Shown in pieces: positions 1 to 64,000 of a stretch of 64,000 bases of DNA (positions within the stretch are counted from its first letter, which is position 1; each line of letters opens with the position of its first letter). Below the pieces are notes generated by a model. The model was not told the DNA's origin, did no database searches, and worked only from the letters and a program-made list of their open reading frames with translations. Source of the DNA: Flavobacterium ammonificans. GTDB taxonomy: Bacteria > Bacteroidota > Bacteroidia > Flavobacteriales > Flavobacteriaceae. A program made the position numbers and the translations under genes. The DNA lies in NCBI RefSeq assembly GCF_020885975.1, contig NZ_AP025183.1, positions 1,860,001 to 1,924,000 on the forward strand, given 5' to 3'.

Positions 1-128
1 TCGAATTGGAAGTAGATGATACTGAAGACGAGTCTGAAGATGAAAATCTAGACAATCTAGATAATGAGGGTGAAGATGAAGAGGGAGGAAATCATGATGA
101 AGACCTAGAAGAAGATGATGAAGATTAA
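1..128 (+). CDS. C-terminal tail of an unidentified highly acidic protein (partial)
   Basis: Only the last 41 codons are in the window, read from base 3 to a TAA at 126-128. Of these residues 26 are Asp or Glu, with Asn and Gly between them; there is no aromatic residue or cysteine. Such tails are usually disordered and occur on many unrelated bacterial proteins, so I cannot name the gene. The reading is supported by an uninterrupted frame and by a strong terminator hairpin 20 bases after the stop. Confidence 0.6.
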   Translation, partial: ELEVDDTEDESEDENLDNLDNEGEDEEGGNHDEDLEEDDED

Positions 129-142
129 AAGTTAATTCAAAT

Positions 143-179
143 AAAAAAGGCTACTAAATTGAAATTAGTAGCCTTTTTT
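143..179. terminator. Bidirectional intrinsic terminator
   Basis: A 9-bp stem (GGCTACTAA / TTAGTAGCC, 149-173) is flanked by six A on the left and six T on the right, so it can end transcription on both strands. It separates the acidic protein from the convergent DinB-like gene. Confidence 0.85.
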
Positions 180-186
180 ATTGAAA

Positions 187-702
187 TTATAAATACTTTT
201 CCAAAAATACATTCTGATGGTGTTTCTGATGTCCAATAATCATAAAACCAATAGCACGAACAGAGATAGGTTGATCTGATGCAATTCCTTTGCTTAAAAG
301 CTGTTCCTCAGAAAAACTTTTAAATAGCAACAAATTAGAATGGCGTACTGCAGACAACTCTGTTAATAAATCTTGAAGGCTTCTTGTATTTGCTGGAGTG
401 TTCGCTGCATAACTATTTTCGTCAAAACCTGGTAAGGGTGTACTATCATTTCTAGAAATCCGTAAAGCACGATACGCTAAAATTCGCTCCGTATCAATAA
501 TGTGCTGAATAATCTCTTTAATTGTCCATTTCCCCTCGGCATAACGATAATCAAATTTATCCATTGATAAATTTTGAACAAACCGAATAAAATCATGCAA
601 ACAGATTTCTAATTCTTCTATTAAAACTACTTCACCAGCTGCCTTAAAATAGGTTTCGCAATAGACAGGGTATTCGTTTTCTACTAATTGACTTGTTTTC
701 AT
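187..702 (-). CDS. DinB family protein
   Basis: A 171-residue protein of the DinB/YfiT-like four-helix bundle group, a fold that usually holds one metal ion through three histidines. Candidate ligands are the His in the helix around residues 66-67 (IQHIIDTER) and the two-His cluster near the C terminus (GHQKHHQ). A Trp-x-x-Lys/Glu-rich stretch before the first His (GKWTIKEIIQHI) is typical of the family. Members include thiol-dependent transferases and hydrolases; nothing here fixes the substrate. It lies 8 bases after ppc on the same strand and is probably cotranscribed with it, ending at the terminator at 143-179. Confidence 0.8.
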   Translation of the reverse strand: MKTSQLVENEYPVYCETYFKAAGEVVLIEELEICLHDFIRFVQNLSMDKFDYRYAEGKWTIKEIIQHIIDTERILAYRALRISRNDSTPLPGFDENSYAANTPANTRSLQDLLTELSAVRHSNLLLFKSFSEEQLLSKGIASDQPISVRAIGFMIIGHQKHHQNVFLEKYL

Positions 703-710
703 ACTATAAT

Positions 711-3296
711 TTAAGCTGAGTTTCTACTAGCATTGGTGTTTCCAAAAAGAGATCGAGTTACAATTTTTTCATACACCTTGATTAATTTCTCATCCGGATT
801 TTTCTCTTTCAACAACTCATTAATTCGAGTTAATCCATATTGTTGTATTGTTAACAATGGCAATACAATACGTTCTCTTACATCAATAGAAGCTTTACCA
901 TCAGGATAATTTTCCATCAACTCTTTATGTCCGGCAATTTTTAACAATAATCGTTTTGTTTCTAAAAATTCATTATAAATAATTTTCCAAAAATCGCCAT
1001 ACTCAGGATCTTTACTCATATAAGCTGTCAAAGGAAAGAATGATTTAGCCAATGACATCATACTATTTTCTAAAAGTGTTTTAAAGAATAGCGAGTCATC
1101 ATACAGATCTTGAACTTTATCCCATTGATTGGTATCTTCAAAATGTTTTAAAGCCGTACCTACTCCAAAAAAACCTGGAACATTTTGCTTTAACTGACTC
1201 CACGAACCCACAAACGGTATCGCTCGTAAGTCGGCAAAATCTAATGATTCGGATTTACTTCTTTTAGATGGTCGACTACCAATATTAGTTTTTGCATAAT
1301 ACTTTAGCGTACTCATTTTTTCTAAATACGGAATAAATTTAGGGTGGTTTTTGAAACTTAAATACTTTTTATACCCTAATTCTGCCAATTGATCTAAAAT
1401 AACTTTTTCATCAATGGTTAATTCATTTCTTCCTTTTGCAAAAACCTGATTAGTAACTCCTGCACTTAGCAAATTCTCTAAATTATAACGGCAAGAATCT
1501 AAGGTACCAAAGTTAGAACTAATGGTTTGACCTTGAACGGTAACTTGGATTTCGTTATTTTCAATTTTTGGACCTAGTGAGGCATAAAATTTATGTGTTT
1601 TACCTCCGCCACGAGCTGGAGGACCACCTCTACCGTCAAAGAAAATCGCTTTAATTCCGTATTGTCTTGAGATTTCAGTTAATGATTCTTTAGCTTTATA
1701 AATACTCCAATTTGCCATTAAATAACCTCCATCTTTGGTTCCGTCAGAGAAACCCAACATGATTGTTTGTTTATTATTTCTATTTTTTAAGTGTTGAGCA
1801 TAGGCTGGATTAGCATACAATTTTTCCATGATTTCATGGGCATTTTGTAAATCATCAACCGATTCAAATAAAGGAATTATATCTACCGTTGGATTAGTCC
1901 AATTACTCAGTTTAAATAAGGCGAAAGTTTCCATTACATTTAATGCACTTTCATTGTTACTAATAATGTAACGATTTGAACCAAACTCACCATTATTATT
2001 CTGAATGGTTTTCATGGCTTGAATTGAACCCAAAGTTGAATTTGTCATTTCATTTGCAAATTCAGCTGGATTTAAATCTCCTGATACATTGGATAATACT
2101 TCGAATTTTTCATTCTCTGAAAGTTCAAAATAATTGCTTGGAAAAACAGATGAATCCGATTTTAAATAATAACTCACTATATCTTTAAAGACTGAATTAT
2201 GAATTTTACTGTTTTGACGAATATCTAATGTAGCAAAATGAAATCCAAATAAATTCACTTTTATCAATAGCGCATCCAATAGATCCAAATATAACGATTG
2301 ATGTTGTTCAATAACAATTAATCGTATTTTATTTAGCTGAGTTTTGAACTCATCAAGAGTTATAAATAGCTCTCCTTTGGAGTAAAAAACCGAACGATAT
2401 AATTTTTGTTCTAATTCAGTGACTAAAGTATCAACCCCGGCAAACGTTAATTTTCTCTTTAAATTTCTGATTTCAATATAGTAACATTTCAAAATAGAAG
2501 TTCGCAAGCGATCAGCAACTTTTAATGTAATTTCAGTCGTTACAAACGGATTTCCATCACGATCTCCTCCAGGCCAAAAACCCAATTTAATAAGTGGATT
2601 GTTAATCGAATTTCCATTAAATAAATTCTTCTCTAAATAATGCACCATTTCACCCGCAGTTTCATAAAACACATTTTCTAGGTACCAAATCAAGCTTACT
2701 GCTTCATCATAGGGATTGGGTTTTTCATTTTGAATAAAAGGCGTTTTACCTAACTGAGCTAATAATTGCTTAATCGCTAACAAGTTATTAGATCGAATAG
2801 CTTCCGTTAAATCATTAATAATACCAAGAACAGCTCCAGGATAAAACTGTGTCGGATGTGCAGTTAAAACAGTTCGGACATTAAAATTCTCTAAAAACTC
2901 GGTTAATTCTGCTTGGTTATTAGTATTGTCTGCTTTTTCTTTAATATCACGAAGAGAACCTCTTCCTTCCATGTTATTTACTTTTGAAAAGGCTGCATCT
3001 TCTATGGCATCAAAAAGAACAATTTGACGTTCGATGTATTGAATAAATCGAAACATCAAATCAATTTTGTTTGTTTCAGAATCGGTATGCAAATATTTCT
3101 TTGAAAAAAAATTCACAATCTCAACTGGAGTTTCTTGTTTTTTAAATCCCGATTCACAAACATCCGTGAACAAAGGCAATAACACTCCTGTATTGTCTAT
3201 AGAGTCAAAAGGAAGCGTTATAAAGACACTATTATAAATATTGTACTTTGAGAGAACATCTTGGTTGAAACGTTCTATTTTTGGAAGCGTATACAT
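711..3296 (-). CDS. ppc: Phosphoenolpyruvate carboxylase
   Basis: Carboxylates PEP with bicarbonate to oxaloacetate, replenishing the TCA cycle from the cytosol. At 861 residues it has family length. The catalytic-His block TAHPTQ is at 145-150, GGDRDGNP at 243-250, and a glycine-rich loop at 551-565 (FFDGRGGPPARGGGK). That loop differs from the usual FHGRGGxxGRGGGP, and the protein ends in RNSA rather than the near-universal NTG. I recall such divergence in Bacteroidota enzymes, and the core blocks look intact, so I infer a working enzyme with altered loop and allosteric behaviour. The 5' leader carries a 13-bp tandem repeat (3312-3337). The DinB-like gene follows 8 bases downstream. Confidence 0.95.
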   Translation of the reverse strand: MYTLPKIERFNQDVLSKYNIYNSVFITLPFDSIDNTGVLLPLFTDVCESGFKKQETPVEIVNFFSKKYLHTDSETNKIDLMFRFIQYIERQIVLFDAIEDAAFSKVNNMEGRGSLRDIKEKADNTNNQAELTEFLENFNVRTVLTAHPTQFYPGAVLGIINDLTEAIRSNNLLAIKQLLAQLGKTPFIQNEKPNPYDEAVSLIWYLENVFYETAGEMVHYLEKNLFNGNSINNPLIKLGFWPGGDRDGNPFVTTEITLKVADRLRTSILKCYYIEIRNLKRKLTFAGVDTLVTELEQKLYRSVFYSKGELFITLDEFKTQLNKIRLIVIEQHQSLYLDLLDALLIKVNLFGFHFATLDIRQNSKIHNSVFKDIVSYYLKSDSSVFPSNYFELSENEKFEVLSNVSGDLNPAEFANEMTNSTLGSIQAMKTIQNNNGEFGSNRYIISNNESALNVMETFALFKLSNWTNPTVDIIPLFESVDDLQNAHEIMEKLYANPAYAQHLKNRNNKQTIMLGFSDGTKDGGYLMANWSIYKAKESLTEISRQYGIKAIFFDGRGGPPARGGGKTHKFYASLGPKIENNEIQVTVQGQTISSNFGTLDSCRYNLENLLSAGVTNQVFAKGRNELTIDEKVILDQLAELGYKKYLSFKNHPKFIPYLEKMSTLKYYAKTNIGSRPSKRSKSESLDFADLRAIPFVGSWSQLKQNVPGFFGVGTALKHFEDTNQWDKVQDLYDDSLFFKTLLENSMMSLAKSFFPLTAYMSKDPEYGDFWKIIYNEFLETKRLLLKIAGHKELMENYPDGKASIDVRERIVLPLLTIQQYGLTRINELLKEKNPDEKLIKVYEKIVTRSLFGNTNASRNSA

Positions 3297-3311
3297 AAGT
3301 TAAAAAAGTTG

Positions 3312-3337
3312 TTGTTGTAGTTAGTTGTTGTAGTTAG
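3312..3337. repeat. 13-bp tandem direct repeat in the ppc leader
   Basis: GTTGTTGTAGTTA occurs twice in direct succession (3312-3324 and 3325-3337), exact copies. On the mRNA strand of ppc it reads TAACTACAACAAC twice, an unstructured A/C-rich leader ending about 15 bases before the ATG. Confidence 0.8.
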
Positions 3338-3362
3338 CGATATATAAATGATAAATTGGCAT

Positions 3363-3390
3363 AAAAAAACCCCAAGAGTAACTTGAGGTT
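3363..3390 (-). terminator. Intrinsic terminator after the Lrp-type regulator
   Basis: Minus-strand hairpin AACCTCAAG / CTTGGGGTT (one G-U pair, 5-base loop, 3368-3390) followed by a T run at 3367-3363. It lies 23 bases past the regulator's stop and separates it from ppc. Confidence 0.8.
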
Positions 3391-3413
3391 ATAGTATACT
3401 ATATCATCAAGAA

Positions 3414-3893
3414 TTACATGTTTTTAAAAATGGTATGCATTAAACGTTTTTTATCGTTAATACTTTCTTCTAATGAAATCATTGTCTCGGTTCTGTATAC
3501 CCCATCAATATCATCAATCATGAAGATAACATCTTTAGCATGCTTTGTATCTTTAGCTCTAATTTTACAAAAAATATTAAATTTTCCTGTAGTAACTGAA
3601 GCTACAGTTACGAAAGGTATTTCATTTATACGTTCTAGAACAAATTTAGTTTGAGAGGTATTATTAAGAAAAACACCTACATATGCAATAAATGAATAAC
3701 CTAATTTATCATAATCAAGAACTAAAGAAGAACCCATAATAATCCCAGCATCTTCCATTTTTTTTACGCGTACATGAACCGTTCCTGCTGAAATTAATAA
3801 CTTCTTAGCAATATCTGTAAAAGGGACTCTAGTATTGTCGATTAACATATCTAAAATCTGGTGATCTACTTCATCTAAACGAAACTTACTCAT
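3414..3893 (-). CDS. Lrp/AsnC family transcriptional regulator
   Basis: A 159-residue DNA-binding protein of the feast/famine group. Residues 5-55 form the winged helix-turn-helix (DxxILDMLIDNTRVPFTDIAKKL, then SAGTVHVRVKKMEDAGII), with the usual link between recognition helix and 'GxI' wing. Residues 65-150 form the RAM ligand-binding domain, with the typical VASVTTGKFNIFCKI stretch. Lrp members sense amino acids or small metabolites; the effector cannot be read from the sequence. It lies 44 bases downstream of the M14 peptidase gene on the same strand and ends at its own terminator, so the pair may share a transcript. A peptidase next to an amino-acid-sensing regulator would make sense, but this is inference. 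Confidence 0.92.
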   Translation of the reverse strand: MSKFRLDEVDHQILDMLIDNTRVPFTDIAKKLLISAGTVHVRVKKMEDAGIIMGSSLVLDYDKLGYSFIAYVGVFLNNTSQTKFVLERINEIPFVTVASVTTGKFNIFCKIRAKDTKHAKDVIFMIDDIDGVYRTETMISLEESINDKKRLMHTIFKNM

Positions 3894-3937
3894 AATAAAA
3901 AAATTAAAGTTAATAACTACCTTGAAATGGGGCTAGT

Positions 3938-5089
3938 TTAAGACTTAATCAATCCATTTTCAAACTGAAAATTTCCTAAAAAGAAATTAGCCGGTTGATC
4001 CAATCTTGGTAAATTCCCATATTCATCAGAATATAAAGCCCCTTTTGCGTCATATTCATAGTGACCAAAAAGGCAATCTAAAGCGTCAATTTGAACAATG
4101 TAAGCATTGAAAACAATTTTACCGTCGATTATTTCTTCTTTATACTGAGATGCAAAATTGATGATTTTTTCTTTACCATCATAATTAATTTTGATATTTT
4201 TATACAATAAATCACAAAAAACGGGATTATTTTGTGAAATATTCAAATATTTATCAATTCTATTATCAACTATATCGTTTTCGTAAATTAGCTTAAATGC
4301 GGTGATCATAGAAAAAAACAAAAATTTCCTAGTCATCTCTCTGTCGTAATCATTTTGATAATGACCTCCTTCAAAAAGTACGGTTGGCACTCCAAAAAAT
4401 TGAAATGTATCTCCAACACAATTAAAATTAAACGAATCATCAAATCTTCCTATTTGCCCTGGAATATACTTTTGTAAAACTTCATTGATACCTGCAATTA
4501 GATTAATCGCTTTCAGTCTAGAAGAATTAATTTCACGTTCTTGGTTATAAGCTGGAGCTAAAAAGGATAAAGTAGCTGGCTTATTAGTTTGACCAACGCT
4601 ATATATTGTTCTTTGATCATGCAAATTGAAGCAAAAATCAGGTTTAAATGAGTTAAAAACAGATCGTAGAACTTGGCTTTCAGGTTGAGACAAATCTTGC
4701 GAATCTCTATTTAAGTCTATTGAATTTGCATTCTCTCTAGTGTACAATTTTGCCCCATCCGGATTCAACATTGGAATCCAGAGTAAAGTAAATTTTTTCA
4801 AAAACAATTCCGCTTCATTCGAATTGCCTTCAAAAAAGTTAAAACAGTCAAAGGAAGCCTTTGTTGTCGAACTTTCATCACCATGCATTTGTGACCAAAG
4901 CAAAATTTTAATCGGACCAGAACCAATTTGATAACTATAAATCGATTTTCCTTGAACGGATTTACCAATAATTTGTAATTGATTATTCGTATTTAAACGA
5001 TGTAAAATTGGCTCAATATGATCTAAAGTAATATACCTACCTTGAATGGTTTGTTCTTTATATTTTGCAAATACTAATTCTAAATCCAT
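3938..5089 (-). CDS. M14 family zinc metallocarboxypeptidase
   Basis: A 383-residue peptidase of the carboxypeptidase A/E clan. Zinc ligands fit HGDE (QMHGDESS) and the later His of FNLHDQRT; substrate-binding residues fit NPDGAKLYTRENANSIDLNRD, and the catalytic Glu is likely in VLFEGGHY. No signal peptide is seen, so it is probably cytoplasmic. I start it at the ATG at 5089 (MDLELVF): the frame is open to 5209, but the extra 40 residues are Cys/Tyr-rich and unlike a peptidase N terminus, and a promoter (TTG-N16-TACTTTTG) sits just upstream of 5089. LNRD replaces the more common LNRN. Followed by the Lrp regulator. Confidence 0.85.
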   Translation of the reverse strand: MDLELVFAKYKEQTIQGRYITLDHIEPILHRLNTNNQLQIIGKSVQGKSIYSYQIGSGPIKILLWSQMHGDESSTTKASFDCFNFFEGNSNEAELFLKKFTLLWIPMLNPDGAKLYTRENANSIDLNRDSQDLSQPESQVLRSVFNSFKPDFCFNLHDQRTIYSVGQTNKPATLSFLAPAYNQEREINSSRLKAINLIAGINEVLQKYIPGQIGRFDDSFNFNCVGDTFQFFGVPTVLFEGGHYQNDYDREMTRKFLFFSMITAFKLIYENDIVDNRIDKYLNISQNNPVFCDLLYKNIKINYDGKEKIINFASQYKEEIIDGKIVFNAYIVQIDALDCLFGHYEYDAKGALYSDEYGNLPRLDQPANFFLGNFQFENGLIKS

Positions 5090-5403
5090 GCTATACTGTT
5101 TGATTTTACAAAAGTAAACATCTTTATTTTTACAATTGTAAACTATATTTACCATGCTTAATTCAACTTTGTAAACAAAAAAAGGGATTGTATGTAGGTC
5201 AAATTTCAAATAATTGTTGTTATTTGTAAACCGTAATTGTTTTTTAATTTAATTTTCTTATAATCAGTATTTTAAATAGCGTTATTTGTATTAAAATCTG
5301 AATTTAATAACTGCTTTTTCAAGCCTGTAGTTACAGTTATAGCCCTTCGTAACTAATAATTAATTACATTTGTAAACAAATTAAATCTAAACTAAATACT
5401 ACC
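5090..5403. promoter_or_regulatory. Divergent intergenic region with four TTGTAAAC boxes
   Basis: This 314-base non-coding stretch separates the M14 peptidase (left) from the XRE regulator (right). TTGTAAAC occurs exactly four times on the plus strand, at 5136-5143, 5169-5176, 5224-5231 and 5370-5377. The first overlaps the -33 element of the peptidase promoter (minus strand, TTG at 5135-5133, TACTTTTG at 5116-5109). The last overlaps TACATTTG (5365-5372), a good -7 element for the XRE gene. The first three are spaced by 33 and 55 bases, both near whole helical turns. I infer operator sites of one regulator, possibly the XRE protein itself. Confidence 0.55.
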
Positions 5404-5829
5404 ATGGTAAACACGGACGATTTTGTAAAGAGATTAGAAAATGTATTGGAATACTACAACTTGAATGCTTCAGCATTTGCAGATAAAATTGGCGTACAAC
5501 GCTCTAGTATGTCTCACCTCCTATCTGGACGTAACAAACCAAGTTTGGATTTTATCCTTAAAATTTTAGAGGTTTTCCCAGAAGTAGATTTGTATTGGAT
5601 ATTAAATGGAAAAGGGATATTTCCGAAGACATTAGATAGCCTACCATCAACAGAAGTGCCTACTCCTCTTCCATCGATTTCTTACAATAAAGAGGTTAGT
5701 TTGTTTTCTGACTCAAAACCGTCTCAAAATACAATCCCATCTGAGACTTTAAATAAAGAGACTGTCTTAGTAGAAAAAATCGTTTTCTTCTATTCTGACG
5801 GAAGTTTTAAAGAATACAAAGGCAATTAG
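5404..5829 (+). CDS. XRE-family helix-turn-helix regulator
   Basis: A 141-residue protein. Residues 6-65 form a lambda-repressor-like HTH: FVKRLENVLEYYNLNASAFADKIGV, then QRSSMSHLLSGRNKPSLDFILKILEVFPEVDLYWILNGKG, close to the consensus for Bacteroidota XRE regulators. Residues 70-140 are a low-complexity Ser/Pro/Thr linker and a short C-terminal segment ending KIVFFYSDGSFKEY, a pattern I recall from related flavobacterial regulators. The ATG at 5404 has an A-rich leader and a candidate -7 element 32 bases upstream. Its stop overlaps the convergent acyltransferase stop by 4 bases, with no room for a terminator between them. Four repeated boxes upstream suggest self-regulation. Confidence 0.85.
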   Translation: MVNTDDFVKRLENVLEYYNLNASAFADKIGVQRSSMSHLLSGRNKPSLDFILKILEVFPEVDLYWILNGKGIFPKTLDSLPSTEVPTPLPSISYNKEVSLFSDSKPSQNTIPSETLNKETVLVEKIVFFYSDGSFKEYKGN

Positions 5830-6389
5830 TTTGCAGGCACATAAAATCCTTTACTTGGTACTTTACCTTTTACACCAATAAAATGATTCTTTAGAAATGC
5901 TAAATCAGCTTCGTAATTTCCTGTAGGTTGAAACGGAAGACCTAGCTTTACTTCTTTATTACCAAAATCAAAAGCAACAGGTAGTATTGGAACATTAGCT
6001 TTTAATGCGATGTAATAAAAACCAGTTTTTAATTCGCTTACATAATTACGTGTCCCTTCAGGAGCTACCGCTAAACGAAACGTCTCTTTGGTGTCGAAAA
6101 TAGCAGCAATCGAATCTACTTTATTCAATCCGCCAGAACGATCTAATGGAGCACCGCCCATATATTTAAAATAAGCCCCGAAGAAAGGAAAGCGAAACAA
6201 TTCTTTTTTAGCTACAAAATTCATTTCAAGGCCTACAATTCCTCTTGTAAAAATTCCTAAATAAAAGTCATGTGCACTTGTGTGCGGCAAAACCATCATT
6301 ACACATTTTTTTATTTCAGGGTTGATTGATCCAACAATCTTCCAACCCATGATTTTAAAAAAAATCCATTTATATAATTGTGCTTTCAT
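5826..6389 (-). CDS. PlsC-type lysophospholipid acyltransferase family protein
   Basis: A 187-residue acyltransferase of the 1-acyl-sn-glycerol-3-phosphate acyltransferase superfamily. The catalytic HX4D motif is in LPHTSAHDFYLG (about residues 35-40) and the second conserved block is APEGTRNYV (about 108-116). The N terminus has one hydrophobic stretch (YKWIFFKIMGWKIVG), consistent with a membrane-attached enzyme. It is shorter than PlsC of E. coli (about 245) and resembles the small Bacteroidota forms, whose acyl acceptor is uncertain. The last codons overlap the end of the XRE gene by 4 bases. It is divergent from the methyltransferase at 6452. Confidence 0.85.
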   Translation of the reverse strand: MKAQLYKWIFFKIMGWKIVGSINPEIKKCVMMVLPHTSAHDFYLGIFTRGIVGLEMNFVAKKELFRFPFFGAYFKYMGGAPLDRSGGLNKVDSIAAIFDTKETFRLAVAPEGTRNYVSELKTGFYYIALKANVPILPVAFDFGNKEVKLGLPFQPTGNYEADLAFLKNHFIGVKGKVPSKGFYVPAN

Positions 6390-6451
6390 TCTTTTGCTAT
6401 TTAGTGCAAATAAAACAATTAAAATCTTATTTTTGAATAAATCCCCACATT

Positions 6452-7117
6452 ATGATTCGCAAAATTTTCAGTTATTTAGTTCCAATTACGATTTACAAAG
6501 CCAAATCTAGCTGGAGTAAATCAATTGAAATCACTTTGAATCACGGGCAATTAGTTCTTGATTCTGAAAATACTAATTATTCCTATGGTAGTCTACAACG
6601 CATTTTACGTCTTGGATTAAAAACAATTGGCTTTCGCCAAATAAAAAAGATGGATAGGGTATTAGTTCTTGGTGTAGCCGGCGGAAGTGTAATCAAAACG
6701 CTTGTTGATGATATTCAATATAAAGGAACAATTACAGGTGTTGAAATTGATGCAGAGGTGATTCAAATCGCTAATCGCTATTTTAATTTAGATGCAATTC
6801 CAAAACTAAATTTAGTTGTTGCAGATGCTTTTGAGTATGTATTGCAGACGAATACCAAATACGATTTAATTATCGTTGATGTTTTTCAAGATACTACAAT
6901 GCCTAACTTTTTATTTGAAAATTTCTTTACAAAAAAACTTTGTTCATTACTTGAGGTAAATGGCTATATATTATTTAATACTATGATTTTAAATAGTATT
7001 GATGAGCAAAGAAATAGTAAATATAGTTCTGAATTTTACCAACCCAATTTTAGGATAAAAAAAATCCCACGAATAGAAAATCATAATGAATTATTAATTA
7101 TTGAAAAATTAAAATAA
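6452..7117 (+). CDS. Spermidine synthase-like class I methyltransferase-fold protein
   Basis: A 221-residue Rossmann protein. The nucleotide-binding loop is VLVLGVAGGSVIKTL, the acidic ribose-binding residue is in GVEIDAEVIQIA, and the catalytic-region block is YDLIIVDVFQDTTMP. The pattern matches spermidine synthase/fused-less SpeE relatives, which transfer an aminopropyl group from decarboxylated SAM, but the usual polyamine-site residues (GGGDG loop) are only partly present (GVAGG), so the substrate is open. The start at 6452 is 17 bases after TATTTTTG (6428-6435), a good -7 element, though I see no clear -33 partner. A K+ channel gene follows 36 bases later. Confidence 0.75.
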   Translation: MIRKIFSYLVPITIYKAKSSWSKSIEITLNHGQLVLDSENTNYSYGSLQRILRLGLKTIGFRQIKKMDRVLVLGVAGGSVIKTLVDDIQYKGTITGVEIDAEVIQIANRYFNLDAIPKLNLVVADAFEYVLQTNTKYDLIIVDVFQDTTMPNFLFENFFTKKLCSLLEVNGYILFNTMILNSIDEQRNSKYSSEFYQPNFRIKKIPRIENHNELLIIEKLK

Positions 7118-7153
7118 ATAATTCCGAAATTTACAATTCACTTAAATTACTCT

Positions 7154-7865
7154 ATGAAAAAAACTGTCCAAAAATTATTTTTAGGAAAATCGTCCAACGG
7201 AGTTCAGGCAGAATATAATCCGATTCAAAAAAGAATTCAAAACATCAAATCTATATGGGATAATGACCACGAAGATGATAATGGCATAGAGAAAATTTTC
7301 AGATTATTGCTTTCTTCTTCACAATTGTTATTCCCTGGTATCTATATCAAGTATTTTTCAAGAAAAAAAGGGATAGAATACCAAGATTTAGCAATTGATA
7401 TTTACATTTTAATTAAGGTTGCTTTCCCGATTACTATCTTAATTTATCAATGGTATACGATTGATTGGGTGGTTATTGTAATGACGTACTTGTTTTTAGA
7501 AACTATTTTCTACATTCCAACCTTAATTTTCGCCTCTGATTTATTCTCAAGACCACGATCATACAGAAGATCAATGATTTTATTGTTTTTTAATTATACA
7601 GAAATATTCTTATCGTATGCGGTATTTTATTCATTAGGTGATTTTTTTAAACCGAAAATTTACACATTGGTTTGATGCAATTTATTTCAGTATAATAACT
7701 TCTACATCTGTTGGATTTGGGGATTTTTATCCAACAACTTTTACCGGTAAATTATTAGTTAGTACACAAGCACTATTATTTTTATTTTTTATTATAATTT
7801 TTTTAAATTTTTTCTCAACCAAAGTAAAGCCTAAAGGATATTTTGATATTGATAATGAAAATTAG
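7154..7865 (+). pseudogene. Potassium channel family protein interrupted by a one-base frameshift
   Basis: Two overlapping frames together encode one ion channel. The first (7154-7675) carries three hydrophobic helices (DIYILIKVAFPITILIY, VVIVMTYLFLETIFYIPTL, MILLFFNYTEIFLSY). The second contains the pore and selectivity filter TSVGFGDFYP and the last helix (LLVSTQALLFLFFIIIF), ending at 7865. The shift falls in a run of seven T (7642-7648); with six T the frame reads GDFLNRKFTHWFDAIYF straight into the pore, giving 236 residues. A -1 ribosomal slip would hit TAA, so translation would need +1. Options are a base-calling error, a true mutation, or polymerase slippage on the T run. GFGD replaces the more common GYGD. 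The stop overlaps the convergent YitT gene by 4 bases. Confidence 0.8.
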
Positions 7866-8836
7866 TGCAAAGGACGTTTTTTAATCATTCCACCTTTAGT
7901 GTCTTTAACACTATTCATTACAATGAACGCACTTGGTTCAATTTTTTCGATTTCTAAACTTAATCTATTTAATTCCAATCGTGTAACAACGGTATATAAA
8001 ATATCCGTATGAATTGTTTCACCTTTTTTACCGTATCCCTTTTTTCCGTTATACACAGTAACACCTCTTCCCATTTTATCGATTATCATTTGTCGTATCT
8101 CATCTGAATTTGTAGCAATAATAGTAACACCAATATATTCATCTATACCCTCTACAATAAAATCCAAAGTTTTAGAAGCAGACAAATAGGTTATCATAGA
8201 ATATAATGCGATTTCCATTCCTAAAAAATAAGCAGCAGCAGAAAAAATAACCACATTAATTACAATTATCAAATCTCCAATAGTACTCCCAATTTTTCTA
8301 CTCAAATAGATAGCTAATACCTCTGTTCCATCTATTACAGCTCCTCCTCTGACTGCAAAGCCAATTCCTGCTCCTAAAAAAAATCCGCCAAAAACAGCTA
8401 CAAGTAAGTTGTCGTTGGTAACATTCGGAAATGTAACTGTAGCTAAAACTAAAGCTAATCCAGCGATAGCCAAAGCCGTTTTTATAGCAAACTTAGTACT
8501 CACTATTCTGTATCCCATTAAAACAAAAGGAATGTTTACAACTATGATTAATAGAGGGAGTGGGATTTCAGTAACAGCTGAAATTAATAACGAGATCCCT
8601 GTTGCTCCTCCATCAATAAAATTATTGGTTAACAAAAATCCTTTGAATCCAAATGCCGCTGAAAAAATTCCAATAGTAATTAAGAAAAAATCTTTCCAAG
8701 CCCTTTTGATTAAAATTAAAAGTATTCTATAGGCTTTTGCTAATTGGTAATCAGAATATTTTTTTGAACTAGAGTTACTGGTAGATTTTGTTCGTAAAAT
8801 AGTTTGAGTTAAAACTCTCTTTAAAAATACTCTCAT
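7862..8836 (-). CDS. YitT family membrane protein (DUF161/DUF2179)
   Basis: A 324-residue integral membrane protein. After a basic N-terminal 45 residues come about five helices, including DFFLITIGIFSAAFGFKGFLL with the family-typical TNNFIDGGATGISLLI, and PLPLLIIVVNIPFVLMGY. The C-terminal 80 residues (from IGVTIIATNSDEIRQMIIDKMGRGVTVYNGKKGYG) are the DUF2179 domain, a small regulatory ferredoxin-like fold. The function of the family is unproven; some relatives are suspected transporters. It is convergent with the channel gene, overlapping by 4 bases. kdsB lies upstream on the same strand, 57 bases away. Confidence 0.9.
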   Translation of the reverse strand: MRVFLKRVLTQTILRTKSTSNSSSKKYSDYQLAKAYRILLILIKRAWKDFFLITIGIFSAAFGFKGFLLTNNFIDGGATGISLLISAVTEIPLPLLIIVVNIPFVLMGYRIVSTKFAIKTALAIAGLALVLATVTFPNVTNDNLLVAVFGGFFLGAGIGFAVRGGAVIDGTEVLAIYLSRKIGSTIGDLIIVINVVIFSAAAYFLGMEIALYSMITYLSASKTLDFIVEGIDEYIGVTIIATNSDEIRQMIIDKMGRGVTVYNGKKGYGKKGETIHTDILYTVVTRLELNRLSLEIEKIEPSAFIVMNSVKDTKGGMIKKRPLH

Positions 8837-8893
8837 AATTATTAAATTAACTTATTGATTATAAACAAAATACTATAATTTACGAATTCACTT

Positions 8894-9619
8894 TTATAGT
8901 AGTAACCTTGCTTTTTCTAAATCTTCTGGAGTATCAATACCTATTCCTATATGGGATGTCTCTACCATTTTGATACGTTTTCCAAATTCTAAATAACGTA
9001 ATTGTTCTAATTTTTCTGAGGCTTCCAATGATTTCATTGGCAAACTATAAAAATCTAATAGTGCTTGTTTTCTAAAAGCATAAATTCCGATGTGCTGAAA
9101 ATACCGCACTCCTACATTTTTCTCTCTTGGATACGGAATCACCGAACGGGAAAAATACAAAGCAAAGTCATTTTGATCTACCACTACCTTGACATAATTA
9201 GGATTATTGATATCCTCTTCATTGGTAATTTCACGCATTACAGAGGCTAAATCAACCTGTCTAGCCGCATCGTTCTTAAATACCTCAATTACTTTCTGTA
9301 AAGGGTCTATATCTATAAAAGGCTCGTCACCTTGCACATTGACTACGATATCAACGTCTAAGTTCTGAACCGATTCAGCAATTCGATCGCTCCCTGACTC
9401 ATGTTCTTTGATACTCTTGATAGCCTTACCTCCATTAGAAACAATTTCTTCAAAAATGATATCGGAATCAGTTACAACAAAAACATCATCAAACAGCTTG
9501 GTAGTAATAGCCGCTTCGTAAGTTCTTAAAATCACTGTTTTTCCACCCAAATCTTGCATTAATTTGGCTGGAAATCGGGTTGAAGCGTAACGTGCGGGTA
9601 TAACGGCTATTATTTTCAT
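8894..9619 (-). CDS. kdsB: 3-deoxy-manno-octulosonate cytidylyltransferase
   Basis: Activates Kdo with CTP to CMP-Kdo, the donor for the inner core of lipopolysaccharide, so it marks a Gram-negative envelope. The 241-residue length is usual. The nucleotide-binding start [18 protein letters not shown] is diagnostic, followed by [15 protein letters not shown] (about 95-109), whose Asp binds Mg2+, and [12 protein letters not shown] and [16 protein letters not shown] further on. TAAATTTG lies about 38 bases upstream of the ATG (minus strand, 9664-9657), a possible -7 element without a clear -33 partner. Probably transcribed with the YitT gene. Confidence 0.95.
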
Positions 9620-9687
9620 TACTTGGGTTAAAACATTAATAGTATCAAATCAGATGCAAATTTAATTAATTTATTGAGTTTATCCTT

Positions 9688-10518
9688 TTACATCATTTTT
9701 ACTGAAGTCATACTCAAAGAACCAGCTACTAATTTATCATTAAATAAATGCAATTTATCCTTTTTATCTTTTAATCCCAAGGTATAAATTAAGGGTAAAA
9801 AATGCTCTGGTGTTGGAATAGCTAATCGCAGGGCTTTACTCTGTTTTTCATACTCTAGTAATGGTTTAAAATTAGCATCTAATAAATAATTATTAACTAC
9901 TTCTCGAGCCTCAATTGCCCAGTCATAGCCATAATTGTCTTTGTCGAAATTAGGGTAATCCACTAATCGTAGATTATGAACAATATTACCACTTCCTACA
10001 ATTAGAATACCTTTATATCTCAAATCACTTAGTTGCTTAGCCAATTCAAAATGATATTCTGGCGGCTTCGAATAATCAATACTCAACTGAATAACAGGGA
10101 TATTTGCTTCGGGATATAAATGTTTAATTACACTCCAAGCACCGTGATCTAACCCCCAAGTATCATCTAATTCGACCTCTGTAGGTAGTAGTAATTCTTT
10201 GGTTTCCAAAGCCAATTCAGGACTCCCTTTAACAGGATATTGTACCTCAAATAATTCCTGTGGAAAACCACCAAAATCATGAATGGTTTTTGGCATTTCC
10301 ATAGCGGTTAATTTAGTTCCTTTAGTATACCAATGTGCCGAAATACACAAAATAGCATTGGGCTGCGGCAGTGATTTTGCTAAATCTCGAAAACCAGCCA
10401 CAAACTGATTTTCTTCAATGGCATTCATCGGACTTCCGTGTCCTAAAAACAAAACCGGCATTTTATCGGTAGTTGAGAAACTTCCAGATACAGTGTGTAA
10501 ATCGTTTAAATTTTGCAT
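9688..10518 (-). CDS. ygiD: 4,5-DOPA dioxygenase extradiol (YgiD/LigB-type)
   Basis: A 276-residue member of the LigB class III extradiol dioxygenases, which use a non-heme metal to open catechol rings; YgiD acts on L-DOPA. Conserved blocks are VLFLGHGSPMNAIEEN (metal-binding His), CISAHWYTKGT (second His), HDFGGFPQELFEVQYPVKGSPELA, and WGLDHGAWSVIKHLYP with its catalytic His, then GSGNIVHNLR. All expected His positions are present. The start with about 20 leading residues (MQNLNDLHTVSG) resembles what I recall for flavobacterial homologues. It lies 15 bases after the helicase gene on the same strand and may be read through from it. Confidence 0.93.
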   Translation of the reverse strand: MQNLNDLHTVSGSFSTTDKMPVLFLGHGSPMNAIEENQFVAGFRDLAKSLPQPNAILCISAHWYTKGTKLTAMEMPKTIHDFGGFPQELFEVQYPVKGSPELALETKELLLPTEVELDDTWGLDHGAWSVIKHLYPEANIPVIQLSIDYSKPPEYHFELAKQLSDLRYKGILIVGSGNIVHNLRLVDYPNFDKDNYGYDWAIEAREVVNNYLLDANFKPLLEYEKQSKALRLAIPTPEHFLPLIYTLGLKDKKDKLHLFNDKLVAGSLSMTSVKMM

Positions 10519-10533
10519 AATTATCGTTTTAAA

Positions 10534-11955
10534 TTAGTCCACAAAATTTTCGTCTTTAAAACCAATCAAATATAATTTATTTTTAGCCCTTGTCATGGCG
10601 GTATACAACCACCGAATATAATCGCTATTTATTCCGTCTGGCAAATAGGGTTGCTCGATAAAAACGGTGTTCCACTGCCCTCCTTGCGATTTATGACAGG
10701 TAATAGCATAAGAGAACTTGACTTGCAAGGCATTAAAATAGTCGTTGTTTTTTACTTTCTGGAATTGCTTAAATTTAGTTTCACCTTCATAATCTTTGAG
10801 CACTTCTTGGTACAAACGATTAGACTCTTCATAGGTCAAAGAAGGAGATTCACTTTTGATGGTATCCAAAAGTAAAACCGTTTCAAATGGCTTTTGATCA
10901 GGATAATCGACCATACGGATTTTTACTTTAGCAAACTTAAAACTGTACAATTCTTGAATACCAAATATTTCCAAAACCTCAATTATATCACCATTGGCAA
11001 TAAAACCAGCTTCATCTGAATCTTTTAACCAAAAATAATTGTTCTTTACTACCATTAAAAAATCTCCTGTAGACAATTCGCTTTCTCGGTCTAAAATTCG
11101 AGTGCGAATTTGTTCGTTATACTGGTTGGCTCTTTTATTGGAACGAACAATAAATGCGGTATCTTCTATACTGTAATTGCTATAAGCAGACTGAATAGCG
11201 TCCTGAATGTCATAGCCATCTGTCAATCGTACTATATCTTTATATTTTTTTACATCAAACTGAAAATCAGTAACAAAATTATCTTTCAATAACTCTCGTA
11301 ACTCTGTCGCATTAAATAAAATCCCTGAACTTTCTTCCTGACGCATCACTTCGTCTAATTCAATAGACTCAATTTCTTTATCATAATGTACCGCTAAAGT
11401 ATGAGTGTCCAAAGCGGGACTGATATCCAAATTAACCGGAGGTAGCTGCGCAGTGTCTCCTAACAGAATCATTTTGCAATTGGTTCCCGAATACACATAC
11501 GAAATTAAATCATCTAACAAAGAACCGTTTTCATACAATTTAGAATCCGAATTAGCATCCGAAATCATCGAGGCTTCATCAACGATGAAAATGGTATTTT
11601 TATGTTTATTAGGCTGTAACGTAAACGAAACGCCTCCTCCAGAAGATTTCTTAGGGAAATAGATTTTTTTATGAATGGTAAAAGCTGGCTTGTTTGAATA
11701 ATTGGCAATTACCTTAGCTGCACGTCCCGTTGGAGCAAGCAAAACATACTTTTTATTAATCTCAATTAAATTATTGACAATAGTAGAAATGACGGTCGTT
11801 TTTCCTGTCCCTGCATATCCTTTCAAAACAAAAATGGTGTTGTTCTCCATTTCGGTTAAGAAAATAGCAATCTTTTGAAAAAAGATATCCTGTTTGTAAG
11901 TAGGTTCAAACGGGAATTTTTTCTTTAAAAGACTGTAAAACAAGGAGGAATTCAT
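10534..11955 (-). CDS. RecD-like/PIF1-type superfamily 1 DNA helicase (AAA family ATPase)
   Basis: A 473-residue ATP-driven helicase. Walker A is GYAGTGKTT, followed by LLAPTGRAAKVI (motif Ia), IFIVDEASMIS (Walker B), KMILLGDTAQLPPV (motif III), and at the end ITCHKSQGGQW (motif V) and RWLYTAMTRAKNKLYLIG (motif VI). The order and length fit the short RecD2-like helicases conserved in Bacteroidota. I start at the ATG at 11955 (MNSSLFYSLLKKKF); the frame is open to 12009, but that part runs through a 19-bp tandem repeat. It may act in recombination or replication restart; the substrate is unproven. ygiD follows at 15 bases. Confidence 0.88.
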   Translation of the reverse strand: MNSSLFYSLLKKKFPFEPTYKQDIFFQKIAIFLTEMENNTIFVLKGYAGTGKTTVISTIVNNLIEINKKYVLLAPTGRAAKVIANYSNKPAFTIHKKIYFPKKSSGGGVSFTLQPNKHKNTIFIVDEASMISDANSDSKLYENGSLLDDLISYVYSGTNCKMILLGDTAQLPPVNLDISPALDTHTLAVHYDKEIESIELDEVMRQEESSGILFNATELRELLKDNFVTDFQFDVKKYKDIVRLTDGYDIQDAIQSAYSNYSIEDTAFIVRSNKRANQYNEQIRTRILDRESELSTGDFLMVVKNNYFWLKDSDEAGFIANGDIIEVLEIFGIQELYSFKFAKVKIRMVDYPDQKPFETVLLLDTIKSESPSLTYEESNRLYQEVLKDYEGETKFKQFQKVKNNDYFNALQVKFSYAITCHKSQGGQWNTVFIEQPYLPDGINSDYIRWLYTAMTRAKNKLYLIGFKDENFVD

Positions 11956-11981
11956 TCTGATTAATTTGTCTGCAAAGTAAA

Positions 11982-12019
11982 CAATTGCAATGACAAAAAT
12001 CAATTGCAATTACAAAAAT
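11982..12019. repeat. 19-bp tandem repeat between helicase and DUF3822 genes
   Basis: Two direct copies of CAATTGCAATnACAAAAAT (11982-12000 and 12001-12019) differ by one base and are followed by a partial third CAAT. Each copy contains the palindrome CAATTG and the near-palindrome ATTGCAAT. The repeat lies 27 bases upstream of the helicase start, in its likely promoter or leader. Confidence 0.75.
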
Positions 12020-12105
12020 CAATGATAAAATTAAATAGCGAGTCCCATAATTAATTTGATTTCTTTATTACTTTTTGAAATTGATTTCTGAAATTGCTAT
12101 TGAAA

Positions 12106-12136
12106 TTGATTTTTGCTATTGTTATTCGTATGTTTG
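12106..12136 (+). promoter_or_regulatory. Flavobacterial promoter for the DUF3822-rsmD pair
   Basis: TTG at 12106-12108, a 20-base spacer and TATGTTTG at 12129-12136 match TTG-N17-23-TAnnTTTG. The predicted start of transcription, about 12139, leaves a leader of about 17 bases before the ATG at 12156 and excludes the longer upstream frame. Confidence 0.6.
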
Positions 12137-12155
12137 CATTGTTGAAACAAAACCT

Positions 12156-12968
12156 ATGAATACCAATATCACCGAAAAGAGTTATAAAAAACTGTCGATT
12201 CAAGTTGCCTTGAATGGACTTTCTTTTTGTTGTTTTGACACCTTAAACAATACGATTACCTCCTTCAACGAAGTACGTTTTGATACGTTTCACAAAGCCA
12301 CTAAAACTGAGGATTTATTTGCCGATGCTTTTAGTGATTATCCTGAATTAAAGGATTCGTATGACGAGATTCTAATTATTCACAATAACAATCTTTCTAC
12401 ATTTGTGCCTGAGCCATTGTTTGACGAAAACTTTCTAGGAAGCTATTTGCAATACAATACTAAAGTTTTTGAAACTGATTTTTTTGCTTTTGACGAAATT
12501 GCTAATTGCCAAATGAATACTGTTTACATTCCGTATGTAAATATCAATAACTTTTTTATTGACCAATTTGGCACTTTTGATTACAAACATGCTAATTCTA
12601 TTTTAGTTTCTAAATTATTAATTGGATCCAAAAACAATCCAGAAAAGAAAATGTTTATTCATATTAATTCTGGTCATTTTGAAATTATTGTTCTACAAAA
12701 TCAGAAACTATTATTATTCAATTCGTTTGAGTATTCAACTCCTGAAGATTTCTTGTATTACATTTTGTTTACAGCAGAACAATTAGGTTTAAATCCAGAA
12801 GAATTCCCGTTAGAACTGATTGGAAAAATAGATACTGAAAGTGACTATTATCAATTGGCATATAAATACATTCGTAATGTATCATTAATAGATATTAGAG
12901 ATTTACAAGCTAAAAATACTTTTTCAGAAGCGGACAATAGAAATCACTTTATACTTTTTAATTCATGA
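12156..12968 (+). CDS. DUF3822 family protein
   Basis: A 270-residue cytoplasmic protein of the DUF3822 family, which I recall as restricted to Bacteroidota and typically placed just before rsmD. The fold is thought to resemble actin-like ATPases of the PilM/FtsA type, but no function is known to me. Visible features are an N-terminal SYKKLSIQVALNGLSFCCFD and a later IHINSGHFEIIVLQNQKLLLFNSF, resembling the beta-hairpins of that fold. I start at 12156 (MNTNITEK), because a promoter ends at 12136 and the longer frame translates AT-rich repeats. Its stop overlaps the rsmD start (ATGA), suggesting coupled translation. Confidence 0.85.
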   Translation: MNTNITEKSYKKLSIQVALNGLSFCCFDTLNNTITSFNEVRFDTFHKATKTEDLFADAFSDYPELKDSYDEILIIHNNNLSTFVPEPLFDENFLGSYLQYNTKVFETDFFAFDEIANCQMNTVYIPYVNINNFFIDQFGTFDYKHANSILVSKLLIGSKNNPEKKMFIHINSGHFEIIVLQNQKLLLFNSFEYSTPEDFLYYILFTAEQLGLNPEEFPLELIGKIDTESDYYQLAYKYIRNVSLIDIRDLQAKNTFSEADNRNHFILFNS

Positions 12969-13522
12969 GAATTATTTCAGGCAAATACAAAGGCCGACGC
13001 CTATTTCCTCCAAAAAACCTTCCTGTACGTCCCACAACTGATATGAGTAAAGAAGCATTATTCAATGTTTTGAATAATCATTTTAGTTTTGAAGGATTAA
13101 AAGTATTGGACTTGTTTTCAGGAACAGGAAACATCAGCTTTGAATTTGCTTCTAGAGGTAGTTCGCCCATTACTTCCGTAGATGGTGATTTTGGTTGTGT
13201 AAAATTTATCAAACAAATTGCTGCTGAATTTGATTTCAATATTGCTGCTACCAAAAGTGATGTTTTTGCTTTCCTTGAAAAAAATAAAACAACTTACGAC
13301 ATCATTTTTGCAGACCCTCCTTATGGTTTAGACCAAAAAACCTTCGAGAAAGTAGTTACTTTAGTATTTGAAAGAGGACTTTTAGAAGAAGAGGGCATGT
13401 TGATTATTGAGCATTCCAAATACACTAAAATGGAGCATTTGCCAAATTTTTCTTTTCAAAAAAGTTATGGTGGATCTTTCTTTAGCTTCTTTGAGATTGC
13501 AACTTCGGAGGATGAAGAATAG
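12965..13522 (+). CDS. rsmD: 16S rRNA (guanine(966)-N(2))-methyltransferase
   Basis: Methylates N2 of G966 in the small-subunit rRNA near the P site, using SAM. The 185 residues open with MRIISGKYKGRRL and RPTTDMSKEALFNVL, both diagnostic for RsmD. The SAM loop is VLDLFSGTGNISFEF and the catalytic motif IIFADPPYGL (DPPY). The ATG overlaps the DUF3822 stop by 4 bases. RNase P RNA follows on the opposite strand, its 3' end about 19 bases from this stop, and no separate hairpin for rsmD is visible. Confidence 0.95.
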   Translation: MRIISGKYKGRRLFPPKNLPVRPTTDMSKEALFNVLNNHFSFEGLKVLDLFSGTGNISFEFASRGSSPITSVDGDFGCVKFIKQIAAEFDFNIAATKSDVFAFLEKNKTTYDIIFADPPYGLDQKTFEKVVTLVFERGLLEEEGMLIIEHSKYTKMEHLPNFSFQKSYGGSFFSFFEIATSEDEE

Positions 13523-13540
13523 TTATCTCCAAAAATTTTA

Positions 13541-13866
13541 AAAAAAGCAGACCTATAAGCCGGATTCTGTCTCCGTAAACGGAGCCTTATCATTTATCTA
13601 GATCTTACATTACTGTAAGACTCAAGCTATCTACCCTTCAACAACGGACGAGAAGCCCTTAAATGCTGATATACTTGATATTTCACCGCATAGAGTTTAC
13701 CTGGTTTCACTACAGCATTACCTGTACATACTTTCTGTTGCACTTGTCCTAATTCATCTCGAAAAATCGAGACAAACCGACGGGTGTTACCCGCTATGCT
13801 TCTCTGTGGTGTCCGGACTTTCCTCCCTCCTAATGAATCAGGACGGCGATAAGGCGGTCTGCGGGG
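13541..13866 (-). ncRNA. rnpB: RNase P RNA, bacterial type A
   Basis: The catalytic RNA that trims tRNA 5' leaders. On the minus strand the 5' part contains GCAGACCGCC and GGAGGGAGGAAAGTCCGGAC (13836-13813 region), the conserved P4-proximal segment GAGGAAAGTCCGGACACC. The 3' part reads ACAGAATCCGGCTTATAGGTCTGC. P1 forms between GCAGACC (13862-13856) and GGTCTGC (13553-13547). A T run (13546-13541) acts as the terminator tail. The size, about 320 bases, is normal. The open frame at 13627-13869 inside it is a shadow. Confidence 0.93.
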
Positions 13867-13993
13867 CAAATCTACAACTTTATTTATGGTAAATCATAAT
13901 TGATTCTTTCCCTCTTCTATTTTACTACTATTTCGCATCGGGATTATTGTTAGTAAATTGGGGATAAGTCATCTTGTAATTGGAGTAAAGCTG

Positions 13994-14024
13994 TTGCTTT
14001 TTGAAATTTCATATCCTATATTTG
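13994..14024 (+). promoter_or_regulatory. Flavobacterial promoter for dnaX
   Basis: TTG at 13994-13996, a 20-base spacer and TATATTTG at 14017-14024. The predicted start near 14027 leaves about 16 bases before the ATG at 14043 and rules out the frame start at 14001, which would lie inside the promoter. Confidence 0.7.
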
Positions 14025-14042
14025 CTATCTAATACCAATTCA

Positions 14043-15796
14043 ATGGAACAATTTATAGTATCGGCTCGTAAATACCGTCCACAAACATTTAAAGATGTTG
14101 TGGGTCAGAAAGCCATTACCAATACTTTGTTGAATGCTATTGAAAACAATCACTTGGCCTCTGCCCTTTTATTTACTGGACCTCGTGGTGTAGGTAAAAC
14201 TACTTGTGCACGTATTTTGGCACGAAAAATCAATCAACCTGGATACGATGATCCAAATGAAGATTTTGCTTTCAATGTATTTGAATTGGATGCAGCTTCT
14301 AATAACTCAGTAGATGATATTCGAAACTTGATTGATCAAGTGCGTATACCACCTCAAACCGGACAGTACAAAGTGTATATCATTGATGAGGTGCATATGT
14401 TATCTTCTGCCGCTTTTAATGCGTTTTTAAAAACTTTAGAAGAGCCGCCAAAACACGCCATCTTTATTTTGGCTACGACCGAAAAACACAAAATCATTCC
14501 AACGATTTTATCACGTTGTCAAATATTTGATTTCAAAAGAATTACCGTTAAAGATGCTAAAGAACATTTAGCAGAGGTGGCTACAAGTCAAGGAGTTCAA
14601 TTTGAAGACGACGCTTTGCATATCATTGCTCAAAAGGCAGATGGTGCTATGCGTGACGCTTTGTCTATTTTTGACCGAGTAGTTTCTTTTTGCGGGACTA
14701 ATTTGACTCGTCAAGCGGTAACAGAGAATTTGAATGTTTTAGATTACGAAACGTATATCAATGTGACTGAATTGATTTTGGAAAACAAAATTCCAGAATT
14801 ATTAGTTTCTTTTAACGAAATTCTTGCCAAAGGATTTGATGCACATCATTTTGTTTCTGGATTGGCTTCTCATTTCAGAGACTTATTGGTTTCTAAAAAT
14901 CCTGCTACTTTATCTTTGTTAGAAGTTGGAGAACAAGCACAGCAGATGTATGGTGTTCAAGCACAAAAATGCGACACCAATTTCTTGTTGAAAGGAATTG
15001 AAATTGCTAATGATTGTGATTTGAAATACAAAGTCAGTCAAAATCAAAGATTACTTGTTGAACTTTGCTTAATGCAATTAGCCTCCATCACTTTCGATGG
15101 AGAAAAAAAAAAGTTGAGCAATTTATAATTCCGCCTACTTATTATAAAAATTCAGCCTATTCAATAGTTGAAGTAGTTAAAAATACTGAAACTCCAAAAG
15201 TAACTGAAGAAGTCATAGCTATTCCTTCACCAGAAAGTATAGAAGAAATTCCAAATGAAGTTGAAGAAATAGTTACAACAGTAACTGCCCCTATTATTGA
15301 AATTCCAAAACCTACTATTCCAAACGAATCAGAACCTAAAGTTTCTGCATTGTCGTTATCAAGTATTCGCGCTAAAAAAGCTTTAGAAGAAAGTTCAAAA
15401 ACGTTTGTAAAAGAATCCGTTCATTTACCCACAGAGCCATTTACTGAAACAGAAATGTTGTTACAATGGAATAAATATGCGCAACGTTTGGGAGACAAAG
15501 GCTATAAAATTATGGAGTCATTATTACTTATTAATGATCCTGTTTTGAATGGTACTCATATCACGATTGAATTACCTAACGAAGGTTCCAAATTGGATTT
15601 TGAAAGCGAAAAATTAGGATTGCTTGGATACTTAAAAGGGCATTTACACAACCACGACATTACTATAGAAGTGATTGTAAATGAAAGTTTTGAAAGTAAA
15701 CGCAGCTTTAATGACCAAGATCGTTACAACCGTTTACATCAAATCAATCCGAATATTGAATTATTAAAAACAACATTCGGATTAGATATTACTTAA
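14043..15796 (+). CDS. dnaX: DNA polymerase III subunits gamma/tau, needing a -1 frameshift for tau
   Basis: Clamp-loader ATPase of the replicase. Walker A is GPRGVGKTT (46-54), Walker B region DEVH (115-118), and sensor/arginine finger TILSRCQ (about 154-160). The four zinc-binding Cys of E. coli DnaX are missing. The zero frame ends at 15128 after 361 residues (gamma-like). The next frame (-1) continues to 15796 with a Pro/Glu/Thr linker and a C-terminal domain (TETEMLLQWNKYAQRLGDKGYKIM onward), giving a 584-residue tau-like protein. The switch is at ten A (15103-15112) ending in A AAA AAG (15107-15113), in register. The start at 14043 fits the promoter at 13994-14024. A sequencing error is the main alternative. 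Confidence 0.88.
15103..15113 (+). promoter_or_regulatory. Slippery A10-G site in dnaX
   Basis: Ten A followed by G. In the zero frame it reads GAA AAA AAA AAG, so the last seven bases form A AAA AAG, the heptamer used in E. coli dnaX. A -1 slip joins the gamma frame to the tau frame (reading on as VEQFIIPP). I see no clear hairpin in the next 40 bases, which favours polymerase slippage over ribosomal stimulation, if the site is real. Confidence 0.6.
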
Positions 15797-15804
15797 GTGA
15801 TTTA

Positions 15805-16695
15805 TTAGATTTTACCGTAGTACATTGCTTTAACTATTCCGTCTGCTAAACCAATTTTAGGAACATAGATGTTTCTAGCTCCACTCCATTTCATTGCATT
15901 CAAATAAATTCGTGTAGCAGGAATAATTACATCGGCACGGTCAGAGTTCAATCCTAATTCAGAAATTCGTTGCTCATAAGTCAATGAATTCAAAAAGGCA
16001 TATTGAGAATTCATATAAATATAAGATAGCGGTTTATCTTGTGATTTCGCCGACATTTTAAACAACTTGTTGATATTTCCACCTGAACCAATTAAAGTTA
16101 CTTCATCATATTCTTCCGTATTGGTTCGAATCCATTTCTCGATTTCCTCCCAAACCACATCATGAACCATATCATTTAATAGTCGAACTGTTCCTGCTTT
16201 AAAAGATCTAGAAACAATCATCTTTCCATCAGAAAACAAAGTAAACTCGGTGCTACCACCACCTACATCAACAAAAAGATAGGTCTTTTCAGTTTTAATT
16301 AAGCTATGTAAATCGCTTGAAGCAATTATAGCTGCTTCTTTTTTACCATCAATAATTTCAATCTTTATTCCAGTTTTCTTTTTGATGATTTCAGTTACTT
16401 CTTTACCATTATAAGCCTCACGCATTGCTGAAGTTGCAAATGCTTTGTATTGCTCTACTTTATGAACTTTCATCAAAAGACTAAATGCTTTCATCGCATC
16501 ACACATTCTGTCAATATTTTCTTCAGAAATGGCTCCAACAGTAAACGCATCTTGTCCCAAACGAATTGGCACACGAACTAAGGAACTTTTGTTGAATTGC
16601 GTTTCTTTGTCGTCTTGTTCAACAATATTAGCAATAAGCAATCGCATGGCATTAGATCCAATATCAATTGCAGCGTATTTTTTTATATTTAGCAT
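15805..16695 (-). CDS. ppx: Exopolyphosphatase (Ppx/GppA family)
   Basis: Cleaves phosphate from the ends of inorganic polyphosphate, or the 5'-phosphate of pppGpp in GppA relatives. The 296 residues hold only the two-lobed actin-like ASKHA core: phosphate loop YAAIDIGSNAMRLLIANI at the N terminus and FVDVGGGSTEFTLF near 145. It lacks the C-terminal HD-like domain of E. coli Ppx (513 residues), as usual for the short family. It lies 43 bases after ppk1 on the same strand, and this placement favours polyphosphate over pppGpp as substrate. Convergent with dnaX, 8 bases apart. Confidence 0.9.
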   Translation of the reverse strand: MLNIKKYAAIDIGSNAMRLLIANIVEQDDKETQFNKSSLVRVPIRLGQDAFTVGAISEENIDRMCDAMKAFSLLMKVHKVEQYKAFATSAMREAYNGKEVTEIIKKKTGIKIEIIDGKKEAAIIASSDLHSLIKTEKTYLFVDVGGGSTEFTLFSDGKMIVSRSFKAGTVRLLNDMVHDVVWEEIEKWIRTNTEEYDEVTLIGSGGNINKLFKMSAKSQDKPLSYIYMNSQYAFLNSLTYEQRISELGLNSDRADVIIPATRIYLNAMKWSGARNIYVPKIGLADGIVKAMYYGKI

Positions 16696-16738
16696 TAAAT
16701 AAATTCTGAATTATAAAATTGGAAAGGCGTAAAAACAA

Positions 16739-18886
16739 CTAGTTTATTTCACCACCTTCTAATTGGTTCTTATAATAATTATACGTCTCTAATTGAGCTC
16801 TAAAAATAGGCTTGTTGCCTCTTTGTCGGTATTTGTTATCTAAAAGATGTGAATGCAATCTAGCTTTTACATTACCCTGCCAACCTAAGTCAAAATTATC
16901 AATTAACTCTCTTTTAATATCTTCATCATAAATAGGACAAGTTACTTCTACACGACCATCTAAATTACGAGTCATCATATCCGCTGAGGAAATAAACACC
17001 TCAGGATCTCCTGCGTTACCAAATATATAAATACGAGAATGTTCTAAATAATTATCTACGATACTTATAGCTTCTATATTCTCACTCAGTCCGGGTATAC
17101 CTGGAATTAAAGAGCAAATACCTCTAACTTCTAATTTAATATTTACACCTGCATTACTTGCTTCGTATAATTTATCAATCATTTCAATGTCAGATAAACT
17201 GTTCATTTTCAACTTCATGTAAGTTGTATTACCTTCTTTTGCATGAGCAATCTCTCTATTTATAAGCTTATTAAACTTATTTCTAGTGAAATGAGGCGAA
17301 GTAATAATATGCTGGTAATTGTAAATGCGATAGTTGATTTCAAAAAATTCAAAAACTTTAGATACATCTTTAAGTATTTTTTGATGTGCCGTAAATAAAG
17401 TCACATCGGTATATACTTTTGCAGTAGATTCATTAAAGTTTCCTGTAGAAATTATACCGTATCGGTGAATTTTAGATCCTTCCAATCTTTCGATAACACA
17501 TATTTTACTGTGTACTTTTAATCCTTTTACACCAAAAATAAGTTCAATTCCCTCCATCTGCATTTGTTCAGAATAAAAAATATTACTGGCTTCGTCAAAT
17601 CGCGCTTGCAATTCAATTTGGACAGTTACTTTTTTTCCGTTTTTAGCAGCGTTAATTAACGAACTGATAATTTGAGAGTTTTTTGCTAATCGGTATAACG
17701 TAATTTTAATTGTAGTTACCGCAGGATCCAATGCCGCTTCTCTTAAAAACTTAATCACATACGAATAGGATTGATAAGGAGCACTAACCATATAATCCTT
17801 AACTGCAATTTTCTTCATTATATTTTCATCCAAACTCAATCCTGGTATAGGCAAAGGCGGGTTTGTTTTGTATAATAAATCAAATCTTCCAAGGTTTGGA
17901 AAATCCATATAATCCCTTCTGTTATGGTATTTACCACCGGGAATGATACTATCAGTAGCATCGATTTTCATATTCGTCAGGAAGAAATCAAGTGTGTCTT
18001 TATCAATATTCTGATCGTAAATAAAACGAACCGGCTCTCCAATCCTTCTATCTTTTACACTTGATGCTATTTTTTCTAACATACTTTTACTCAAGTCACT
18101 ATCAATATCCAACTGAGCATCTCTTGTAATTTTAATCATATGAGCGTCAACGCTTTCATAATCAAAAATATCAAAGATTTTGTTTAAATTTAAACGGATA
18201 ACATCATCAAGCATAATCACGAATTGTTTTTCACCTTCAGGAGGTAAAACCACAAAACGATTGATTGTTTTTGGAATTTCGATTACTGCATAGAGAACTT
18301 CTTTCTTGCTTTTTTTGTTGGTTTCTTTAGCATTTCTTTTCAATAATGAACGAAAATTGAACGAACGCTCTTCAATTTCTTTTGAAAATCCGTTAATTAC
18401 TAATTTGACTGCCAAATAGCCCGAAGTATCCTTTAATACCGGAAAATGATCTAAATCATTTAAGATAATGGTAACCAACTCAGGACTTACTTTTTGTACA
18501 AAAAAATCTTTTAGGTACAATTCTTGGTCTGGAGTTACATCATTTTCATCAATAGTGAATATATTTTCTTTCTCTAAGCGAGCTTCAATATCACTTAATA
18601 TGGCTAAGCTTTCCGCTTGTTGATCAATTACGATTTCTGTTATATCATGCAATAACTGACTTGATGAAATTCCGTTAAAGTATTTCTCACCTGAAATTCC
18701 ATTCAAAGTTAACCTACGAATTGCAGCAAAACGAACTCTAAAAAACTCATCTAAGTTATTGGAGAAAATTCCAAGAAAACGCATTCTGTCTAATAATGGG
18801 ACCGTTACGTCACCCGCTTCTTGTAAAACTCGGGCATTAAAGGCTAACCAACTTTTTTCTCTATCAATATATCTTTGTTGCAACAC
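16739..18886 (-). CDS. ppk1: Polyphosphate kinase 1
   Basis: Makes long-chain polyphosphate from ATP in a reversible reaction. The 715 residues match family length and order: N-terminal domain RYIDREKSWLAFNARVLQEA, head domain to about 320, and two phospholipase D-like C-terminal domains. The autophosphorylated His is H459 in GLKVHSKICVIE, and the second active-site His is H616 in YLEHSRIYIFGN. STGNFNESTAKVYTD (481-495) and MTRNLDGRVEV are also conserved. It sits between sixA (4 bases upstream) and ppx (43 bases downstream), forming a polyphosphate synthesis and breakdown operon. Confidence 0.96.
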   Translation of the reverse strand: MLQQRYIDREKSWLAFNARVLQEAGDVTVPLLDRMRFLGIFSNNLDEFFRVRFAAIRRLTLNGISGEKYFNGISSSQLLHDITEIVIDQQAESLAILSDIEARLEKENIFTIDENDVTPDQELYLKDFFVQKVSPELVTIILNDLDHFPVLKDTSGYLAVKLVINGFSKEIEERSFNFRSLLKRNAKETNKKSKKEVLYAVIEIPKTINRFVVLPPEGEKQFVIMLDDVIRLNLNKIFDIFDYESVDAHMIKITRDAQLDIDSDLSKSMLEKIASSVKDRRIGEPVRFIYDQNIDKDTLDFFLTNMKIDATDSIIPGGKYHNRRDYMDFPNLGRFDLLYKTNPPLPIPGLSLDENIMKKIAVKDYMVSAPYQSYSYVIKFLREAALDPAVTTIKITLYRLAKNSQIISSLINAAKNGKKVTVQIELQARFDEASNIFYSEQMQMEGIELIFGVKGLKVHSKICVIERLEGSKIHRYGIISTGNFNESTAKVYTDVTLFTAHQKILKDVSKVFEFFEINYRIYNYQHIITSPHFTRNKFNKLINREIAHAKEGNTTYMKLKMNSLSDIEMIDKLYEASNAGVNIKLEVRGICSLIPGIPGLSENIEAISIVDNYLEHSRIYIFGNAGDPEVFISSADMMTRNLDGRVEVTCPIYDEDIKRELIDNFDLGWQGNVKARLHSHLLDNKYRQRGNKPIFRAQLETYNYYKNQLEGGEIN

Positions 18887-18890
18887 TTAA

Positions 18891-19376
18891 TTATTTTAAA
18901 TCTTTTGGAAAAATAGTTTTTAAGACCCTACCATTTTTAATGTTACTCCATTGATCATCGTCGAATTGAATTGAAACAAAACCGGAGGTTGGAACATTAG
19001 GCAGGATGCAATCTCCAAATTTATTAACAAAATTTGTAATAGCCTCATTATGGCCGAAAAGAATAACAGTTTCATAAAGATTATTACACGATTTAATCAC
19101 TTTTTCGAGTTGAAATTCATCAAAAGTGTATAAATCCTCTTTGTAAATTATATTCTCTATGGGGAATGAAATGTTTTGTGCAAAAATTAAGGCAGTATCA
19201 GCGGCCCTTTTTGCAATACTACTCCAAAGTAAAAAAGTTTTGGGAATGTAATTAGAAATAGTAGAAGAAACCAGATGCGCATCTACAATTCCTCGATGTA
19301 AAAGTGGGCGGTCAACATCTTGAAGCGGCGCTTCCCAACTTGATTTTGCGTGTCGAACTAAGATTAAATTTTTCAT
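18891..19376 (-). CDS. sixA: SixA-type histidine phosphatase
   Basis: A 161-residue histidine phosphatase (phosphoglycerate mutase-like fold). The catalytic RHG-type motif is LVRHAKSSWE at residues 6-15, and the second conserved His is in ILFGHNEAI (about 108-116). In E. coli SixA removes phosphate from histidines of phosphorelay proteins. Here it is the first gene of an operon with ppk1 and ppx, 4 bases before ppk1. PPK1 itself works through a phosphohistidine, so the pairing is suggestive, but the true substrate cannot be read from sequence. A 167-base gap with no visible feature precedes it. Confidence 0.88.
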   Translation of the reverse strand: MKNLILVRHAKSSWEAPLQDVDRPLLHRGIVDAHLVSSTISNYIPKTFLLWSSIAKRAADTALIFAQNISFPIENIIYKEDLYTFDEFQLEKVIKSCNNLYETVILFGHNEAITNFVNKFGDCILPNVPTSGFVSIQFDDDQWSNIKNGRVLKTIFPKDLK

Positions 19377-19543
19377 AATATTATGGGGGATTATTAGTTA
19401 AAAATTAATGTACACATCAACTACATCTTCAACCCCTAATTTACGAAAGAATAAAATACAAATTACAAATGGATGAAAAATTTCTTTTCAATAACTCTTT
19501 GAACCATATCGGAAATCTAAATAAAATAGCAAACTATTCAATA

Positions 19544-20188
19544 TCAAGGTGACAAACGGTCAATTTTCCATGAAAAATCAGACTGCGCTTGATAACGAAT
19601 TCGATCGTGAAGTCGGTTAGGTCTTCCCTGCCAAAACTCCACTTCGAGAGGTGTAACTAAAAATCCTCCCCAGTGTTCGGGTCTTGGAATAACCATACCT
19701 TCAAAATTGGATTCTAATTGTTTTAAGTTTTCTTCTAAGTATTCTCTTGATGGAACCACTTCTGACTGATTAGAAACTATTGCTCCTAATTTACTTCCGT
19801 CTGGCCTTGAAGCAAAATAATTGTCAGAAATCGCTTCGGCAGTTTTTTGAGCAATACCTTTAATAATCACTTGTCGTTCCATACTATGCCAAAAGAATGA
19901 CAAACAAACATTAGGATTCGCTATGATTGCCTTTCCTTTTTCGGAATTATAATTGGTATAAAAAATAAATCCTTCTTCGTTAAACTTCTTTAGTAAAACC
20001 ACTCTTGATTTTGGAAATCCATCCAAACCAATAGTTGCAACCGTCATGGCATTGACTTCTTCGCTACCGCCAAAATCTTCTACTTCATGAAACCATCTAT
20101 TGAACAAGTTAATAGGGTCTTCAGGAATTGAAGTTTCTAATAATTCACTTTTATCGTAGGTTTTTCTGTAATCGCTTAAATCTTTCAT
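19544..20188 (-). CDS. pdxH: Pyridoxamine 5'-phosphate oxidase
   Basis: FMN-dependent oxidase that converts pyridoxine or pyridoxamine phosphate to pyridoxal phosphate. With the start at 20188 (MKDLSDYRKTYDK) it has 214 residues, close to other PdxH proteins. FMN-binding blocks are SRVVLLKKFNEEGFIFYTNYNSEKGK and VCLSFFWHSMERQVIIKG; the C-terminal signature is EVEFWQGRPNRLHDRIRY. The frame is open to 20212, but that start would overlap the rnz stop and adds an untypical MNCKTKLV. It is the last gene of the pyrR-to-pdxH run, 13 bases after rnz. Confidence 0.95.
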   Translation of the reverse strand: MKDLSDYRKTYDKSELLETSIPEDPINLFNRWFHEVEDFGGSEEVNAMTVATIGLDGFPKSRVVLLKKFNEEGFIFYTNYNSEKGKAIIANPNVCLSFFWHSMERQVIIKGIAQKTAEAISDNYFASRPDGSKLGAIVSNQSEVVPSREYLEENLKQLESNFEGMVIPRPEHWGGFLVTPLEVEFWQGRPNRLHDRIRYQAQSDFSWKIDRLSP

Positions 20189-20201
20189 GACTAGTTTTGT
20201 T

Positions 20202-21107
20202 TTACAATTCAAATGTTATTCCGTCTTCTGCTAATGCTACTTCTGAAAAAATAGTTGCTGCTTCTTCCTTAAACAAGCTTATGCTTTCGTAACGGGTTGA
20301 ATAATGCCCTAAAATTAATTGTTTTACATTGGCTTTCAAAGCAATTCGAGCCGCTTCTTTTGCAGTAGAATGCAAGGTCTTTTGAGCTAAACCTTCTTCT
20401 GATTCCAAAAAAGTCGATTCGTGATACAAAACATCTACATTATCGATAATTGGAAGAATTGCTTCGTGATAGACAGTGTCTGAGCAAAAAGCATAACTTT
20501 TAGGCTCGATTGGGTCAAAAGTCAATTCTGAATTGGGTATAGTTCTACCGTCTTCTAGAGCAATGTCTTTCCCGTTTTTAATTTTTTGATAATAACAGCT
20601 CTCTATTTCATAATTCAGCACCGCATCCATATTCAACTTGCGTTCACCTACTTTTTCTTGGAATAAAAAACCATTAGTATACACACGATGTTTCAAAGGT
20701 ATGGTTGTAACCACCACTTTTTCATCTTCAAAAATTGTCTCGCTTTCCTCCGATTCCAATTCATGAAAATACAAACCGTAATTCGTCCACGAATTAGACA
20801 ACCGCAATTGCAACAGAATGATTTCTTTGATTCCTTTTGGACCATAAATATGTAAATCCGTTGTTCTTCCTAACAAACTAAAAGTAGAAATCAGTCCTAT
20901 CAAACCATAAAAATGGTCGCCATGCAAATGGGAAATAAAAACTTGATTGATTTTAGAAAACTTAATCTTGTTCTTTCTAAGCTGCACCTGAGTACCTTCT
21001 CCACAATCAATTAAAAACATTCTGTTCTTAATCTCTAATAACTGAGAAGTTGGATTTGTAATCGTTCGAGGTGTAGCGGCATAGCAGCCTAAAATGGTTA
21101 GTTTCAT
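20202..21107 (-). CDS. rnz: Ribonuclease Z
   Basis: Endonuclease that makes the 3' end of tRNAs lacking an encoded CCA. The 301 residues carry the metallo-beta-lactamase zinc motif HLHGDHFYGL (HxHxDH, about residues 60-69), further zinc ligands in CSDTVYHE and LILGHYSTRY, and the exosite-flanking region expected for the short RNase Z form. The start MKLTILGCYAATPRT is typical. It lies 22 bases after a small membrane protein and 13 before pdxH. RNase P RNA is also in this window, but 7 kb away and not linked. Confidence 0.95.
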   Translation of the reverse strand: MKLTILGCYAATPRTITNPTSQLLEIKNRMFLIDCGEGTQVQLRKNKIKFSKINQVFISHLHGDHFYGLIGLISTFSLLGRTTDLHIYGPKGIKEIILLQLRLSNSWTNYGLYFHELESEESETIFEDEKVVVTTIPLKHRVYTNGFLFQEKVGERKLNMDAVLNYEIESCYYQKIKNGKDIALEDGRTIPNSELTFDPIEPKSYAFCSDTVYHEAILPIIDNVDVLYHESTFLESEEGLAQKTLHSTAKEAARIALKANVKQLILGHYSTRYESISLFKEEAATIFSEVALAEDGITFEL

Positions 21108-21129
21108 GTATTTAATTTCTTATCCGAAA

Positions 21130-21333
21130 TTAATCTTTTTTTGAATTGGATTTAGCACCTAATCTATTGATTTTAATTGCAAAAAATCCAACACACACAG
21201 CATAGATAATTAGGCTTATAAAATCAAAATTTCCCGTTTTAATACCGTGAATTATATCTCTTGCAAAAAGAAATGTGAGCAAAAATAGCGCTATTGTGTA
21301 GAGATATATTATAGTTTTGATGTTTACTTTCAT
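21130..21333 (-). CDS. Small two-helix membrane protein of unknown function
   Basis: A 67-residue protein with two hydrophobic helices (TIIYLYTIALFLLTFLFARDI and FDFISLIIYAVCVGFFAIKI) and a basic C terminus (NRLGAKSNSKKD). I do not recognise a family. It is supported as a gene by tight packing: 2 bases after the STAS-like gene and 22 bases before rnz on the same strand, with a plain ATG. Confidence 0.6.
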   Translation of the reverse strand: MKVNIKTIIYLYTIALFLLTFLFARDIIHGIKTGNFDFISLIIYAVCVGFFAIKINRLGAKSNSKKD

Positions 21334-21335
21334 AC

Positions 21336-21668
21336 TTAGAAACCTAAATCACGTTCAATTTCTTCCATTTCGATAATATCATGTGCTTCCAAATTAGAAG
21401 GCACTACAGATAATTGAGCAGGAACAGCATTAAAATCAATACCTTCTGCCACTACCACAAATGATTTTTTTACTTTTTTATGTTGTTTAGCTAAAGGTAG
21501 TAACAATTTTAAATCTGCAAGAGTAACAGATGGATTATGAGATAAATCGATGATTACATTATGTGTATCAAATGCTGTATTAGATTGTGACACTTTATCT
21601 AAAAATGAAGCGAAATCTCCTTGGGTATCTTTGATTGTTATGGTATGTCCTTTTTGATCTACTTTCAT
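21336..21668 (-). CDS. Small STAS-like conserved protein upstream of rnz
   Basis: A 110-residue soluble protein. The pattern of a beta strand (VIIDLSHNPSVTLADLKLLLPLAKQHKKVKKSFVVVAEG read in parts) with an alternating alpha/beta layout resembles anti-sigma-factor antagonist (STAS) domains, although the phospho-acceptor Ser/Thr position is not clear. I recall similar proteins next to rnz in Flavobacteriia, sometimes carrying the label ribonuclease Z by neighbourhood; it has no metal-binding motif and is not a nuclease by sequence. It lies between pyrB (63 bases) and the small membrane protein (2 bases). Confidence 0.7.
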   Translation of the reverse strand: MKVDQKGHTITIKDTQGDFASFLDKVSQSNTAFDTHNVIIDLSHNPSVTLADLKLLLPLAKQHKKVKKSFVVVAEGIDFNAVPAQLSVVPSNLEAHDIIEMEEIERDLGF

Positions 21669-21731
21669 AAATGGGGAATTAAAACTAAAACAGTTTATTA
21701 AAATATAATTGCCAAGTTTATTTCAAATAAA

Positions 21732-22658
21732 CTATTGAATTTTTGAAGCCAAAAGATAGATAACCGCCATTCGTATCGCTACACCGTTCTCGACTTGGTC
21801 TAAAATAACCGATTGTTGAGAATCGGCAACATCGCTCGTAATTTCGACACCACGATTAATTGGTCCGGGATGCATAATTACAATTTCTTTATTTAAGGAA
21901 TCTAATAGATTTTTATCCACTCCATATTGTTGTGCATATTCTCTAGTTGAAGGAAAGTAATTAACGTCCATACGTTCATTTTGAACTCGTAACATATTAG
22001 CTACATCGCACCATTCTAATGCTTTACGTAGATTTGGCTCAACTTTAACTCCAAGTGATTCGATATGTTTTGGAATCAAAGTTTTAGGCCCGCAAACCTT
22101 TACTTCGGCACCTTGCATTTGCAGGGCGTAGATATTAGACAAGGCGACACGAGAGTGTAAAATATCCCCCACAATCACTACTTTTTTTCCTGCTACATCA
22201 CCTAATTTTTCGCGAATGGAATAACTATCTAATAAAGCTTGTGTAGGGTGTTCGTGTGCTCCATCTCCTGCGTTAACTATACTTGCTTTTACGTTTTTAG
22301 ATAAGAAATAAGCCGCACCTGGATTAGCATGGCGCATGACTACCATATCTACTTTCATTGAAAGGATATTATTTACAGTATCGATCAGCGTTTCCCCTTT
22401 CTTAACAGAAGACTGTGCTGCAGAAAAACTAATCACATCGGCCGACAATCGTTTTTGGGCTAATTCAAAGGAAAGTTTGGTTCGGGTACTGTTTTCAAAA
22501 AAGATATTGGCAATGGTAATGTCTCGTAAAGAAGGAACTTTTTTAATCGGTCGATTGATAACTTCCTTAAAATGATCAGCAGTTTCAAATATTAAGTCAA
22601 TATCATTTTTGTTAATGTATTTAATTCCTAATAAATGATTTACGCTTAATTCTTTCAT
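21732..22658 (-). CDS. pyrB: Aspartate carbamoyltransferase catalytic chain
   Basis: Joins carbamoyl phosphate and aspartate in the first committed step of pyrimidine synthesis. Carbamoyl-phosphate binding is by FFENSTRTKLSFE (STRT at 57-60) and HPTQALLDSYS; aspartate binding by HPGPINRGVEI near the end. The length of 308 is normal. No pyrI regulatory chain is nearby, so allosteric control of the E. coli type is not expected from this locus. It lies 41 bases after pyrR on the same strand. Confidence 0.96.
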   Translation of the reverse strand: MKELSVNHLLGIKYINKNDIDLIFETADHFKEVINRPIKKVPSLRDITIANIFFENSTRTKLSFELAQKRLSADVISFSAAQSSVKKGETLIDTVNNILSMKVDMVVMRHANPGAAYFLSKNVKASIVNAGDGAHEHPTQALLDSYSIREKLGDVAGKKVVIVGDILHSRVALSNIYALQMQGAEVKVCGPKTLIPKHIESLGVKVEPNLRKALEWCDVANMLRVQNERMDVNYFPSTREYAQQYGVDKNLLDSLNKEIVIMHPGPINRGVEITSDVADSQQSVILDQVENGVAIRMAVIYLLASKIQ

Positions 22659-22699
22659 TTTTCTTTACAATTATAATTTTATAAGGATTGACTTTCTAT

Positions 22700-23239
22700 T
22701 TAATTGGTTATTAAATATACGCCGTCTTGTCCATCATTTTCTTTCCAACACACCTTTACTTTTTCGTTATTGATGGCATCTACCTGTCTTCCTCTGTAAT
22801 CGGGTTGAATGGGCAAATTGCGACTAAATCGTCTGTCAATCAAGACCAATAATTCAATCTCAGAAGGTCTTCCAAAGGACTGAATAGCTGTTAAAGCTGA
22901 ACGAATACTTCGCCCTGTAAACAAGACGTCGTCAATAAAAATGACTTTTTTGTTTTCTACAATAAAATTGATGTTGGTTTTATTCGCTTCTAAAGGTTTT
23001 TCAGTTCTTCTAAAATCATCTCTGAAAAAAGTAATGTCCAAATAACCTAAAGTAATATCTAAAGTTTGGTATTCTGTTTCTAAAATTTCTTTTAAACGCT
23101 CTGCTAAAAAAACCCCTCTAGGTTGTATTCCAACTAAAATTGTATCCGAGAAATCTAAGTGTTTTTCAACCAATTGACAAGCCAAACGATGTAGTATGAT
23201 AGTAACTTCTTTTGCAGTAAGTAATACTTTTTGACTCAT
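22700..23239 (-). CDS. pyrR: PyrR, bifunctional pyr regulator/uracil phosphoribosyltransferase
   Basis: Phosphoribosyltransferase of 179 residues. The PRPP loop is VIFIDDVLFTGRSIRSALTAI (about 99-119), with VGIQPRGVFLAERL as the pyrophosphate loop, both typical for PyrR. In Bacillus PyrR also binds pyr mRNA and promotes attenuation. Here I see no attenuator: TATATTTG at 23270-23263 predicts a start near 23260, leaving a leader of about 20 bases, and the pyrR-pyrB gap is 41 bases without a hairpin. The enzyme may therefore act only in uracil salvage, or regulate elsewhere. Confidence 0.93.
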   Translation of the reverse strand: MSQKVLLTAKEVTIILHRLACQLVEKHLDFSDTILVGIQPRGVFLAERLKEILETEYQTLDITLGYLDITFFRDDFRRTEKPLEANKTNINFIVENKKVIFIDDVLFTGRSIRSALTAIQSFGRPSEIELLVLIDRRFSRNLPIQPDYRGRQVDAINNEKVKVCWKENDGQDGVYLITN

Positions 23240-23307
23240 GGTAAAGTGTTATGTTTGGTTTGCAAATATACAAATTCTGTTTAATGATTGATAATTAAAA
23301 ATTACAG

Positions 23308-23338
23308 AAAAAAAGCCTTGAAAAATCAAGGCTTTTTA
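23308..23338 (-). terminator. Intrinsic terminator after the ABC-F gene
   Basis: A 12-bp inverted repeat (AAAAAGCCTTGA / TCAAGGCTTTTT) lies 12 bases past the ABC-F stop, with a T run on the minus strand. It is upstream of the pyrR promoter, so it is not a pyr attenuator. Confidence 0.85.
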
Positions 23339-23349
23339 AATAGTAAAAA

Positions 23350-24966
23350 TTAAGAATACATTTTAGTTCTTAATTCCTGAACTTTTTCATCATCTAAATA
23401 ATCGTCAAAAGTCATATAGCGATCAATGGCGCCATTTGGAGTTAATTCCACTACTCTATTACCCACTGTTTGTGCAAATTCGTGGTCATGAGTTGTGAAT
23501 ATAACCGATCCTTTAAAGTTTTTTAACGAATTATTAAATGCTGTAATCGACTCCAAATCCAAGTGATTCGTAGGCTCATCTAACATTAAAATATTAGCAC
23601 GTTCCATCATCATACGAGACAACATACAACGTACTTTTTCTCCTCCTGATAATACGCGACTAGTTTTTAAAGCTTCTTCTCCTGAGAAAATCATTTTACC
23701 AAGGAAACCTCTAATATACACTTCATCTCTTTCTTCTTCTGTTTTTGCCCATTGACGTAACCAATCTACTAAAGTCAAATCGTTCTCAAAATACGAATGG
23801 TTTTCAGCTGGTAAATAGGCTTGATTGGTAGTAATTCCCCAATCAAATGTTCCTGAATCGGCATTCTGATTGCCATTCAAAATTTCGTAAAATGCAGTCG
23901 TAGCACGTGAATCTTTTGAGAAAAGAACAATTTTATCGCCTTTTGCCATATTCAAGTCCACACCTTTGAACAAGGTTTCTCCATCTATAGAAGCACTTAA
24001 ATTTTCAACATTCAGAATTTGGTCACCCGCTTCTCTATCTTGGTCAAAAATAATTGCTGGGTAACGACGGCTTGAGGGTTTAATTTCTGAAATATTCAAT
24101 TTAGAAATCATCTTTTTACGAGATGTAGCTTGTTTAGATTTGGCTACATTCGCAGAAAAACGACGAATAAATTCTTCCAATTCTTGTTTCTTCTCTTCCG
24201 CTTTTTTGTTTTGTTGAGCACGTTGTTTAGCTGCTAACTGACTTGATTCATACCAAAAAGTGTAGTTTCCTGAATAATGATTAATTTTTCCAAAATCAAT
24301 ATCCGAAATATGAGTACATACAGCATCTAAAAAGTGACGGTCGTGAGATACTACAATTACTGTATTATCATAATTAGCTAGAAAGTTCTCTAACCAAGCG
24401 ATAGTTTCAAAATCCAAATCATTGGTAGGCTCGTCCATAATAAGTAAATCTGGATTTCCAAAAAGAGCTTGTGCCAAAAGCACACGAACTTTAATCTTCC
24501 CTTCCAAATCCCCCATCATTGTATAGTGGTTGTCCTCTGTAATACCTAAATTAGACAACATTGACGCGGCATCAGAATCGGCATTCCAACCATTCATTTC
24601 TTCAAACTGTACTTGTAACTCACCAATTCTGTCGGCGTTTTTATCATTGTAATCTAAATACAACTCATCCATTTCTTTTTTAACGGCATACAAAATTTTG
24701 TTACCCATCATTACCGTTTCTAGAACAGTAAAATCGTCAAACATGTTGTGATTTTGATTCAAAACCGACATTCGTTTTCCTGGTTCCAAGTGAATATGAC
24801 CTGAAGTAGGATCCATCTCACCCGAAATAATTTTTAAAAAAGTAGATTTTCCAGCACCATTGGCACCAATAACACCATAAATATTACCTTGAGTAAAAGT
24901 GGTATTGACCTCGTCAAATAAAATTCGTTTGCCAAACTGAACTGATAAATTATTAATTGATAACAT
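23350..24966 (-). CDS. ABC-F family ATPase, YbiT-like, with one degenerate ATP site
   Basis: A 538-residue soluble twin-ATPase that acts on ribosomes. The layout matches E. coli YbiT: NBD1 with Walker A GANGAGKST (34-42), a linker (about 240-300) rich in Lys/Arg, and NBD2 with signature LSGGEK (439-444). NBD2 has lost its Walker A (FSKDSRATTA at 349-358 instead of GxxGxGKST) and its Q-loop Gln (about 386, Ala), while the NBD1 signature is also replaced (MGDLEGK). These three losses fall in the same composite site, leaving one complete site. Both Walker B motifs (MDEPTN, LDEPTN) and switch His remain. The gene stands alone between its terminator and fucP. Confidence 0.9.
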   Translation of the reverse strand: MLSINNLSVQFGKRILFDEVNTTFTQGNIYGVIGANGAGKSTFLKIISGEMDPTSGHIHLEPGKRMSVLNQNHNMFDDFTVLETVMMGNKILYAVKKEMDELYLDYNDKNADRIGELQVQFEEMNGWNADSDAASMLSNLGITEDNHYTMMGDLEGKIKVRVLLAQALFGNPDLLIMDEPTNDLDFETIAWLENFLANYDNTVIVVSHDRHFLDAVCTHISDIDFGKINHYSGNYTFWYESSQLAAKQRAQQNKKAEEKKQELEEFIRRFSANVAKSKQATSRKKMISKLNISEIKPSSRRYPAIIFDQDREAGDQILNVENLSASIDGETLFKGVDLNMAKGDKIVLFSKDSRATTAFYEILNGNQNADSGTFDWGITTNQAYLPAENHSYFENDLTLVDWLRQWAKTEEERDEVYIRGFLGKMIFSGEEALKTSRVLSGGEKVRCMLSRMMMERANILMLDEPTNHLDLESITAFNNSLKNFKGSVIFTTHDHEFAQTVGNRVVELTPNGAIDRYMTFDDYLDDEKVQELRTKMYS

Positions 24967-25229
24967 GTCGTATATATTTTTTGCAAAAATAGCAAAAAAC
25001 TAAATAGCTTTTTTTTAAAATTGAATTCGGCTCTGATTTCGTTTTTGTAATGGAACGAAATAACATCTTGAACATATCATTAGAAAAAAATCAATGATTT
25101 ACATCAAAAACTATTTATTCTATAATTTTGAAAAGATTTATTATGAATTATTTTTTTTTGATTTTAGTATCAAATACTTTTACATTTCAAGCAATTAATT
25201 ATAACAAACTAAAAAAACCAAAAACTAAA

Positions 25230-26891
25230 ATGAATTCAGAACAAACGAAGTCGAATAATTCGGCACTTTCGACCCTAATCACGGTCTTCTTCTTTTGGGG
25301 ATTTATTGGAGCATCTAACGGTGTTTTCATCCCTTTTTGCAAGGCTAAATTTGGATTGGATCAATTCCAAAGTCAGTTAATTGATTTTGCCTTTTACGGG
25401 GCATATTATATCGGAGCGTTATTATTGTTTATATTTAGTAGTCTTGCTAAAAGAGATATTCTTAACGGCTGGGGATTCAAAAAAGGAATTATTTACGGAT
25501 TGTTAATCAGTACTTTTGGGGCTGCTTTAATGATTTTAGCTGTTATGCAAGGAAGTTATTTGTTCATCTTGGGAGCTTTATTTATTGTAGCCTTAGGATT
25601 TTCATTACAACAAACTTCAGCACAACCGTTTGCAGCTTCCTTGGGTGAACCACATTCTGCTTCTAGCCGATTGAACTTAGCCGGAGGAATTAATTCATTA
25701 GGAACAACTATAGGACCTATCGTTGTTTCTTTTGCACTTTTTGGAGTTATTTCAGGAGTAAGTATTGAAGAATTTGCTCAAAAAGCCGACTCACTAGATT
25801 CTATGATTACTTTGTATATGGCTGTTGGTGGCTTGTTCTTATTAGCAGCTGCTTTATTTCATTTTTCTAAAAAATTACCTGCAGGAAAAAGCGATGCTAC
25901 GTTTGAAACAGCTAACAAAGCTTTAACAACGCTTGTTGTAATTACTGTTTTATTAGTAGTGATATTTGGGTATATCTTCGCTCGATATGAAGATCCAGAA
26001 TTTATAACTCGTTTTATAGAAAACAAAGAAGTTGATTACTTAGGACTTGGATTAACTATATCTACTTTATTAGTAGTGGTAATTGGTCTTTTATTTGCGA
26101 ATGCTACAGCTCAAAAAAATCCACAAGGTTGGGGTGCAATGAAATACCCACAATTAGTATTAGGAATGCTAGCCTTATTCTCTTATGTGGGTGTAGAAGT
26201 TACAATAGGTAGTAATTTAGGAGAGTTATTAGCAACTAAAGATTTTGGGACAATTGATGGTCCGGGACTTGCGCCATTCATGTCTATGTATTGGGGAAGT
26301 TTAATGATCGGTCGTTGGGCTGGAGCAATTTCAGTTTTCAATCCGTCTTCTCAAATGAGAAAAATTTTACTAATTGTAGTTCCTTATGTAGCTTTTGGAG
26401 TTGTACTGACTGCTAACGCAATTTCTGGACAAGATATTACTCCATTATATGCTTATGCATTTGTAATTGTTTTCCAAATTGTTGGTTTCTTCCTGGGTAA
26501 AGATCAACCGTCAAGAACTTTATTAATTTTCGGATTGCTGGGAGCAATTGCAATGATTATTGGATTAGCTACAACAGGAACAATTGCAATTTTTGCTTTT
26601 ATGAGTGGTGGTTTATTCTTGAGTATTATGTGGCCTTGTATCTTCTCTTTAGGAATTACAGGATTAGGAAAATACACGTCTCAAGGTGCTGCTTTCTTAG
26701 TAATGATGATTTTAGGTGGTGGTATTATTCCACCATTACAAGGTAAATTGGCCGATGTAATTGGTATTCATACTTCGTACTTTATTCCTGTATTGTGTTT
26801 TGCATTTATTGCATTCTACGGATGGAAAGTAATCGGAATTTTAGAAAAACAAGGTATTGGAAACGATATCGAAGTGGGTGGTGGACACTAA
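25230..26891 (+). CDS. Sugar MFS transporter, FucP-like family
   Basis: A 553-residue inner-membrane carrier, about 12 helices, of the FucP/NagP-like branch of the major facilitator superfamily, which moves sugars with protons. Family signs are [25 protein letters not shown] at helix 1 and [21 protein letters not shown] with [15 protein letters not shown]. It is longer than E. coli FucP (438), because of an insertion around 265-340 with two extra hydrophobic stretches. The sugar is unknown. I use the ATG at 25230 (MNSEQTKSN); the frame opens at 25128, but that part is A/T-rich and overlaps a -7-like TAATTTTG (25123-25130). Ends at a shared terminator. Confidence 0.9.
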
Positions 26892-26913
26892 AAATACGCA
26901 ACTAACCAAAACC

Positions 26914-26944
26914 AAAAAAATCCCATCAATTGATGGGATTTTTT
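26914..26944. terminator. Bidirectional intrinsic terminator
   Basis: A perfect 20-base palindrome (ATCCCATCAATTGATGGGAT) flanked by A and T runs serves the FucP-like gene on the plus strand and the transaldolase on the minus strand. Confidence 0.9.
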
Positions 26945-26963
26945 AATTTATAAAAGAAAAATA

Positions 26964-27620
26964 TTATTTATTCCCCTTTTCAAAATCAGCAACAAATTGT
27001 GCTAGTCCAATATCTGTTAATGGGTGTTTCAATAATCCGTAGATAGCAGAAAGAGGTCCTGTCATCACATCGGCACCAATTTTAGCACAGTTCATAATAT
27101 GCATCGAATGACGCACAGAAGCTGCTAAAATTTGCGTTTCAAATCCGTAATTATCATAAATCAAACGAATCTCTTCAATCAGTGCTAATCCATCTGTAGA
27201 AACATCATCCAAACGACCGATGAATGGAGAAACGTAAGTAGCTCCTGCTTTAGCGGCCAATAAAGCTTGACCAGCAGAAAAAACTAAAGTAACATTCGTT
27301 CTAATTCCTTTATCAGAAAAATATTTGGCAGCCATAACCCCTTCTTTGGTCATTGGTAATTTAACTACAATTTGTTCGTGCAAATCAGCCAACTCCTCAC
27401 CTTCTTTTACCATGCCTTCGAAATCAAGAGCATTTACTTCGGCACTTACATCTCCATCTACTAAATTACAAATGTCTACATAATGTTTTAAGATATTATT
27501 TTTTCCGGTAATACCTTCTTTTGCCATTAACGACGGATTAGTAGTTACACCATCCAAAACACCTAAAGCTTGTGCTTCTTTAATTTGAGCTAAATTAGCT
27601 GTGTCTATAAAAAATTTCAT
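26964..27620 (-). CDS. fsa: Short-type transaldolase (fructose-6-phosphate aldolase/TalC family)
   Basis: A 218-residue class I aldolase of the pentose phosphate pathway's short transaldolase group. The Schiff-base Lys is K87 in [26 protein letters not shown] and [13 protein letters not shown] at the start and [31 protein letters not shown] later are diagnostic. Members act either as transaldolase or as fructose-6-phosphate aldolase; sequence alone does not decide. I start at 27620; the frame is open to 27653, but that part is the promoter, whose -7 element ends 2 bases before this ATG, so the mRNA may be leaderless. Confidence 0.93.
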
Positions 27621-27622
27621 TC

Positions 27623-27653
27623 CAAATATATTTAGTTGTGAATACGCTAACAA
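27623..27653 (-). promoter_or_regulatory. Transaldolase promoter predicting a leaderless mRNA
   Basis: On the minus strand: TTG (27653-27651), a 20-base spacer, TATATTTG (27630-27623), then GA and the ATG at 27620. Flavobacterial transcription starts about 3-7 bases past the -7 motif, so the first base would fall on or just inside the start codon. Confidence 0.65.
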
Positions 27654-27695
27654 AAGTAAGAAATGAATTGAGAACTAAAAATAAATTAACTGCAT

Positions 27696-27726
27696 AAAAA
27701 AAACCGCCTCTTTTCAGAGGCGGTTT
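27696..27726 (-). terminator. Intrinsic terminator after proteorhodopsin
   Basis: A GC-rich stem AAACCGCCTC / GAGGCGGTTT (27701-27726) with a 6-base loop and a run of A at 27695-27703 (T on the minus strand) lies 22 bases past the rhodopsin stop. It is the strongest hairpin in this region, consistent with a single-gene transcript. Confidence 0.9.
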
Positions 27727-27748
27727 TGGAACTAATATCCTAGAATTT

Positions 27749-28480
27749 CTAGTTTGAACTAGAAGTAGATTTAACAGCTAAGTTGTAAACAACTAATCCA
27801 AATCCGATTTTGTTGATAGCATCTGCAATGTTGTAAGCAACATCTACACTTCCTTTACCAAGGAAACTTGTGTACCAACCATCAGTTCCTAACATGTATC
27901 CTAATGGGTAAATTGCCCATCCAACAAGTACGAACCAACATAAGATTTTGTGTGAAGCCAATACATCTCCACCAGCAGCTTTTGCTAGTTTTGAAGCTTC
28001 GCCTAACCAAATTTCGTAAACAATTAAGAAATAAGCAAGTCCAGAGATGAATCCCCAAAAAGCTGCTTGGTCACTAAAAATTGTTTCTCCAAAGTATCCT
28101 GTTACTAACATGATGATTGAGTAGAAAATCATTTTCCACAACAAGCTCTGTTTTGCACCAGCAACTTTAAGAATTAAATAAAACTCTAGACACATCAACG
28201 GCACAGTAAGTACCCAATCCACGTATCTAAAGAACGTTGGTGACTCTTGGAATGCATTCCAATAATCACGCATGTAAAAGTAGTGTACTGCAGCAATAAA
28301 AGTAATCAATCCTGATACTAATACTGAAGTACGCCATTTCTTATCGAACTGACTTAGCGATAAGAAGAAAAAAGCTGAAGCAGCCATCATGGCCATGCTT
28401 CCAATGAAGAATGTAAATCCAACATAGTCGTTTGGTAGCATTTTTGCTACATTAGCAGAAATAAACATAAAATTTGACAT
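27749..28480 (-). CDS. Proteorhodopsin, light-driven proton pump (green-type)
   Basis: A 243-residue, seven-helix retinal protein. The Schiff-base Lys is K224 (DAINKIGFG). Helix C reads RYVDWVLTVPLMCLEF, giving D88, T92 and E99, which correspond to Asp97, Thr101 and Glu108 of proteorhodopsin: the DTE proton-pump triad. H66 matches His75, the partner of the proton acceptor. The spectral tuning position (105) is Met at M96; Met or Leu here usually gives green absorption. There is no NDQ (sodium) or NTQ (chloride) motif. Its divergent neighbour is blh, which makes retinal. Single-gene transcript with its own terminator. Confidence 0.97.
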   Translation of the reverse strand: MSNFMFISANVAKMLPNDYVGFTFFIGSMAMMAASAFFFLSLSQFDKKWRTSVLVSGLITFIAAVHYFYMRDYWNAFQESPTFFRYVDWVLTVPLMCLEFYLILKVAGAKQSLLWKMIFYSIIMLVTGYFGETIFSDQAAFWGFISGLAYFLIVYEIWLGEASKLAKAAGGDVLASHKILCWFVLVGWAIYPLGYMLGTDGWYTSFLGKGSVDVAYNIADAINKIGFGLVVYNLAVKSTSSSN

Positions 28481-28590
28481 AAAATAAAAAATTAGGTTAA
28501 TTAATAAAGTAAATTTACAGTATTAAGTAATACAAATTACATTTTTGTGTTTATTTTTTTTGAAAAAAGATTAAACAAAAACAATTAATT
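28481..28590. promoter_or_regulatory. Divergent regulatory region between proteorhodopsin and blh
   Basis: A 110-base, almost pure A/T stretch. It contains a dyad GTATTA-AG-TAATAC (28520-28533), 14 bases, close to midway between the two starts. Imperfect -7-like elements exist on both strands (minus: TAAATTTA, plus: a T-rich TATTTTTTTTG), but neither matches TAnnTTTG exactly. The dyad is a candidate operator able to act on both genes. Confidence 0.4.
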
Positions 28591-29472
28591 ATGTCAAATA
28601 CATTAAAATTATCAGTCATAACAAGCTTTGCGGGACTTTGGCTAACTTCTTATTTATCAAATAAATACCAAATAATTTTAGGTTTTTTTTTGATTTTGTC
28701 ATTTGGAGTACTTCATGGAGCCAATGATTTGGTTCTAATTGACCAGTTAAAATCAAATAAAAAACTCGATTTTATCAAAATAATTGGAATTTATGTTTCA
28801 ATTGTTGGAATATCGGTTCTTCTATTTACTAATATTCCAATTGTGGCTTTATTATTGTTTATTTTGGTGAGTAGTTACCATTTCGGAGAACAACATTGGA
28901 ATGAAATTATTAAAACAAATAAATCATTTATAACACCAATGTTTCAATTTAATTATGGATTACTAATCTTGGTGATTTTATTTTACTTTAATTCAAAGGA
29001 AGTAATTGAAATCATTTTTGAAATAACTAAGTACACCCTTTCAACAGAATTTATTGAAACTGCGCTACTAATTACATTAAGCTTATTTGTGGTCTTATCT
29101 ATTCGGTTATATCAAATTTCAACTGAGTTTAAGAATAACCTAATCGAACAACTGTTTTATCTCGTTGTTTTAGCTATTGTATTTAAAGCTTCGAGTTTAA
29201 TTTGGGGATTTACCATTTACTTTATTTTTTGGCATAGTATTCCATCTTTAAATGACCAACTGATTTTTTTATATGGCTCTTCTACCTGGGCTGATTTTAA
29301 AAAATATTTCAAAACAGCTTTTATTTATTGGTTTATTTCTTTGATAGGTGTTTTTGGCTTGTACTATATAGCGAAAGATATGGTTGTATTTGACGCATTA
29401 TTTTTCGCTTTTTTAGCCTCAATAACTTTTCCGCATTTTATTGTCATATTAAATATGTACCAAAAAAAATAA
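28591..29472 (+). CDS. blh: Brp/Blh family beta-carotene 15,15'-dioxygenase
   Basis: Cuts beta-carotene into two retinal molecules, the chromophore of the adjacent rhodopsin. The 293 residues are very hydrophobic, with about eight helices. The histidines thought to hold iron are in FGVLHGANDLVLI, SSYHFGEQHW, FWHSIPSLND and TFPHFIVIL, matching the family. It is divergent from the proteorhodopsin gene across 110 bases. No crt genes for carotene synthesis are in the window, so the substrate must come from elsewhere on the chromosome. The convergent SDR gene ends 7 bases from its stop, with no terminator between. Confidence 0.93.
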   Translation: MSNTLKLSVITSFAGLWLTSYLSNKYQIILGFFLILSFGVLHGANDLVLIDQLKSNKKLDFIKIIGIYVSIVGISVLLFTNIPIVALLLFILVSSYHFGEQHWNEIIKTNKSFITPMFQFNYGLLILVILFYFNSKEVIEIIFEITKYTLSTEFIETALLITLSLFVVLSIRLYQISTEFKNNLIEQLFYLVVLAIVFKASSLIWGFTIYFIFWHSIPSLNDQLIFLYGSSTWADFKKYFKTAFIYWFISLIGVFGLYYIAKDMVVFDALFFAFLASITFPHFIVILNMYQKK

Positions 29473-29479
29473 ATTCAAA

Positions 29480-30283
29480 TTAAAGTTTGTAATGATTCAT
29501 TAGCATTTTTTCGTACACAGTATCTGGAAGTATTCTTTTTAGAACTATGGAAATTTTTTGCATGAACGCCCCTACTTTATAATGAATTCTCGGATTTTTT
29601 TCTTGAATAATTTGGAAAACCGCTTCAGCCATTTCATTTGGATTACTTCCACTATCCACATGCTCATCCATAGTTTTTAAAATAGATCCGTAAGCTCGTT
29701 CATAATCTGAACCTTGAATTATTGGAGCATGAAAACGTCCTGCAGCTATATTGGTGGCAAAATCTCCAGGAGCAACATTGGTAATTTGAATTCCAAAAGA
29801 CTTCACCTCCATACGTAACGCTTCAGTAATTAATTCCAAAGCGCCTTTTGAAGCTGAATAGACACTTCGATACGGCAATCCCATATATCCTGCTATACTC
29901 GTGATATTGACAATCAAGCCCGATTTTTGTTGGCGCATTTGAGGCAAAACAGCCTTCATTACAGCTATTGGACCAAAAAAATTAGTGTCAAAATTATTTT
30001 TAATCTCTTCCATTGGGATTTCTTCCAAAGGTCCTGTAATTCCAACTCCAGCATTATTAATTACAACATCCAATCTACCTGTTGATTGAATAATTTGGGC
30101 TACAGCCAAATGAATTGACTCAACATCTCTAACATCTAAAGCGACTAACGGAAAAATAGAATTCAACACCTTTTCAGGATTTCTACTTGTTCCGTATACG
30201 ATGAAACCTTTTTGATGTAAAAACTCTCCTATAGATTTCCCTATACCCGAAGATCCGCCTGTAATCAACACAACTTTACTCAT
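29480..30283 (-). CDS. SDR family oxidoreductase
   Basis: A 267-residue short-chain dehydrogenase/reductase. The dinucleotide loop VLITGGSSGIGKSIGEFL is at the N terminus (TGxxxGIG), NNAGVG near 85, the catalytic Ser in VNITSIAGYMG and the Tyr/Lys pair in YSASKGALELI. The classical SDR type is clear, but the substrate is not. The Arg after the loop region (GTSRNPEKV) suggests NADP(H). It is convergent with blh, 7 bases apart; whether it modifies retinal (some SDRs do) is only a guess from the position. Confidence 0.88.
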   Translation of the reverse strand: MSKVVLITGGSSGIGKSIGEFLHQKGFIVYGTSRNPEKVLNSIFPLVALDVRDVESIHLAVAQIIQSTGRLDVVINNAGVGITGPLEEIPMEEIKNNFDTNFFGPIAVMKAVLPQMRQQKSGLIVNITSIAGYMGLPYRSVYSASKGALELITEALRMEVKSFGIQITNVAPGDFATNIAAGRFHAPIIQGSDYERAYGSILKTMDEHVDSGSNPNEMAEAVFQIIQEKNPRIHYKVGAFMQKISIVLKRILPDTVYEKMLMNHYKL

Positions 30284-30353
30284 TCAAATCAATTTATTAT
30301 CAGTTATTTAGCTTATAAAAATAATCAAAAATAAAAGTTTTGAATCCCTATAA

Positions 30354-30380
30354 ACAAAAAAATCTTCCTAGAGGAAGATT
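30354..30380 (-). terminator. Intrinsic terminator after SRP RNA
   Basis: Minus-strand hairpin AATCTTCC / GGAAGATT with loop TCTA (30361-30380) followed by a T run (30362-30356). It ends the SRP RNA transcript about 10 bases past its closing stem. Confidence 0.85.
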
Positions 30381-30390
30381 AATAAAAAAT

Positions 30391-30483
30391 GGCAAGCGAC
30401 CTACATCGCACCGCTCAACCGCGTACCCTTGCTATGTTCCCATCCTGGGGGATTCTGCAGGAGCTGGTCGTGTAGGACTTGCC
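30391..30483 (-). ncRNA. ffs: Signal recognition particle RNA, small bacterial type
   Basis: A 93-base RNA on the minus strand whose ends pair (GGCAAG / CTTGCC, then CCTACA / TGTAGG), forming one long hairpin. The tip holds the conserved SRP core: CCCAGGATGGGAACATAGCAAGGG (within 30461-30427), which gives the Ffh-binding symmetric and asymmetric loops (CAGG, GGAA, AGCA). It guides ribosomes making membrane proteins to the membrane. Promoter and terminator match this strand (30488-30517 and 30354-30380). A shadow frame on the plus strand (30340-30531) crosses it. Confidence 0.9.
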
Positions 30484-30487
30484 GGTG

Positions 30488-30517
30488 CAAATATACAACC
30501 TTTTTATATTTTTGCAA
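30488..30517 (-). promoter_or_regulatory. SRP RNA promoter
   Basis: On the minus strand TTG (30517-30515), a 19-base spacer and TATATTTG (30495-30488). The predicted start at about 30483 coincides with the first base of the closing stem of the RNA, strong mutual support. Confidence 0.8.
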
Positions 30518-30521
30518 GTCA

Positions 30522-30552
30522 TTGCTACTAATAAAATAAGGTTGTATATTCG
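30522..30552 (+). promoter_or_regulatory. Promoter for the glutaminyl cyclase gene
   Basis: TTG at 30522-30524, a 20-base spacer and TATATTCG (30545-30552, one mismatch to TAnnTTTG). The start would be near 30555, 16 bases before the ATG. AAGGTTGTATATT around its -7 box is repeated in inverted orientation at the SRP promoter. Confidence 0.6.
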
Positions 30553-30570
30553 AATTTTAAAATACAAATC

Positions 30571-31644
30571 ATGAAAAAATACAACTGCTTATTTATCATT
30601 TTGTTAGCCATAAGTCTTTCGAATTGTGGCGGAGCAAAAAAAGAAGACAATTCATTATTTAGCTTTGAAACAGCAAGTACTAAAAAACAATATGTTCCCG
30701 AGGAATCAATCAATTTAAGTCTGTCAAATTCTAGCTCAAAAGAAGTTGATAGTATTGTCTTTTATATTAACGATGTGAAAATTGGAACTACAAAAGGATT
30801 AGGAAAATTGTCATTTGAATTTAAAGATCAAAAATTAGGCAATCAAAATCTAAAAGCTATTGTATATTATGAAGGGGAACTAGCTGAAATTAACGAGGAA
30901 GTAGAATTGGTATCGAGTGTTTCACCTCAATTATTAAAATACACTATAGTAAACACTTATCCTCATGATGTTCAAGCGTATACTCAAGGATTAGAATTTT
31001 ATCGGGATACTTTATTTGAAGGGACTGGTAATGGCAGTAGTCCATCGGGAAGTAAAGGAATTTCAAGCTTAAGAAAGACTAATTTTAAAACTGGTGAAGT
31101 TTACAAAAAAATAGAATTAGCTGAACAGTATTTTGGAGAAGGAATCACTATTTTAAATAACAAAGTATACCAACTTACTTGGCTAAATAATGAAGGTTAT
31201 GTTTATAATGCTGATACTTTCAAAAAAGAAAAAACCATACCTTATTTTAAAAAAATGGAAGGTTGGGGATTAACAACAGATGGTAAATCGTTGTATATGT
31301 CAGATAGCTCCGAAACTATCCATATTTTAAATCCTGATACATTTGCCGAGATAGGTTCTATCAATGTGTATTCTTTAGCCAACAAAGTGAAAGCTGTAAA
31401 TGAACTGGAATGGATAGATGGGAAAATTTATGGAAATGTATACCAGAAAGATGCTATAGCTGTGATTAATCCTAAAAATGGTGCTGTAGAGGGTATTATA
31501 AACCTTGCTGAATTAAAAACTAAAATTAAGCAAACAGAAAACACAGACGTGCTTAATGGTATAGCTTACAATTCAAAAACTAAAACCCTTTTCGTTACTG
31601 GTAAAAATTGGGATACGCTATTTGAAATTAAAATAATTGAATAA
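30571..31644 (+). CDS. Glutaminyl-peptide cyclotransferase family lipoprotein (five-bladed beta-propeller type)
   Basis: A 357-residue lipoprotein (lipobox LSNC, Cys19). Residues 30-105 form an Ig-like domain; from about 125 (YTIVNTYPHDVQAYTQGLEF) comes the plant-type glutamine cyclotransferase propeller, recognised by the HDxxAYTQGL start, FEGTGNGSSPSGSKGISSLRK and ELEWIDGKIYGNVYQ. This family turns N-terminal Gln into pyroglutamate on proteins. It would sit on the periplasmic side of a membrane. The gene is divergent from SRP RNA and ends at a terminator shared with the next gene. Confidence 0.88.
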   Translation: MKKYNCLFIILLAISLSNCGGAKKEDNSLFSFETASTKKQYVPEESINLSLSNSSSKEVDSIVFYINDVKIGTTKGLGKLSFEFKDQKLGNQNLKAIVYYEGELAEINEEVELVSSVSPQLLKYTIVNTYPHDVQAYTQGLEFYRDTLFEGTGNGSSPSGSKGISSLRKTNFKTGEVYKKIELAEQYFGEGITILNNKVYQLTWLNNEGYVYNADTFKKEKTIPYFKKMEGWGLTTDGKSLYMSDSSETIHILNPDTFAEIGSINVYSLANKVKAVNELEWIDGKIYGNVYQKDAIAVINPKNGAVEGIINLAELKTKIKQTENTDVLNGIAYNSKTKTLFVTGKNWDTLFEIKIIE

Positions 31645-31666
31645 TTTCCCTTTCAAATTATTGAAT

Positions 31667-31697
31667 AAAAAAAGGGAGCTATTAGCTCCCTTTTTTT
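31667..31697. terminator. Bidirectional intrinsic terminator
   Basis: Stem GGGAGCT / AGCTCCC (31674-31690), 3-base loop, with seven A to the left and seven T to the right. It serves the cyclase gene and the convergent coiled-coil gene. Confidence 0.9.
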
Positions 31698-31714
31698 ATA
31701 TACTCTGTTGAAAA

Positions 31715-32590
31715 TTATCTTAATGAGAATGATGTTTTAGAAACTAATTCTGCTTTATCATACACATTAACTGTGTAGGTACCTTTTGCAAATTTACTTC
31801 CTGCCAAATCTTCTGAAACATCAACTGTTTTATTCTCATATTTTACATTAGTTGTAAAACTGTATGTTAACGATTTTGTTCCGAAATTCTCCACTTTCTT
31901 TTCTCCTACAACATTATTTTCGCTATCAATAACTTGTACATAATACATTTTTGTTCCTGATTTTGCGATTTTATTTTCAGCTATAGTAAAACTAACTTTT
32001 AAAATATCAGCTCTATTTGCTTTTTCAGTTTCTATTTGCTTACCTGAACTTCTCACTTTGTAAGCAGCTCCTTTAGTATTCAACACAGTTAAAACTGATC
32101 CTTTTTCAACTGTTTTAGCTAACTCTGAATTTTGAGAAGATAAAACTTCGTTTGCTTTTTTAGATTCTACTAAGACAACTCTTGTACTATCACGTTGAAC
32201 AGTCAAAGTAACATTTTGTTTTTTCAAGTTGTCATTTTCAGCAATTAACACTTTCATGTTACTCTGTAAAGCAGTCAATTGAGATTTGAATTTTGAAAGG
32301 TCTCCATTAGATTTTTTTAAATCTGACATTAAAGCAACTACTTTATCTCTTTCTTTAATTAATTCCTCAGACATTGTAGTATTTTCAGCAATCGCAGCGT
32401 CATAAGTAGCTTTTAACTCTTGTAAATCATTCATAACTGATTCTTTTTCAGTTAATGTAGTTTTCAACTCAGTACGAACAATTTCAGCGTCAGTTGACAT
32501 TTTGAAAATATAACCTAAACTCCCTAAAAGTAATAGTAATAGTACAATTACGATTGCTTTCAAATTTGAATTGCTTTTTTGATTTTCCAT
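31715..32590 (-). CDS. Membrane-anchored coiled-coil protein of unknown function
   Basis: A 291-residue protein. A short basic N terminus and one helix (IVIVLLLLLLGSLGYIF, 13-29) are followed by about 130 residues of heptad-rich coiled coil (TELKTTLTEKESVMNDL to KANEVLSSQNSELAKTV). The last 110 residues (from GAAYKVRSSGKQIET) are beta-rich and resemble an Ig-like surface domain. It is probably anchored in the inner membrane and reaches into the periplasm. I do not know a function; similar proteins are common in Flavobacteriia. It is divergent from the arginase-family gene and ends at a shared terminator. Confidence 0.8.
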   Translation of the reverse strand: MENQKSNSNLKAIVIVLLLLLLGSLGYIFKMSTDAEIVRTELKTTLTEKESVMNDLQELKATYDAAIAENTTMSEELIKERDKVVALMSDLKKSNGDLSKFKSQLTALQSNMKVLIAENDNLKKQNVTLTVQRDSTRVVLVESKKANEVLSSQNSELAKTVEKGSVLTVLNTKGAAYKVRSSGKQIETEKANRADILKVSFTIAENKIAKSGTKMYYVQVIDSENNVVGEKKVENFGTKSLTYSFTTNVKYENKTVDVSEDLAGSKFAKGTYTVNVYDKAELVSKTSFSLR

Positions 32591-32697
32591 TTTTAATTTT
32601 TATAGTTTAATTGTTTGCGACAAAAATAATAATATATCCATACTACACAACGTATTTTGACACATTTATAGTATTTTTGGCTAAAACTTTTTATAAA

Positions 32698-33777
32698 ATG
32701 GACAAAATAATTCCTTTTACTTTAACTGATCTCGGCAAAATTACCAACCAAAGAAATGGTGAAATTAAATTTGGTGAGAAAATGATTACTGTACCAAAAG
32801 GAGTCGATGCTTTGGAATTCCTTTCAAGTTGCGAAGCAAAATATGTTTTATTTGGAATCCCTGAAGATATTGGAATCAGAGCTAATTATGGCCGCCCTGG
32901 TGCAGCTTCAGCTTGGAATAGCGCCATCAAAAGCATTGCTAATATTCAGCATAATCGATTTAGTAAAGGAAATCAAATTATAGTCTTAGGATCACTTAAT
33001 GTAGCCCATGAAATGGCAGAGGTGGAAAATCTTGACTTTAATGATATTGACGATCGTTCTAAATTAAGCCAACTGGTAGAAAAAATTGATAAAGAAGTTT
33101 CTCATATTATTTTCAATATTGTCAAACTAGGTAAAACACCTATTATTATTGGTGGAGGCCATAACAATGCTTATGGGAATATCAAAGGAACGGCTTTAGC
33201 CAAAGGAAAACCAGTTAATGCCATAAATTTTGATGCCCATTCCGATTTTAGAATTTTAGAAGGTCGACATAGCGGAAACGCATTTTCGTATGCTTTTGAA
33301 GAAGGTTTCTTAAAAAAATATTTTGTCTTTGGTTTGCATGAGAATCATGTTTCCAAAAGTGTATTGGATACATTTAAGAAGATTGAAGATCGAGTACGCT
33401 ATGTTACTTATGATAGTATCAAAATTCGAAAAGAAAAAGAATTTGAAAAAGAAATGACTCAAGCTTTAGAGTTTATCAATCAAGAACCATTCGGTTTAGA
33501 AGTTGACTTGGGAGCCATTCCTAATATTGCTAGCAGCACAATGACTCTTACTGGTTTTTCTGTTGAAGAATTACGACAATTTGTCTCTTATTTTGGGAAA
33601 TTCAAAAATGCTACTTACTTGCATCTTTGCGAAGGTGCGCCTGATTTAGGTGAACTTAAAAATGATCATTTAGTAGGTAAAATAATAGGACACTTGATAA
33701 CTGACTTTATAAAATCAAGGAACGAATCCGATGTACAGCACCAAACGATTGTTCCTAGTTGGATGCATCAAAAATAA
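32698..33777 (+). CDS. Arginase/agmatinase/formimidoylglutamase family enzyme
   Basis: A 359-residue ureohydrolase. Metal motifs are IIIGGGHNNAYG (first His), NFDAHSDFR (DAHxDxR) and, near 270, GLEVDLGAIPN. The third motif is altered: the usual SxDxDxxDP reads LEVDLGAIP, so one Asp ligand is Glu and the DP pair is lost. Flavobacterial relatives are called formimidoylglutamase, but no hut genes are near and the substrate is unproven. I start at 32698 (MDKIIPFTL); the frame opens at 32611, but that part translates an AT-rich leader. The RNA helicase gene follows at 57 bases. Confidence 0.82.
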   Translation: MDKIIPFTLTDLGKITNQRNGEIKFGEKMITVPKGVDALEFLSSCEAKYVLFGIPEDIGIRANYGRPGAASAWNSAIKSIANIQHNRFSKGNQIIVLGSLNVAHEMAEVENLDFNDIDDRSKLSQLVEKIDKEVSHIIFNIVKLGKTPIIIGGGHNNAYGNIKGTALAKGKPVNAINFDAHSDFRILEGRHSGNAFSYAFEEGFLKKYFVFGLHENHVSKSVLDTFKKIEDRVRYVTYDSIKIRKEKEFEKEMTQALEFINQEPFGLEVDLGAIPNIASSTMTLTGFSVEELRQFVSYFGKFKNATYLHLCEGAPDLGELKNDHLVGKIIGHLITDFIKSRNESDVQHQTIVPSWMHQK

Positions 33778-33791
33778 TAACACTATCTTTG
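33759..33791 (+). promoter_or_regulatory. Promoter for the DEAD-box helicase gene
   Basis: TTG (33759-33761), 22-base spacer, TATCTTTG (33784-33791). The -33 element is inside the end of the arginase-family gene. The predicted start near 33794 leaves a leader of about 40 bases before the ATG at 33835. Confidence 0.55.
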
Positions 33792-33834
33792 CCAAGTATT
33801 GCTGTACTTAATGCAATACATTAATAGTAAAATT

Positions 33835-35085
33835 ATGTTATTCGAAGATTTATCACTTTCAAAAAGTATCCAAAAAGCCGTTCATGAAGAAGGCTATACA
33901 CACCCCACTCCTATTCAAGAACAATCTATTCCTATCGTTTTATCTGGTAGAGATTTAATTGGTTGTGCGCAAACTGGTACTGGAAAAACGGCGGCATTTG
34001 CCATTCCAATTATTCATCAATTACATCGAATCGTAGGTTCGTCAAAAAAAGCCAAAGAAATTAGAGCTTTAATTGTAACTCCAACCCGTGAATTGGCCGT
34101 TCAAATTGGTCAGAATTTTGACACCTATGCAAAATATACTAATCTAAAACAGATTACACTTTTTGGTGGCGTTTCGCAAGTTCCACAAGTTGACACTTTA
34201 AAAAAGGGAGTTGATGTGGTAATTGCTACACCTGGAAGATTATTGGATTTACACAAACAAGGTTTTATTAATTTTGACTACTTACACACCTTGGTTCTTG
34301 ACGAAGCCGATCAAATGTTGGATATGGGATTCATCAATGATGTGAAAAAAATTGTGAAGCTTACGCCTAACAACCGTCAAACATTATTATTTTCTGCTAC
34401 GATGCCAATTGCTATTCGGGAGTTAGCAGAAATGTTTTTAAAAGATCCAGCAAAAGTAGAAGTTTCTCCAGTTTCTTCAACTGCTGAAAAAATTGAACAA
34501 CAGGTCTATTTTGTTGAAAAAACAGAAAAAAGAAATTTGTTATATCATTTAATAAAGAATGAAAATTTGTCCGATGTATTGGTGTTTTCAAGAACTAAAC
34601 ACGGAGCTGACAATGTAGTTAAGGCGTTGCGAAAAAACAATATTGCTGCAGAAGCCATTCATGGTGACAAATCTCAAAACGCTAGACAACGTGTTTTAGA
34701 AGCATTCAAAAATAAAGAAGTGGGCGTACTTGTAGCAACTGATATTGCTGCACGTGGAATCGATATTGATCAATTACCATTTGTAATTAATTTTGATTTA
34801 CCAAATATTCCTGAAACCTATGTGCACCGAATTGGTAGAACTGGTCGAGCAGGAAATGGCGGAATGGCAATTTCATTTTGCAGTAAAGACGAAGAGCCAT
34901 ACTGGAAAGACATTCAAAAATTAATAAAAGTAGATGTTAAGACTATTTCAGATCATCCGTATCCTTGGCACTCTGGAAGTCCTGATGCCATTGCGGAGAA
35001 ACCTAAAAATTCTAATCGAAGTGGAGGCGCCCATAAATCAAGAAAATCAAGCGCATCAAAACAAAACAAAAAACGTTGGTATTAA
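33835..35085 (+). CDS. DEAD-box ATP-dependent RNA helicase (RhlE-like)
   Basis: A 416-residue RNA helicase. The Q motif is YTHPTPIQEQSIP, Walker A AQTGTGKTAA, motif Ia PTRELAVQ, DEAD in LVLDEADQMLDMGF, SAT in LLFSATMP, and HRIGRTGRAG for motif VI. The C-terminal 45 residues are basic and disordered (SNRSGGAHKSRKSSASKQNKKRW), likely RNA-binding, and typical of cold-adapted RhlE proteins. I start at 33835 (MLFEDLSLSKSIQKAV), a typical helicase beginning; in-frame Met codons upstream are weaker. The last codons and stop are part of the terminator stem. Confidence 0.93.
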   Translation: MLFEDLSLSKSIQKAVHEEGYTHPTPIQEQSIPIVLSGRDLIGCAQTGTGKTAAFAIPIIHQLHRIVGSSKKAKEIRALIVTPTRELAVQIGQNFDTYAKYTNLKQITLFGGVSQVPQVDTLKKGVDVVIATPGRLLDLHKQGFINFDYLHTLVLDEADQMLDMGFINDVKKIVKLTPNNRQTLLFSATMPIAIRELAEMFLKDPAKVEVSPVSSTAEKIEQQVYFVEKTEKRNLLYHLIKNENLSDVLVFSRTKHGADNVVKALRKNNIAAEAIHGDKSQNARQRVLEAFKNKEVGVLVATDIAARGIDIDQLPFVINFDLPNIPETYVHRIGRTGRAGNGGMAISFCSKDEEPYWKDIQKLIKVDVKTISDHPYPWHSGSPDAIAEKPKNSNRSGGAHKSRKSSASKQNKKRWY

Positions 35086-35102
35086 TACCAACGTTTTTTT
35101 TT
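35066..35102. terminator. Bidirectional intrinsic terminator overlapping the helicase stop codon
   Basis: An 11-bp stem AAACGTTGGTA / TACCAACGTTT (35071-35096, loop TTAA) has A on the left and eight T on the right. The left arm encodes the helicase's last residues (Lys-Arg-Trp-Tyr), and TAA is in the loop. It also ends the convergent symporter transcript. Confidence 0.9.
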
Positions 35103-35118
35103 ATAATTTATTTTTAGA

Positions 35119-36384
35119 TTAACTAGCATCTTCGATTTTATCTTCCCACTGTCCTACTACAGAAGTAGCTAAAGCGTTTCCGAGAACATTTGTAGCAGAT
35201 CGAAACATATCGCAGAAATGATCAATAGGTAAAATCAAGGCAATTCCTTCAATTGGAATGTCAAACATTCCACAAGTAGCTGCTACTACTACTAAACTAG
35301 CTCTTGGAACACCTGCAATTCCTTTACTTGTAAGCATTAAAACCAATAACATTGTCAATTGTGTACCAATATCCAAGTCAATTCCATAGGCTTGTGCAAT
35401 AAAAATACTCGCAAAAGTCATGTACATCATACTTCCGTCTAGGTTAAACGAATACCCCAAAGGCAACATGAATGAAACTATTTTGTCTTTCACACCAAAA
35501 CGTTCTAATTCTTCAGTTAATTTTGGAAAAACGGCTTCGCTACTTGTTGTACCAAAAGCAACTATTAGCGGACTTGAAATTCTTTTTAATAAAGTTGACA
35601 TTCTCGATTTTAAAAAGATATAACCCACTAAAATAAGAACTACCCATAATGATGCAATTCCAATTAAAAAAGAACCGAAGTATTTGAAATAAGTAATTGC
35701 TAATTCTTGGAAATCACGTACTGCAAATACTCCCGCAATGGCACCAAAAACACCTATTGGAGCGAATTTCATTACATAATTAACCATTTTTAGAACAATA
35801 TGAGAGGTCTTATCTAAAGCATTTACAACAGGCTTAACAGCATCTCCAATTGCTGCAGCGGCTAAACCAAAAAAGATGGAGAAAATTACAATTTGTAATA
35901 TTTCGTTAGTAGCCATGGCTTCGAATATACTTTTAGGAACAATATGCTCAATGAAATTTTCAAAAGATAAGGTGGTGGTTTTAGCCGTAACTTCTGAGGC
36001 AGTAGTTAAATCAACATTAGAAAGATTTAAACCTACTCCCGGTTGTAAAATATTTACAAAAAACATTCCTAATAATAACGAAATGAATGAAGCGGTAAAA
36101 AACCATCCTAAGGCTTTCCCACCAATTCTTCCAACTGCTTTAATATCTCCAAGTTTAGCGATACCAACTACTAAAGTGGTAAAAACCAATGGTGAAATAA
36201 TCATTTGTACCAATCGGATAAATACGGTAGCTAAAATTTTAATTTTAGAACTAAACAACTGAGCAATCTCAGTAGAAAAATTAGTATGAATAGCTATACC
36301 TAAAATAGCGCCAATTATCATTGCTATTAGAATTTGTCCCGTAAGTCCTGATAAAAACGATGGTTTTGTAGTAGTTTCTTTCAT
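35119..36384 (-). CDS. Dicarboxylate/amino acid:cation symporter
   Basis: A 421-residue transporter of the GltP/DctA (SLC1-like) family, inner membrane, about eight helices with two re-entrant loops. The Ser-rich HP1 motif is GTTSSEAVFPKL and the helix 7 cation motif is GYSFNLDGSMMY (N-x-D-G; the canonical NMDGT reads NLDGS). The tip of HP2 reads TSKGIAGVPRASLVVV and the Arg/Asp near the C terminus (IDHFCDMFRSATNVLGN) binds the substrate. Glutamate, aspartate or C4-dicarboxylates are possible. The gene stands alone. Confidence 0.92.
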   Translation of the reverse strand: MKETTTKPSFLSGLTGQILIAMIIGAILGIAIHTNFSTEIAQLFSSKIKILATVFIRLVQMIISPLVFTTLVVGIAKLGDIKAVGRIGGKALGWFFTASFISLLLGMFFVNILQPGVGLNLSNVDLTTASEVTAKTTTLSFENFIEHIVPKSIFEAMATNEILQIVIFSIFFGLAAAAIGDAVKPVVNALDKTSHIVLKMVNYVMKFAPIGVFGAIAGVFAVRDFQELAITYFKYFGSFLIGIASLWVVLILVGYIFLKSRMSTLLKRISSPLIVAFGTTSSEAVFPKLTEELERFGVKDKIVSFMLPLGYSFNLDGSMMYMTFASIFIAQAYGIDLDIGTQLTMLLVLMLTSKGIAGVPRASLVVVAATCGMFDIPIEGIALILPIDHFCDMFRSATNVLGNALATSVVGQWEDKIEDAS

Positions 36385-36503
36385 TTTTTGTAATTAATAA
36401 TTTACCAACTGTAAGCGTCAAACTATTTGCGAGAAGAGATTTAAAAATCAAAACCTAACAACTAAAAAATAGAGCGAAAAGCAGAAATAAATTGTTTAGA
36501 ATA

Positions 36504-37562
36504 TTAATAGATTTTGTTTAATAAATAAAAATCAGCCAAAACAATAGCGGCCATCGCTTCAACAATAGGAACAGCGCGAGGAACGACACAAGGATCGTGA
36601 CGTCCTTTTCCTGTCATTTCTGTTATATTTCCTTTATTATCCAATGACTCTTGTTTTTGCATAATTGTGGCAACTGGTTTGAACGCTACACGGAAATAAA
36701 TATCCATTCCGTTGCTAATTCCACCTTGAATTCCGCCAGATAAATTCGTTTTAGTAGTTCCGTCAGCGTGGTATAAATCATTGTGGTCACTGCCTTTCAT
36801 TTCGGCGCCGCAAAAGCCACTTCCATATTCAAAACCTTTAACGGCATTAATTGATAACATTGCTTTTCCTAACTCAGCATGCAATTTATCAAATACGGGT
36901 TCGCCCAATCCAACAGGTACATTTTGAATTACACAAGACACTACTCCACCAACAGTATCGCCTTGTTTACGAATTTCACGAATATAGTCTTCCATTCTAG
37001 CTGCAGAACTTTCATCAGGGCAACGAACTGGATTACTTTCTGTTTTTGAAAAGTTTAATTCTTGGTAATTTTTGTCTAAATGAATGTGACCAACAGAAGA
37101 AACAAAAGCATTAATTTTAATATTAGGAAGCATTTGCTTCGCAATAGCTCCCGCTACTACTCTACTTGCTGTTTCTCTAGCCGAACTTCTTCCACCACCA
37201 CGGTAATCTCTAAAACCATATTTTTGGTCATATACATAGTCTGCATGACTCGGTCTATAATTATCTTTGATGTGGGAATAATCATCCGACTTTTGATTGG
37301 TATTTGGAATAATAAAACCAATTGGTGTTCCTGTAGTTTTTCCTTCAAAAATACCGGACAAGAATTGTACTTCGTCAGGTTCTTTTCTTTGAGTTACAAT
37401 AGCCGATTGACCTGGTTTTCTTCTGGACATTTCTAATTGAACGGCTTCTAAATCTAAAGTGATTCCAGGAGGACATCCATCGATGACACCACCTAAAGCT
37501 TCACCATGTGATTCTCCAAAAGTAGTAATTCTAAAAAGTGTTCCGTAGCTATTCCCTGCCAT
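36504..37562 (-). CDS. aroC: Chorismate synthase
   Basis: Converts EPSP to chorismate, the last shared step of aromatic amino acid synthesis, using reduced FMN. The 352-residue length is normal. Signatures are [22 protein letters not shown] at the start, [18 protein letters not shown] and [36 protein letters not shown] in the middle, with the conserved His pair. TACTTTTG lies 17 bases upstream of the ATG (minus, 37586-37579), a good -7 element without a clear -33 partner. No other aro gene is in the window. Confidence 0.97.
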
Positions 37563-37751
37563 TGTAATTAGTTTTAAACAAAAGTACCATTTTAGTTTAA
37601 AGATTAAAAATAAAAGGATTAAAGTTTTTGCTGAATAAATGGATTTATTGTGTGATTTTTAGTCTGCTTACATCAAATATAACAACGAAAATTAATACTA
37701 AATTTCATTATGGTTCGTTTATTTAGTAACTTAGAAAAAATATAATTACTT

Positions 37752-38225
37752 ATGAAAAAAAATATTGTAACCGCTGTACTACTAATTGGATTAGGATTTA
37801 CATCGCAAGCTCAAGAAATATCAAAAAATGCAATTGGTTTGCGTTTAGGAGATAACAATGGTTTTGGCGCTGAAATATCATACCAACGTTCGTTGTCTGA
37901 AAACAATCGACTGGAAGCTAATTTAGGTTGGAGAGATAATCGTGCTGTAAGCGCATTCAAACTAACAGGAGTCTACCAATGGGTATGGGAAATTGACAAT
38001 TCTTTCAATTGGTATGCTGGAGCAGGTGCTGGCCTTGGCAGTTGGAATACAACAGAGGATAATGGAAGTTTTGTTTATGTGGCAGGAAATGTAGGAATAG
38101 AATACAATATGAAAGAACTACCTCTACTACTTTCGCTAGATTTCAGACCCGAATTTGGTGGGAAAGGTTATTTCCAAAATAATTATGGTTCAGATATCGC
38201 GCTTGGAATTCGTTATAAATTCTAA
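37752..38225 (+). CDS. Small outer-membrane beta-barrel-like protein
   Basis: A 157-residue secreted protein. A signal peptide (MKKNIVTAVLLIGLGFTSQA, cleavage likely after SQA) is followed by alternating hydrophobic beta strands ending in KF, the C-terminal aromatic signature of outer-membrane barrels. The pattern (GLRLGDNNGFGAEISYQ, RLEANLGWRD, WYAGAGAGLGSW, GIRYKF) fits an eight-stranded barrel of the OmpW/OmpA-like type. No ligand or function is visible. A 190-base upstream region, unrelated to a repeat, is AT-rich; no exact promoter is found. Ends at the next terminator. Confidence 0.75.
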   Translation: MKKNIVTAVLLIGLGFTSQAQEISKNAIGLRLGDNNGFGAEISYQRSLSENNRLEANLGWRDNRAVSAFKLTGVYQWVWEIDNSFNWYAGAGAGLGSWNTTEDNGSFVYVAGNVGIEYNMKELPLLLSLDFRPEFGGKGYFQNNYGSDIALGIRYKF

Positions 38226-38232
38226 AAAATAT

Positions 38233-38262
38233 AAATGCCGCTTTAAAAAGCGGCATTTACTT
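38233..38262. terminator. Terminator between the barrel protein and bshA
   Basis: Twelve paired bases AAATGCCGCTTT / AAAGCGGCATTT (38233-38258) just after the barrel stop and just before the end of bshA. Flanking A/T runs are weak, but the stem is strong in both directions. Confidence 0.7.
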
Positions 38263-38264
38263 AT

Positions 38265-39398
38265 TTATGTAAACTTAGCAATTGCTCTACGATATAAATC
38301 TTCGTAAAGTGGAAGAATATTTTTGATGTCAAACTTTTGAGCTGTCGCCAAAGCATTTTTCTTAAACTCGGCTAAAGTTAAATCGTCTTTTAAAATTGTA
38401 AGCGCGTTTTTGGCCATAGTATCGACATCTCCAACATCACTTAGAAAACCTGAAAAACCATTCCTATTTACTTCAGGTAATCCTCCAGCATTACTTGAAA
38501 TAACTGGAACACTACAAGCCATAGCTTCTAATGCAACTAATCCAAAGCTTTCTGTTTTGGATGGTAATAAAAATAAATCTGTTTGGCATAAAATTTTATC
38601 AATTTCATTACTATTACCAAAGAAAATTACTTTGTCTAAAATACCTAACTCTTGGCATAGGTATTCAGCTTTTTCTTTTTCTGGTCCATCCCCAACCATC
38701 ATTAACTTTGCAGGAATTTCTTTTTGAATGGCATAAAATATTTTAATGATATCCGGTATTCGTTTTACCTCCCTAAAATTACTGATATGGGTTATGATTC
38801 GCTCATTTTCTTTAGCCATAACAGAGCGTTGACAGGGCATTTTATTTTCTGAATTAACTTTATCTAATTCTATAAAATTGGGTATCACTTCAATATCCTT
38901 GGAAATATTAAACAATTGCAAGGTATCATCTTTCAAATTTTGAGATACTGAAGTAACAAAATCAGATTTGTTAATACTGAAAGTTACTGCTGGTTTATAG
39001 AAAGGATGGTTACCTACTAAGGTGATGTCTGTTCCGTGCAAAGTGGTGACCATTGGTATATTAATTCCCTCATCTTTCAGCATTTGCTTCGCCATATAAC
39101 CCGCATAGGCGTGAGGGATAGCATAATGAACGTGCAATAGTTCAATCTTATGTAATTTAACCATATCGACCAACTTACTTGACAAAGCCAATTCATAGGG
39201 TTGATAATGGAATAAAGGATATTCTGGAACGTTAACTTCGTGGTAGTGAACATTAGGATTCAAAAGAGCCAATCGTACTGGTTGACTATAAGTAATAAAA
39301 TGGATTTCATGCCCTCGACGAGCCAATTCAAGACCCAACTCAGTCGCTACAACTCCACTTCCACCAAAGGTGGGATAACATACGATAGCAATTTTCAT
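38265..39398 (-). CDS. bshA: N-acetyl-alpha-D-glucosaminyl L-malate synthase
   Basis: GT4 glycosyltransferase, first step of bacillithiol, the low-molecular-weight thiol of Bacillota and many Bacteroidota. The 377 residues open with MKIAIVCYPTFGGSGVVATELGLELARRGHEIHFIT, diagnostic for BshA, with HVHYAIPHAYAGYMAKQML, HGTDITLVGNHP and the sugar-binding E-x7-E motif in ESFGLVALEAMACSVPVI. Neither bshB nor bshC is in the window. It stands between convergent and divergent neighbours, alone on its transcript. Confidence 0.94.
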   Translation of the reverse strand: MKIAIVCYPTFGGSGVVATELGLELARRGHEIHFITYSQPVRLALLNPNVHYHEVNVPEYPLFHYQPYELALSSKLVDMVKLHKIELLHVHYAIPHAYAGYMAKQMLKDEGINIPMVTTLHGTDITLVGNHPFYKPAVTFSINKSDFVTSVSQNLKDDTLQLFNISKDIEVIPNFIELDKVNSENKMPCQRSVMAKENERIITHISNFREVKRIPDIIKIFYAIQKEIPAKLMMVGDGPEKEKAEYLCQELGILDKVIFFGNSNEIDKILCQTDLFLLPSKTESFGLVALEAMACSVPVISSNAGGLPEVNRNGFSGFLSDVGDVDTMAKNALTILKDDLTLAEFKKNALATAQKFDIKNILPLYEDLYRRAIAKFT

Positions 39399-39479
39399 TT
39401 GTATAATTTAAGAATACGAATTTAATGAAATTACAACGGCTTTCCTATTTCATAAAGAAATAATACTAACTTACTTTAA

Positions 39480-40076
39480 TCATTTTTTCTTTCGCTTTTT
39501 ATTGATCCATTGATTTGCTTTGTAGGTTAGATAGGCTGAACCACTGCCAACAAGCGCACCTGCTAAAACATCAGAGGGATAATGAACTCCTAAATGCATT
39601 CTAGAATAACCAATCGCTCCTGCCCATACAAATGATGGGGCTACAACATACCATTTTGGATAGGCTAAGCTCAATGATGTTGCTGTTGCAAAAGCAGTAG
39701 AGGTATGTCCCGATGGCATTGAGTAAGAAGCTTCTGAAACTACAGGTTGTATCATTGGATAGGTATCGTAGGGACGATCTGTTTTTATAATCTTTTTTGA
39801 AACAACAGTTATAAATGCTGAAGCTAAAAATGTTTCACCTATAAACAAAGCTTTTTGTTTTGCAACTGAATCATTATTAATCATTCCTAATGTATAAATT
39901 AGAATTGGAGTAGCTACACTAATAGGTACTGCTGATTGACTAATAGATTTAAATGTACCATCCAAAGATGTATTCCTATTAATGTTTATTTTTTTTAAGA
40001 CATCTATATCTACATTTTGAGCATTAATGGTACTTACACTAAAAAAGAATATAAAAAACCCAATTACTTTATTCAT
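39480..40076 (-). CDS. PAP2 family phosphatase
   Basis: A 198-residue membrane phosphatase. A signal-like N terminus (MNKVIGFFIFFFSVSTINAQ) suggests the enzyme is exported. The three PAP2 motifs are KKIIKTDRPYDTYP (KX6RP), SMPSGHTSTAFA (PSGH) and SRMHLGVHYPSDVLAG (SRX5HX3D). Substrates may be undecaprenyl pyrophosphate or phosphatidate-like lipids. It lies 5 bases after the GH3/serine hydrolase gene, so it is the last gene of the envelope run and may help recycle the lipid carrier of cell-wall synthesis. Confidence 0.9.
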   Translation of the reverse strand: MNKVIGFFIFFFSVSTINAQNVDIDVLKKININRNTSLDGTFKSISQSAVPISVATPILIYTLGMINNDSVAKQKALFIGETFLASAFITVVSKKIIKTDRPYDTYPMIQPVVSEASYSMPSGHTSTAFATATSLSLAYPKWYVVAPSFVWAGAIGYSRMHLGVHYPSDVLAGALVGSGSAYLTYKANQWINKKRKKK

Positions 40077-40081
40077 TGTAA

Positions 40082-43000
40082 TTAATTTAAAATTGATTCG
40101 GTAATAATCTTTTGAATATCTTCTCTAATGTGTTCTTTTGACAATGTATTGATCGGATTAGTGGGATAGGTTCTATTCGAAATAAATACATAAATAATTT
40201 CAGTTTTTGGATCAGCCCAAGTCATAATTCCTGTAAAACCAGTATGTCCAAAGCTTGACATAGAAACACAACCACAAGTTGGACTATCACCACTTAATTG
40301 CGGTTTATCAAATCCTAAACCTCTTCGATTACCATCAGAGCAAAAATAACAGGTGTTGAAATCATCGAAGGTTTTTTCAGAAAAAAACTGTTGATCCCCA
40401 TAGTTTCCTTTTTGTAAAAACAGTTGCATAATTTTTGCAATGTCCATTGCATTCGAAAACAATCCAGCATGACCAGCAACTCCTCCTTCTAATGCAGCAG
40501 CCATATCGTGAACATAACCCTGAACAGTTTGGTGTCTAAAATAGTTGTCAACTTCTGTTGGCGCTATTCGATTCTTATCAATTTTAGTCAACGGATTATA
40601 CATTGTATTAGTAGCGCCAATAGGTTTAAAAAACTGCTCTGTTGCTAAAACATCTAGCGAAACTCCCATCACCCTTTCCAAATAATTTCCTAGAATAATA
40701 AAGGTAAAATCACTGTATTTGTATTCTTTTTTAGGAGACAATTTACTTTCGACAATCATTTTCATAATTGTATCATGATAATCGTTACGAATGAAAAGGC
40801 TGTCAGCTACTTTCTTTGAAAATTGAGAATCAGCTAATTTTCTATAATATTTAGATAAAGGCTTATTATTAGAATCTAAAGTGGCTTTATAAAAAGGAAT
40901 CCATGCCACTAGACCTGCAGAATGTGTTAGCAATTCTTTAAAATGAATATCTTTTTTATCAGAAGCAGCGAAAATGGGTAGCATTTCGGCTAAAGTGGTA
41001 TTCAAATTAATTTTATTTTGATCATATAACTTCATCACATTGGGCAAAGTCCCAACAATTTTACTCACAGAAGCTACATCAAAAATGGTTTCGTTGGTTA
41101 CTTTTTCATTCGAATCATAAGTGTAATTTCCAAAGGCCTTTTGATAAATCACTTTCCCTTTTCTAGCCACCAACACTTGAACTCCTGGAGCCATTTTACC
41201 TGCAATTGCTTTTTGAGCCAAAACATCAATTTGTTTTAGTTTTTCTGAACTCATTCCGACATTCTCAGGTGCTGTAAAACCTAATCTATTTAATTTCTGT
41301 GTGGAAAGTCCATCATTAACTTTAAACGATTCGTTGATAGAAACAGGTAATTTGCCCTTAGACTCAATAGCGCCAAATAATAATTCAGCACTTACCTCTT
41401 GAGCAATATCATTGTTTTGATAGGAAACAACAAGTCCTTCTATATCATCGAAATTTGATATTGGCAATAACGAATACGGTTTGGCAAATACATCTAAAAT
41501 AACCCTATTGTTTTTTGCGATTTCTTGAAGCCAAAGCTTTTCAGTGGTTGTGAAATCGTTATTCTTCCATGGTTTATCTGCTTTATGATAACCAATAATT
41601 ACAGTAGAATATTCTTTTAACTTTAGGTTAAGGCTATCTAAACTTGTTGCATTAATTTCAGTAACTTCAGTATATTTCTTAAGTGTAGATACAAACTTAG
41701 TATTGAAATCATCTCCAAGTTTTACATACGCAATCTTCTGAAGGTTCAAATCCTTTATAGGCAAAAGGTTTTTATCATTTTTCAAAACTGTAATTGCATT
41801 TTCATACAATTGGTATTGCAAAGCTTCATTTGCAACAGGATTAATCTCTTGAATTAAATTTTGAACTGCTATAGGTTTGTAGTTATGAAGACCTGCCTTG
41901 AACTTGTATTTTAAAATCTTCTTTACAGATTGTTCCAATCGCTCCTCTGAAACAATTTTATCTTCATAAGCTTTCATTATAGTTTCAATACCTAACGGGA
42001 CATTCTCCGAAAAAAGTAAAATGTCATTTCCAGCAAGAAATGCATCTAAATCAACATCGCCTGGTTTCTTAAATTTACTAACACCTTTCATGTTTAAAGC
42101 GTCGGTGAAGATTAAACCGTCGAATTTTAGTTCGTTTTGCAATAAATTGGTGACTACATTATACGAAATGGAAGTGGGATAATTTTGACGGAATTCTAAA
42201 CTAGGAACATCTAAATGACCTACCATAACTGAAGCTAGACCTTCATCGATAATTTTATTGTACGGATATAGCTCTACTTTATCTAAATGTTCTTTTGAAA
42301 AAGACACCGTTGGTAACCCTAAATGAGAATCAATAGAGGTATCTCCATGACCTGGAAAATGTTTCCCTGTTGAAAAAACACCCTGCCTTTGTACTCCACT
42401 CATTAAAGCAATTGCCTTCTCGGTTACATTGAATTTATTTTCACCAAAAGATCGGTTGCCAATAATTGGGTTCTTTGGATTCGTATTAATATCTAAAACT
42501 GGTGCAAAATTAAAGTGTACTCCCATTCTTCTGCTTTCTTTACCCATTAACTCTCCAACATTCTCAATTAACTTAAGATCCTGTATAGCACCTAATGTCA
42601 TATTCCACGGATAACGATAAGTCGAATCCAAGCGCATACTCAGTCCCCACTCTGCATCAATTCCAATAAATAATGGAATTTTTGATTTGGATTGATAACG
42701 GTTAGTCAAATTCGCTTGACGCAAAGGCCCGCCCTGAAAAAAAATCAGACCACCAATCTTATGGTCTCTAATTAACTTTTCAATGGCGTTTGTATGAAGA
42801 TTGTCTTTATTAGAATAGGCGGCAACCATGAATAATTGTCCCACTTTTTCTTGTAGCGACATTTGGCTAAAAATACTATCTGCCCAACGATTTTCGGCTT
42901 CTGAATCTTTAAAAAAGTTTTTTCTAGCGGATTTGGTTTGAGGAATATAGACTTCTTCAAAATCAGAAATCTCAGGTTTAATTATTACGATTGGGTCAGT

Positions 43001-43090
43001 TGAAACGAATTTATTCTTAATGGTAACACAATTTGAAACCAAAAACAATAAAACAATACAAAGTGCAACTCTACTAAAGATCGTTTTCAT
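40082..43090 (-). CDS. Lipoprotein fusing a glycoside hydrolase family 3 and a beta-lactamase-like serine hydrolase
   Basis: A 1002-residue protein with a lipobox (LVSNC, Cys21). Residues 80-395 are a NagZ-like GH3 domain with GKHFPGHGDTSIDSH (242-256), whose Asp-His pair is the general acid/base of NagZ, and the nucleophile in FTDALNMKG (328-336). Residues 430-590 resemble GH3 C-terminal domain. Residues 610-995 are a class C beta-lactamase/DD-peptidase domain with SVSK (674-677), YSD (792-794) and HTGFTG (949-954). One protein could thus cut both N-acetylglucosamine links and peptide bonds of muropeptides; this is inferred from the domains. It lies between the small conserved protein and PAP2. 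Confidence 0.92.
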   Translation of the reverse strand: MKTIFSRVALCIVLLFLVSNCVTIKNKFVSTDPIVIIKPEISDFEEVYIPQTKSARKNFFKDSEAENRWADSIFSQMSLQEKVGQLFMVAAYSNKDNLHTNAIEKLIRDHKIGGLIFFQGGPLRQANLTNRYQSKSKIPLFIGIDAEWGLSMRLDSTYRYPWNMTLGAIQDLKLIENVGELMGKESRRMGVHFNFAPVLDINTNPKNPIIGNRSFGENKFNVTEKAIALMSGVQRQGVFSTGKHFPGHGDTSIDSHLGLPTVSFSKEHLDKVELYPYNKIIDEGLASVMVGHLDVPSLEFRQNYPTSISYNVVTNLLQNELKFDGLIFTDALNMKGVSKFKKPGDVDLDAFLAGNDILLFSENVPLGIETIMKAYEDKIVSEERLEQSVKKILKYKFKAGLHNYKPIAVQNLIQEINPVANEALQYQLYENAITVLKNDKNLLPIKDLNLQKIAYVKLGDDFNTKFVSTLKKYTEVTEINATSLDSLNLKLKEYSTVIIGYHKADKPWKNNDFTTTEKLWLQEIAKNNRVILDVFAKPYSLLPISNFDDIEGLVVSYQNNDIAQEVSAELLFGAIESKGKLPVSINESFKVNDGLSTQKLNRLGFTAPENVGMSSEKLKQIDVLAQKAIAGKMAPGVQVLVARKGKVIYQKAFGNYTYDSNEKVTNETIFDVASVSKIVGTLPNVMKLYDQNKINLNTTLAEMLPIFAASDKKDIHFKELLTHSAGLVAWIPFYKATLDSNNKPLSKYYRKLADSQFSKKVADSLFIRNDYHDTIMKMIVESKLSPKKEYKYSDFTFIILGNYLERVMGVSLDVLATEQFFKPIGATNTMYNPLTKIDKNRIAPTEVDNYFRHQTVQGYVHDMAAALEGGVAGHAGLFSNAMDIAKIMQLFLQKGNYGDQQFFSEKTFDDFNTCYFCSDGNRRGLGFDKPQLSGDSPTCGCVSMSSFGHTGFTGIMTWADPKTEIIYVFISNRTYPTNPINTLSKEHIREDIQKIITESILN

Positions 43091-43100
43091 CTATTCAATT

Positions 43101-43583
43101 TTAGAAGAAACGACTGTGCCAACTATCTACAGCCGGAACTTCCCACGATTCATTAAACTCTTCGATATTGTTAATCAAATTATTAAATACAATGGTATTT
43201 TCAGTAACAGCTTTATCTTTTACCATTTTCTTAAAATCAATTAATGGCTTGTGAGCAATATGTTCGCCTAACTTGAAAGTAACGTTCATTTTATCTAAAA
43301 GATCCACATTGTATTTAGCCTCTAAACTTTGAATAAACTCGACAGAGGCGTCAATTGAACATCCTGTTGCGTTTTGTACTTCTTGATTAACAGCTAAAAT
43401 AATAAATCGGTTGTATCGTAACTGATAGGAAGATTCTAAACTTGTTCCATGTGCACTCCAATTTACCAAAAAAGCTTGTAAAGCTGTTTCGATTTCATTC
43501 ATTTCATCATCAGAGAATTTTCTATTGGATTGATAAATCCAAATTCTAGAATCAGTAGGTAAACTTTCAAACGGAACGTACAT
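43101..43583 (-). CDS. Small conserved protein of unknown function
   Basis: A 160-residue soluble protein with no signal, membrane helix or Walker motif. It starts MYVPFESLPTDSRIWIYQ and ends with aromatic SWHSRFF. I recall homologues in Flavobacteriia carrying the label ABC transporter ATPase, which the sequence does not support: neither GxxGxGK nor LSGGQ is present. It lies 33 bases after the Fe-S protein and 10 bases before the GH3 fusion, tightly packed on the same strand. No role can be assigned. Confidence 0.75.
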   Translation of the reverse strand: MYVPFESLPTDSRIWIYQSNRKFSDDEMNEIETALQAFLVNWSAHGTSLESSYQLRYNRFIILAVNQEVQNATGCSIDASVEFIQSLEAKYNVDLLDKMNVTFKLGEHIAHKPLIDFKKMVKDKAVTENTIVFNNLINNIEEFNESWEVPAVDSWHSRFF

Positions 43584-43616
43584 CTTTGTTGTTGTATTAA
43601 TTTATTTAAAAAAAGA

Positions 43617-44408
43617 CTATAAATCTTGAGCATTTGCTATAAGTTCAGCTATATCCAAAACTTTTACTTCACTTTCTTTTTCTTTATTTTTAATCCCGTC
43701 CGTCAACATAGTGTTACAAAAAGGACAACCAGCAGCAATAATATCAGGTTGTGTTTCTAAAGCATCTTCGGTTCTCTCGATGTTGATTTCTTTTGAGCCA
43801 GGTTCTGCATCCTTAAACATTTGTGCTCCACCCGCTCCACAACATAATCCATTTGCTTTAGAACGCTTCATTTCAACCAATTCTACATCTAATTTTTGAA
43901 TTAAATCTCGTGGTGCCTCATAAATTTTGTTTGCACGTCCTAAATAACAAGGGTCATGAAAGGTAATTTTCTTTCCTTTATATTGTCCCCCTTCAATAGT
44001 TAATCGACCTTCATCTAACAAAGATTTAAGAAATTCCGTATGATGAACCACTTCGTAGTTACCACCTAACTCGGGATATTCATTTTTTAAAGTATTAAAA
44101 CAATGAGGGCAAGCGGTAACAATTTTTTTTGCTTCATAGGCATTTAGCACCTCGATATTCATCATGGCCTGCATCTGAAATAAAAATTCATTACCTGCTC
44201 TTTTAGCAGGATCTCCGGTACAACTTTCTTCTGCGCCTAAAACTGCAAATGATACTTCTGCACGATTTAAAATTCGTACAAATGCTTTTGTAATTTTTTT
44301 TGCTCTATCGTCAAAACTTCCTGAACAACCCACCCAAAATAAAACTTCAGGTTGTTTTCCTTGAGCAAGCATTTCAGCCATTGTGGGTACTACTAAATTT
44401 TCTGACAT
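43617..44408 (-). CDS. (Fe-S)-binding protein with CCG domains (HdrB/LutA-like)
   Basis: A 263-residue cytoplasmic protein of the heterodisulfide reductase B/GlpC/LutA group. The first CCG-like site includes WVGCSGSFDDRAKK, VLGAEESCTGDPAKRAG and ACPHCFNTLKNEYP; the second includes HDPCYLGRANKIYE, GLCCGAGGAQMF and AAGCPFCNTMLTDG. These Cys sets hold 4Fe-4S clusters and pass electrons. The partner is the membrane Fe-S protein just upstream (46 bases), likely forming one complex. Electron donor and acceptor are unknown. Confidence 0.9.
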   Translation of the reverse strand: MSENLVVPTMAEMLAQGKQPEVLFWVGCSGSFDDRAKKITKAFVRILNRAEVSFAVLGAEESCTGDPAKRAGNEFLFQMQAMMNIEVLNAYEAKKIVTACPHCFNTLKNEYPELGGNYEVVHHTEFLKSLLDEGRLTIEGGQYKGKKITFHDPCYLGRANKIYEAPRDLIQKLDVELVEMKRSKANGLCCGAGGAQMFKDAEPGSKEINIERTEDALETQPDIIAAGCPFCNTMLTDGIKNKEKESEVKVLDIAELIANAQDL

Positions 44409-44454
44409 AATAATTCTTTATAATTAAGAGATTCTATACTATAGAAATCATTAT

Positions 44455-45783
44455 TTATTCGTTCTTCCAGTTCAATCGATCTTGTTGATTGTATTGCCAA
44501 GGTGCACCATTATTCTCAATATTTGACATCATGGCATTTAAAGACATTGGCGCTGCACTTTGTTCCATTACTAAATAGCGTCTCATATCCATTATAATTG
44601 ATAAAGGACTAATACTTACCGGACATTCCTCCACACAAGCATTACAAGAGGTACATGCCCAAAGTTCTTCTGCTGTTATATAATCATTTAATAATGATTT
44701 ATTATCAGGAATAAATACACCTTTATTAGCATCTATATTTCTACCCACTTCCTCCAAACGGTCTCGGGTATCCATCATAATTTTTCGAGGAGATAATTTC
44801 TTTCCAGTTTGATTGGCTGGACAAGAAGAAGTACAACGACCACATTCAGTACAAGTGTAAGCATTTAGTAATTGTACCCAATTCAAGTCTTGAACATCAC
44901 TCGCTCCAAATTTAGCTGGAGCTTCATCAGGTTCAGCTGCTGCAGCGAATGGATCAGCATTTGGATCCATCATTAATTTGACCTCTTTTGTAACAGACTC
45001 TAAATTATCAAATTGACCATCAGCATTTAAATTGGCAAAGTAAGTATTAGGAAATGCCAACAAAATGTGCAAGTGTTTTGAGTAGTACAAATAATTCATG
45101 AAAATTAAAATTCCAATGATGTGCATCCACCAAAATAATTCCGATAAAAGCATGACCAATTCATTAGACATACCATTGAAAATAGGCTCTATAAATTGAC
45201 TTATAGGAAAAGACCCCGCCTTAATAAAGTGAGAATATCCTCCCGGTACATTTTGCAAGTGTAAATCTGAAGCATTCATTAGTAAAAATAAAGTCATCAA
45301 AACAACTTCAAAATACAATATGTAGTTTGCATCTTTTTTAGGAGCTCCATTCAATTCTGGGCTAGTAAAACGCTTCAATTGAATTACATTTCTACGTATC
45401 CAAAAAACAGCTACAGCAAACAAAACTAACACTGCTAATATTTCAAAACTAGCTATCAAAACATCATAAATTCCACCCAAGAAGGCAAATATTCTATGTG
45501 TTCCAAATAAACCGTCTATGATAATCTCTAATAATTCAATATTGATAATTACAAAACCAACATAAACTATGATATGAAATATTCCAGAAATAGGACGCTT
45601 CACCATTTTTGACTGACCTAAAGCAATCATCGCCATATTATTCCATCTAATTTTGGGATTATCAAAACGGTTGACATCTCTACCTAAATTAATATTTCTT
45701 ATCATTTTTTTGATGTTCAGATAAAAAAATCCGAAACCTAACGACAGAATAACTGCAAATAAAATAGTATCTAAATAATTCAT
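44455..45783 (-). CDS. Membrane-bound 4Fe-4S dicluster oxidoreductase (HdrC/DsrM-like)
   Basis: A 442-residue membrane protein. Five or six helices in the first 250 residues (for example TILFAVILSLGFGFFYLNI and HIIGILIFMNYLYYSKHL) have His residues suited to bind heme b. Two ferredoxin sites follow: CTECGRCTSSCPANQTGKK (about 308-326) and CTSCNACVEECPVSIS (about 376-391). Order and content match the membrane subunit of Hdr-like respiratory reductases. The next gene, with CCG domains, would complete it. It lies 5 bases after the MCE gene, an unusual link of a redox complex to lipid transport. Confidence 0.9.
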   Translation of the reverse strand: MNYLDTILFAVILSLGFGFFYLNIKKMIRNINLGRDVNRFDNPKIRWNNMAMIALGQSKMVKRPISGIFHIIVYVGFVIINIELLEIIIDGLFGTHRIFAFLGGIYDVLIASFEILAVLVLFAVAVFWIRRNVIQLKRFTSPELNGAPKKDANYILYFEVVLMTLFLLMNASDLHLQNVPGGYSHFIKAGSFPISQFIEPIFNGMSNELVMLLSELFWWMHIIGILIFMNYLYYSKHLHILLAFPNTYFANLNADGQFDNLESVTKEVKLMMDPNADPFAAAAEPDEAPAKFGASDVQDLNWVQLLNAYTCTECGRCTSSCPANQTGKKLSPRKIMMDTRDRLEEVGRNIDANKGVFIPDNKSLLNDYITAEELWACTSCNACVEECPVSISPLSIIMDMRRYLVMEQSAAPMSLNAMMSNIENNGAPWQYNQQDRLNWKNE

Positions 45784-45788
45784 AATTA

Positions 45789-46751
45789 TTATTTTTCTTT
45801 GGAAATAGAGTCATTTACTTTACCAACGTATGGCTTATTTTTTTTACCAAAAACAGATACATTAATGTATCGAGTTGGATACAAACGAACGTCTTTTAAC
45901 AATAATTCCATTTCTTTGGTAGTAGCTTTTAGATTATTATATAAATTATCATCTTTTAGCAATTTTCCTGCAGATCCTTTACCAGAATGTAAATCTGCTA
46001 GAATTGCATCCACCTTAGTTAAGGTAGAATTAAAGCGAGTAACGGTTTTACCCAAATCTGCTTTGTTTAACGAATCTGAAATTTTAGTAAAATCAGAAGA
46101 CACTTTTTTGAAATTAGCAACAACAGTTCTAAGATCAGACTTGTTTTCGTTTAACATGTTAGATGCAGTTGAAGTAGCTGCATTAACTTGTTTCATTGTC
46201 TTACTTAACTCTGACAAGGTGATTTTTAATTCTTTTTGAGTGGTTTCGTCCAGCACATTATTTACACCCGATAATAAATGGTCTACTTCTACTATCACCT
46301 TCTCGAATTTTTCTTGAAGAGGTACTAGCTTTTCTTGGATTGACGCACTCAAACTCAATTTTACATCTCCAACTAATAGTTGTCCATTCTTAGCTAATGT
46401 AGGATTCGTAAAATCAGGTTCAATCAAAATTTGTTTTCCACCAATTAATCCTGGCTCGTATAGAACTGCTTTACTAGTTGCAGAAATTGGGAAGTCAGTA
46501 GTAATTTGTAACTCTACTTCTAATTTTCCGTTCTTAGGATTTATCGAGATAGTATTTACTTTTCCAATTGCAAGACCGTTTAAAGTAACTGGAGCTGATT
46601 TAGCTAGACCTTCGACATTATCAAAATTGACATAATAAGTTTGATAATTTGAGAAAATAGCTTTCCCTTTCAAGAAACTATATCCCCATATAAATAACAA
46701 AATTGAAGCTATAACTAGTACAGCGGCTTTTATTTCTCTTGATATCTTCAA
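45789..46751 (-). CDS. MlaD family (MCE domain) protein
   Basis: A 320-residue periplasmic protein with one N-terminal membrane anchor (AAVLVIASILLFIWGYSFLKG). The single MCE domain follows (about 35-115, YYVNFDNVEGLAKSAPVTLNGLAIGKVNTI and VLYEPGLIGGKQILIEP). The rest is a long alpha-helical coiled coil. MCE proteins form rings that carry phospholipids between the two membranes with an MlaE/MlaF ABC transporter, which is not in this window. It sits 45 bases after the amidase and 5 bases before the Fe-S protein. Confidence 0.92.
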   Translation of the reverse strand: MKISREIKAAVLVIASILLFIWGYSFLKGKAIFSNYQTYYVNFDNVEGLAKSAPVTLNGLAIGKVNTISINPKNGKLEVELQITTDFPISATSKAVLYEPGLIGGKQILIEPDFTNPTLAKNGQLLVGDVKLSLSASIQEKLVPLQEKFEKVIVEVDHLLSGVNNVLDETTQKELKITLSELSKTMKQVNAATSTASNMLNENKSDLRTVVANFKKVSSDFTKISDSLNKADLGKTVTRFNSTLTKVDAILADLHSGKGSAGKLLKDDNLYNNLKATTKEMELLLKDVRLYPTRYINVSVFGKKNKPYVGKVNDSISKEK

Positions 46752-46796
46752 AATATATTTTTAGTTTACAAATTAATATAAAAATAATGACTTAGA

Positions 46797-47966
46797 CTAC
46801 AATTTTAACGCTTCCTGAAGGCTAATTTTTTGACCATTTTTAAATGGAACAATAAAGGCAGTCGTATATCCTTTTGATTTGGCAGTAGCCAAAAATCGTT
46901 TAGCTTCTTGCATGTCAGTAGTTTCGCCATACAAATACACAAATGATTTATTTAATTCATTCATTGAAATGGGCTCTAAACCTTTAAAATTTTTTGATTC
47001 TAAAGCTACTTTTTTAGGGCTTGTTCCAATCTGAACTTTATAAATAATACCATTCGATTTATCTTCTTTTTTTAATTCATCTTGTTTGGCTTCTGTTGTT
47101 TTTTCAACAGTCGATGGTTTGATTATAGTATCTTTTACCTGCTTCACCACCACTCTTTTTGAAGGTTTCAACTCTTTAATTGGTAGACTTCCATCACCAA
47201 AATTTTCATTTCTGTAACTGATTATTGCATTAGCAATGGCATCAGCTAGTTCGTCTTGACCTTCTTCAGAATTTAAAATCTCTCCTTCGACTGGATTGGA
47301 TATAAAACCCATTTCAACTAATACTCTTGGCATATAAGCTTTGTGCAATACCATAAATCGTTCTTGTTTTACGCCACCTTGACGCAACTTCTTGCCTAAC
47401 TTCCCAAACTGTTCTTCAATTTTACTGGCAAGATTTATACTATTATCTAAATATTCTTCTTGCATTAATGTAAATCCTAATAGTGATTCAGGAGAATTTG
47501 GATCAAACCCATCGTATTTTTGTTTGTAATCCTTTTCTTTGGTGATTACAGAGTTTTCCTTTTTGGCCACCTCTAAATTGGAAGCTAATTTACTCAAACC
47601 CATTACGTAAGTTTCTGTTCCGTCTGCGGCGGTATTCTTGTTAGCATTACAATGTATAGAAACAAAAATATCAGACTTGGCTCGATTCGCGATATTGGCA
47701 CGTTCTATTAAATCGATAAAAACATCGGTCTTACGTGTATAAATTACATCTATTTTTCTTGTTTTTTCTAAAATAGCACCTACTTTAAGCACAACAGCTA
47801 AAGCAATGTTTTTTTCAATCCTACCACTATATACAGCTCCATAATCATGTGCTCCGTGTCCCGCATCTAATGTTACAGTAAACTTAGAATTTTGACTGTA
47901 AATTAATTGAGTAACTGTCAGAAAAACTAATAAAAATACTGCTTTTACTCTATAACTAAAATTCAT
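46797..47966 (-). CDS. N-acetylmuramoyl-L-alanine amidase (Amidase_3)
   Basis: A 389-residue cell-wall hydrolase. The signal peptide (YRVKAVFLLVFLTVTQLIYSQ) leads to the zinc amidase domain: TVTLDAGHGAHDYGAV (His), KNIALAVVLKVGAIL (Glu), FVSIHCNANKN (His), and RVLVEMGFISNPVEG (catalytic Glu). The domain ends near 250, followed by a Lys/Glu-rich linker and a C-terminal SPOR-like segment (YKVQIGTSPKKVALES), which would bind denuded glycan strands at the division site. It is the first gene of the envelope and redox run, divergent from lptD across 134 bases. Confidence 0.9.
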   Translation of the reverse strand: MNFSYRVKAVFLLVFLTVTQLIYSQNSKFTVTLDAGHGAHDYGAVYSGRIEKNIALAVVLKVGAILEKTRKIDVIYTRKTDVFIDLIERANIANRAKSDIFVSIHCNANKNTAADGTETYVMGLSKLASNLEVAKKENSVITKEKDYKQKYDGFDPNSPESLLGFTLMQEEYLDNSINLASKIEEQFGKLGKKLRQGGVKQERFMVLHKAYMPRVLVEMGFISNPVEGEILNSEEGQDELADAIANAIISYRNENFGDGSLPIKELKPSKRVVVKQVKDTIIKPSTVEKTTEAKQDELKKEDKSNGIIYKVQIGTSPKKVALESKNFKGLEPISMNELNKSFVYLYGETTDMQEAKRFLATAKSKGYTTAFIVPFKNGQKISLQEALKL

Positions 47967-48100
47967 AAATATGTATTGTTAATATAAATTAAACCTCAAT
48001 AGCTATTAAAAATATATTTGACTATTTTTGCCGGTGAATAAACCAAGTTAAGATTAGACATCTCAATTGGTGATAATTTACAAAAATAGCATTTAAACCT

Positions 48101-50782
48101 TTGCGTACAAACTTATTTAATATCGTTTTATTATCCATTTTCCTAACAATTGGATCTACCAATGTCTATTGTCAAGATAGTCCACTAAAAAAAACGATAA
48201 TTAAACCTGTAACCAAACCCACCACTACTGCTGTCGAAAAAAATAAACCCAATCCAATAGTAACCGATTCTATTAAAAAAGACAGTGCAAAAACAAAAAA
48301 AGCTTTTTTAGATGGAAAGGTGAAATATAAGGCTAAAGAGTTTACAAAAATTGATCAAAAGAAAAAAAATATTTTACTCTATGATACTGCCGAATTATAT
48401 TATCAAGATGTAGAGTTGAAATCAGGAATTATTCTTTTGGATTATGAAAAAGATGAAGTGTATGCTGGAAGAATCAAAGACTCCACAGGAAAATATACTC
48501 AATTTCCTAACTTTAAACAAGGCGCCAATGTAGTTGAACCCGATTCCATTCGATTTAACTTTAAAACTAAAAAAGCGATTATTTGGAATTCTAGATCCGA
48601 TCAAGGGGAATTTAAAATCAAAGCGGCATTAACAAAAAAAGAAAATGATTCTGTTTACTTTTTAAAAGGGGCAAGATTTACAACTTCTAAAGATGTAGAT
48701 AATCCAGAATACTATTTTCAGACAAATAAAGTAAAGTTTGTTCCTGGAAAGAAAGTAGTGACGGGTTTAACCAATATGGTGATTGCTAATGTCCCAACAC
48801 CAATTGCTCTTCCTTTTGCCTTCTTCCCAATGACAAAAGAAACTAGTATTTCTGGTATATTACTACCAAGTTATAATGACTCCAATACAAGAGGTTTTTC
48901 CTTACAAAATGGTGGGTACTATTTTGCTTTAAGTGATCAATATGATTTAACCGTGTTGGGAGATTACTATACCAATGGAAGTTATGGAATGCGTTTCGAA
49001 TCTAATTACGCTAAACGTTATAATTATAGAGGAAATGTCAATATCCGATTTGAAAATTTAATTACTAGTGAAAGAGGATTTCCAGATTATTCAAAACAAA
49101 ATATTTATAATATTCAATGGTCTCATTCTAGGGATGCTAAAGCCAACCCAAACTCTAGCTTTTCTGCCTCAGTAAACCTTGGAAGTAGTACTTTCTTTAG
49201 ACAATCGATTAATCAAAATAATATTGGATCAAATTTAAACAACACCCTGAATTCGTCTGTATCGTATAGTAGAATTTTTACAGGATCTGGACCACAATCA
49301 AGACTTGCTATAACCGCAACGCATTCGCAAAATACACAAACTCAACAAATAGATATGACTTTACCTACACTACAATATAGTGTTGACAGGGTGTATCCAT
49401 TTGTTAAAAAAGATGGCGTTAGAAAAGGTTTTTTTAAGAACATTAATTTACAATATGATTTGAGCGCAAGTAATAGTTTTACGACAACTGACTCTCTATT
49501 TTTTAGACCTCAAATGTTTGAAAATGCAAGAGTAGGTTTCCAACACTCAATTCCTTTGAATACCAACTTTAAGCTATTCAAATATTTTAGTGCTACATCA
49601 GCTGTAAATTATAGAGAAGTTTGGTATTTAAAAACCATTAATCGCCAGTTTGACACCAATCAGAATAAAGTTGTTGATACACAAGTTAATGGTTTTGATG
49701 CTTTTAGAACCTACTCTTTTAGTTCGAGTATCGGTACAACTGTTTATGGTACGTTTAACTTTAAAAAAAATAAAAGAATTCAAGCCATACGACATGTTAT
49801 GCGACCTTCGGTATCCTATGGTTATACCCCAAGTTTTGAAAAATATTATGACACTTATGCAGCAGATGGAAGCGGTACTATGGTTAAAGAATATTCAAGA
49901 TTTGAAGGTGGTATTTATGGAGCTCCAGGAAATGTCAATTCAAACTCGGTAGGATTTGATCTAAGTAATACATTTGAAGCAAAAGTCACTGACAAGGATA
50001 GCACTAAAACAGAGGCTAAAAAAATCATGCTTTTGAATAATTTAAACCTGTCTACTAGTTATGATTTTAATGCTGATGGAAAAAGAACACTTGCTTGGAC
50101 TCCAGTTCGTGTAAGCGGTGGAACACAGTTTTTTGATAATAAAATGAACTTGAATTTTGGAGCAACATTGGATCCCTATGCAGTTAATAACTCTGGACAA
50201 AGAATCAACAAGTTCAATATTGATAATGGTGGAAGCCTATTTCGAATGAGTAGTGCTAATATGACTATCAATTATTCTTTAGCGAGCAGTCCAAATAAAA
50301 AAACAAATAGATCTAACAATTCCGAAACAATAAGAAATGGAGGGCGTGAGGACGATTTGTTTGGAAAACCAATTACGGGAAATATTCAAAGAAGCATGTT
50401 TGACGATGAAGAAACTGACGATAAAAAAGAGTCAGAATCTGATTTTTTTAATTATACTTTACCTTGGGATATGACCTTTGCTTATGCACTAACTTATGGC
50501 AATAACAATAGAGAAAATAAAATAATTGGAAACTCAATCATGATTTCAATCAACGCTGATTTAACACCAAAATGGAAAACTGGAATTTCAACGGGTTATG
50601 ATTTTGTACAAAAAGGAGTTACTTTTACACAACTTAGATTTGAGAGAGACTTATTAAGCTGGAGAATGGATTTTAATTGGACTCCATTTGGAAACAACGC
50701 AAATTGGGGTTTCTTTATTGGAATCAAATCGGGAGTTCTTAGCGATATTAAATGGGATAAGAGAAGCACAATAATACGATAA
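48101..50782 (+). CDS. lptD: LPS assembly outer-membrane protein LptD
   Basis: An 893-residue beta-barrel protein that places lipopolysaccharide in the outer leaflet. A signal peptide (TNLFNIVLLSIFLTIGSTNVYC) precedes a Lys/Pro/Thr linker and the OstA-like N domain (AELYYQDVELKSGIILLDYEKDEV), then the barrel from about 220 (VPTPIALPFAFFPMTKETSISGILLPSY). It has no mature Cys pairs, so the disulfides of E. coli LptD are absent. The only reasonable start is TTG at 48101; an in-frame TAA at 48074 blocks any earlier one. TATATTTG (48013-48020) and TATTTTTG (48023-48030) lie upstream. ridA follows at 4 bases. Confidence 0.9.
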   Translation: MRTNLFNIVLLSIFLTIGSTNVYCQDSPLKKTIIKPVTKPTTTAVEKNKPNPIVTDSIKKDSAKTKKAFLDGKVKYKAKEFTKIDQKKKNILLYDTAELYYQDVELKSGIILLDYEKDEVYAGRIKDSTGKYTQFPNFKQGANVVEPDSIRFNFKTKKAIIWNSRSDQGEFKIKAALTKKENDSVYFLKGARFTTSKDVDNPEYYFQTNKVKFVPGKKVVTGLTNMVIANVPTPIALPFAFFPMTKETSISGILLPSYNDSNTRGFSLQNGGYYFALSDQYDLTVLGDYYTNGSYGMRFESNYAKRYNYRGNVNIRFENLITSERGFPDYSKQNIYNIQWSHSRDAKANPNSSFSASVNLGSSTFFRQSINQNNIGSNLNNTLNSSVSYSRIFTGSGPQSRLAITATHSQNTQTQQIDMTLPTLQYSVDRVYPFVKKDGVRKGFFKNINLQYDLSASNSFTTTDSLFFRPQMFENARVGFQHSIPLNTNFKLFKYFSATSAVNYREVWYLKTINRQFDTNQNKVVDTQVNGFDAFRTYSFSSSIGTTVYGTFNFKKNKRIQAIRHVMRPSVSYGYTPSFEKYYDTYAADGSGTMVKEYSRFEGGIYGAPGNVNSNSVGFDLSNTFEAKVTDKDSTKTEAKKIMLLNNLNLSTSYDFNADGKRTLAWTPVRVSGGTQFFDNKMNLNFGATLDPYAVNNSGQRINKFNIDNGGSLFRMSSANMTINYSLASSPNKKTNRSNNSETIRNGGREDDLFGKPITGNIQRSMFDDEETDDKKESESDFFNYTLPWDMTFAYALTYGNNNRENKIIGNSIMISINADLTPKWKTGISTGYDFVQKGVTFTQLRFERDLLSWRMDFNWTPFGNNANWGFFIGIKSGVLSDIKWDKRSTIIR

Positions 50783-50786
50783 ACAT

Positions 50787-51167
50787 ATGAAAACAATTAT
50801 TTTTACTGAAAAAGCCCCAGCGCCTATCGGACCTTACAATCAGGCTGTATTAACAGGAAACACACTTTACACTTCTGGGCAAATTGCAATCAATCCATCT
50901 ACAGGAGAATTGGTAACTGACTCTATCGAAACAGAGACGAAACAAGTAATGGAAAATTTAAAAGCTGTTTTAGAGGCTGCAAACATGACATTTGAAAATG
51001 TAATAAAATCTACTATTTTCATTTCTGACATGAATGATTTCACTGCCATCAATTCTATTTATGGGGCTTATTTTAACGAAAAGTCAGCACCAGCCAGGGA
51101 AACTGTTCAAGTAGCAGGTTTACCCAAAAATGTGAACGTTGAAATTTCAATGATTGCAGTACAATAA
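50787..51167 (+). CDS. ridA: RidA family protein (enamine/imine deaminase)
   Basis: A 126-residue trimeric enzyme that hydrolyses reactive 2-aminoacrylate and related imines formed by PLP enzymes. Family marks are EKAPAPIGPYNQAVLTGNTLYTSGQI and the C-terminal SAPARETVQVAGLPKNVNVEISMIA, with the catalytic Arg (PARETV). It lies 4 bases after lptD and may be translated from the same mRNA, although the functions are unrelated. It ends at a strong palindromic terminator. Confidence 0.94.
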   Translation: MKTIIFTEKAPAPIGPYNQAVLTGNTLYTSGQIAINPSTGELVTDSIETETKQVMENLKAVLEAANMTFENVIKSTIFISDMNDFTAINSIYGAYFNEKSAPARETVQVAGLPKNVNVEISMIAVQ

Positions 51168-51204
51168 AAAAAATGCCTTAGTGAATTCACTAAGGCATTT
51201 TGCT
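51164..51204. terminator. Bidirectional intrinsic terminator
   Basis: A perfect 30-base palindrome (51171-51200; arms AAATGCCTTAGTGAA / TTCACTAAGGCATTT) flanked by A and T runs. It separates ridA from the convergent kinase gene. Confidence 0.92.
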
Positions 51205-51218
51205 ATTCTATGTTATAA

Positions 51219-52070
51219 TTATTGATTAGCAACATGGTAGGCTATCAAACCATCAATTGGTCTTCGCAATACGTTTCCTAATTTAATTTGGTATTTTTCA
51301 AAGGTTACTTCTAATTCGTCTTTCAAGTAGAAAGCAATAGATCCTACAAAATGTACTGGCACTTCTTGATAATTATCAAATTGCTTGATATAATTTTTCA
51401 CAAAAGACTTCATCCCTTTATAGATAATTTTTTTACAAAATGGATCTTCTTTATGTTGAATTAAAAATTTAGCAAAAGTAGCTAAATAAGCATTTGGATT
51501 AGATTCTTTATATAACTTACTTTTAATATAATCAGGAGACATATCGTACTCCTTCTCAAATTCAACTGCTAAATGTTGTGGCATTTTGTTGAAATAATAT
51601 TTTCTAATTAGTTCTTTTCCAAAAACATTTCCACTACAATCATCCATGATAATATATCCTAACGATTGTACCTTTTGATGCAAATCTTTTCCGTCAAAGA
51701 AACTACAATTAGAACCCGTTCCTAAAATACTTACGATAGCTTTTTCCCCTTTAGGAGTAGTTGCAAAAACAGCCGCATAAGTATCCTCTTCAACAGAAAC
51801 AATTGCATTAGGAAAATAGGCTTGAAAAACCTGAGAAAGAAATATTTTCATTCGTTCCGTACCACAACCTGCTCCGTAAAAGAATAGATGAGTCGCCTCA
51901 TTTTTATTTTGTAGTATATCAAAACGGTCATTTAAACGCTCAACAACTTCTTCTTCATCTAAAATTTCTGGATTTAACCCTAAGGTTTGAGTAGTAAATA
52001 AAATTTTACCACTTTCATCTATTGCAATCCAATCAGCTTTGGTTGAGCCACTATCAACAATTAATTTCAT
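51219..52070 (-). CDS. BadF/BadG/BcrA/BcrD-type ATPase, likely N-acetylglucosamine kinase
   Basis: A 283-residue ASKHA-fold ATPase. The phosphate 1 loop is LIVDSGSTKADWIAID at the N terminus, a second phosphate loop SILGTGSNCSFFDG near 115, and the adenosine loop VHFVGSIAFYLKDELE near 245. This pattern matches the short BadF-like kinases annotated as N-acetylglucosamine kinases in Bacteroidota, which would fit a role in muropeptide recycling next to the GH3 enzyme family. It is followed by gap at the far side only in map order; the two are on the same strand, 141 bases apart, with a terminator between. Confidence 0.8.
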   Translation of the reverse strand: MKLIVDSGSTKADWIAIDESGKILFTTQTLGLNPEILDEEEVVERLNDRFDILQNKNEATHLFFYGAGCGTERMKIFLSQVFQAYFPNAIVSVEEDTYAAVFATTPKGEKAIVSILGTGSNCSFFDGKDLHQKVQSLGYIIMDDCSGNVFGKELIRKYYFNKMPQHLAVEFEKEYDMSPDYIKSKLYKESNPNAYLATFAKFLIQHKEDPFCKKIIYKGMKSFVKNYIKQFDNYQEVPVHFVGSIAFYLKDELEVTFEKYQIKLGNVLRRPIDGLIAYHVANQ

Positions 52071-52162
52071 CTTTTGGTTTTTTTAGGTTTTATTTTTTGA
52101 AATTTAAAGTTATAAAATTAAACTTTTTATAACAGTATAGAAATAGGGAAACAGTAAAAAAT

Positions 52163-52198
52163 AAAATCCCGTTACAATAATAATAACGGGATTTTATT
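52163..52198 (-). terminator. Intrinsic terminator after gap
   Basis: Stem AAAATCCCGTTA / TAACGGGATTTT (52163-52195) with a 9-base loop, 17 bases past the gap stop. It blocks read-through from gap into the downstream kinase gene. Confidence 0.85.
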
Positions 52199-52211
52199 GA
52201 AAAGGTTTTGA

Positions 52212-53228
<1,017 letters not shown>

Positions 53229-53267
53229 TTAGTTTGTGTAAATATTTAATTTTTTAGTTGAGTATTA

Positions 53268-54254
53268 TTATATAGAAACTATATCGGATACTCTTAACAA
53301 CTCTTTATCAATTTCAGAGTGACCTTTGATTGCTTGTTCTAAAGGAGTTAATGTTATTTTATCTTGGTAAATTCCCGCCATATAATTTGATTTTCCTTCC
53401 AATAGCGATTCGACAGCTTTAACTCCTAACCTACTCGCTAAAACCCTATCAAAACAAGATGGTGATCCACCACGTTGCATATGACCTAGAACCGAAACTC
53501 TTACATCATATTCTGGTAAATTTGATTCTACATAATCTTTCAATTCAAAAACGCTTTTACCAATCTTGTCTCCTTCTGCAATTACTACTATACTAGAGGA
53601 TTTTCCAGTTGCCTTACTTTTCTTAAGTGAATCTAATAATCGCTCAAGTCCCATATCTTCCTCTGGAATTAAAATTTCTTCAGCACCAGCACCAATACCT
53701 GCATTCAAAGCAATATGTCCAGCATCTCTTCCCATTACTTCTACAAGAAACAAACGATTGTGCGAACTAGCTGTATCTCGAATTTTATCAATAACCTCAA
53801 CTACTGTATTCAAAGCCGTGTCATATCCTAAAGTGAAGCTGGTCCCAAAAATATCATTGTCAATAGTCCCTGGAATTCCAATTACAGGAAAATTATACTC
53901 TGAATTAAACAACAAAGCACCGGTAAAACTTCCATCTCCACCAATAACAACAAATGCATCAATTTCTGCTTTTACTAAATTATCGTAGGCCTTTTTTCTT
54001 CCTTCTGGAGTTTTGAATTCCATAGAACGAGCCGACTTTAAAATTGTTCCTCCTTTATTAATAATGTTGTTCACTGTTCGAGGGCCCATTTCTTTGAAGT
54101 CTCCTTCAATCATACCTTGATAACCTCTATAGATTCCTACACATCCAATGTTATGGAAAGCACAAGTTCTAACAACTGAGCGAATTGCAGCATTCATTCC
54201 AGGGGAATCACCACCGGAAGTTAAAACTCCTATTTTTCTAATTTTGTTTGACAT
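53268..54254 (-). CDS. pfkA: ATP-dependent 6-phosphofructokinase
   Basis: Commits fructose 6-phosphate to glycolysis. The 328-residue length matches the bacterial group A enzyme. ATP binding: VLTSGGDSPGMNAAIR (11-26) with GGDG in VVIGGDGSFTGAL (about 101-113). Catalysis: GIPGTIDNDIFGT with the base Asp in TIDND. Gly at the position after GGDG and the SGGDSPGMN form favour ATP over pyrophosphate. The GHMQRGGSPSCFDR block binds the sugar phosphate. gap follows at 51 bases. No exact TAnnTTTG is found in the 190 bases upstream. Confidence 0.96.
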   Translation of the reverse strand: MSNKIRKIGVLTSGGDSPGMNAAIRSVVRTCAFHNIGCVGIYRGYQGMIEGDFKEMGPRTVNNIINKGGTILKSARSMEFKTPEGRKKAYDNLVKAEIDAFVVIGGDGSFTGALLFNSEYNFPVIGIPGTIDNDIFGTSFTLGYDTALNTVVEVIDKIRDTASSHNRLFLVEVMGRDAGHIALNAGIGAGAEEILIPEEDMGLERLLDSLKKSKATGKSSSIVVIAEGDKIGKSVFELKDYVESNLPEYDVRVSVLGHMQRGGSPSCFDRVLASRLGVKAVESLLEGKSNYMAGIYQDKITLTPLEQAIKGHSEIDKELLRVSDIVSI

Positions 54255-54445
54255 TATTGATAGTATTTGGCGCTAAATTAAGAAACATGAATTAGTTTCA
54301 AAGCGATGTAATTAATTAATTATTGAACTGTAAAGAATTCAAACGTTTTCGTTAATAAGTTTTAAAATATTAATTTATAAATGGTATTTAATTACGAAAA
54401 TGTAATTATTTCGTGATATTCTAACGATAAATCTATTTTCTAAGA
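54255..54445. other. Intergenic region with no clear feature
   Basis: These 191 AT-rich bases between tamB and pfkA hold no open frame of interest and no terminator hairpin I trust. The stretch TTAATTAATTAATTATT (about 54313-54328) is simple sequence. Confidence 0.6.
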
Positions 54446-57400
54446 TTAGTCTTCCTCAGGAGCCAGTCCTTCCCTATTTTGTTTAGGTAATTCTTTGGTA
54501 GGTTTTTTGGAGTTTGAAAAATTTATAAAATCAGGAGACAACTCTGAATCTGGATTTAAATATTCGGAAGGTATCGTTTGAATTACTCGGTTTTTCTTAA
54601 ACATTTTTTGTATCAACTCTCTGAATGTATCAAAATCAACCTGATAGGATAAACCAATTCCTTGGGTATATCCAATACCTTGACCAATAAAGTTGATGTC
54701 ATTCTCTTTATTAAAAATTCTGGCATTTAAATCCCCTTCTTGATCCAATCTCCAAAGTAATTCTACATTTCCAACAAAAGCGGTTTGGTTAATTCCTCCA
54801 AAAGGAACTCCTAGCTTCCCATTAAAAGTTATTCTTTCATTAATTTTTGAAGACACTGAAGCTTCAAATCGACCATCTGTCTCTCTACCCAATCTCCTGT
54901 CTGCTCCTACTACATTAATTCCAACTTCGAATTTATCATTGTCTGATTGAATCAAATCTCCCAAAAGTCCAGCTGCTGTTTCAAATAAACTTCCAGAAAT
55001 ATCATTTTGATTGATTCCCTCTGCACTAAGGAAACTCCCAGTTGAAAGTAAGTAAAGCGCTTGAGTTTGTCGAACTTCTTTATCGTATAGCTTGGTTTGG
55101 ATTTCTGATTTAAGTACATTACTAACTGTTGGGAACTCAATATTAAAATCAGGTTCCGGACTCATTAAATCTCCCTTTATACCAATGACCACCTCTACCG
55201 GGACTTTTCTATTAAAGGATGTATTATCAATTAACAAAGATGGGTTCGCTGTAGTTTTGTAAACTGCCTCTAAGTTTAATAATGCCTTAAGTGGGTTTCC
55301 GTCCCATGAAATAGAACCCCCTTTCTTCACTGAAAAACGTTTGTTTATTCCAGTGGTTCTAAAGTTATAAGTTCCTTCATAAGCTTGGAAATCGCCCCAC
55401 ATATTAAACTTACCGAGTGTGTTTATTTTAAATAAAAGTGAACCATTCCCCTTACCTTTCATACCATGTCCTGAACTTCTATCAAGTATTACCTCAACTT
55501 CTGCATCAGGGGTTATGTTAAAATCAAACTCTAATTCTAATCCTTTATAATCTCTTTGAGTAGTTACAATTCCTTTTTGTAAGTTGTACTTTTCTTTAGG
55601 CGTTATAAAATGTAAAAAAGAATTGTCTCCAACCTCCTCTGCATTATTAATTGGAATTTTTACCGAAGTCCCTTTTTCAGACTTAGCATCAACCGAAATG
55701 AATAAACTAGTTGTTGGACCTGTAATTTTTGCCGTTCCGTTAATGAATGCCGTTCCAAAATATGCAGCATCTTCACTATCTTTTGTATCTAAAGCTAGTA
55801 ATCGTTTTGAGTTTAAGCTAAGATCCAACTTCCAATCCGAAAAATTCTTGTGCTCAATTACTCCATTTAAAATTCCTTTTGTTCCAAATTTGGAGTCAAT
55901 CAAAAGATTGTTTCTAAACAAAAATCTTTCATCTGTTAAGTCAACTATTGTTTTATCAACTAGATTATAATCTGTTCCAAGATAAGAAATTCCCATACCA
56001 GCCTTGTCAATAAACAACCTTCCATTGATTTCAGGCTTATTTATATTTCCTTGTATAGTAGCATTCCCAGAAACAAATCCACGTATGTTAGATAAAACCT
56101 CTCCTCCTACGGGGCCTAAAGTTGCCAAATTAAATTTATCAAGCATTACTCGTAAATCAAATACAGTTTCATCATTGATAATTGAAAGGTTTCCGCTAGT
56201 ATTAAATGATTCAAAATTGTCATTTTTAATAGAGGATGCTATAGCAAAATTAGAAAGGTTTTCGTCTCCAGTAATATTTAATGAAAGGGCGCCAAGGTTA
56301 TTTTTATTCAAAATAAACTCTGATATATTCAAATTAGCTGTAGGTCTGAAAATTTTATTCTCTTGATTGAAGTTAATTTCTCCGTTGATACTACCATCGA
56401 AAACAAATAGTTCATTATCTGGGGTAATTTTATTGAAATTCACATCTTTAAAACTTAATTTTAAGTCTTTATAATTGGAACCTTTTAATTTACCTAACAA
56501 CTCTATACGTTGATCTTCGTGAGATAAGATAATATCCTCAATAGTAAACTCATTTAAATTTTTGTCAAAAACGATACGATTATTTTGCGTGTCATTTTCA
56601 TTTAAAAACCATAAATAATCTTTAAACTTAACTTCCGATTTACTTATCCCGACAACATTTTTATTATCCTTGTTAATCGTATGATATAAGTTTAAATTGA
56701 AATAATCTTCACCTTTATTCCCTCCTTTGAATTCAGTTCTAAAGAACAATGAGTCTTTCATTGTTACATTAATTAAACTAAAATCTCTAATTTTATAGAA
56801 CTTAGATTTGATTGAATCCATTTCCACATAGGCATTGTATAGCGGATTTTGATTATCAACAGTAACTCTAATATTGTCTAATGTATTTTCTGATGCAACA
56901 ATCTGTGGAGAATTAAATTTAAATTGAAATTCATTTTTATCTGAATTTATAGCGCCACTCATCTTTGTATTTTCACCAATTGAAACTTGAGGAAAAAATA
57001 CTTCAACAATTTTATTATTGATAGACAAATCAAAATTCAAAAACTGACCTTTGTCTACTTTATTGGGCTTGTAATTAGCATACAAACTACCTAATGAGTT
57101 TTCGATCAAATCTTGAAGTTGGTTGAATTTATATTTTCCTTCAATTTTACCTTCAACAATATCAGGAGAATTAACCGTTATTGTTCTATTGTTGGCACTA
57201 TCAAAGCTCGAGTTTATAGAAAAATCATCAAAATAATAAACCGATTTAGAATTGGTATAAGTAGTTTTATTTACAAAAACGTTTCCTCTAATATTATCTA
57301 TTGAATTCCCTTCCACTTGAGTTACAATATCTCCTTTTAAGACCGATGTTGAATCGTTTGTGAATTTAAGATTATACAAATTTGCATTATCAATCGCTAG

Positions 57401-58894
57401 ATGAAAATCAAAACGACTGTCTTTTTTTGACCAATCAATTAAACCATCAAAACTTAAATTTAAATTAGGATCATTAATAGTCAAATTCCCTTGATAAATT
57501 GGCATTTTAAAGGTACCATTAACCTCTAAATTAGAATACGAATACTTATTGTAATCCAATTGTGAAATAGCGCCTTCAATTTTTGTATTTAAATATTTGT
57601 CGGTAAAACCAATTCCGTCTATTGAAAGGTTGGCACTAATTTTCCCTAAATCGTCTTCTGCTACTAAAGTACCTAAATCAAACTGTTCCAAAACTACATC
57701 ACCAACATAAGCTGCTTTGTCTATAAAATCAATGTTGCTTATCACAAAATCAGTTGAAACAAGCCCCAAATCAGAGTTCATTTTAAAAGCAGCATTGATT
57801 GATTTAGTAGTAAGTTCTGTTGTGCCCACTATGTTAAATTGCCCCAAACGTTTCATTTCGACTGGTAATTTCTTACCCAAAACATTGGGTAATAAAACCG
57901 CTAGATTATCATAGCTTGACGAAAGCGTCTTAAACTTCCCTTTCATGTAAAACTCTTGACCTTTAGAAGGAAATAAATTCTTAAATCGAATGGCACCAAT
58001 CATTTTACTTTTTTGAGAATCAACTAAATTCAGTTGATTTAATTTCAAATCATTTAGAGTTCCAGAAAGATTAGTTTTGATGTAGAAAAATTGGTTTTTA
58101 CCTAATTCATTATAAAAGCAACGAATATCATTACTAGCCAATGTGGAGGAAGCTAACTGAACATCAAACTGGACTTTATTATTAAAATCCGAAAAATCGG
58201 AAATTTTATAATTCAACACTACATTAGCTTTGATTTCAGAATTTTCCTTTGTCTCCGCTAGTAACTTGGTAAGCTTTATTTGCTTTTTGGTATAACTTAA
58301 AACTCCACTTAACTTTTTAACATAAACGCCTCTATGGTCTAAAAATGACATTTTGAGAATGTTGGTATTCACATCAGGTCCGTACAATTTAAAATCAGAT
58401 AATTGAATATTTAACTTGGTAAAATCAACATCTTTAGGAATTACACGATTTTCATCAAACACAGTAAAATGTCCCTTGGTAATGGTAGCTTGTTTAGCAG
58501 TCAATAAAAAATGTTTCCCTGTCGAAGTAGTGTCTTCTCCAAAGGCATTAACAAAAACATCTAAATTAGTAAGCTTTTCTTTTTTGTAAGTTTTAAGATG
58601 GAAAACTAAGCCGTCCAAATGCAAATCACTAAAAATCAAATCCCCATCGAGAAGTTTTTTACCATCCGAAATGGTAGTTTTGATTCGATTGCTAAAAATC
58701 AAAGTATCTTGATGGTGATCCCGAATTAGTACTTTTTTAAATTTAACACTGCCAAAAGGAGATATGGCTACTTGTTCAACAGATATATTAGTCCCAAAAT
58801 CGTTATTAAGTGTTGTAGTGACGTACTGTGCAATTCGAGTTTGCACCACTGGTAAACTTAATGTAATACCAAGTAAAAGCAAAAAGAGAACCAA
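54446..58894 (-). CDS. tamB: Translocation/assembly module TamB-like protein (AsmA/TamB family)
   Basis: A 1482-residue envelope protein with an N-terminal membrane anchor and a very long beta-taco-like repeat region, which bridges inner and outer membranes to move lipids or to help outer-membrane protein assembly. The C-terminal DUF490/TamB domain is clear: FNMWGDFQAYEGTYNF, LNLEAVYKTTANPSL, RKVPVEVVIGIKGDLMSPEPDFNIEFP, and GINVVGADRRLGRETDGRFEAS. The called start at 58894 is TTG, placed inside the first hydrophobic helix; the frame stays open to an upstream stop, with KNVKKIVSLTLIGLV before it. The true start is likely an unusual codon such as ATT at 58963. tsaD is divergent. Confidence 0.85.
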   Translation of the reverse strand: MVLFLLLLGITLSLPVVQTRIAQYVTTTLNNDFGTNISVEQVAISPFGSVKFKKVLIRDHHQDTLIFSNRIKTTISDGKKLLDGDLIFSDLHLDGLVFHLKTYKKEKLTNLDVFVNAFGEDTTSTGKHFLLTAKQATITKGHFTVFDENRVIPKDVDFTKLNIQLSDFKLYGPDVNTNILKMSFLDHRGVYVKKLSGVLSYTKKQIKLTKLLAETKENSEIKANVVLNYKISDFSDFNNKVQFDVQLASSTLASNDIRCFYNELGKNQFFYIKTNLSGTLNDLKLNQLNLVDSQKSKMIGAIRFKNLFPSKGQEFYMKGKFKTLSSSYDNLAVLLPNVLGKKLPVEMKRLGQFNIVGTTELTTKSINAAFKMNSDLGLVSTDFVISNIDFIDKAAYVGDVVLEQFDLGTLVAEDDLGKISANLSIDGIGFTDKYLNTKIEGAISQLDYNKYSYSNLEVNGTFKMPIYQGNLTINDPNLNLSFDGLIDWSKKDSRFDFHLAIDNANLYNLKFTNDSTSVLKGDIVTQVEGNSIDNIRGNVFVNKTTYTNSKSVYYFDDFSINSSFDSANNRTITVNSPDIVEGKIEGKYKFNQLQDLIENSLGSLYANYKPNKVDKGQFLNFDLSINNKIVEVFFPQVSIGENTKMSGAINSDKNEFQFKFNSPQIVASENTLDNIRVTVDNQNPLYNAYVEMDSIKSKFYKIRDFSLINVTMKDSLFFRTEFKGGNKGEDYFNLNLYHTINKDNKNVVGISKSEVKFKDYLWFLNENDTQNNRIVFDKNLNEFTIEDIILSHEDQRIELLGKLKGSNYKDLKLSFKDVNFNKITPDNELFVFDGSINGEINFNQENKIFRPTANLNISEFILNKNNLGALSLNITGDENLSNFAIASSIKNDNFESFNTSGNLSIINDETVFDLRVMLDKFNLATLGPVGGEVLSNIRGFVSGNATIQGNINKPEINGRLFIDKAGMGISYLGTDYNLVDKTIVDLTDERFLFRNNLLIDSKFGTKGILNGVIEHKNFSDWKLDLSLNSKRLLALDTKDSEDAAYFGTAFINGTAKITGPTTSLFISVDAKSEKGTSVKIPINNAEEVGDNSFLHFITPKEKYNLQKGIVTTQRDYKGLELEFDFNITPDAEVEVILDRSSGHGMKGKGNGSLLFKINTLGKFNMWGDFQAYEGTYNFRTTGINKRFSVKKGGSISWDGNPLKALLNLEAVYKTTANPSLLIDNTSFNRKVPVEVVIGIKGDLMSPEPDFNIEFPTVSNVLKSEIQTKLYDKEVRQTQALYLLSTGSFLSAEGINQNDISGSLFETAAGLLGDLIQSDNDKFEVGINVVGADRRLGRETDGRFEASVSSKINERITFNGKLGVPFGGINQTAFVGNVELLWRLDQEGDLNARIFNKENDINFIGQGIGYTQGIGLSYQVDFDTFRELIQKMFKKNRVIQTIPSEYLNPDSELSPDFINFSNSKKPTKELPKQNREGLAPEED

Positions 58895-59071
58895 CCCAAT
58901 TAGCGTAAGTGATACTATTTTTTTGACGTTTTTGATACTAATGTCGATTAAGTTGTTTTTAATTCTATTTTACTTTTCTAAAGAATAGGCTTTAAATAAA
59001 AATTCTTTAATTTTGGCAACGCTGAAAATAGATACAGCACGCCAAATATAATTTAAAATTCGCGCTTTTTT

Positions 59072-60094
59072 ATGCAAAATTCCGAGGTTTTTATTCTTGC
59101 TATCGAAAGTTCCTGCGACGACACAGCTGCAGCGGTTTTACACAACAATAAAGTAGTGTCTAACATTGTTGCTAATCAATTGATTCACAATCAATACGGT
59201 GGCGTTGTTCCAGAATTAGCCTCGAGAGCGCACCAACAAAATATAGTTCCGGTAATTGATGCTGCACTGCGAAAAGCAAATATACAAAAAGAACAGCTCT
59301 CTGCAATTGCATTTACCCAAGGTCCTGGCTTAATGGGCTCTTTACTTGTTGGTAGTTCTTTTGCTAAATCATTGGCTTTAGCATTACAAATTCCTTTGAT
59401 TGCAGTAAATCATATGCATGCGCATATACTAGCTCATTTTATTGACGAAGAAGGTTTTGATAAACCTGAATTTCCATTTTTAGCATTAACTATTAGCGGC
59501 GGTCATACCCAGATTGTTCGAGTTGATGGTTTCTTCAACATGACTATTATTGGAGAAACTACAGACGATGCTGTTGGTGAAGCATTTGACAAAAGTGCCA
59601 AAATACTCGGACTTCCTTATCCTGGCGGACCTTTGGTAGACAAATATGCACAATTAGGAAACCCAAAAGCTTTTGCATTTACGAAACCTAAAGTACCCGG
59701 ATTGGATTTTAGTTTTTCAGGATTGAAAACTGCTATTTTATATTTTATCAAAAAAAACAAACTAGAGAATCCGAATTTTATCGAAGAAAATAGAGACGAT
59801 ATTTGCGCTTCCATTCAACATACAATCATTGAAATTTTAATGGACAAATTGAAATTGGCAGTAAAAGAGACAGGTATTACTCAAATAGCTATTGGCGGTG
59901 GTGTCTCAGCTAATTCCGGAATTCGAAATACACTAAAAGAAGCCGAGAAAAAATACGGTTGGACAACATTTATTCCTAAATTTGAGTACACTACAGATAA
60001 TGCAGCTATGATAGGAATCGTAGGATATCAAAAATATTTACACCAACAATTTGAAGACTCTTCAGTAGTTTCAAAAGCACGAATCCAATTCTAA
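59072..60094 (+). CDS. tsaD: tRNA N6-adenosine threonylcarbamoyltransferase
   Basis: Adds the threonylcarbamoyl group to A37 of ANN-reading tRNAs, with TsaB and TsaE (not in this window). The 340 residues start VFILAIESSCDDTAAAVL; the iron-binding HxxxH is H114 and H118 in NHMHAHIL; the ATP site includes TISGGHTQIVRV, FDKSAKILGLPYPGGP and IAIGGGVSANSGIR. TAATTTTG (59008-59015) is a possible -7 element. The next gene, rsmE, starts 4 bases after its stop, and the run to trmH is tight, all RNA-modification genes but one. Confidence 0.97.
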   Translation: MQNSEVFILAIESSCDDTAAAVLHNNKVVSNIVANQLIHNQYGGVVPELASRAHQQNIVPVIDAALRKANIQKEQLSAIAFTQGPGLMGSLLVGSSFAKSLALALQIPLIAVNHMHAHILAHFIDEEGFDKPEFPFLALTISGGHTQIVRVDGFFNMTIIGETTDDAVGEAFDKSAKILGLPYPGGPLVDKYAQLGNPKAFAFTKPKVPGLDFSFSGLKTAILYFIKKNKLENPNFIEENRDDICASIQHTIIEILMDKLKLAVKETGITQIAIGGGVSANSGIRNTLKEAEKKYGWTTFIPKFEYTTDNAAMIGIVGYQKYLHQQFEDSSVVSKARIQF

Positions 60095-60098
60095 AACT

Positions 60099-60809
60099 AT
60101 GCAGTTATTTTACAATACCACCATAAACGAGTCAACTGAAAGCTTAATTTTTGACAAAGAAGAAAGCAAGCATATTATTAAAGTATTACGTAAAAAAGAC
60201 GGGGATATATTATTTGTAACAAATGGTTTAGGGTATTTATTTAAAACGAAAATTATTTTAGCATCCGATGCTAAATGTACGGTTCAAATTGTTTCTTTTG
60301 AAAAAGCGCCAGAACCCAAAATACAGTTACATTTAGCCGTAGCACCTACTAAAATGAATGACCGTTACGAATGGTTTTTAGAAAAAGCAACCGAAATTGG
60401 CATTCAAGAAATCACCCCAATTATTTGTGATCGTTCCGAAAGAAAAGTAATCAACACAGACCGTTTTGAAAAAATCATTCTTTCTGCCATGAAACAGTCT
60501 AACGCTTTATTTTTGCCAAAACTAAATCCTGCGATTTCGTTTAAAGATTTTGTAAAGCAAAAAAAGGAAGGTATACAACTTATCGCACATTGCGAAGAAA
60601 CGGATAAAAAGTCCCTAAAATCGGTAATTCGTGCCAATGAAAATGCCACCATTTTGATTGGTCCTGAGGGTGATTTTTCTGATAAGGAAATAACATTAGC
60701 TATAGAGCACAATTACCTTCCGGTTACTTTAGGAAATACACGACTGCGAACTGAAACCGCAGCTATAGTAGCCTGTCACAGTGTTGTTTTTCTAAACGAA
60801 AACTCCTAA
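60099..60809 (+). CDS. rsmE: 16S rRNA (uracil(1498)-N(3))-methyltransferase
   Basis: SPOUT-class enzyme that methylates U1498 of 16S rRNA. The 236 residues begin with a PUA-like domain (LIFDKEESKHIIKVLRKKDGDILFVTNG) followed by the methyltransferase: KMNDRYEWFLEKATEIGIQEI, CDRSERKV and the knot with ILIGPEGDFSDKEI and TLGNTRLRTETAAIVACHSV, both diagnostic of RsmE. It lies 4 bases after tsaD and 4 bases before the ATG of the DUF4159 gene. Confidence 0.96.
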   Translation: MQLFYNTTINESTESLIFDKEESKHIIKVLRKKDGDILFVTNGLGYLFKTKIILASDAKCTVQIVSFEKAPEPKIQLHLAVAPTKMNDRYEWFLEKATEIGIQEITPIICDRSERKVINTDRFEKIILSAMKQSNALFLPKLNPAISFKDFVKQKKEGIQLIAHCEETDKKSLKSVIRANENATILIGPEGDFSDKEITLAIEHNYLPVTLGNTRLRTETAAIVACHSVVFLNENS

Positions 60810-60813
60810 ATTG

Positions 60814-61455
60814 ATGAAGCAAAAACTAGTCTTGCTCTTTGTAGTACTTGCGATGAATTGTTTTTCGCAAGAAATTGCTTTGGTTAAATACCGTGGTGGA
60901 GGTGATTGGTATGCTAATCCAACTTCTTTACCCAATCTAATTCGTTTTTGTAATTCAACTATCCAAACTACAATCAAGGGCAAGCCAGCTATTGTTGAAC
61001 CCAATAGCCCTAATATATTCAGCTATCCTTACCTTCACCTTACTGGTCACGGAAATGTAGTTTTCAATACCGATGAAGAAATAAATCTAAGGAACTATTT
61101 AAATTCAGGTGGGTTTCTTCACATAGATGATAATTACGGTATGAACGAATACATCCGAAAAGCTATCAAAAAATTGTTTCCAGCTGAAGATTTAATTGAA
61201 ATCCCTTCAACTCATCCTATTTTTCAAAAACCTTTTTCTTTTCCAAATGGATTGCCTAAAATTCACGAACACGATAATAAGCGACCTCAGGCTTTGGGAA
61301 TTTTTGTAAAAAACAGATTGGTTTTGTTGTATACTTATGAATGCGATTTAGGTGATGGATGGGAAGATGCCGAAGTTAACAACGACCCTTTAGAAGTGCG
61401 CCAGAAAGCACTCAAAATGGGAGCTAATATTATGTATTACATTTTCAATAATTAA
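60814..61455 (+). CDS. DUF4159 domain-containing secreted protein
   Basis: A 213-residue protein with a signal peptide (KQKLVLLFVVLAMNCFSQ) and the DUF4159 fold: ALVKYRGGGDWYANPTSLPNLIRF, PYLHLTGHGNVVFNTDEE and LNSGGFLHIDDNYGMNEYI, with RYxGGGDWY typical. DUF4159 resembles glutamine-amidotransferase-like or N-terminal MoxR-linked domains and has no proven function. I start at the ATG at 60814 rather than the TTG one codon earlier. Its stop overlaps the trmH-like ATG by one base (TAATG). Confidence 0.9.
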   Translation: MKQKLVLLFVVLAMNCFSQEIALVKYRGGGDWYANPTSLPNLIRFCNSTIQTTIKGKPAIVEPNSPNIFSYPYLHLTGHGNVVFNTDEEINLRNYLNSGGFLHIDDNYGMNEYIRKAIKKLFPAEDLIEIPSTHPIFQKPFSFPNGLPKIHEHDNKRPQALGIFVKNRLVLLYTYECDLGDGWEDAEVNNDPLEVRQKALKMGANIMYYIFNN

Positions 61456-61964
61456 TGCAACTTACCCACGAAAATACTCGCTTTGAAAAAAGAAAATTTC
61501 CTATCACAATTGTTTGCGATCGTATCTATTTTCAGCAAAACATTGGTTCTTTATTCCGAATTGGCGAAGCCTTTGGCATTGAAAAAATAATTTTCATCGG
61601 CAAAGAAATTCCGCTCACTCCCAGAAAAATAAACAAAACATCTCGAAGCACTCATTTACAGATTCCACATTTTATTATCGAAGAAACAAATGACGCTATT
61701 GCTTTATTGTTGAAAGACCAATATGAAATTATAGCTCTAGAAATCACAAGTACAAGCGTTCCAATTCAAAAAATTACTACTCCTAAAGACCAAAAAATTG
61801 CTTTGCTTATAGGTAATGAAATTGATGGCGTAAGTGAGGCATTATTAGCAATTGCTAACCAAACTACTCATATAACAATGTACGGAAATAATAGTAGTAT
61901 GAATGTGGTTCAAGCTACTAGTATTGCATTGTATGAAATTAGCAATCGACTGAATGAAATCTAA
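61455..61964 (+). CDS. TrmH family RNA methyltransferase (SpoU)
   Basis: A 169-residue SPOUT methyltransferase, with the SpoU motifs VCDRIYFQQNIGSLFRIGEAFGIEKIIFI (motif 1, N-terminal NIG-RxxxAFG form), IALLIGNEIDGVSEALL (motif 2, GNE) and MNVVQATSIALYEI (motif 3; usual SLNVSxAxxIxxYE). It 2'-O-methylates a ribose in tRNA or rRNA, target unknown. The short length excludes the extra N domain of RlmB. It starts within the stop of the DUF4159 gene, suggesting coupled translation. Confidence 0.9.
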   Translation: MQLTHENTRFEKRKFPITIVCDRIYFQQNIGSLFRIGEAFGIEKIIFIGKEIPLTPRKINKTSRSTHLQIPHFIIEETNDAIALLLKDQYEIIALEITSTSVPIQKITTPKDQKIALLIGNEIDGVSEALLAIANQTTHITMYGNNSSMNVVQATSIALYEISNRLNEI

Positions 61965-62036
61965 AAAGTCAATTGCTTCTTTTGAAAGTTTTCCTATCTT
62001 TATATTTTAATAGCTTTTCAAACCTACTACTGCCCA

Positions 62037-63128
62037 ATGATTACATCTAAAACAATTGCAAACGGAATTTTAAGATCTATAGGTTTTTTAGTATTGATTG
62101 CTATCTCACTATATTTTTTATACCAAATTCAAGCGGTACTTATTTATTTGATTGTTTCGCTAATTTTAACATTGATTGGAAAACCAATCATGAGTTTTCT
62201 ACAAACACGTTTGAAATTTCCGAATGTAGTAGCATCAGTCACAACATTAGTTTTCTTTTTTCTTTTATTCGTAGGATTTATTTCTTTATTTATTCCTTTG
62301 ATTTTATCACAAAGTGAAAGTTTATCTTTACTCAATACTGCAAAAATAGAGCAAAACATTGACCAGCTTCTGCATCAAATAGTCGTGTTTTTAGACAATC
62401 ATAACATTGATTCGGCTCGATTTTTAAGTGAAACCGATATTAGTTCAAAAATAGACTTCAATTTCGTACCCGAATTATTAAATACTATTCTCAATACAAT
62501 TGGAAGTTTTGGAGTTGGATTGGCTTCGGTATTTTTTATCACTTTCTTCTTTTTGAAAGACAAAGTTCACTTTATTGAAAACCTAAAAAAATTAATACCA
62601 GATACCCACGAAGAACCTATTCTAAATTCCTTAGATAAAATCAATCATTTGTTGTCTCGCTACTTTATTGGCTTGTTATTACAACTAGGAATCGTATTTA
62701 TTTTGTATTTAATTGTGTTGTCCATCTTTGGGATTTCGAATGCCTTTATAATTGCATTTTTGTGTGCGGTACTCAATATCATTCCTTACATAGGTCCATT
62801 AATTGCGTCAATAATCGCTGCGATTTTAACTATGATTAGTCATTTAGGAAATGATTTTCAAACAGAAACATTACCCACAACTATCTACATTTTGATTGGC
62901 TTTTGGATAGTGCAATTAATTGACAATAATTTATCCCAACCCATAATTTTTTCTAAAAGTGTCAGCTCGCATCCCTTAGAAATTTTCTTAGTTATTTTAA
63001 TTGCTGGTTTTATATCTGGTATTTTGGGTATGGTAATCGCAGTTCCTTTGTACACGATTTTAAAGGTTATTGGTAAAGAATTTTTTCCTAATAATGTTGT
63101 TATTCAACTTATTACCAAAAACATATAA
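62037..63128 (+). CDS. AI-2E family transporter
   Basis: A 363-residue inner-membrane protein of the AI-2E exporter family (PF01594-like), with about eight helices. Diagnostic parts are FLVLIAISLYFLYQIQAVLIYLIVSLIL near the start, FFLKDKVHFIENLKKLIPD in the middle loop, LCAVLNIIPYIGPLIASIIAAIL and QLIDNNLSQPIIFSKSVSSHPLEIFLVILIAG toward the end. Relatives include TqsA and Na+(Li+)/H+ antiporters, so autoinducer export is not certain. A TATATTTT element 30 bases upstream, after TTTTG, is a weak promoter candidate. The methyltransferase follows at 2 bases. Confidence 0.9.
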   Translation: MITSKTIANGILRSIGFLVLIAISLYFLYQIQAVLIYLIVSLILTLIGKPIMSFLQTRLKFPNVVASVTTLVFFFLLFVGFISLFIPLILSQSESLSLLNTAKIEQNIDQLLHQIVVFLDNHNIDSARFLSETDISSKIDFNFVPELLNTILNTIGSFGVGLASVFFITFFFLKDKVHFIENLKKLIPDTHEEPILNSLDKINHLLSRYFIGLLLQLGIVFILYLIVLSIFGISNAFIIAFLCAVLNIIPYIGPLIASIIAAILTMISHLGNDFQTETLPTTIYILIGFWIVQLIDNNLSQPIIFSKSVSSHPLEIFLVILIAGFISGILGMVIAVPLYTILKVIGKEFFPNNVVIQLITKNI

Positions 63129-63130
63129 TC

Positions 63131-64000
63131 TTGGATTACAAAATTTTAACCCCTGAAATACAGCAATTCATTGATAGCCAATTAGGAGTTTCAATTCCTC
63201 AATTAGCCCTTCAAAAAAATCCATTTCCAGATATAGAATGGATTACTATTGTAAACCAAATTGAAGCAAAAGCAAAAGCAAGAACAAAGCTACCCACTTG
63301 GTTTAACACAGCCAACATCCTGTACCCATCTAAAATATCAGTTGAACAAACTTCCTCAGAAAGAACAGCCGAATACAAGTCGAGTTTACTAAATGGCTCA
63401 AGTTTAATTGACCTTACGGGTGGTTTTGGAGTAGATGATTATTACTTTGCCAATACGATGAAAAGTGTGACTCACTGCGAAATCAATTCGGATTTATCAG
63501 AGATTGTCAAACACAATTTTAAACAATTAGGAGTTACTAATATTGACTGCATAGCGGGTGATAGCTTAACTACTTTACAATCGACTACTGAAAAATGGGA
63601 TTGGATCTACATCGATCCTTCGCGCAGAAATGACGCCAAGGGAAAAGTTTTTATGTTAAAAGACTGTTTGCCAAATGTTCCTGAAAATTTAGATTTGTAT
63701 TTTGAAAAATCAGACGCTATTTTAATCAAAACCGCTCCATTATTGGATCTAGCAGCAGGTTTATCAGAACTACAAAATGTAAAAACAATTCATATTGTAG
63801 CTCTTGAAAATGAAGTTAAAGAGTTGCTTTGGGAACTACATAAAAATTACTCTGGTGCTATTAGCATCAAAACAGTAAATCTTACAAAAGAAGGAGCAAA
63901 CACTTTTGAATTTATTCTTGACCAGGATAGTGCCGATGCTAAATATTCATTACCAAAACGCTACTTATTCGAGCCCAATAGTGCTATTATGAAATCAGGC
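63131..64000 (+). CDS. SAM-dependent methyltransferase, THUMP-like/YitL-type (partial, cut by window end)
   Basis: The frame runs from TTG at 63131 to the window edge, 290 codons without a stop. The SAM-binding Rossmann core is clear: SLIDLTGGFGVDDYYFA (glycine loop near 98-106), HCEINSDLSEIVKHNF (acidic residue) and WIYIDPSRRNDAKGKV (catalytic DPSRR, similar to the DPPY class). This DPSRR form is typical of flavobacterial class I methyltransferases with a C-terminal THUMP-like domain, perhaps acting on RNA. Start choice: TTG at 63131 is 2 bases after the AI-2E stop and no ATG lies nearby; GTG or ATT are less likely. Confidence 0.8.
   Translation, partial: MDYKILTPEIQQFIDSQLGVSIPQLALQKNPFPDIEWITIVNQIEAKAKARTKLPTWFNTANILYPSKISVEQTSSERTAEYKSSLLNGSSLIDLTGGFGVDDYYFANTMKSVTHCEINSDLSEIVKHNFKQLGVTNIDCIAGDSLTTLQSTTEKWDWIYIDPSRRNDAKGKVFMLKDCLPNVPENLDLYFEKSDAILIKTAPLLDLAAGLSELQNVKTIHIVALENEVKELLWELHKNYSGAISIKTVNLTKEGANTFEFILDQDSADAKYSLPKRYLFEPNSAIMKSG

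Follow-up and report, generated by a model that had tools for sequence, protein, structure and literature searches.

Results

The window, a stretch of 64,000 nucleotides from the genome of Flavobacterium ammonificans, carries a dnaX gene on the forward strand. Its zero frame (14043–15128, +) starts with the ATG at 14043, ends with the TAA at 15126–15128 and encodes a gamma-like clamp-loader ATPase of 361 residues with the C-terminal end ...GEKKKLSNL. As the first-pass annotation had stated, this templated stop is located five codons past a run of ten A (15103–15112, +), a putative slippage site. The −1 frame, which corresponds to one extra A, is open from before the run to the TAA at 15794–15796. 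It continues for 227 codons after the run, close to the 225 counted earlier, and the conserved-looking C-terminal domain noticed there was recovered as the tau-specific region (15113–15796, +), whose frame is reached with 11 or 8 A. The gamma part matches TIGR02397 (dnaX_nterm) with 385.5 bits at a cut-off of 250 and PF22608 with 49.3 bits at a cut-off of 27, so that both the N-terminal AAA+ clamp-loader domain and the lid are present. In NF011531, the NCBIfam dnaX model of 614 positions, it covers positions 1–370 and the −1 frame part covers positions 407–613 (E 8.3e-22 for the latter). Each part alone stays under the whole-protein cut-off of this model, and a Pfam search of the C-terminal tau part gave no match. 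Since the two parts cover complementary stretches of one model, they are assigned to a single dnaX gene whose reading frame changes at the joint.

Two further elements flank the run. Besides the TAA at 15126–15128 (+), which ends the templated frame with 10 A, a TGA at 15115–15117 (+) closes the third frame, that of mRNAs with 9 or 12 A, after ...EKKS or ...EKKKS. From the window sequence, the number of A in the transcript is predicted to decide the product: tau of 583 or 584 residues for 8 or 11 A, gamma of 361 or 362 residues for 10 or 13 A and gamma of 357 or 358 residues for 9 or 12 A. Ends in the third frame would require slippage or a +1/−2 shift. On the 5′ side an RNA hairpin is predicted at 15083–15102 (+) with a left arm at 15083–15089, a loop at 15090–15095 and a right arm at 15096–15102; the 7-bp stem with its 6-base loop ends at the first A of the run, i.e., with a spacer of 0. 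The earlier account had recognized the slippery site, but both the abutting hairpin and the third-frame TGA were missing from it. The heptamer A_AAA_AAG, described there as that of Escherichia coli dnaX, was indeed found in frame at 15107–15113 (+).

Just upstream of dnaX, on the opposite strand, lies an RNase P RNA class A gene (13540–13865, −). A small SRP RNA at 30386–30491 (−) was assigned to Rfam RF04183, a family named for Bacteroidales, though the host genome is Flavobacterium-like.

The run in dnaX is the only A or T run of at least ten in the window. The genome, a single contig of 2,271,028 bases, holds 11 A10 runs, nine of which lie outside ATG-started open reading frames of at least 60 codons and one directly after a start codon; that of dnaX is the sole one deep inside a gene. 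At L375 of the same genome, A10 (1501–1510) stands immediately 3′ of the ATG of a frame open for about 500 codons, where slippage would shift almost the whole protein.

Conservation of the run

To compare run lengths in related genomes, as had been proposed, 294 dnaX loci were read. The genus contributed 145 of them, other genera of the family 55, the order two, the remaining class 59 and the remaining phylum 33. A dnaX match was obtained in all 398 genus genomes searched; among 80 chosen genomes 78 had a match. Among the best matches listed, which represent part of the 398 genomes, the open frame measured 362–424 codons in all except G393. Outside the genus, short-frame and long-frame genes were picked deliberately, so that the proportions given here are not prevalences, and all counts are inflated by related sequences, as the relatives are not independent.

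A run of A9–A12 is present at the gamma/tau joint in 278 of the 294 loci (genus 145/145, family 54/55, order 2/2, rest of class 56/59, rest of phylum 21/33). In the genus the run is exactly A10 in 136 of 145 loci, and a second genome of the same species (L003) has the same run as the window. Because of these two findings, A10 in L003 and A9–A12 throughout the genus, we reject a sequencing error and regard the run, judged from the sequences compared, as very probably genuine. The 16 remaining loci comprise seven without any run of at least five and nine with A5–A6 only, one of which (L127) ends at a contig edge. In 80 named records, the best 80 of 589 hits, 69 have A10 with tau at one extra nucleotide, six have A10 with tau in the template frame, three have A11 with tau at one extra nucleotide and two have A9 and need +2 or −1 nucleotides.

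The rest of the 278 run-bearing dnaX genes, 482,871 bases in total, contains one A9 and 36 A8, and runs of ten or more A or T are absent. In the 71 genes in which tau is encoded directly by the template, the run is unbroken despite synonymous alternatives, with a mean expected probability of 0.33 each from the genes' own codon use. The peptide at the run in these genes is mostly EKKN or EKKK and could be coded without a run.

Some individual loci deserve mention. In another genus of the family, L104 (G417) has a split dnaX in which the joint carries only A4 and a −1 shift would be required; this may reflect an error in the sequence, loss of the gene end or some other mechanism. On the Flavobacterium davisii chromosome (L358) the joint carries A9, and the tau frame is open for just 76 codons beyond the run. 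Reversed dnaX genes with A9 or A10 also occur in the phylum outside the class (L134–L145), with 43–48% identity to the gamma part of the window and no hairpin signal as a group.

Template polarity

For the 278 run-bearing genes, the number of extra nucleotides needed to reach tau is 0 in 71, +1 in 197 and +2 (or −1) in ten. In the genus, tau lies at one extra nucleotide in 137 of 145 loci, as in the window, which confirms the reversed polarity; what had been taken for an unusual design is the rule there. The polarity is not fixed either: 71 of the 278 genes have a run of the same type and encode tau directly. The run starts in all three codon phases and is followed by G, T or C. One genus locus (L146) has A11 followed by GTTGAGCAAT, the same flank as in its A10 relatives, so that tau is read directly from the template.

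In a tree built with FastTree from 285 gamma parts, 278 of which carried a polarity label, at least 30 polarity changes were counted by parsimony, a number that hinges on the tree; 15 fall among genus and family rows and five inside the genus. In passages of their work on recoded genes, Antonov et al. name a shift direction that is not conserved among orthologues as a sign of transcriptional realignment (PMC3711429). Both direction and register vary among the dnaX orthologues compared here, matching this sign.

Stops in the non-tau frames

Both non-tau frames stop within six codons of the run in 261 of the 278 genes. By comparison, 17% was obtained in synonymous shuffles of the downstream codons and 16% at other positions of the same genes. 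Genes outside the genus show the excess as well. Both stops are present in 48 of 56 genes of the remaining class, compared to about 15 expected, and in neither of the two order loci. The third frame, which is neither the template frame nor that of the −1 shift, stops within three codons in 175 of the 197 genes that share the window's polarity. If mRNAs that lack one A or carry two additional ones are frequent, a conserved stop is to be expected here; with ribosomal −1 shifts alone it would serve no evident purpose.

The upstream hairpin

Hairpins of 7–8 bp are predicted in most Flavobacteriaceae genes. Predicted folds of the sequence upstream reach the run with their last paired base, leaving no gap, in 118 of 145 genus loci and 38 of 54 family loci. 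When the 30 nt 5′ of the run were compared with synonymous shuffles, with other places in the same genes as control, mean z values of −1.87 for the genus (145 loci; −0.09 elsewhere) and −1.77 for the family (54 loci; −0.06 elsewhere) were obtained. The signal is weak in class and order (−0.69 vs. −0.13 elsewhere) and missing in the rest of the phylum (−0.06 vs. −0.10). It is found in either polarity, with z of −1.87 for 137 genus genes with gamma in the template frame, −2.02 for 34 family genes with tau in the template frame and −1.12 for 16 family genes with gamma in it.

Codon choice in the stem was counted in the family genera for genes with the usual residue at the respective position. Ile is ATC in 35 of 40 (17% elsewhere), Gly is GGA in 35 of 36 (34%), Ala is GCC in 35 of 43 (27%) and Asp is GAT in all 33 (74%). 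This skew follows the pairing demand, which indicates that the hairpin is held by synonymous codon choice. Other stems are found at the same place in L215, L216, L222–L224, L226–L228 and L232, in L209, L210, L212–L214, L217 and L218 as well as in L240, and stems at the run occur in other families in L109 and L125. Eight genus loci (L229, L230, L231, L233, L234, L235, L237 and L239) have no stem at the run. As the hairpin is weak or absent in some groups and in these eight loci, it is not needed everywhere.

Covariation was evaluated with a fixed-register motif, which overlooks shifted hairpins. Over 82 distinct rows, 75% of the cells are paired compared to 67% in shuffles, and 37 double changes were counted compared to 13.2; slides of −1, −2 and −3 gave 31, 33 and 41 double changes with only 42–50% of cells paired. 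In an illustrative set of 40 rows, picked by hand from the 82 to include several clades, 85% are paired, with 14 double-change cells compared to 3.4 in shuffles and ten at slide −1, the best slide, and a covariation score of 0.214 compared to at most 0.123 at any slide; for two of five measures in this set, 26 and 47 of 500 shuffles attained the observed level. The fixed-register covariation thus lends modest support to the hairpin.

Heptamer, 3′ side and tRNA-Lys

The in-frame A_AAA_AAG, which the first-pass annotation had equated with that of E. coli dnaX, is not conserved across the group: it is present in 150 of the 197 genes of the window's polarity (absent in 47) and in 162 of the 278 overall (absent in 116). 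Conserved structure 3′ of the run was found neither in the 145 genus loci (z −0.02 and −0.08) nor in the 54 family loci (−0.06 and −0.05). Class and order show a slight signal in the longer 51-nt window (z −0.47, sem 0.13), and the 3′ stretch of the window gene itself folds slightly better than shuffles, with z of −1.5 to −2.0. Despite this slight fold, a downstream stem-loop of the E. coli kind was rejected, as genus and family are flat.

A first look at tRNA genes scored 150 of 267 candidates. With 42 of 43 candidates confirmed by ARAGORN, tRNA-Lys in the window's genome was found with the UUU anticodon only, in two genes. The tRNA-Lys argument for polymerase slippage that was given for Thermus is consequently of no help, as the UUU anticodon alone was found.

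Discussion

Across the relatives compared, the run, the stops in the unwanted frames and, in Flavobacteriaceae, the hairpin are conserved, and the template polarity flips. We consider it probable, at roughly 0.8, that dnaX is a programmed transcriptional-slippage cassette that yields gamma and tau from one gene. A run about as long as the RNA–DNA hybrid, a hairpin at the RNA exit and a stop for each unwanted frame look like the parts of a polymerase-slippage device. On A10, RNA polymerase would realign, as the rA:dT hybrid of 9–10 bp could re-pair in shifted registers, and the RNA hairpin just behind the hybrid would favour the slip. Transcripts with differing numbers of A would then make up the mRNA pool. 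Those in one of the three frames (here with 11 or 8 A) would lead to tau, and those in the other two (10 A, and 9 or 12 A) would meet a stop one to five codons after the run and give gamma. With a pool that is mixed either way, the product spelled by the DNA would matter little, and the template polarity could flip in evolution with run, both stops and, in Flavobacteriaceae, the hairpin being kept. We infer the slip itself, its stimulation by the hairpin, the formation of both products and the near-neutral polarity from these conserved elements. The earlier proposal, that tau arises by slippage only, stands insofar as the template encodes gamma and tau needs a slip; that tau is made in this way is inferred from the sequences. 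In a wider form, which we favour only slightly over its opposite, a terminator-like device common to Bacteroidia, composed of a hairpin or its replacement, A10 and a stop for each non-tau frame, would set gamma:tau at transcription, and the genome spelling would be near-neutral and have been switched dozens of times.

A ribosome-based alternative, a programmed −1 frameshift at A_AAA_AAG like that of E. coli dnaX but with gamma and tau exchanged, is supported by the heptamer in the window gene and in most genes of the same polarity, the sole tRNA-Lys(UUU), a Shine–Dalgarno-like GGAG immediately 5′ of the run and the slight fold of its 3′ stretch. Passages of a 2016 review also take reversed dnaX as apparent ribosomal frameshifting (PMC5009743). 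However, nearly a quarter of the genes of this polarity lack the heptamer, the ten genes that need +2 or −1 nucleotides cannot be served by a −1 shift, the third-frame stops are conserved, and genus and family are devoid of conserved 3′ structure. The conserved hairpin sits instead on the 5′ side, abutting the run; according to parts of PMC6321510, a hairpin in this position weakened −1 frameshifting at an A6G site when assayed with a 70S system, which counts against the ribosome as well. Polymerase slippage with a nascent hairpin would fit the data better than an E. coli-type ribosomal −1 shift, because heptamer, 3′ stem-loop and a single direction are not conserved, and we judge the ribosomal reading unlikely. 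A combination, in which the ratio would mainly be determined by polymerase slippage and some −1 shifting of ribosomes at A_AAA_AAG or A_AAA_AAA would come on top, overlaps with the preferred explanation and has a somewhat better, though still minor, chance. A10-G provides both sites, with AAG in register in the 150 genes mentioned above, but a 3′ stimulator is not conserved in genus and family.

Two explanations without programmed slippage have far less to offer. Homopolymers of ten mutate, and lengths of 9–12 as well as polarity flips are seen in evolution, so phase variation might be considered, with the DNA run length varying in the population and cells switching between gamma only and tau. 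Tau is expected to be essential as part of the replisome, and a switch of this kind would sit poorly with that. A10 in 136 of 145 genus loci likewise speaks against it, and the off-frame stops and the 5′ hairpin would be superfluous, which makes phase variation very improbable. A sequencing error or a broken gene has the known proneness of homopolymers to error in its favour. Against it stand L003, which carries the run as well, A9–A12 in every genus locus read and a tau part that is open and matches the dnaX model; its probability is close to nil.

If the preferred reading of transcriptional slippage is correct, hairpin-assisted polymerase slippage would occur in a housekeeping gene, in addition to the insertion sequence for which passages of PMC5009743 describe it. 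Short dnaX annotations in Flavobacterium that are followed by a separate open reading frame may have the same cause. The question why and how two lengths of DnaX are made for the replisome is thereby turned into a natural experiment, with many genera, one cassette and repeated polarity switches. The cassette makes the requirement for gamma and the cellular gamma:tau ratio directly testable.

Comparison with known systems

Slippage of RNA polymerase on A9 was reportedly described for Thermus thermophilus dnaX by Larsen et al. in 2000, and stem-loop-mediated transcriptional slippage is said to have been described for IS630 of Roseiflexus by Penno et al. in 2015. Reversed polarity in dnaX is known since 2013: as stated in passages of their paper, Antonov et al. 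found 17 dnaX genes in which tau requires recoding, nine of them with ten A, and proposed transcriptional realignment (PMC3711429). These genes resemble that of the window in having two open reading frames, a −1 shift for tau and A10 at the joint. The passages on reversed dnaX cover −1 cases only and mention neither a hairpin at the site nor relatives with the same run and tau in the template (PMC3711429), and words beginning with Flavobacteri are absent from the main text of this paper. In the literature searched, outside of which most subscription papers lie, PMC3711429 was the only relevant result for Flavobacterium, Bacteroidetes or Bacteroidota together with dnaX frameshifting or slippage, and no mention of a hairpin next to the dnaX run turned up. 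The same holds, in the literature searched, for a run kept in both polarities across a class, third-frame stops in reversed genes and a count of polarity changes.

E. coli dnaX shares with the window the gene itself and A_AAA_AAG in register. In contrast, its template encodes tau, it is stimulated by a 5′ Shine–Dalgarno sequence and a 3′ stem-loop, and the shift has a single direction, as far as described in parts of PMC3711429 and PMC5009743. The parallel to Thermus thermophilus drawn in the first-pass annotation is apt, as passages of PMC1088944 and PMC5009743 describe a homopolymer slip that gives gamma and tau as well as stops in both non-tau frames soon after the run. T. thermophilus differs in that its template encodes tau, its run is A9 and two tRNA-Lys species occur; a hairpin is not described in these passages (PMC1088944, PMC5009743).

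For the IS630 transposase of Roseiflexus, a stem-loop of the nascent RNA stimulates transcriptional slippage according to passages of PMC5009743. Its motif is T5C5, one C is lost and the gene belongs to a mobile element, whereas the window carries A10 in a core replication gene. Both have in common, judged from the same passages, an inverted repeat directly 5′ of the slippage motif and a slip that is needed for the long product (PMC5009743).
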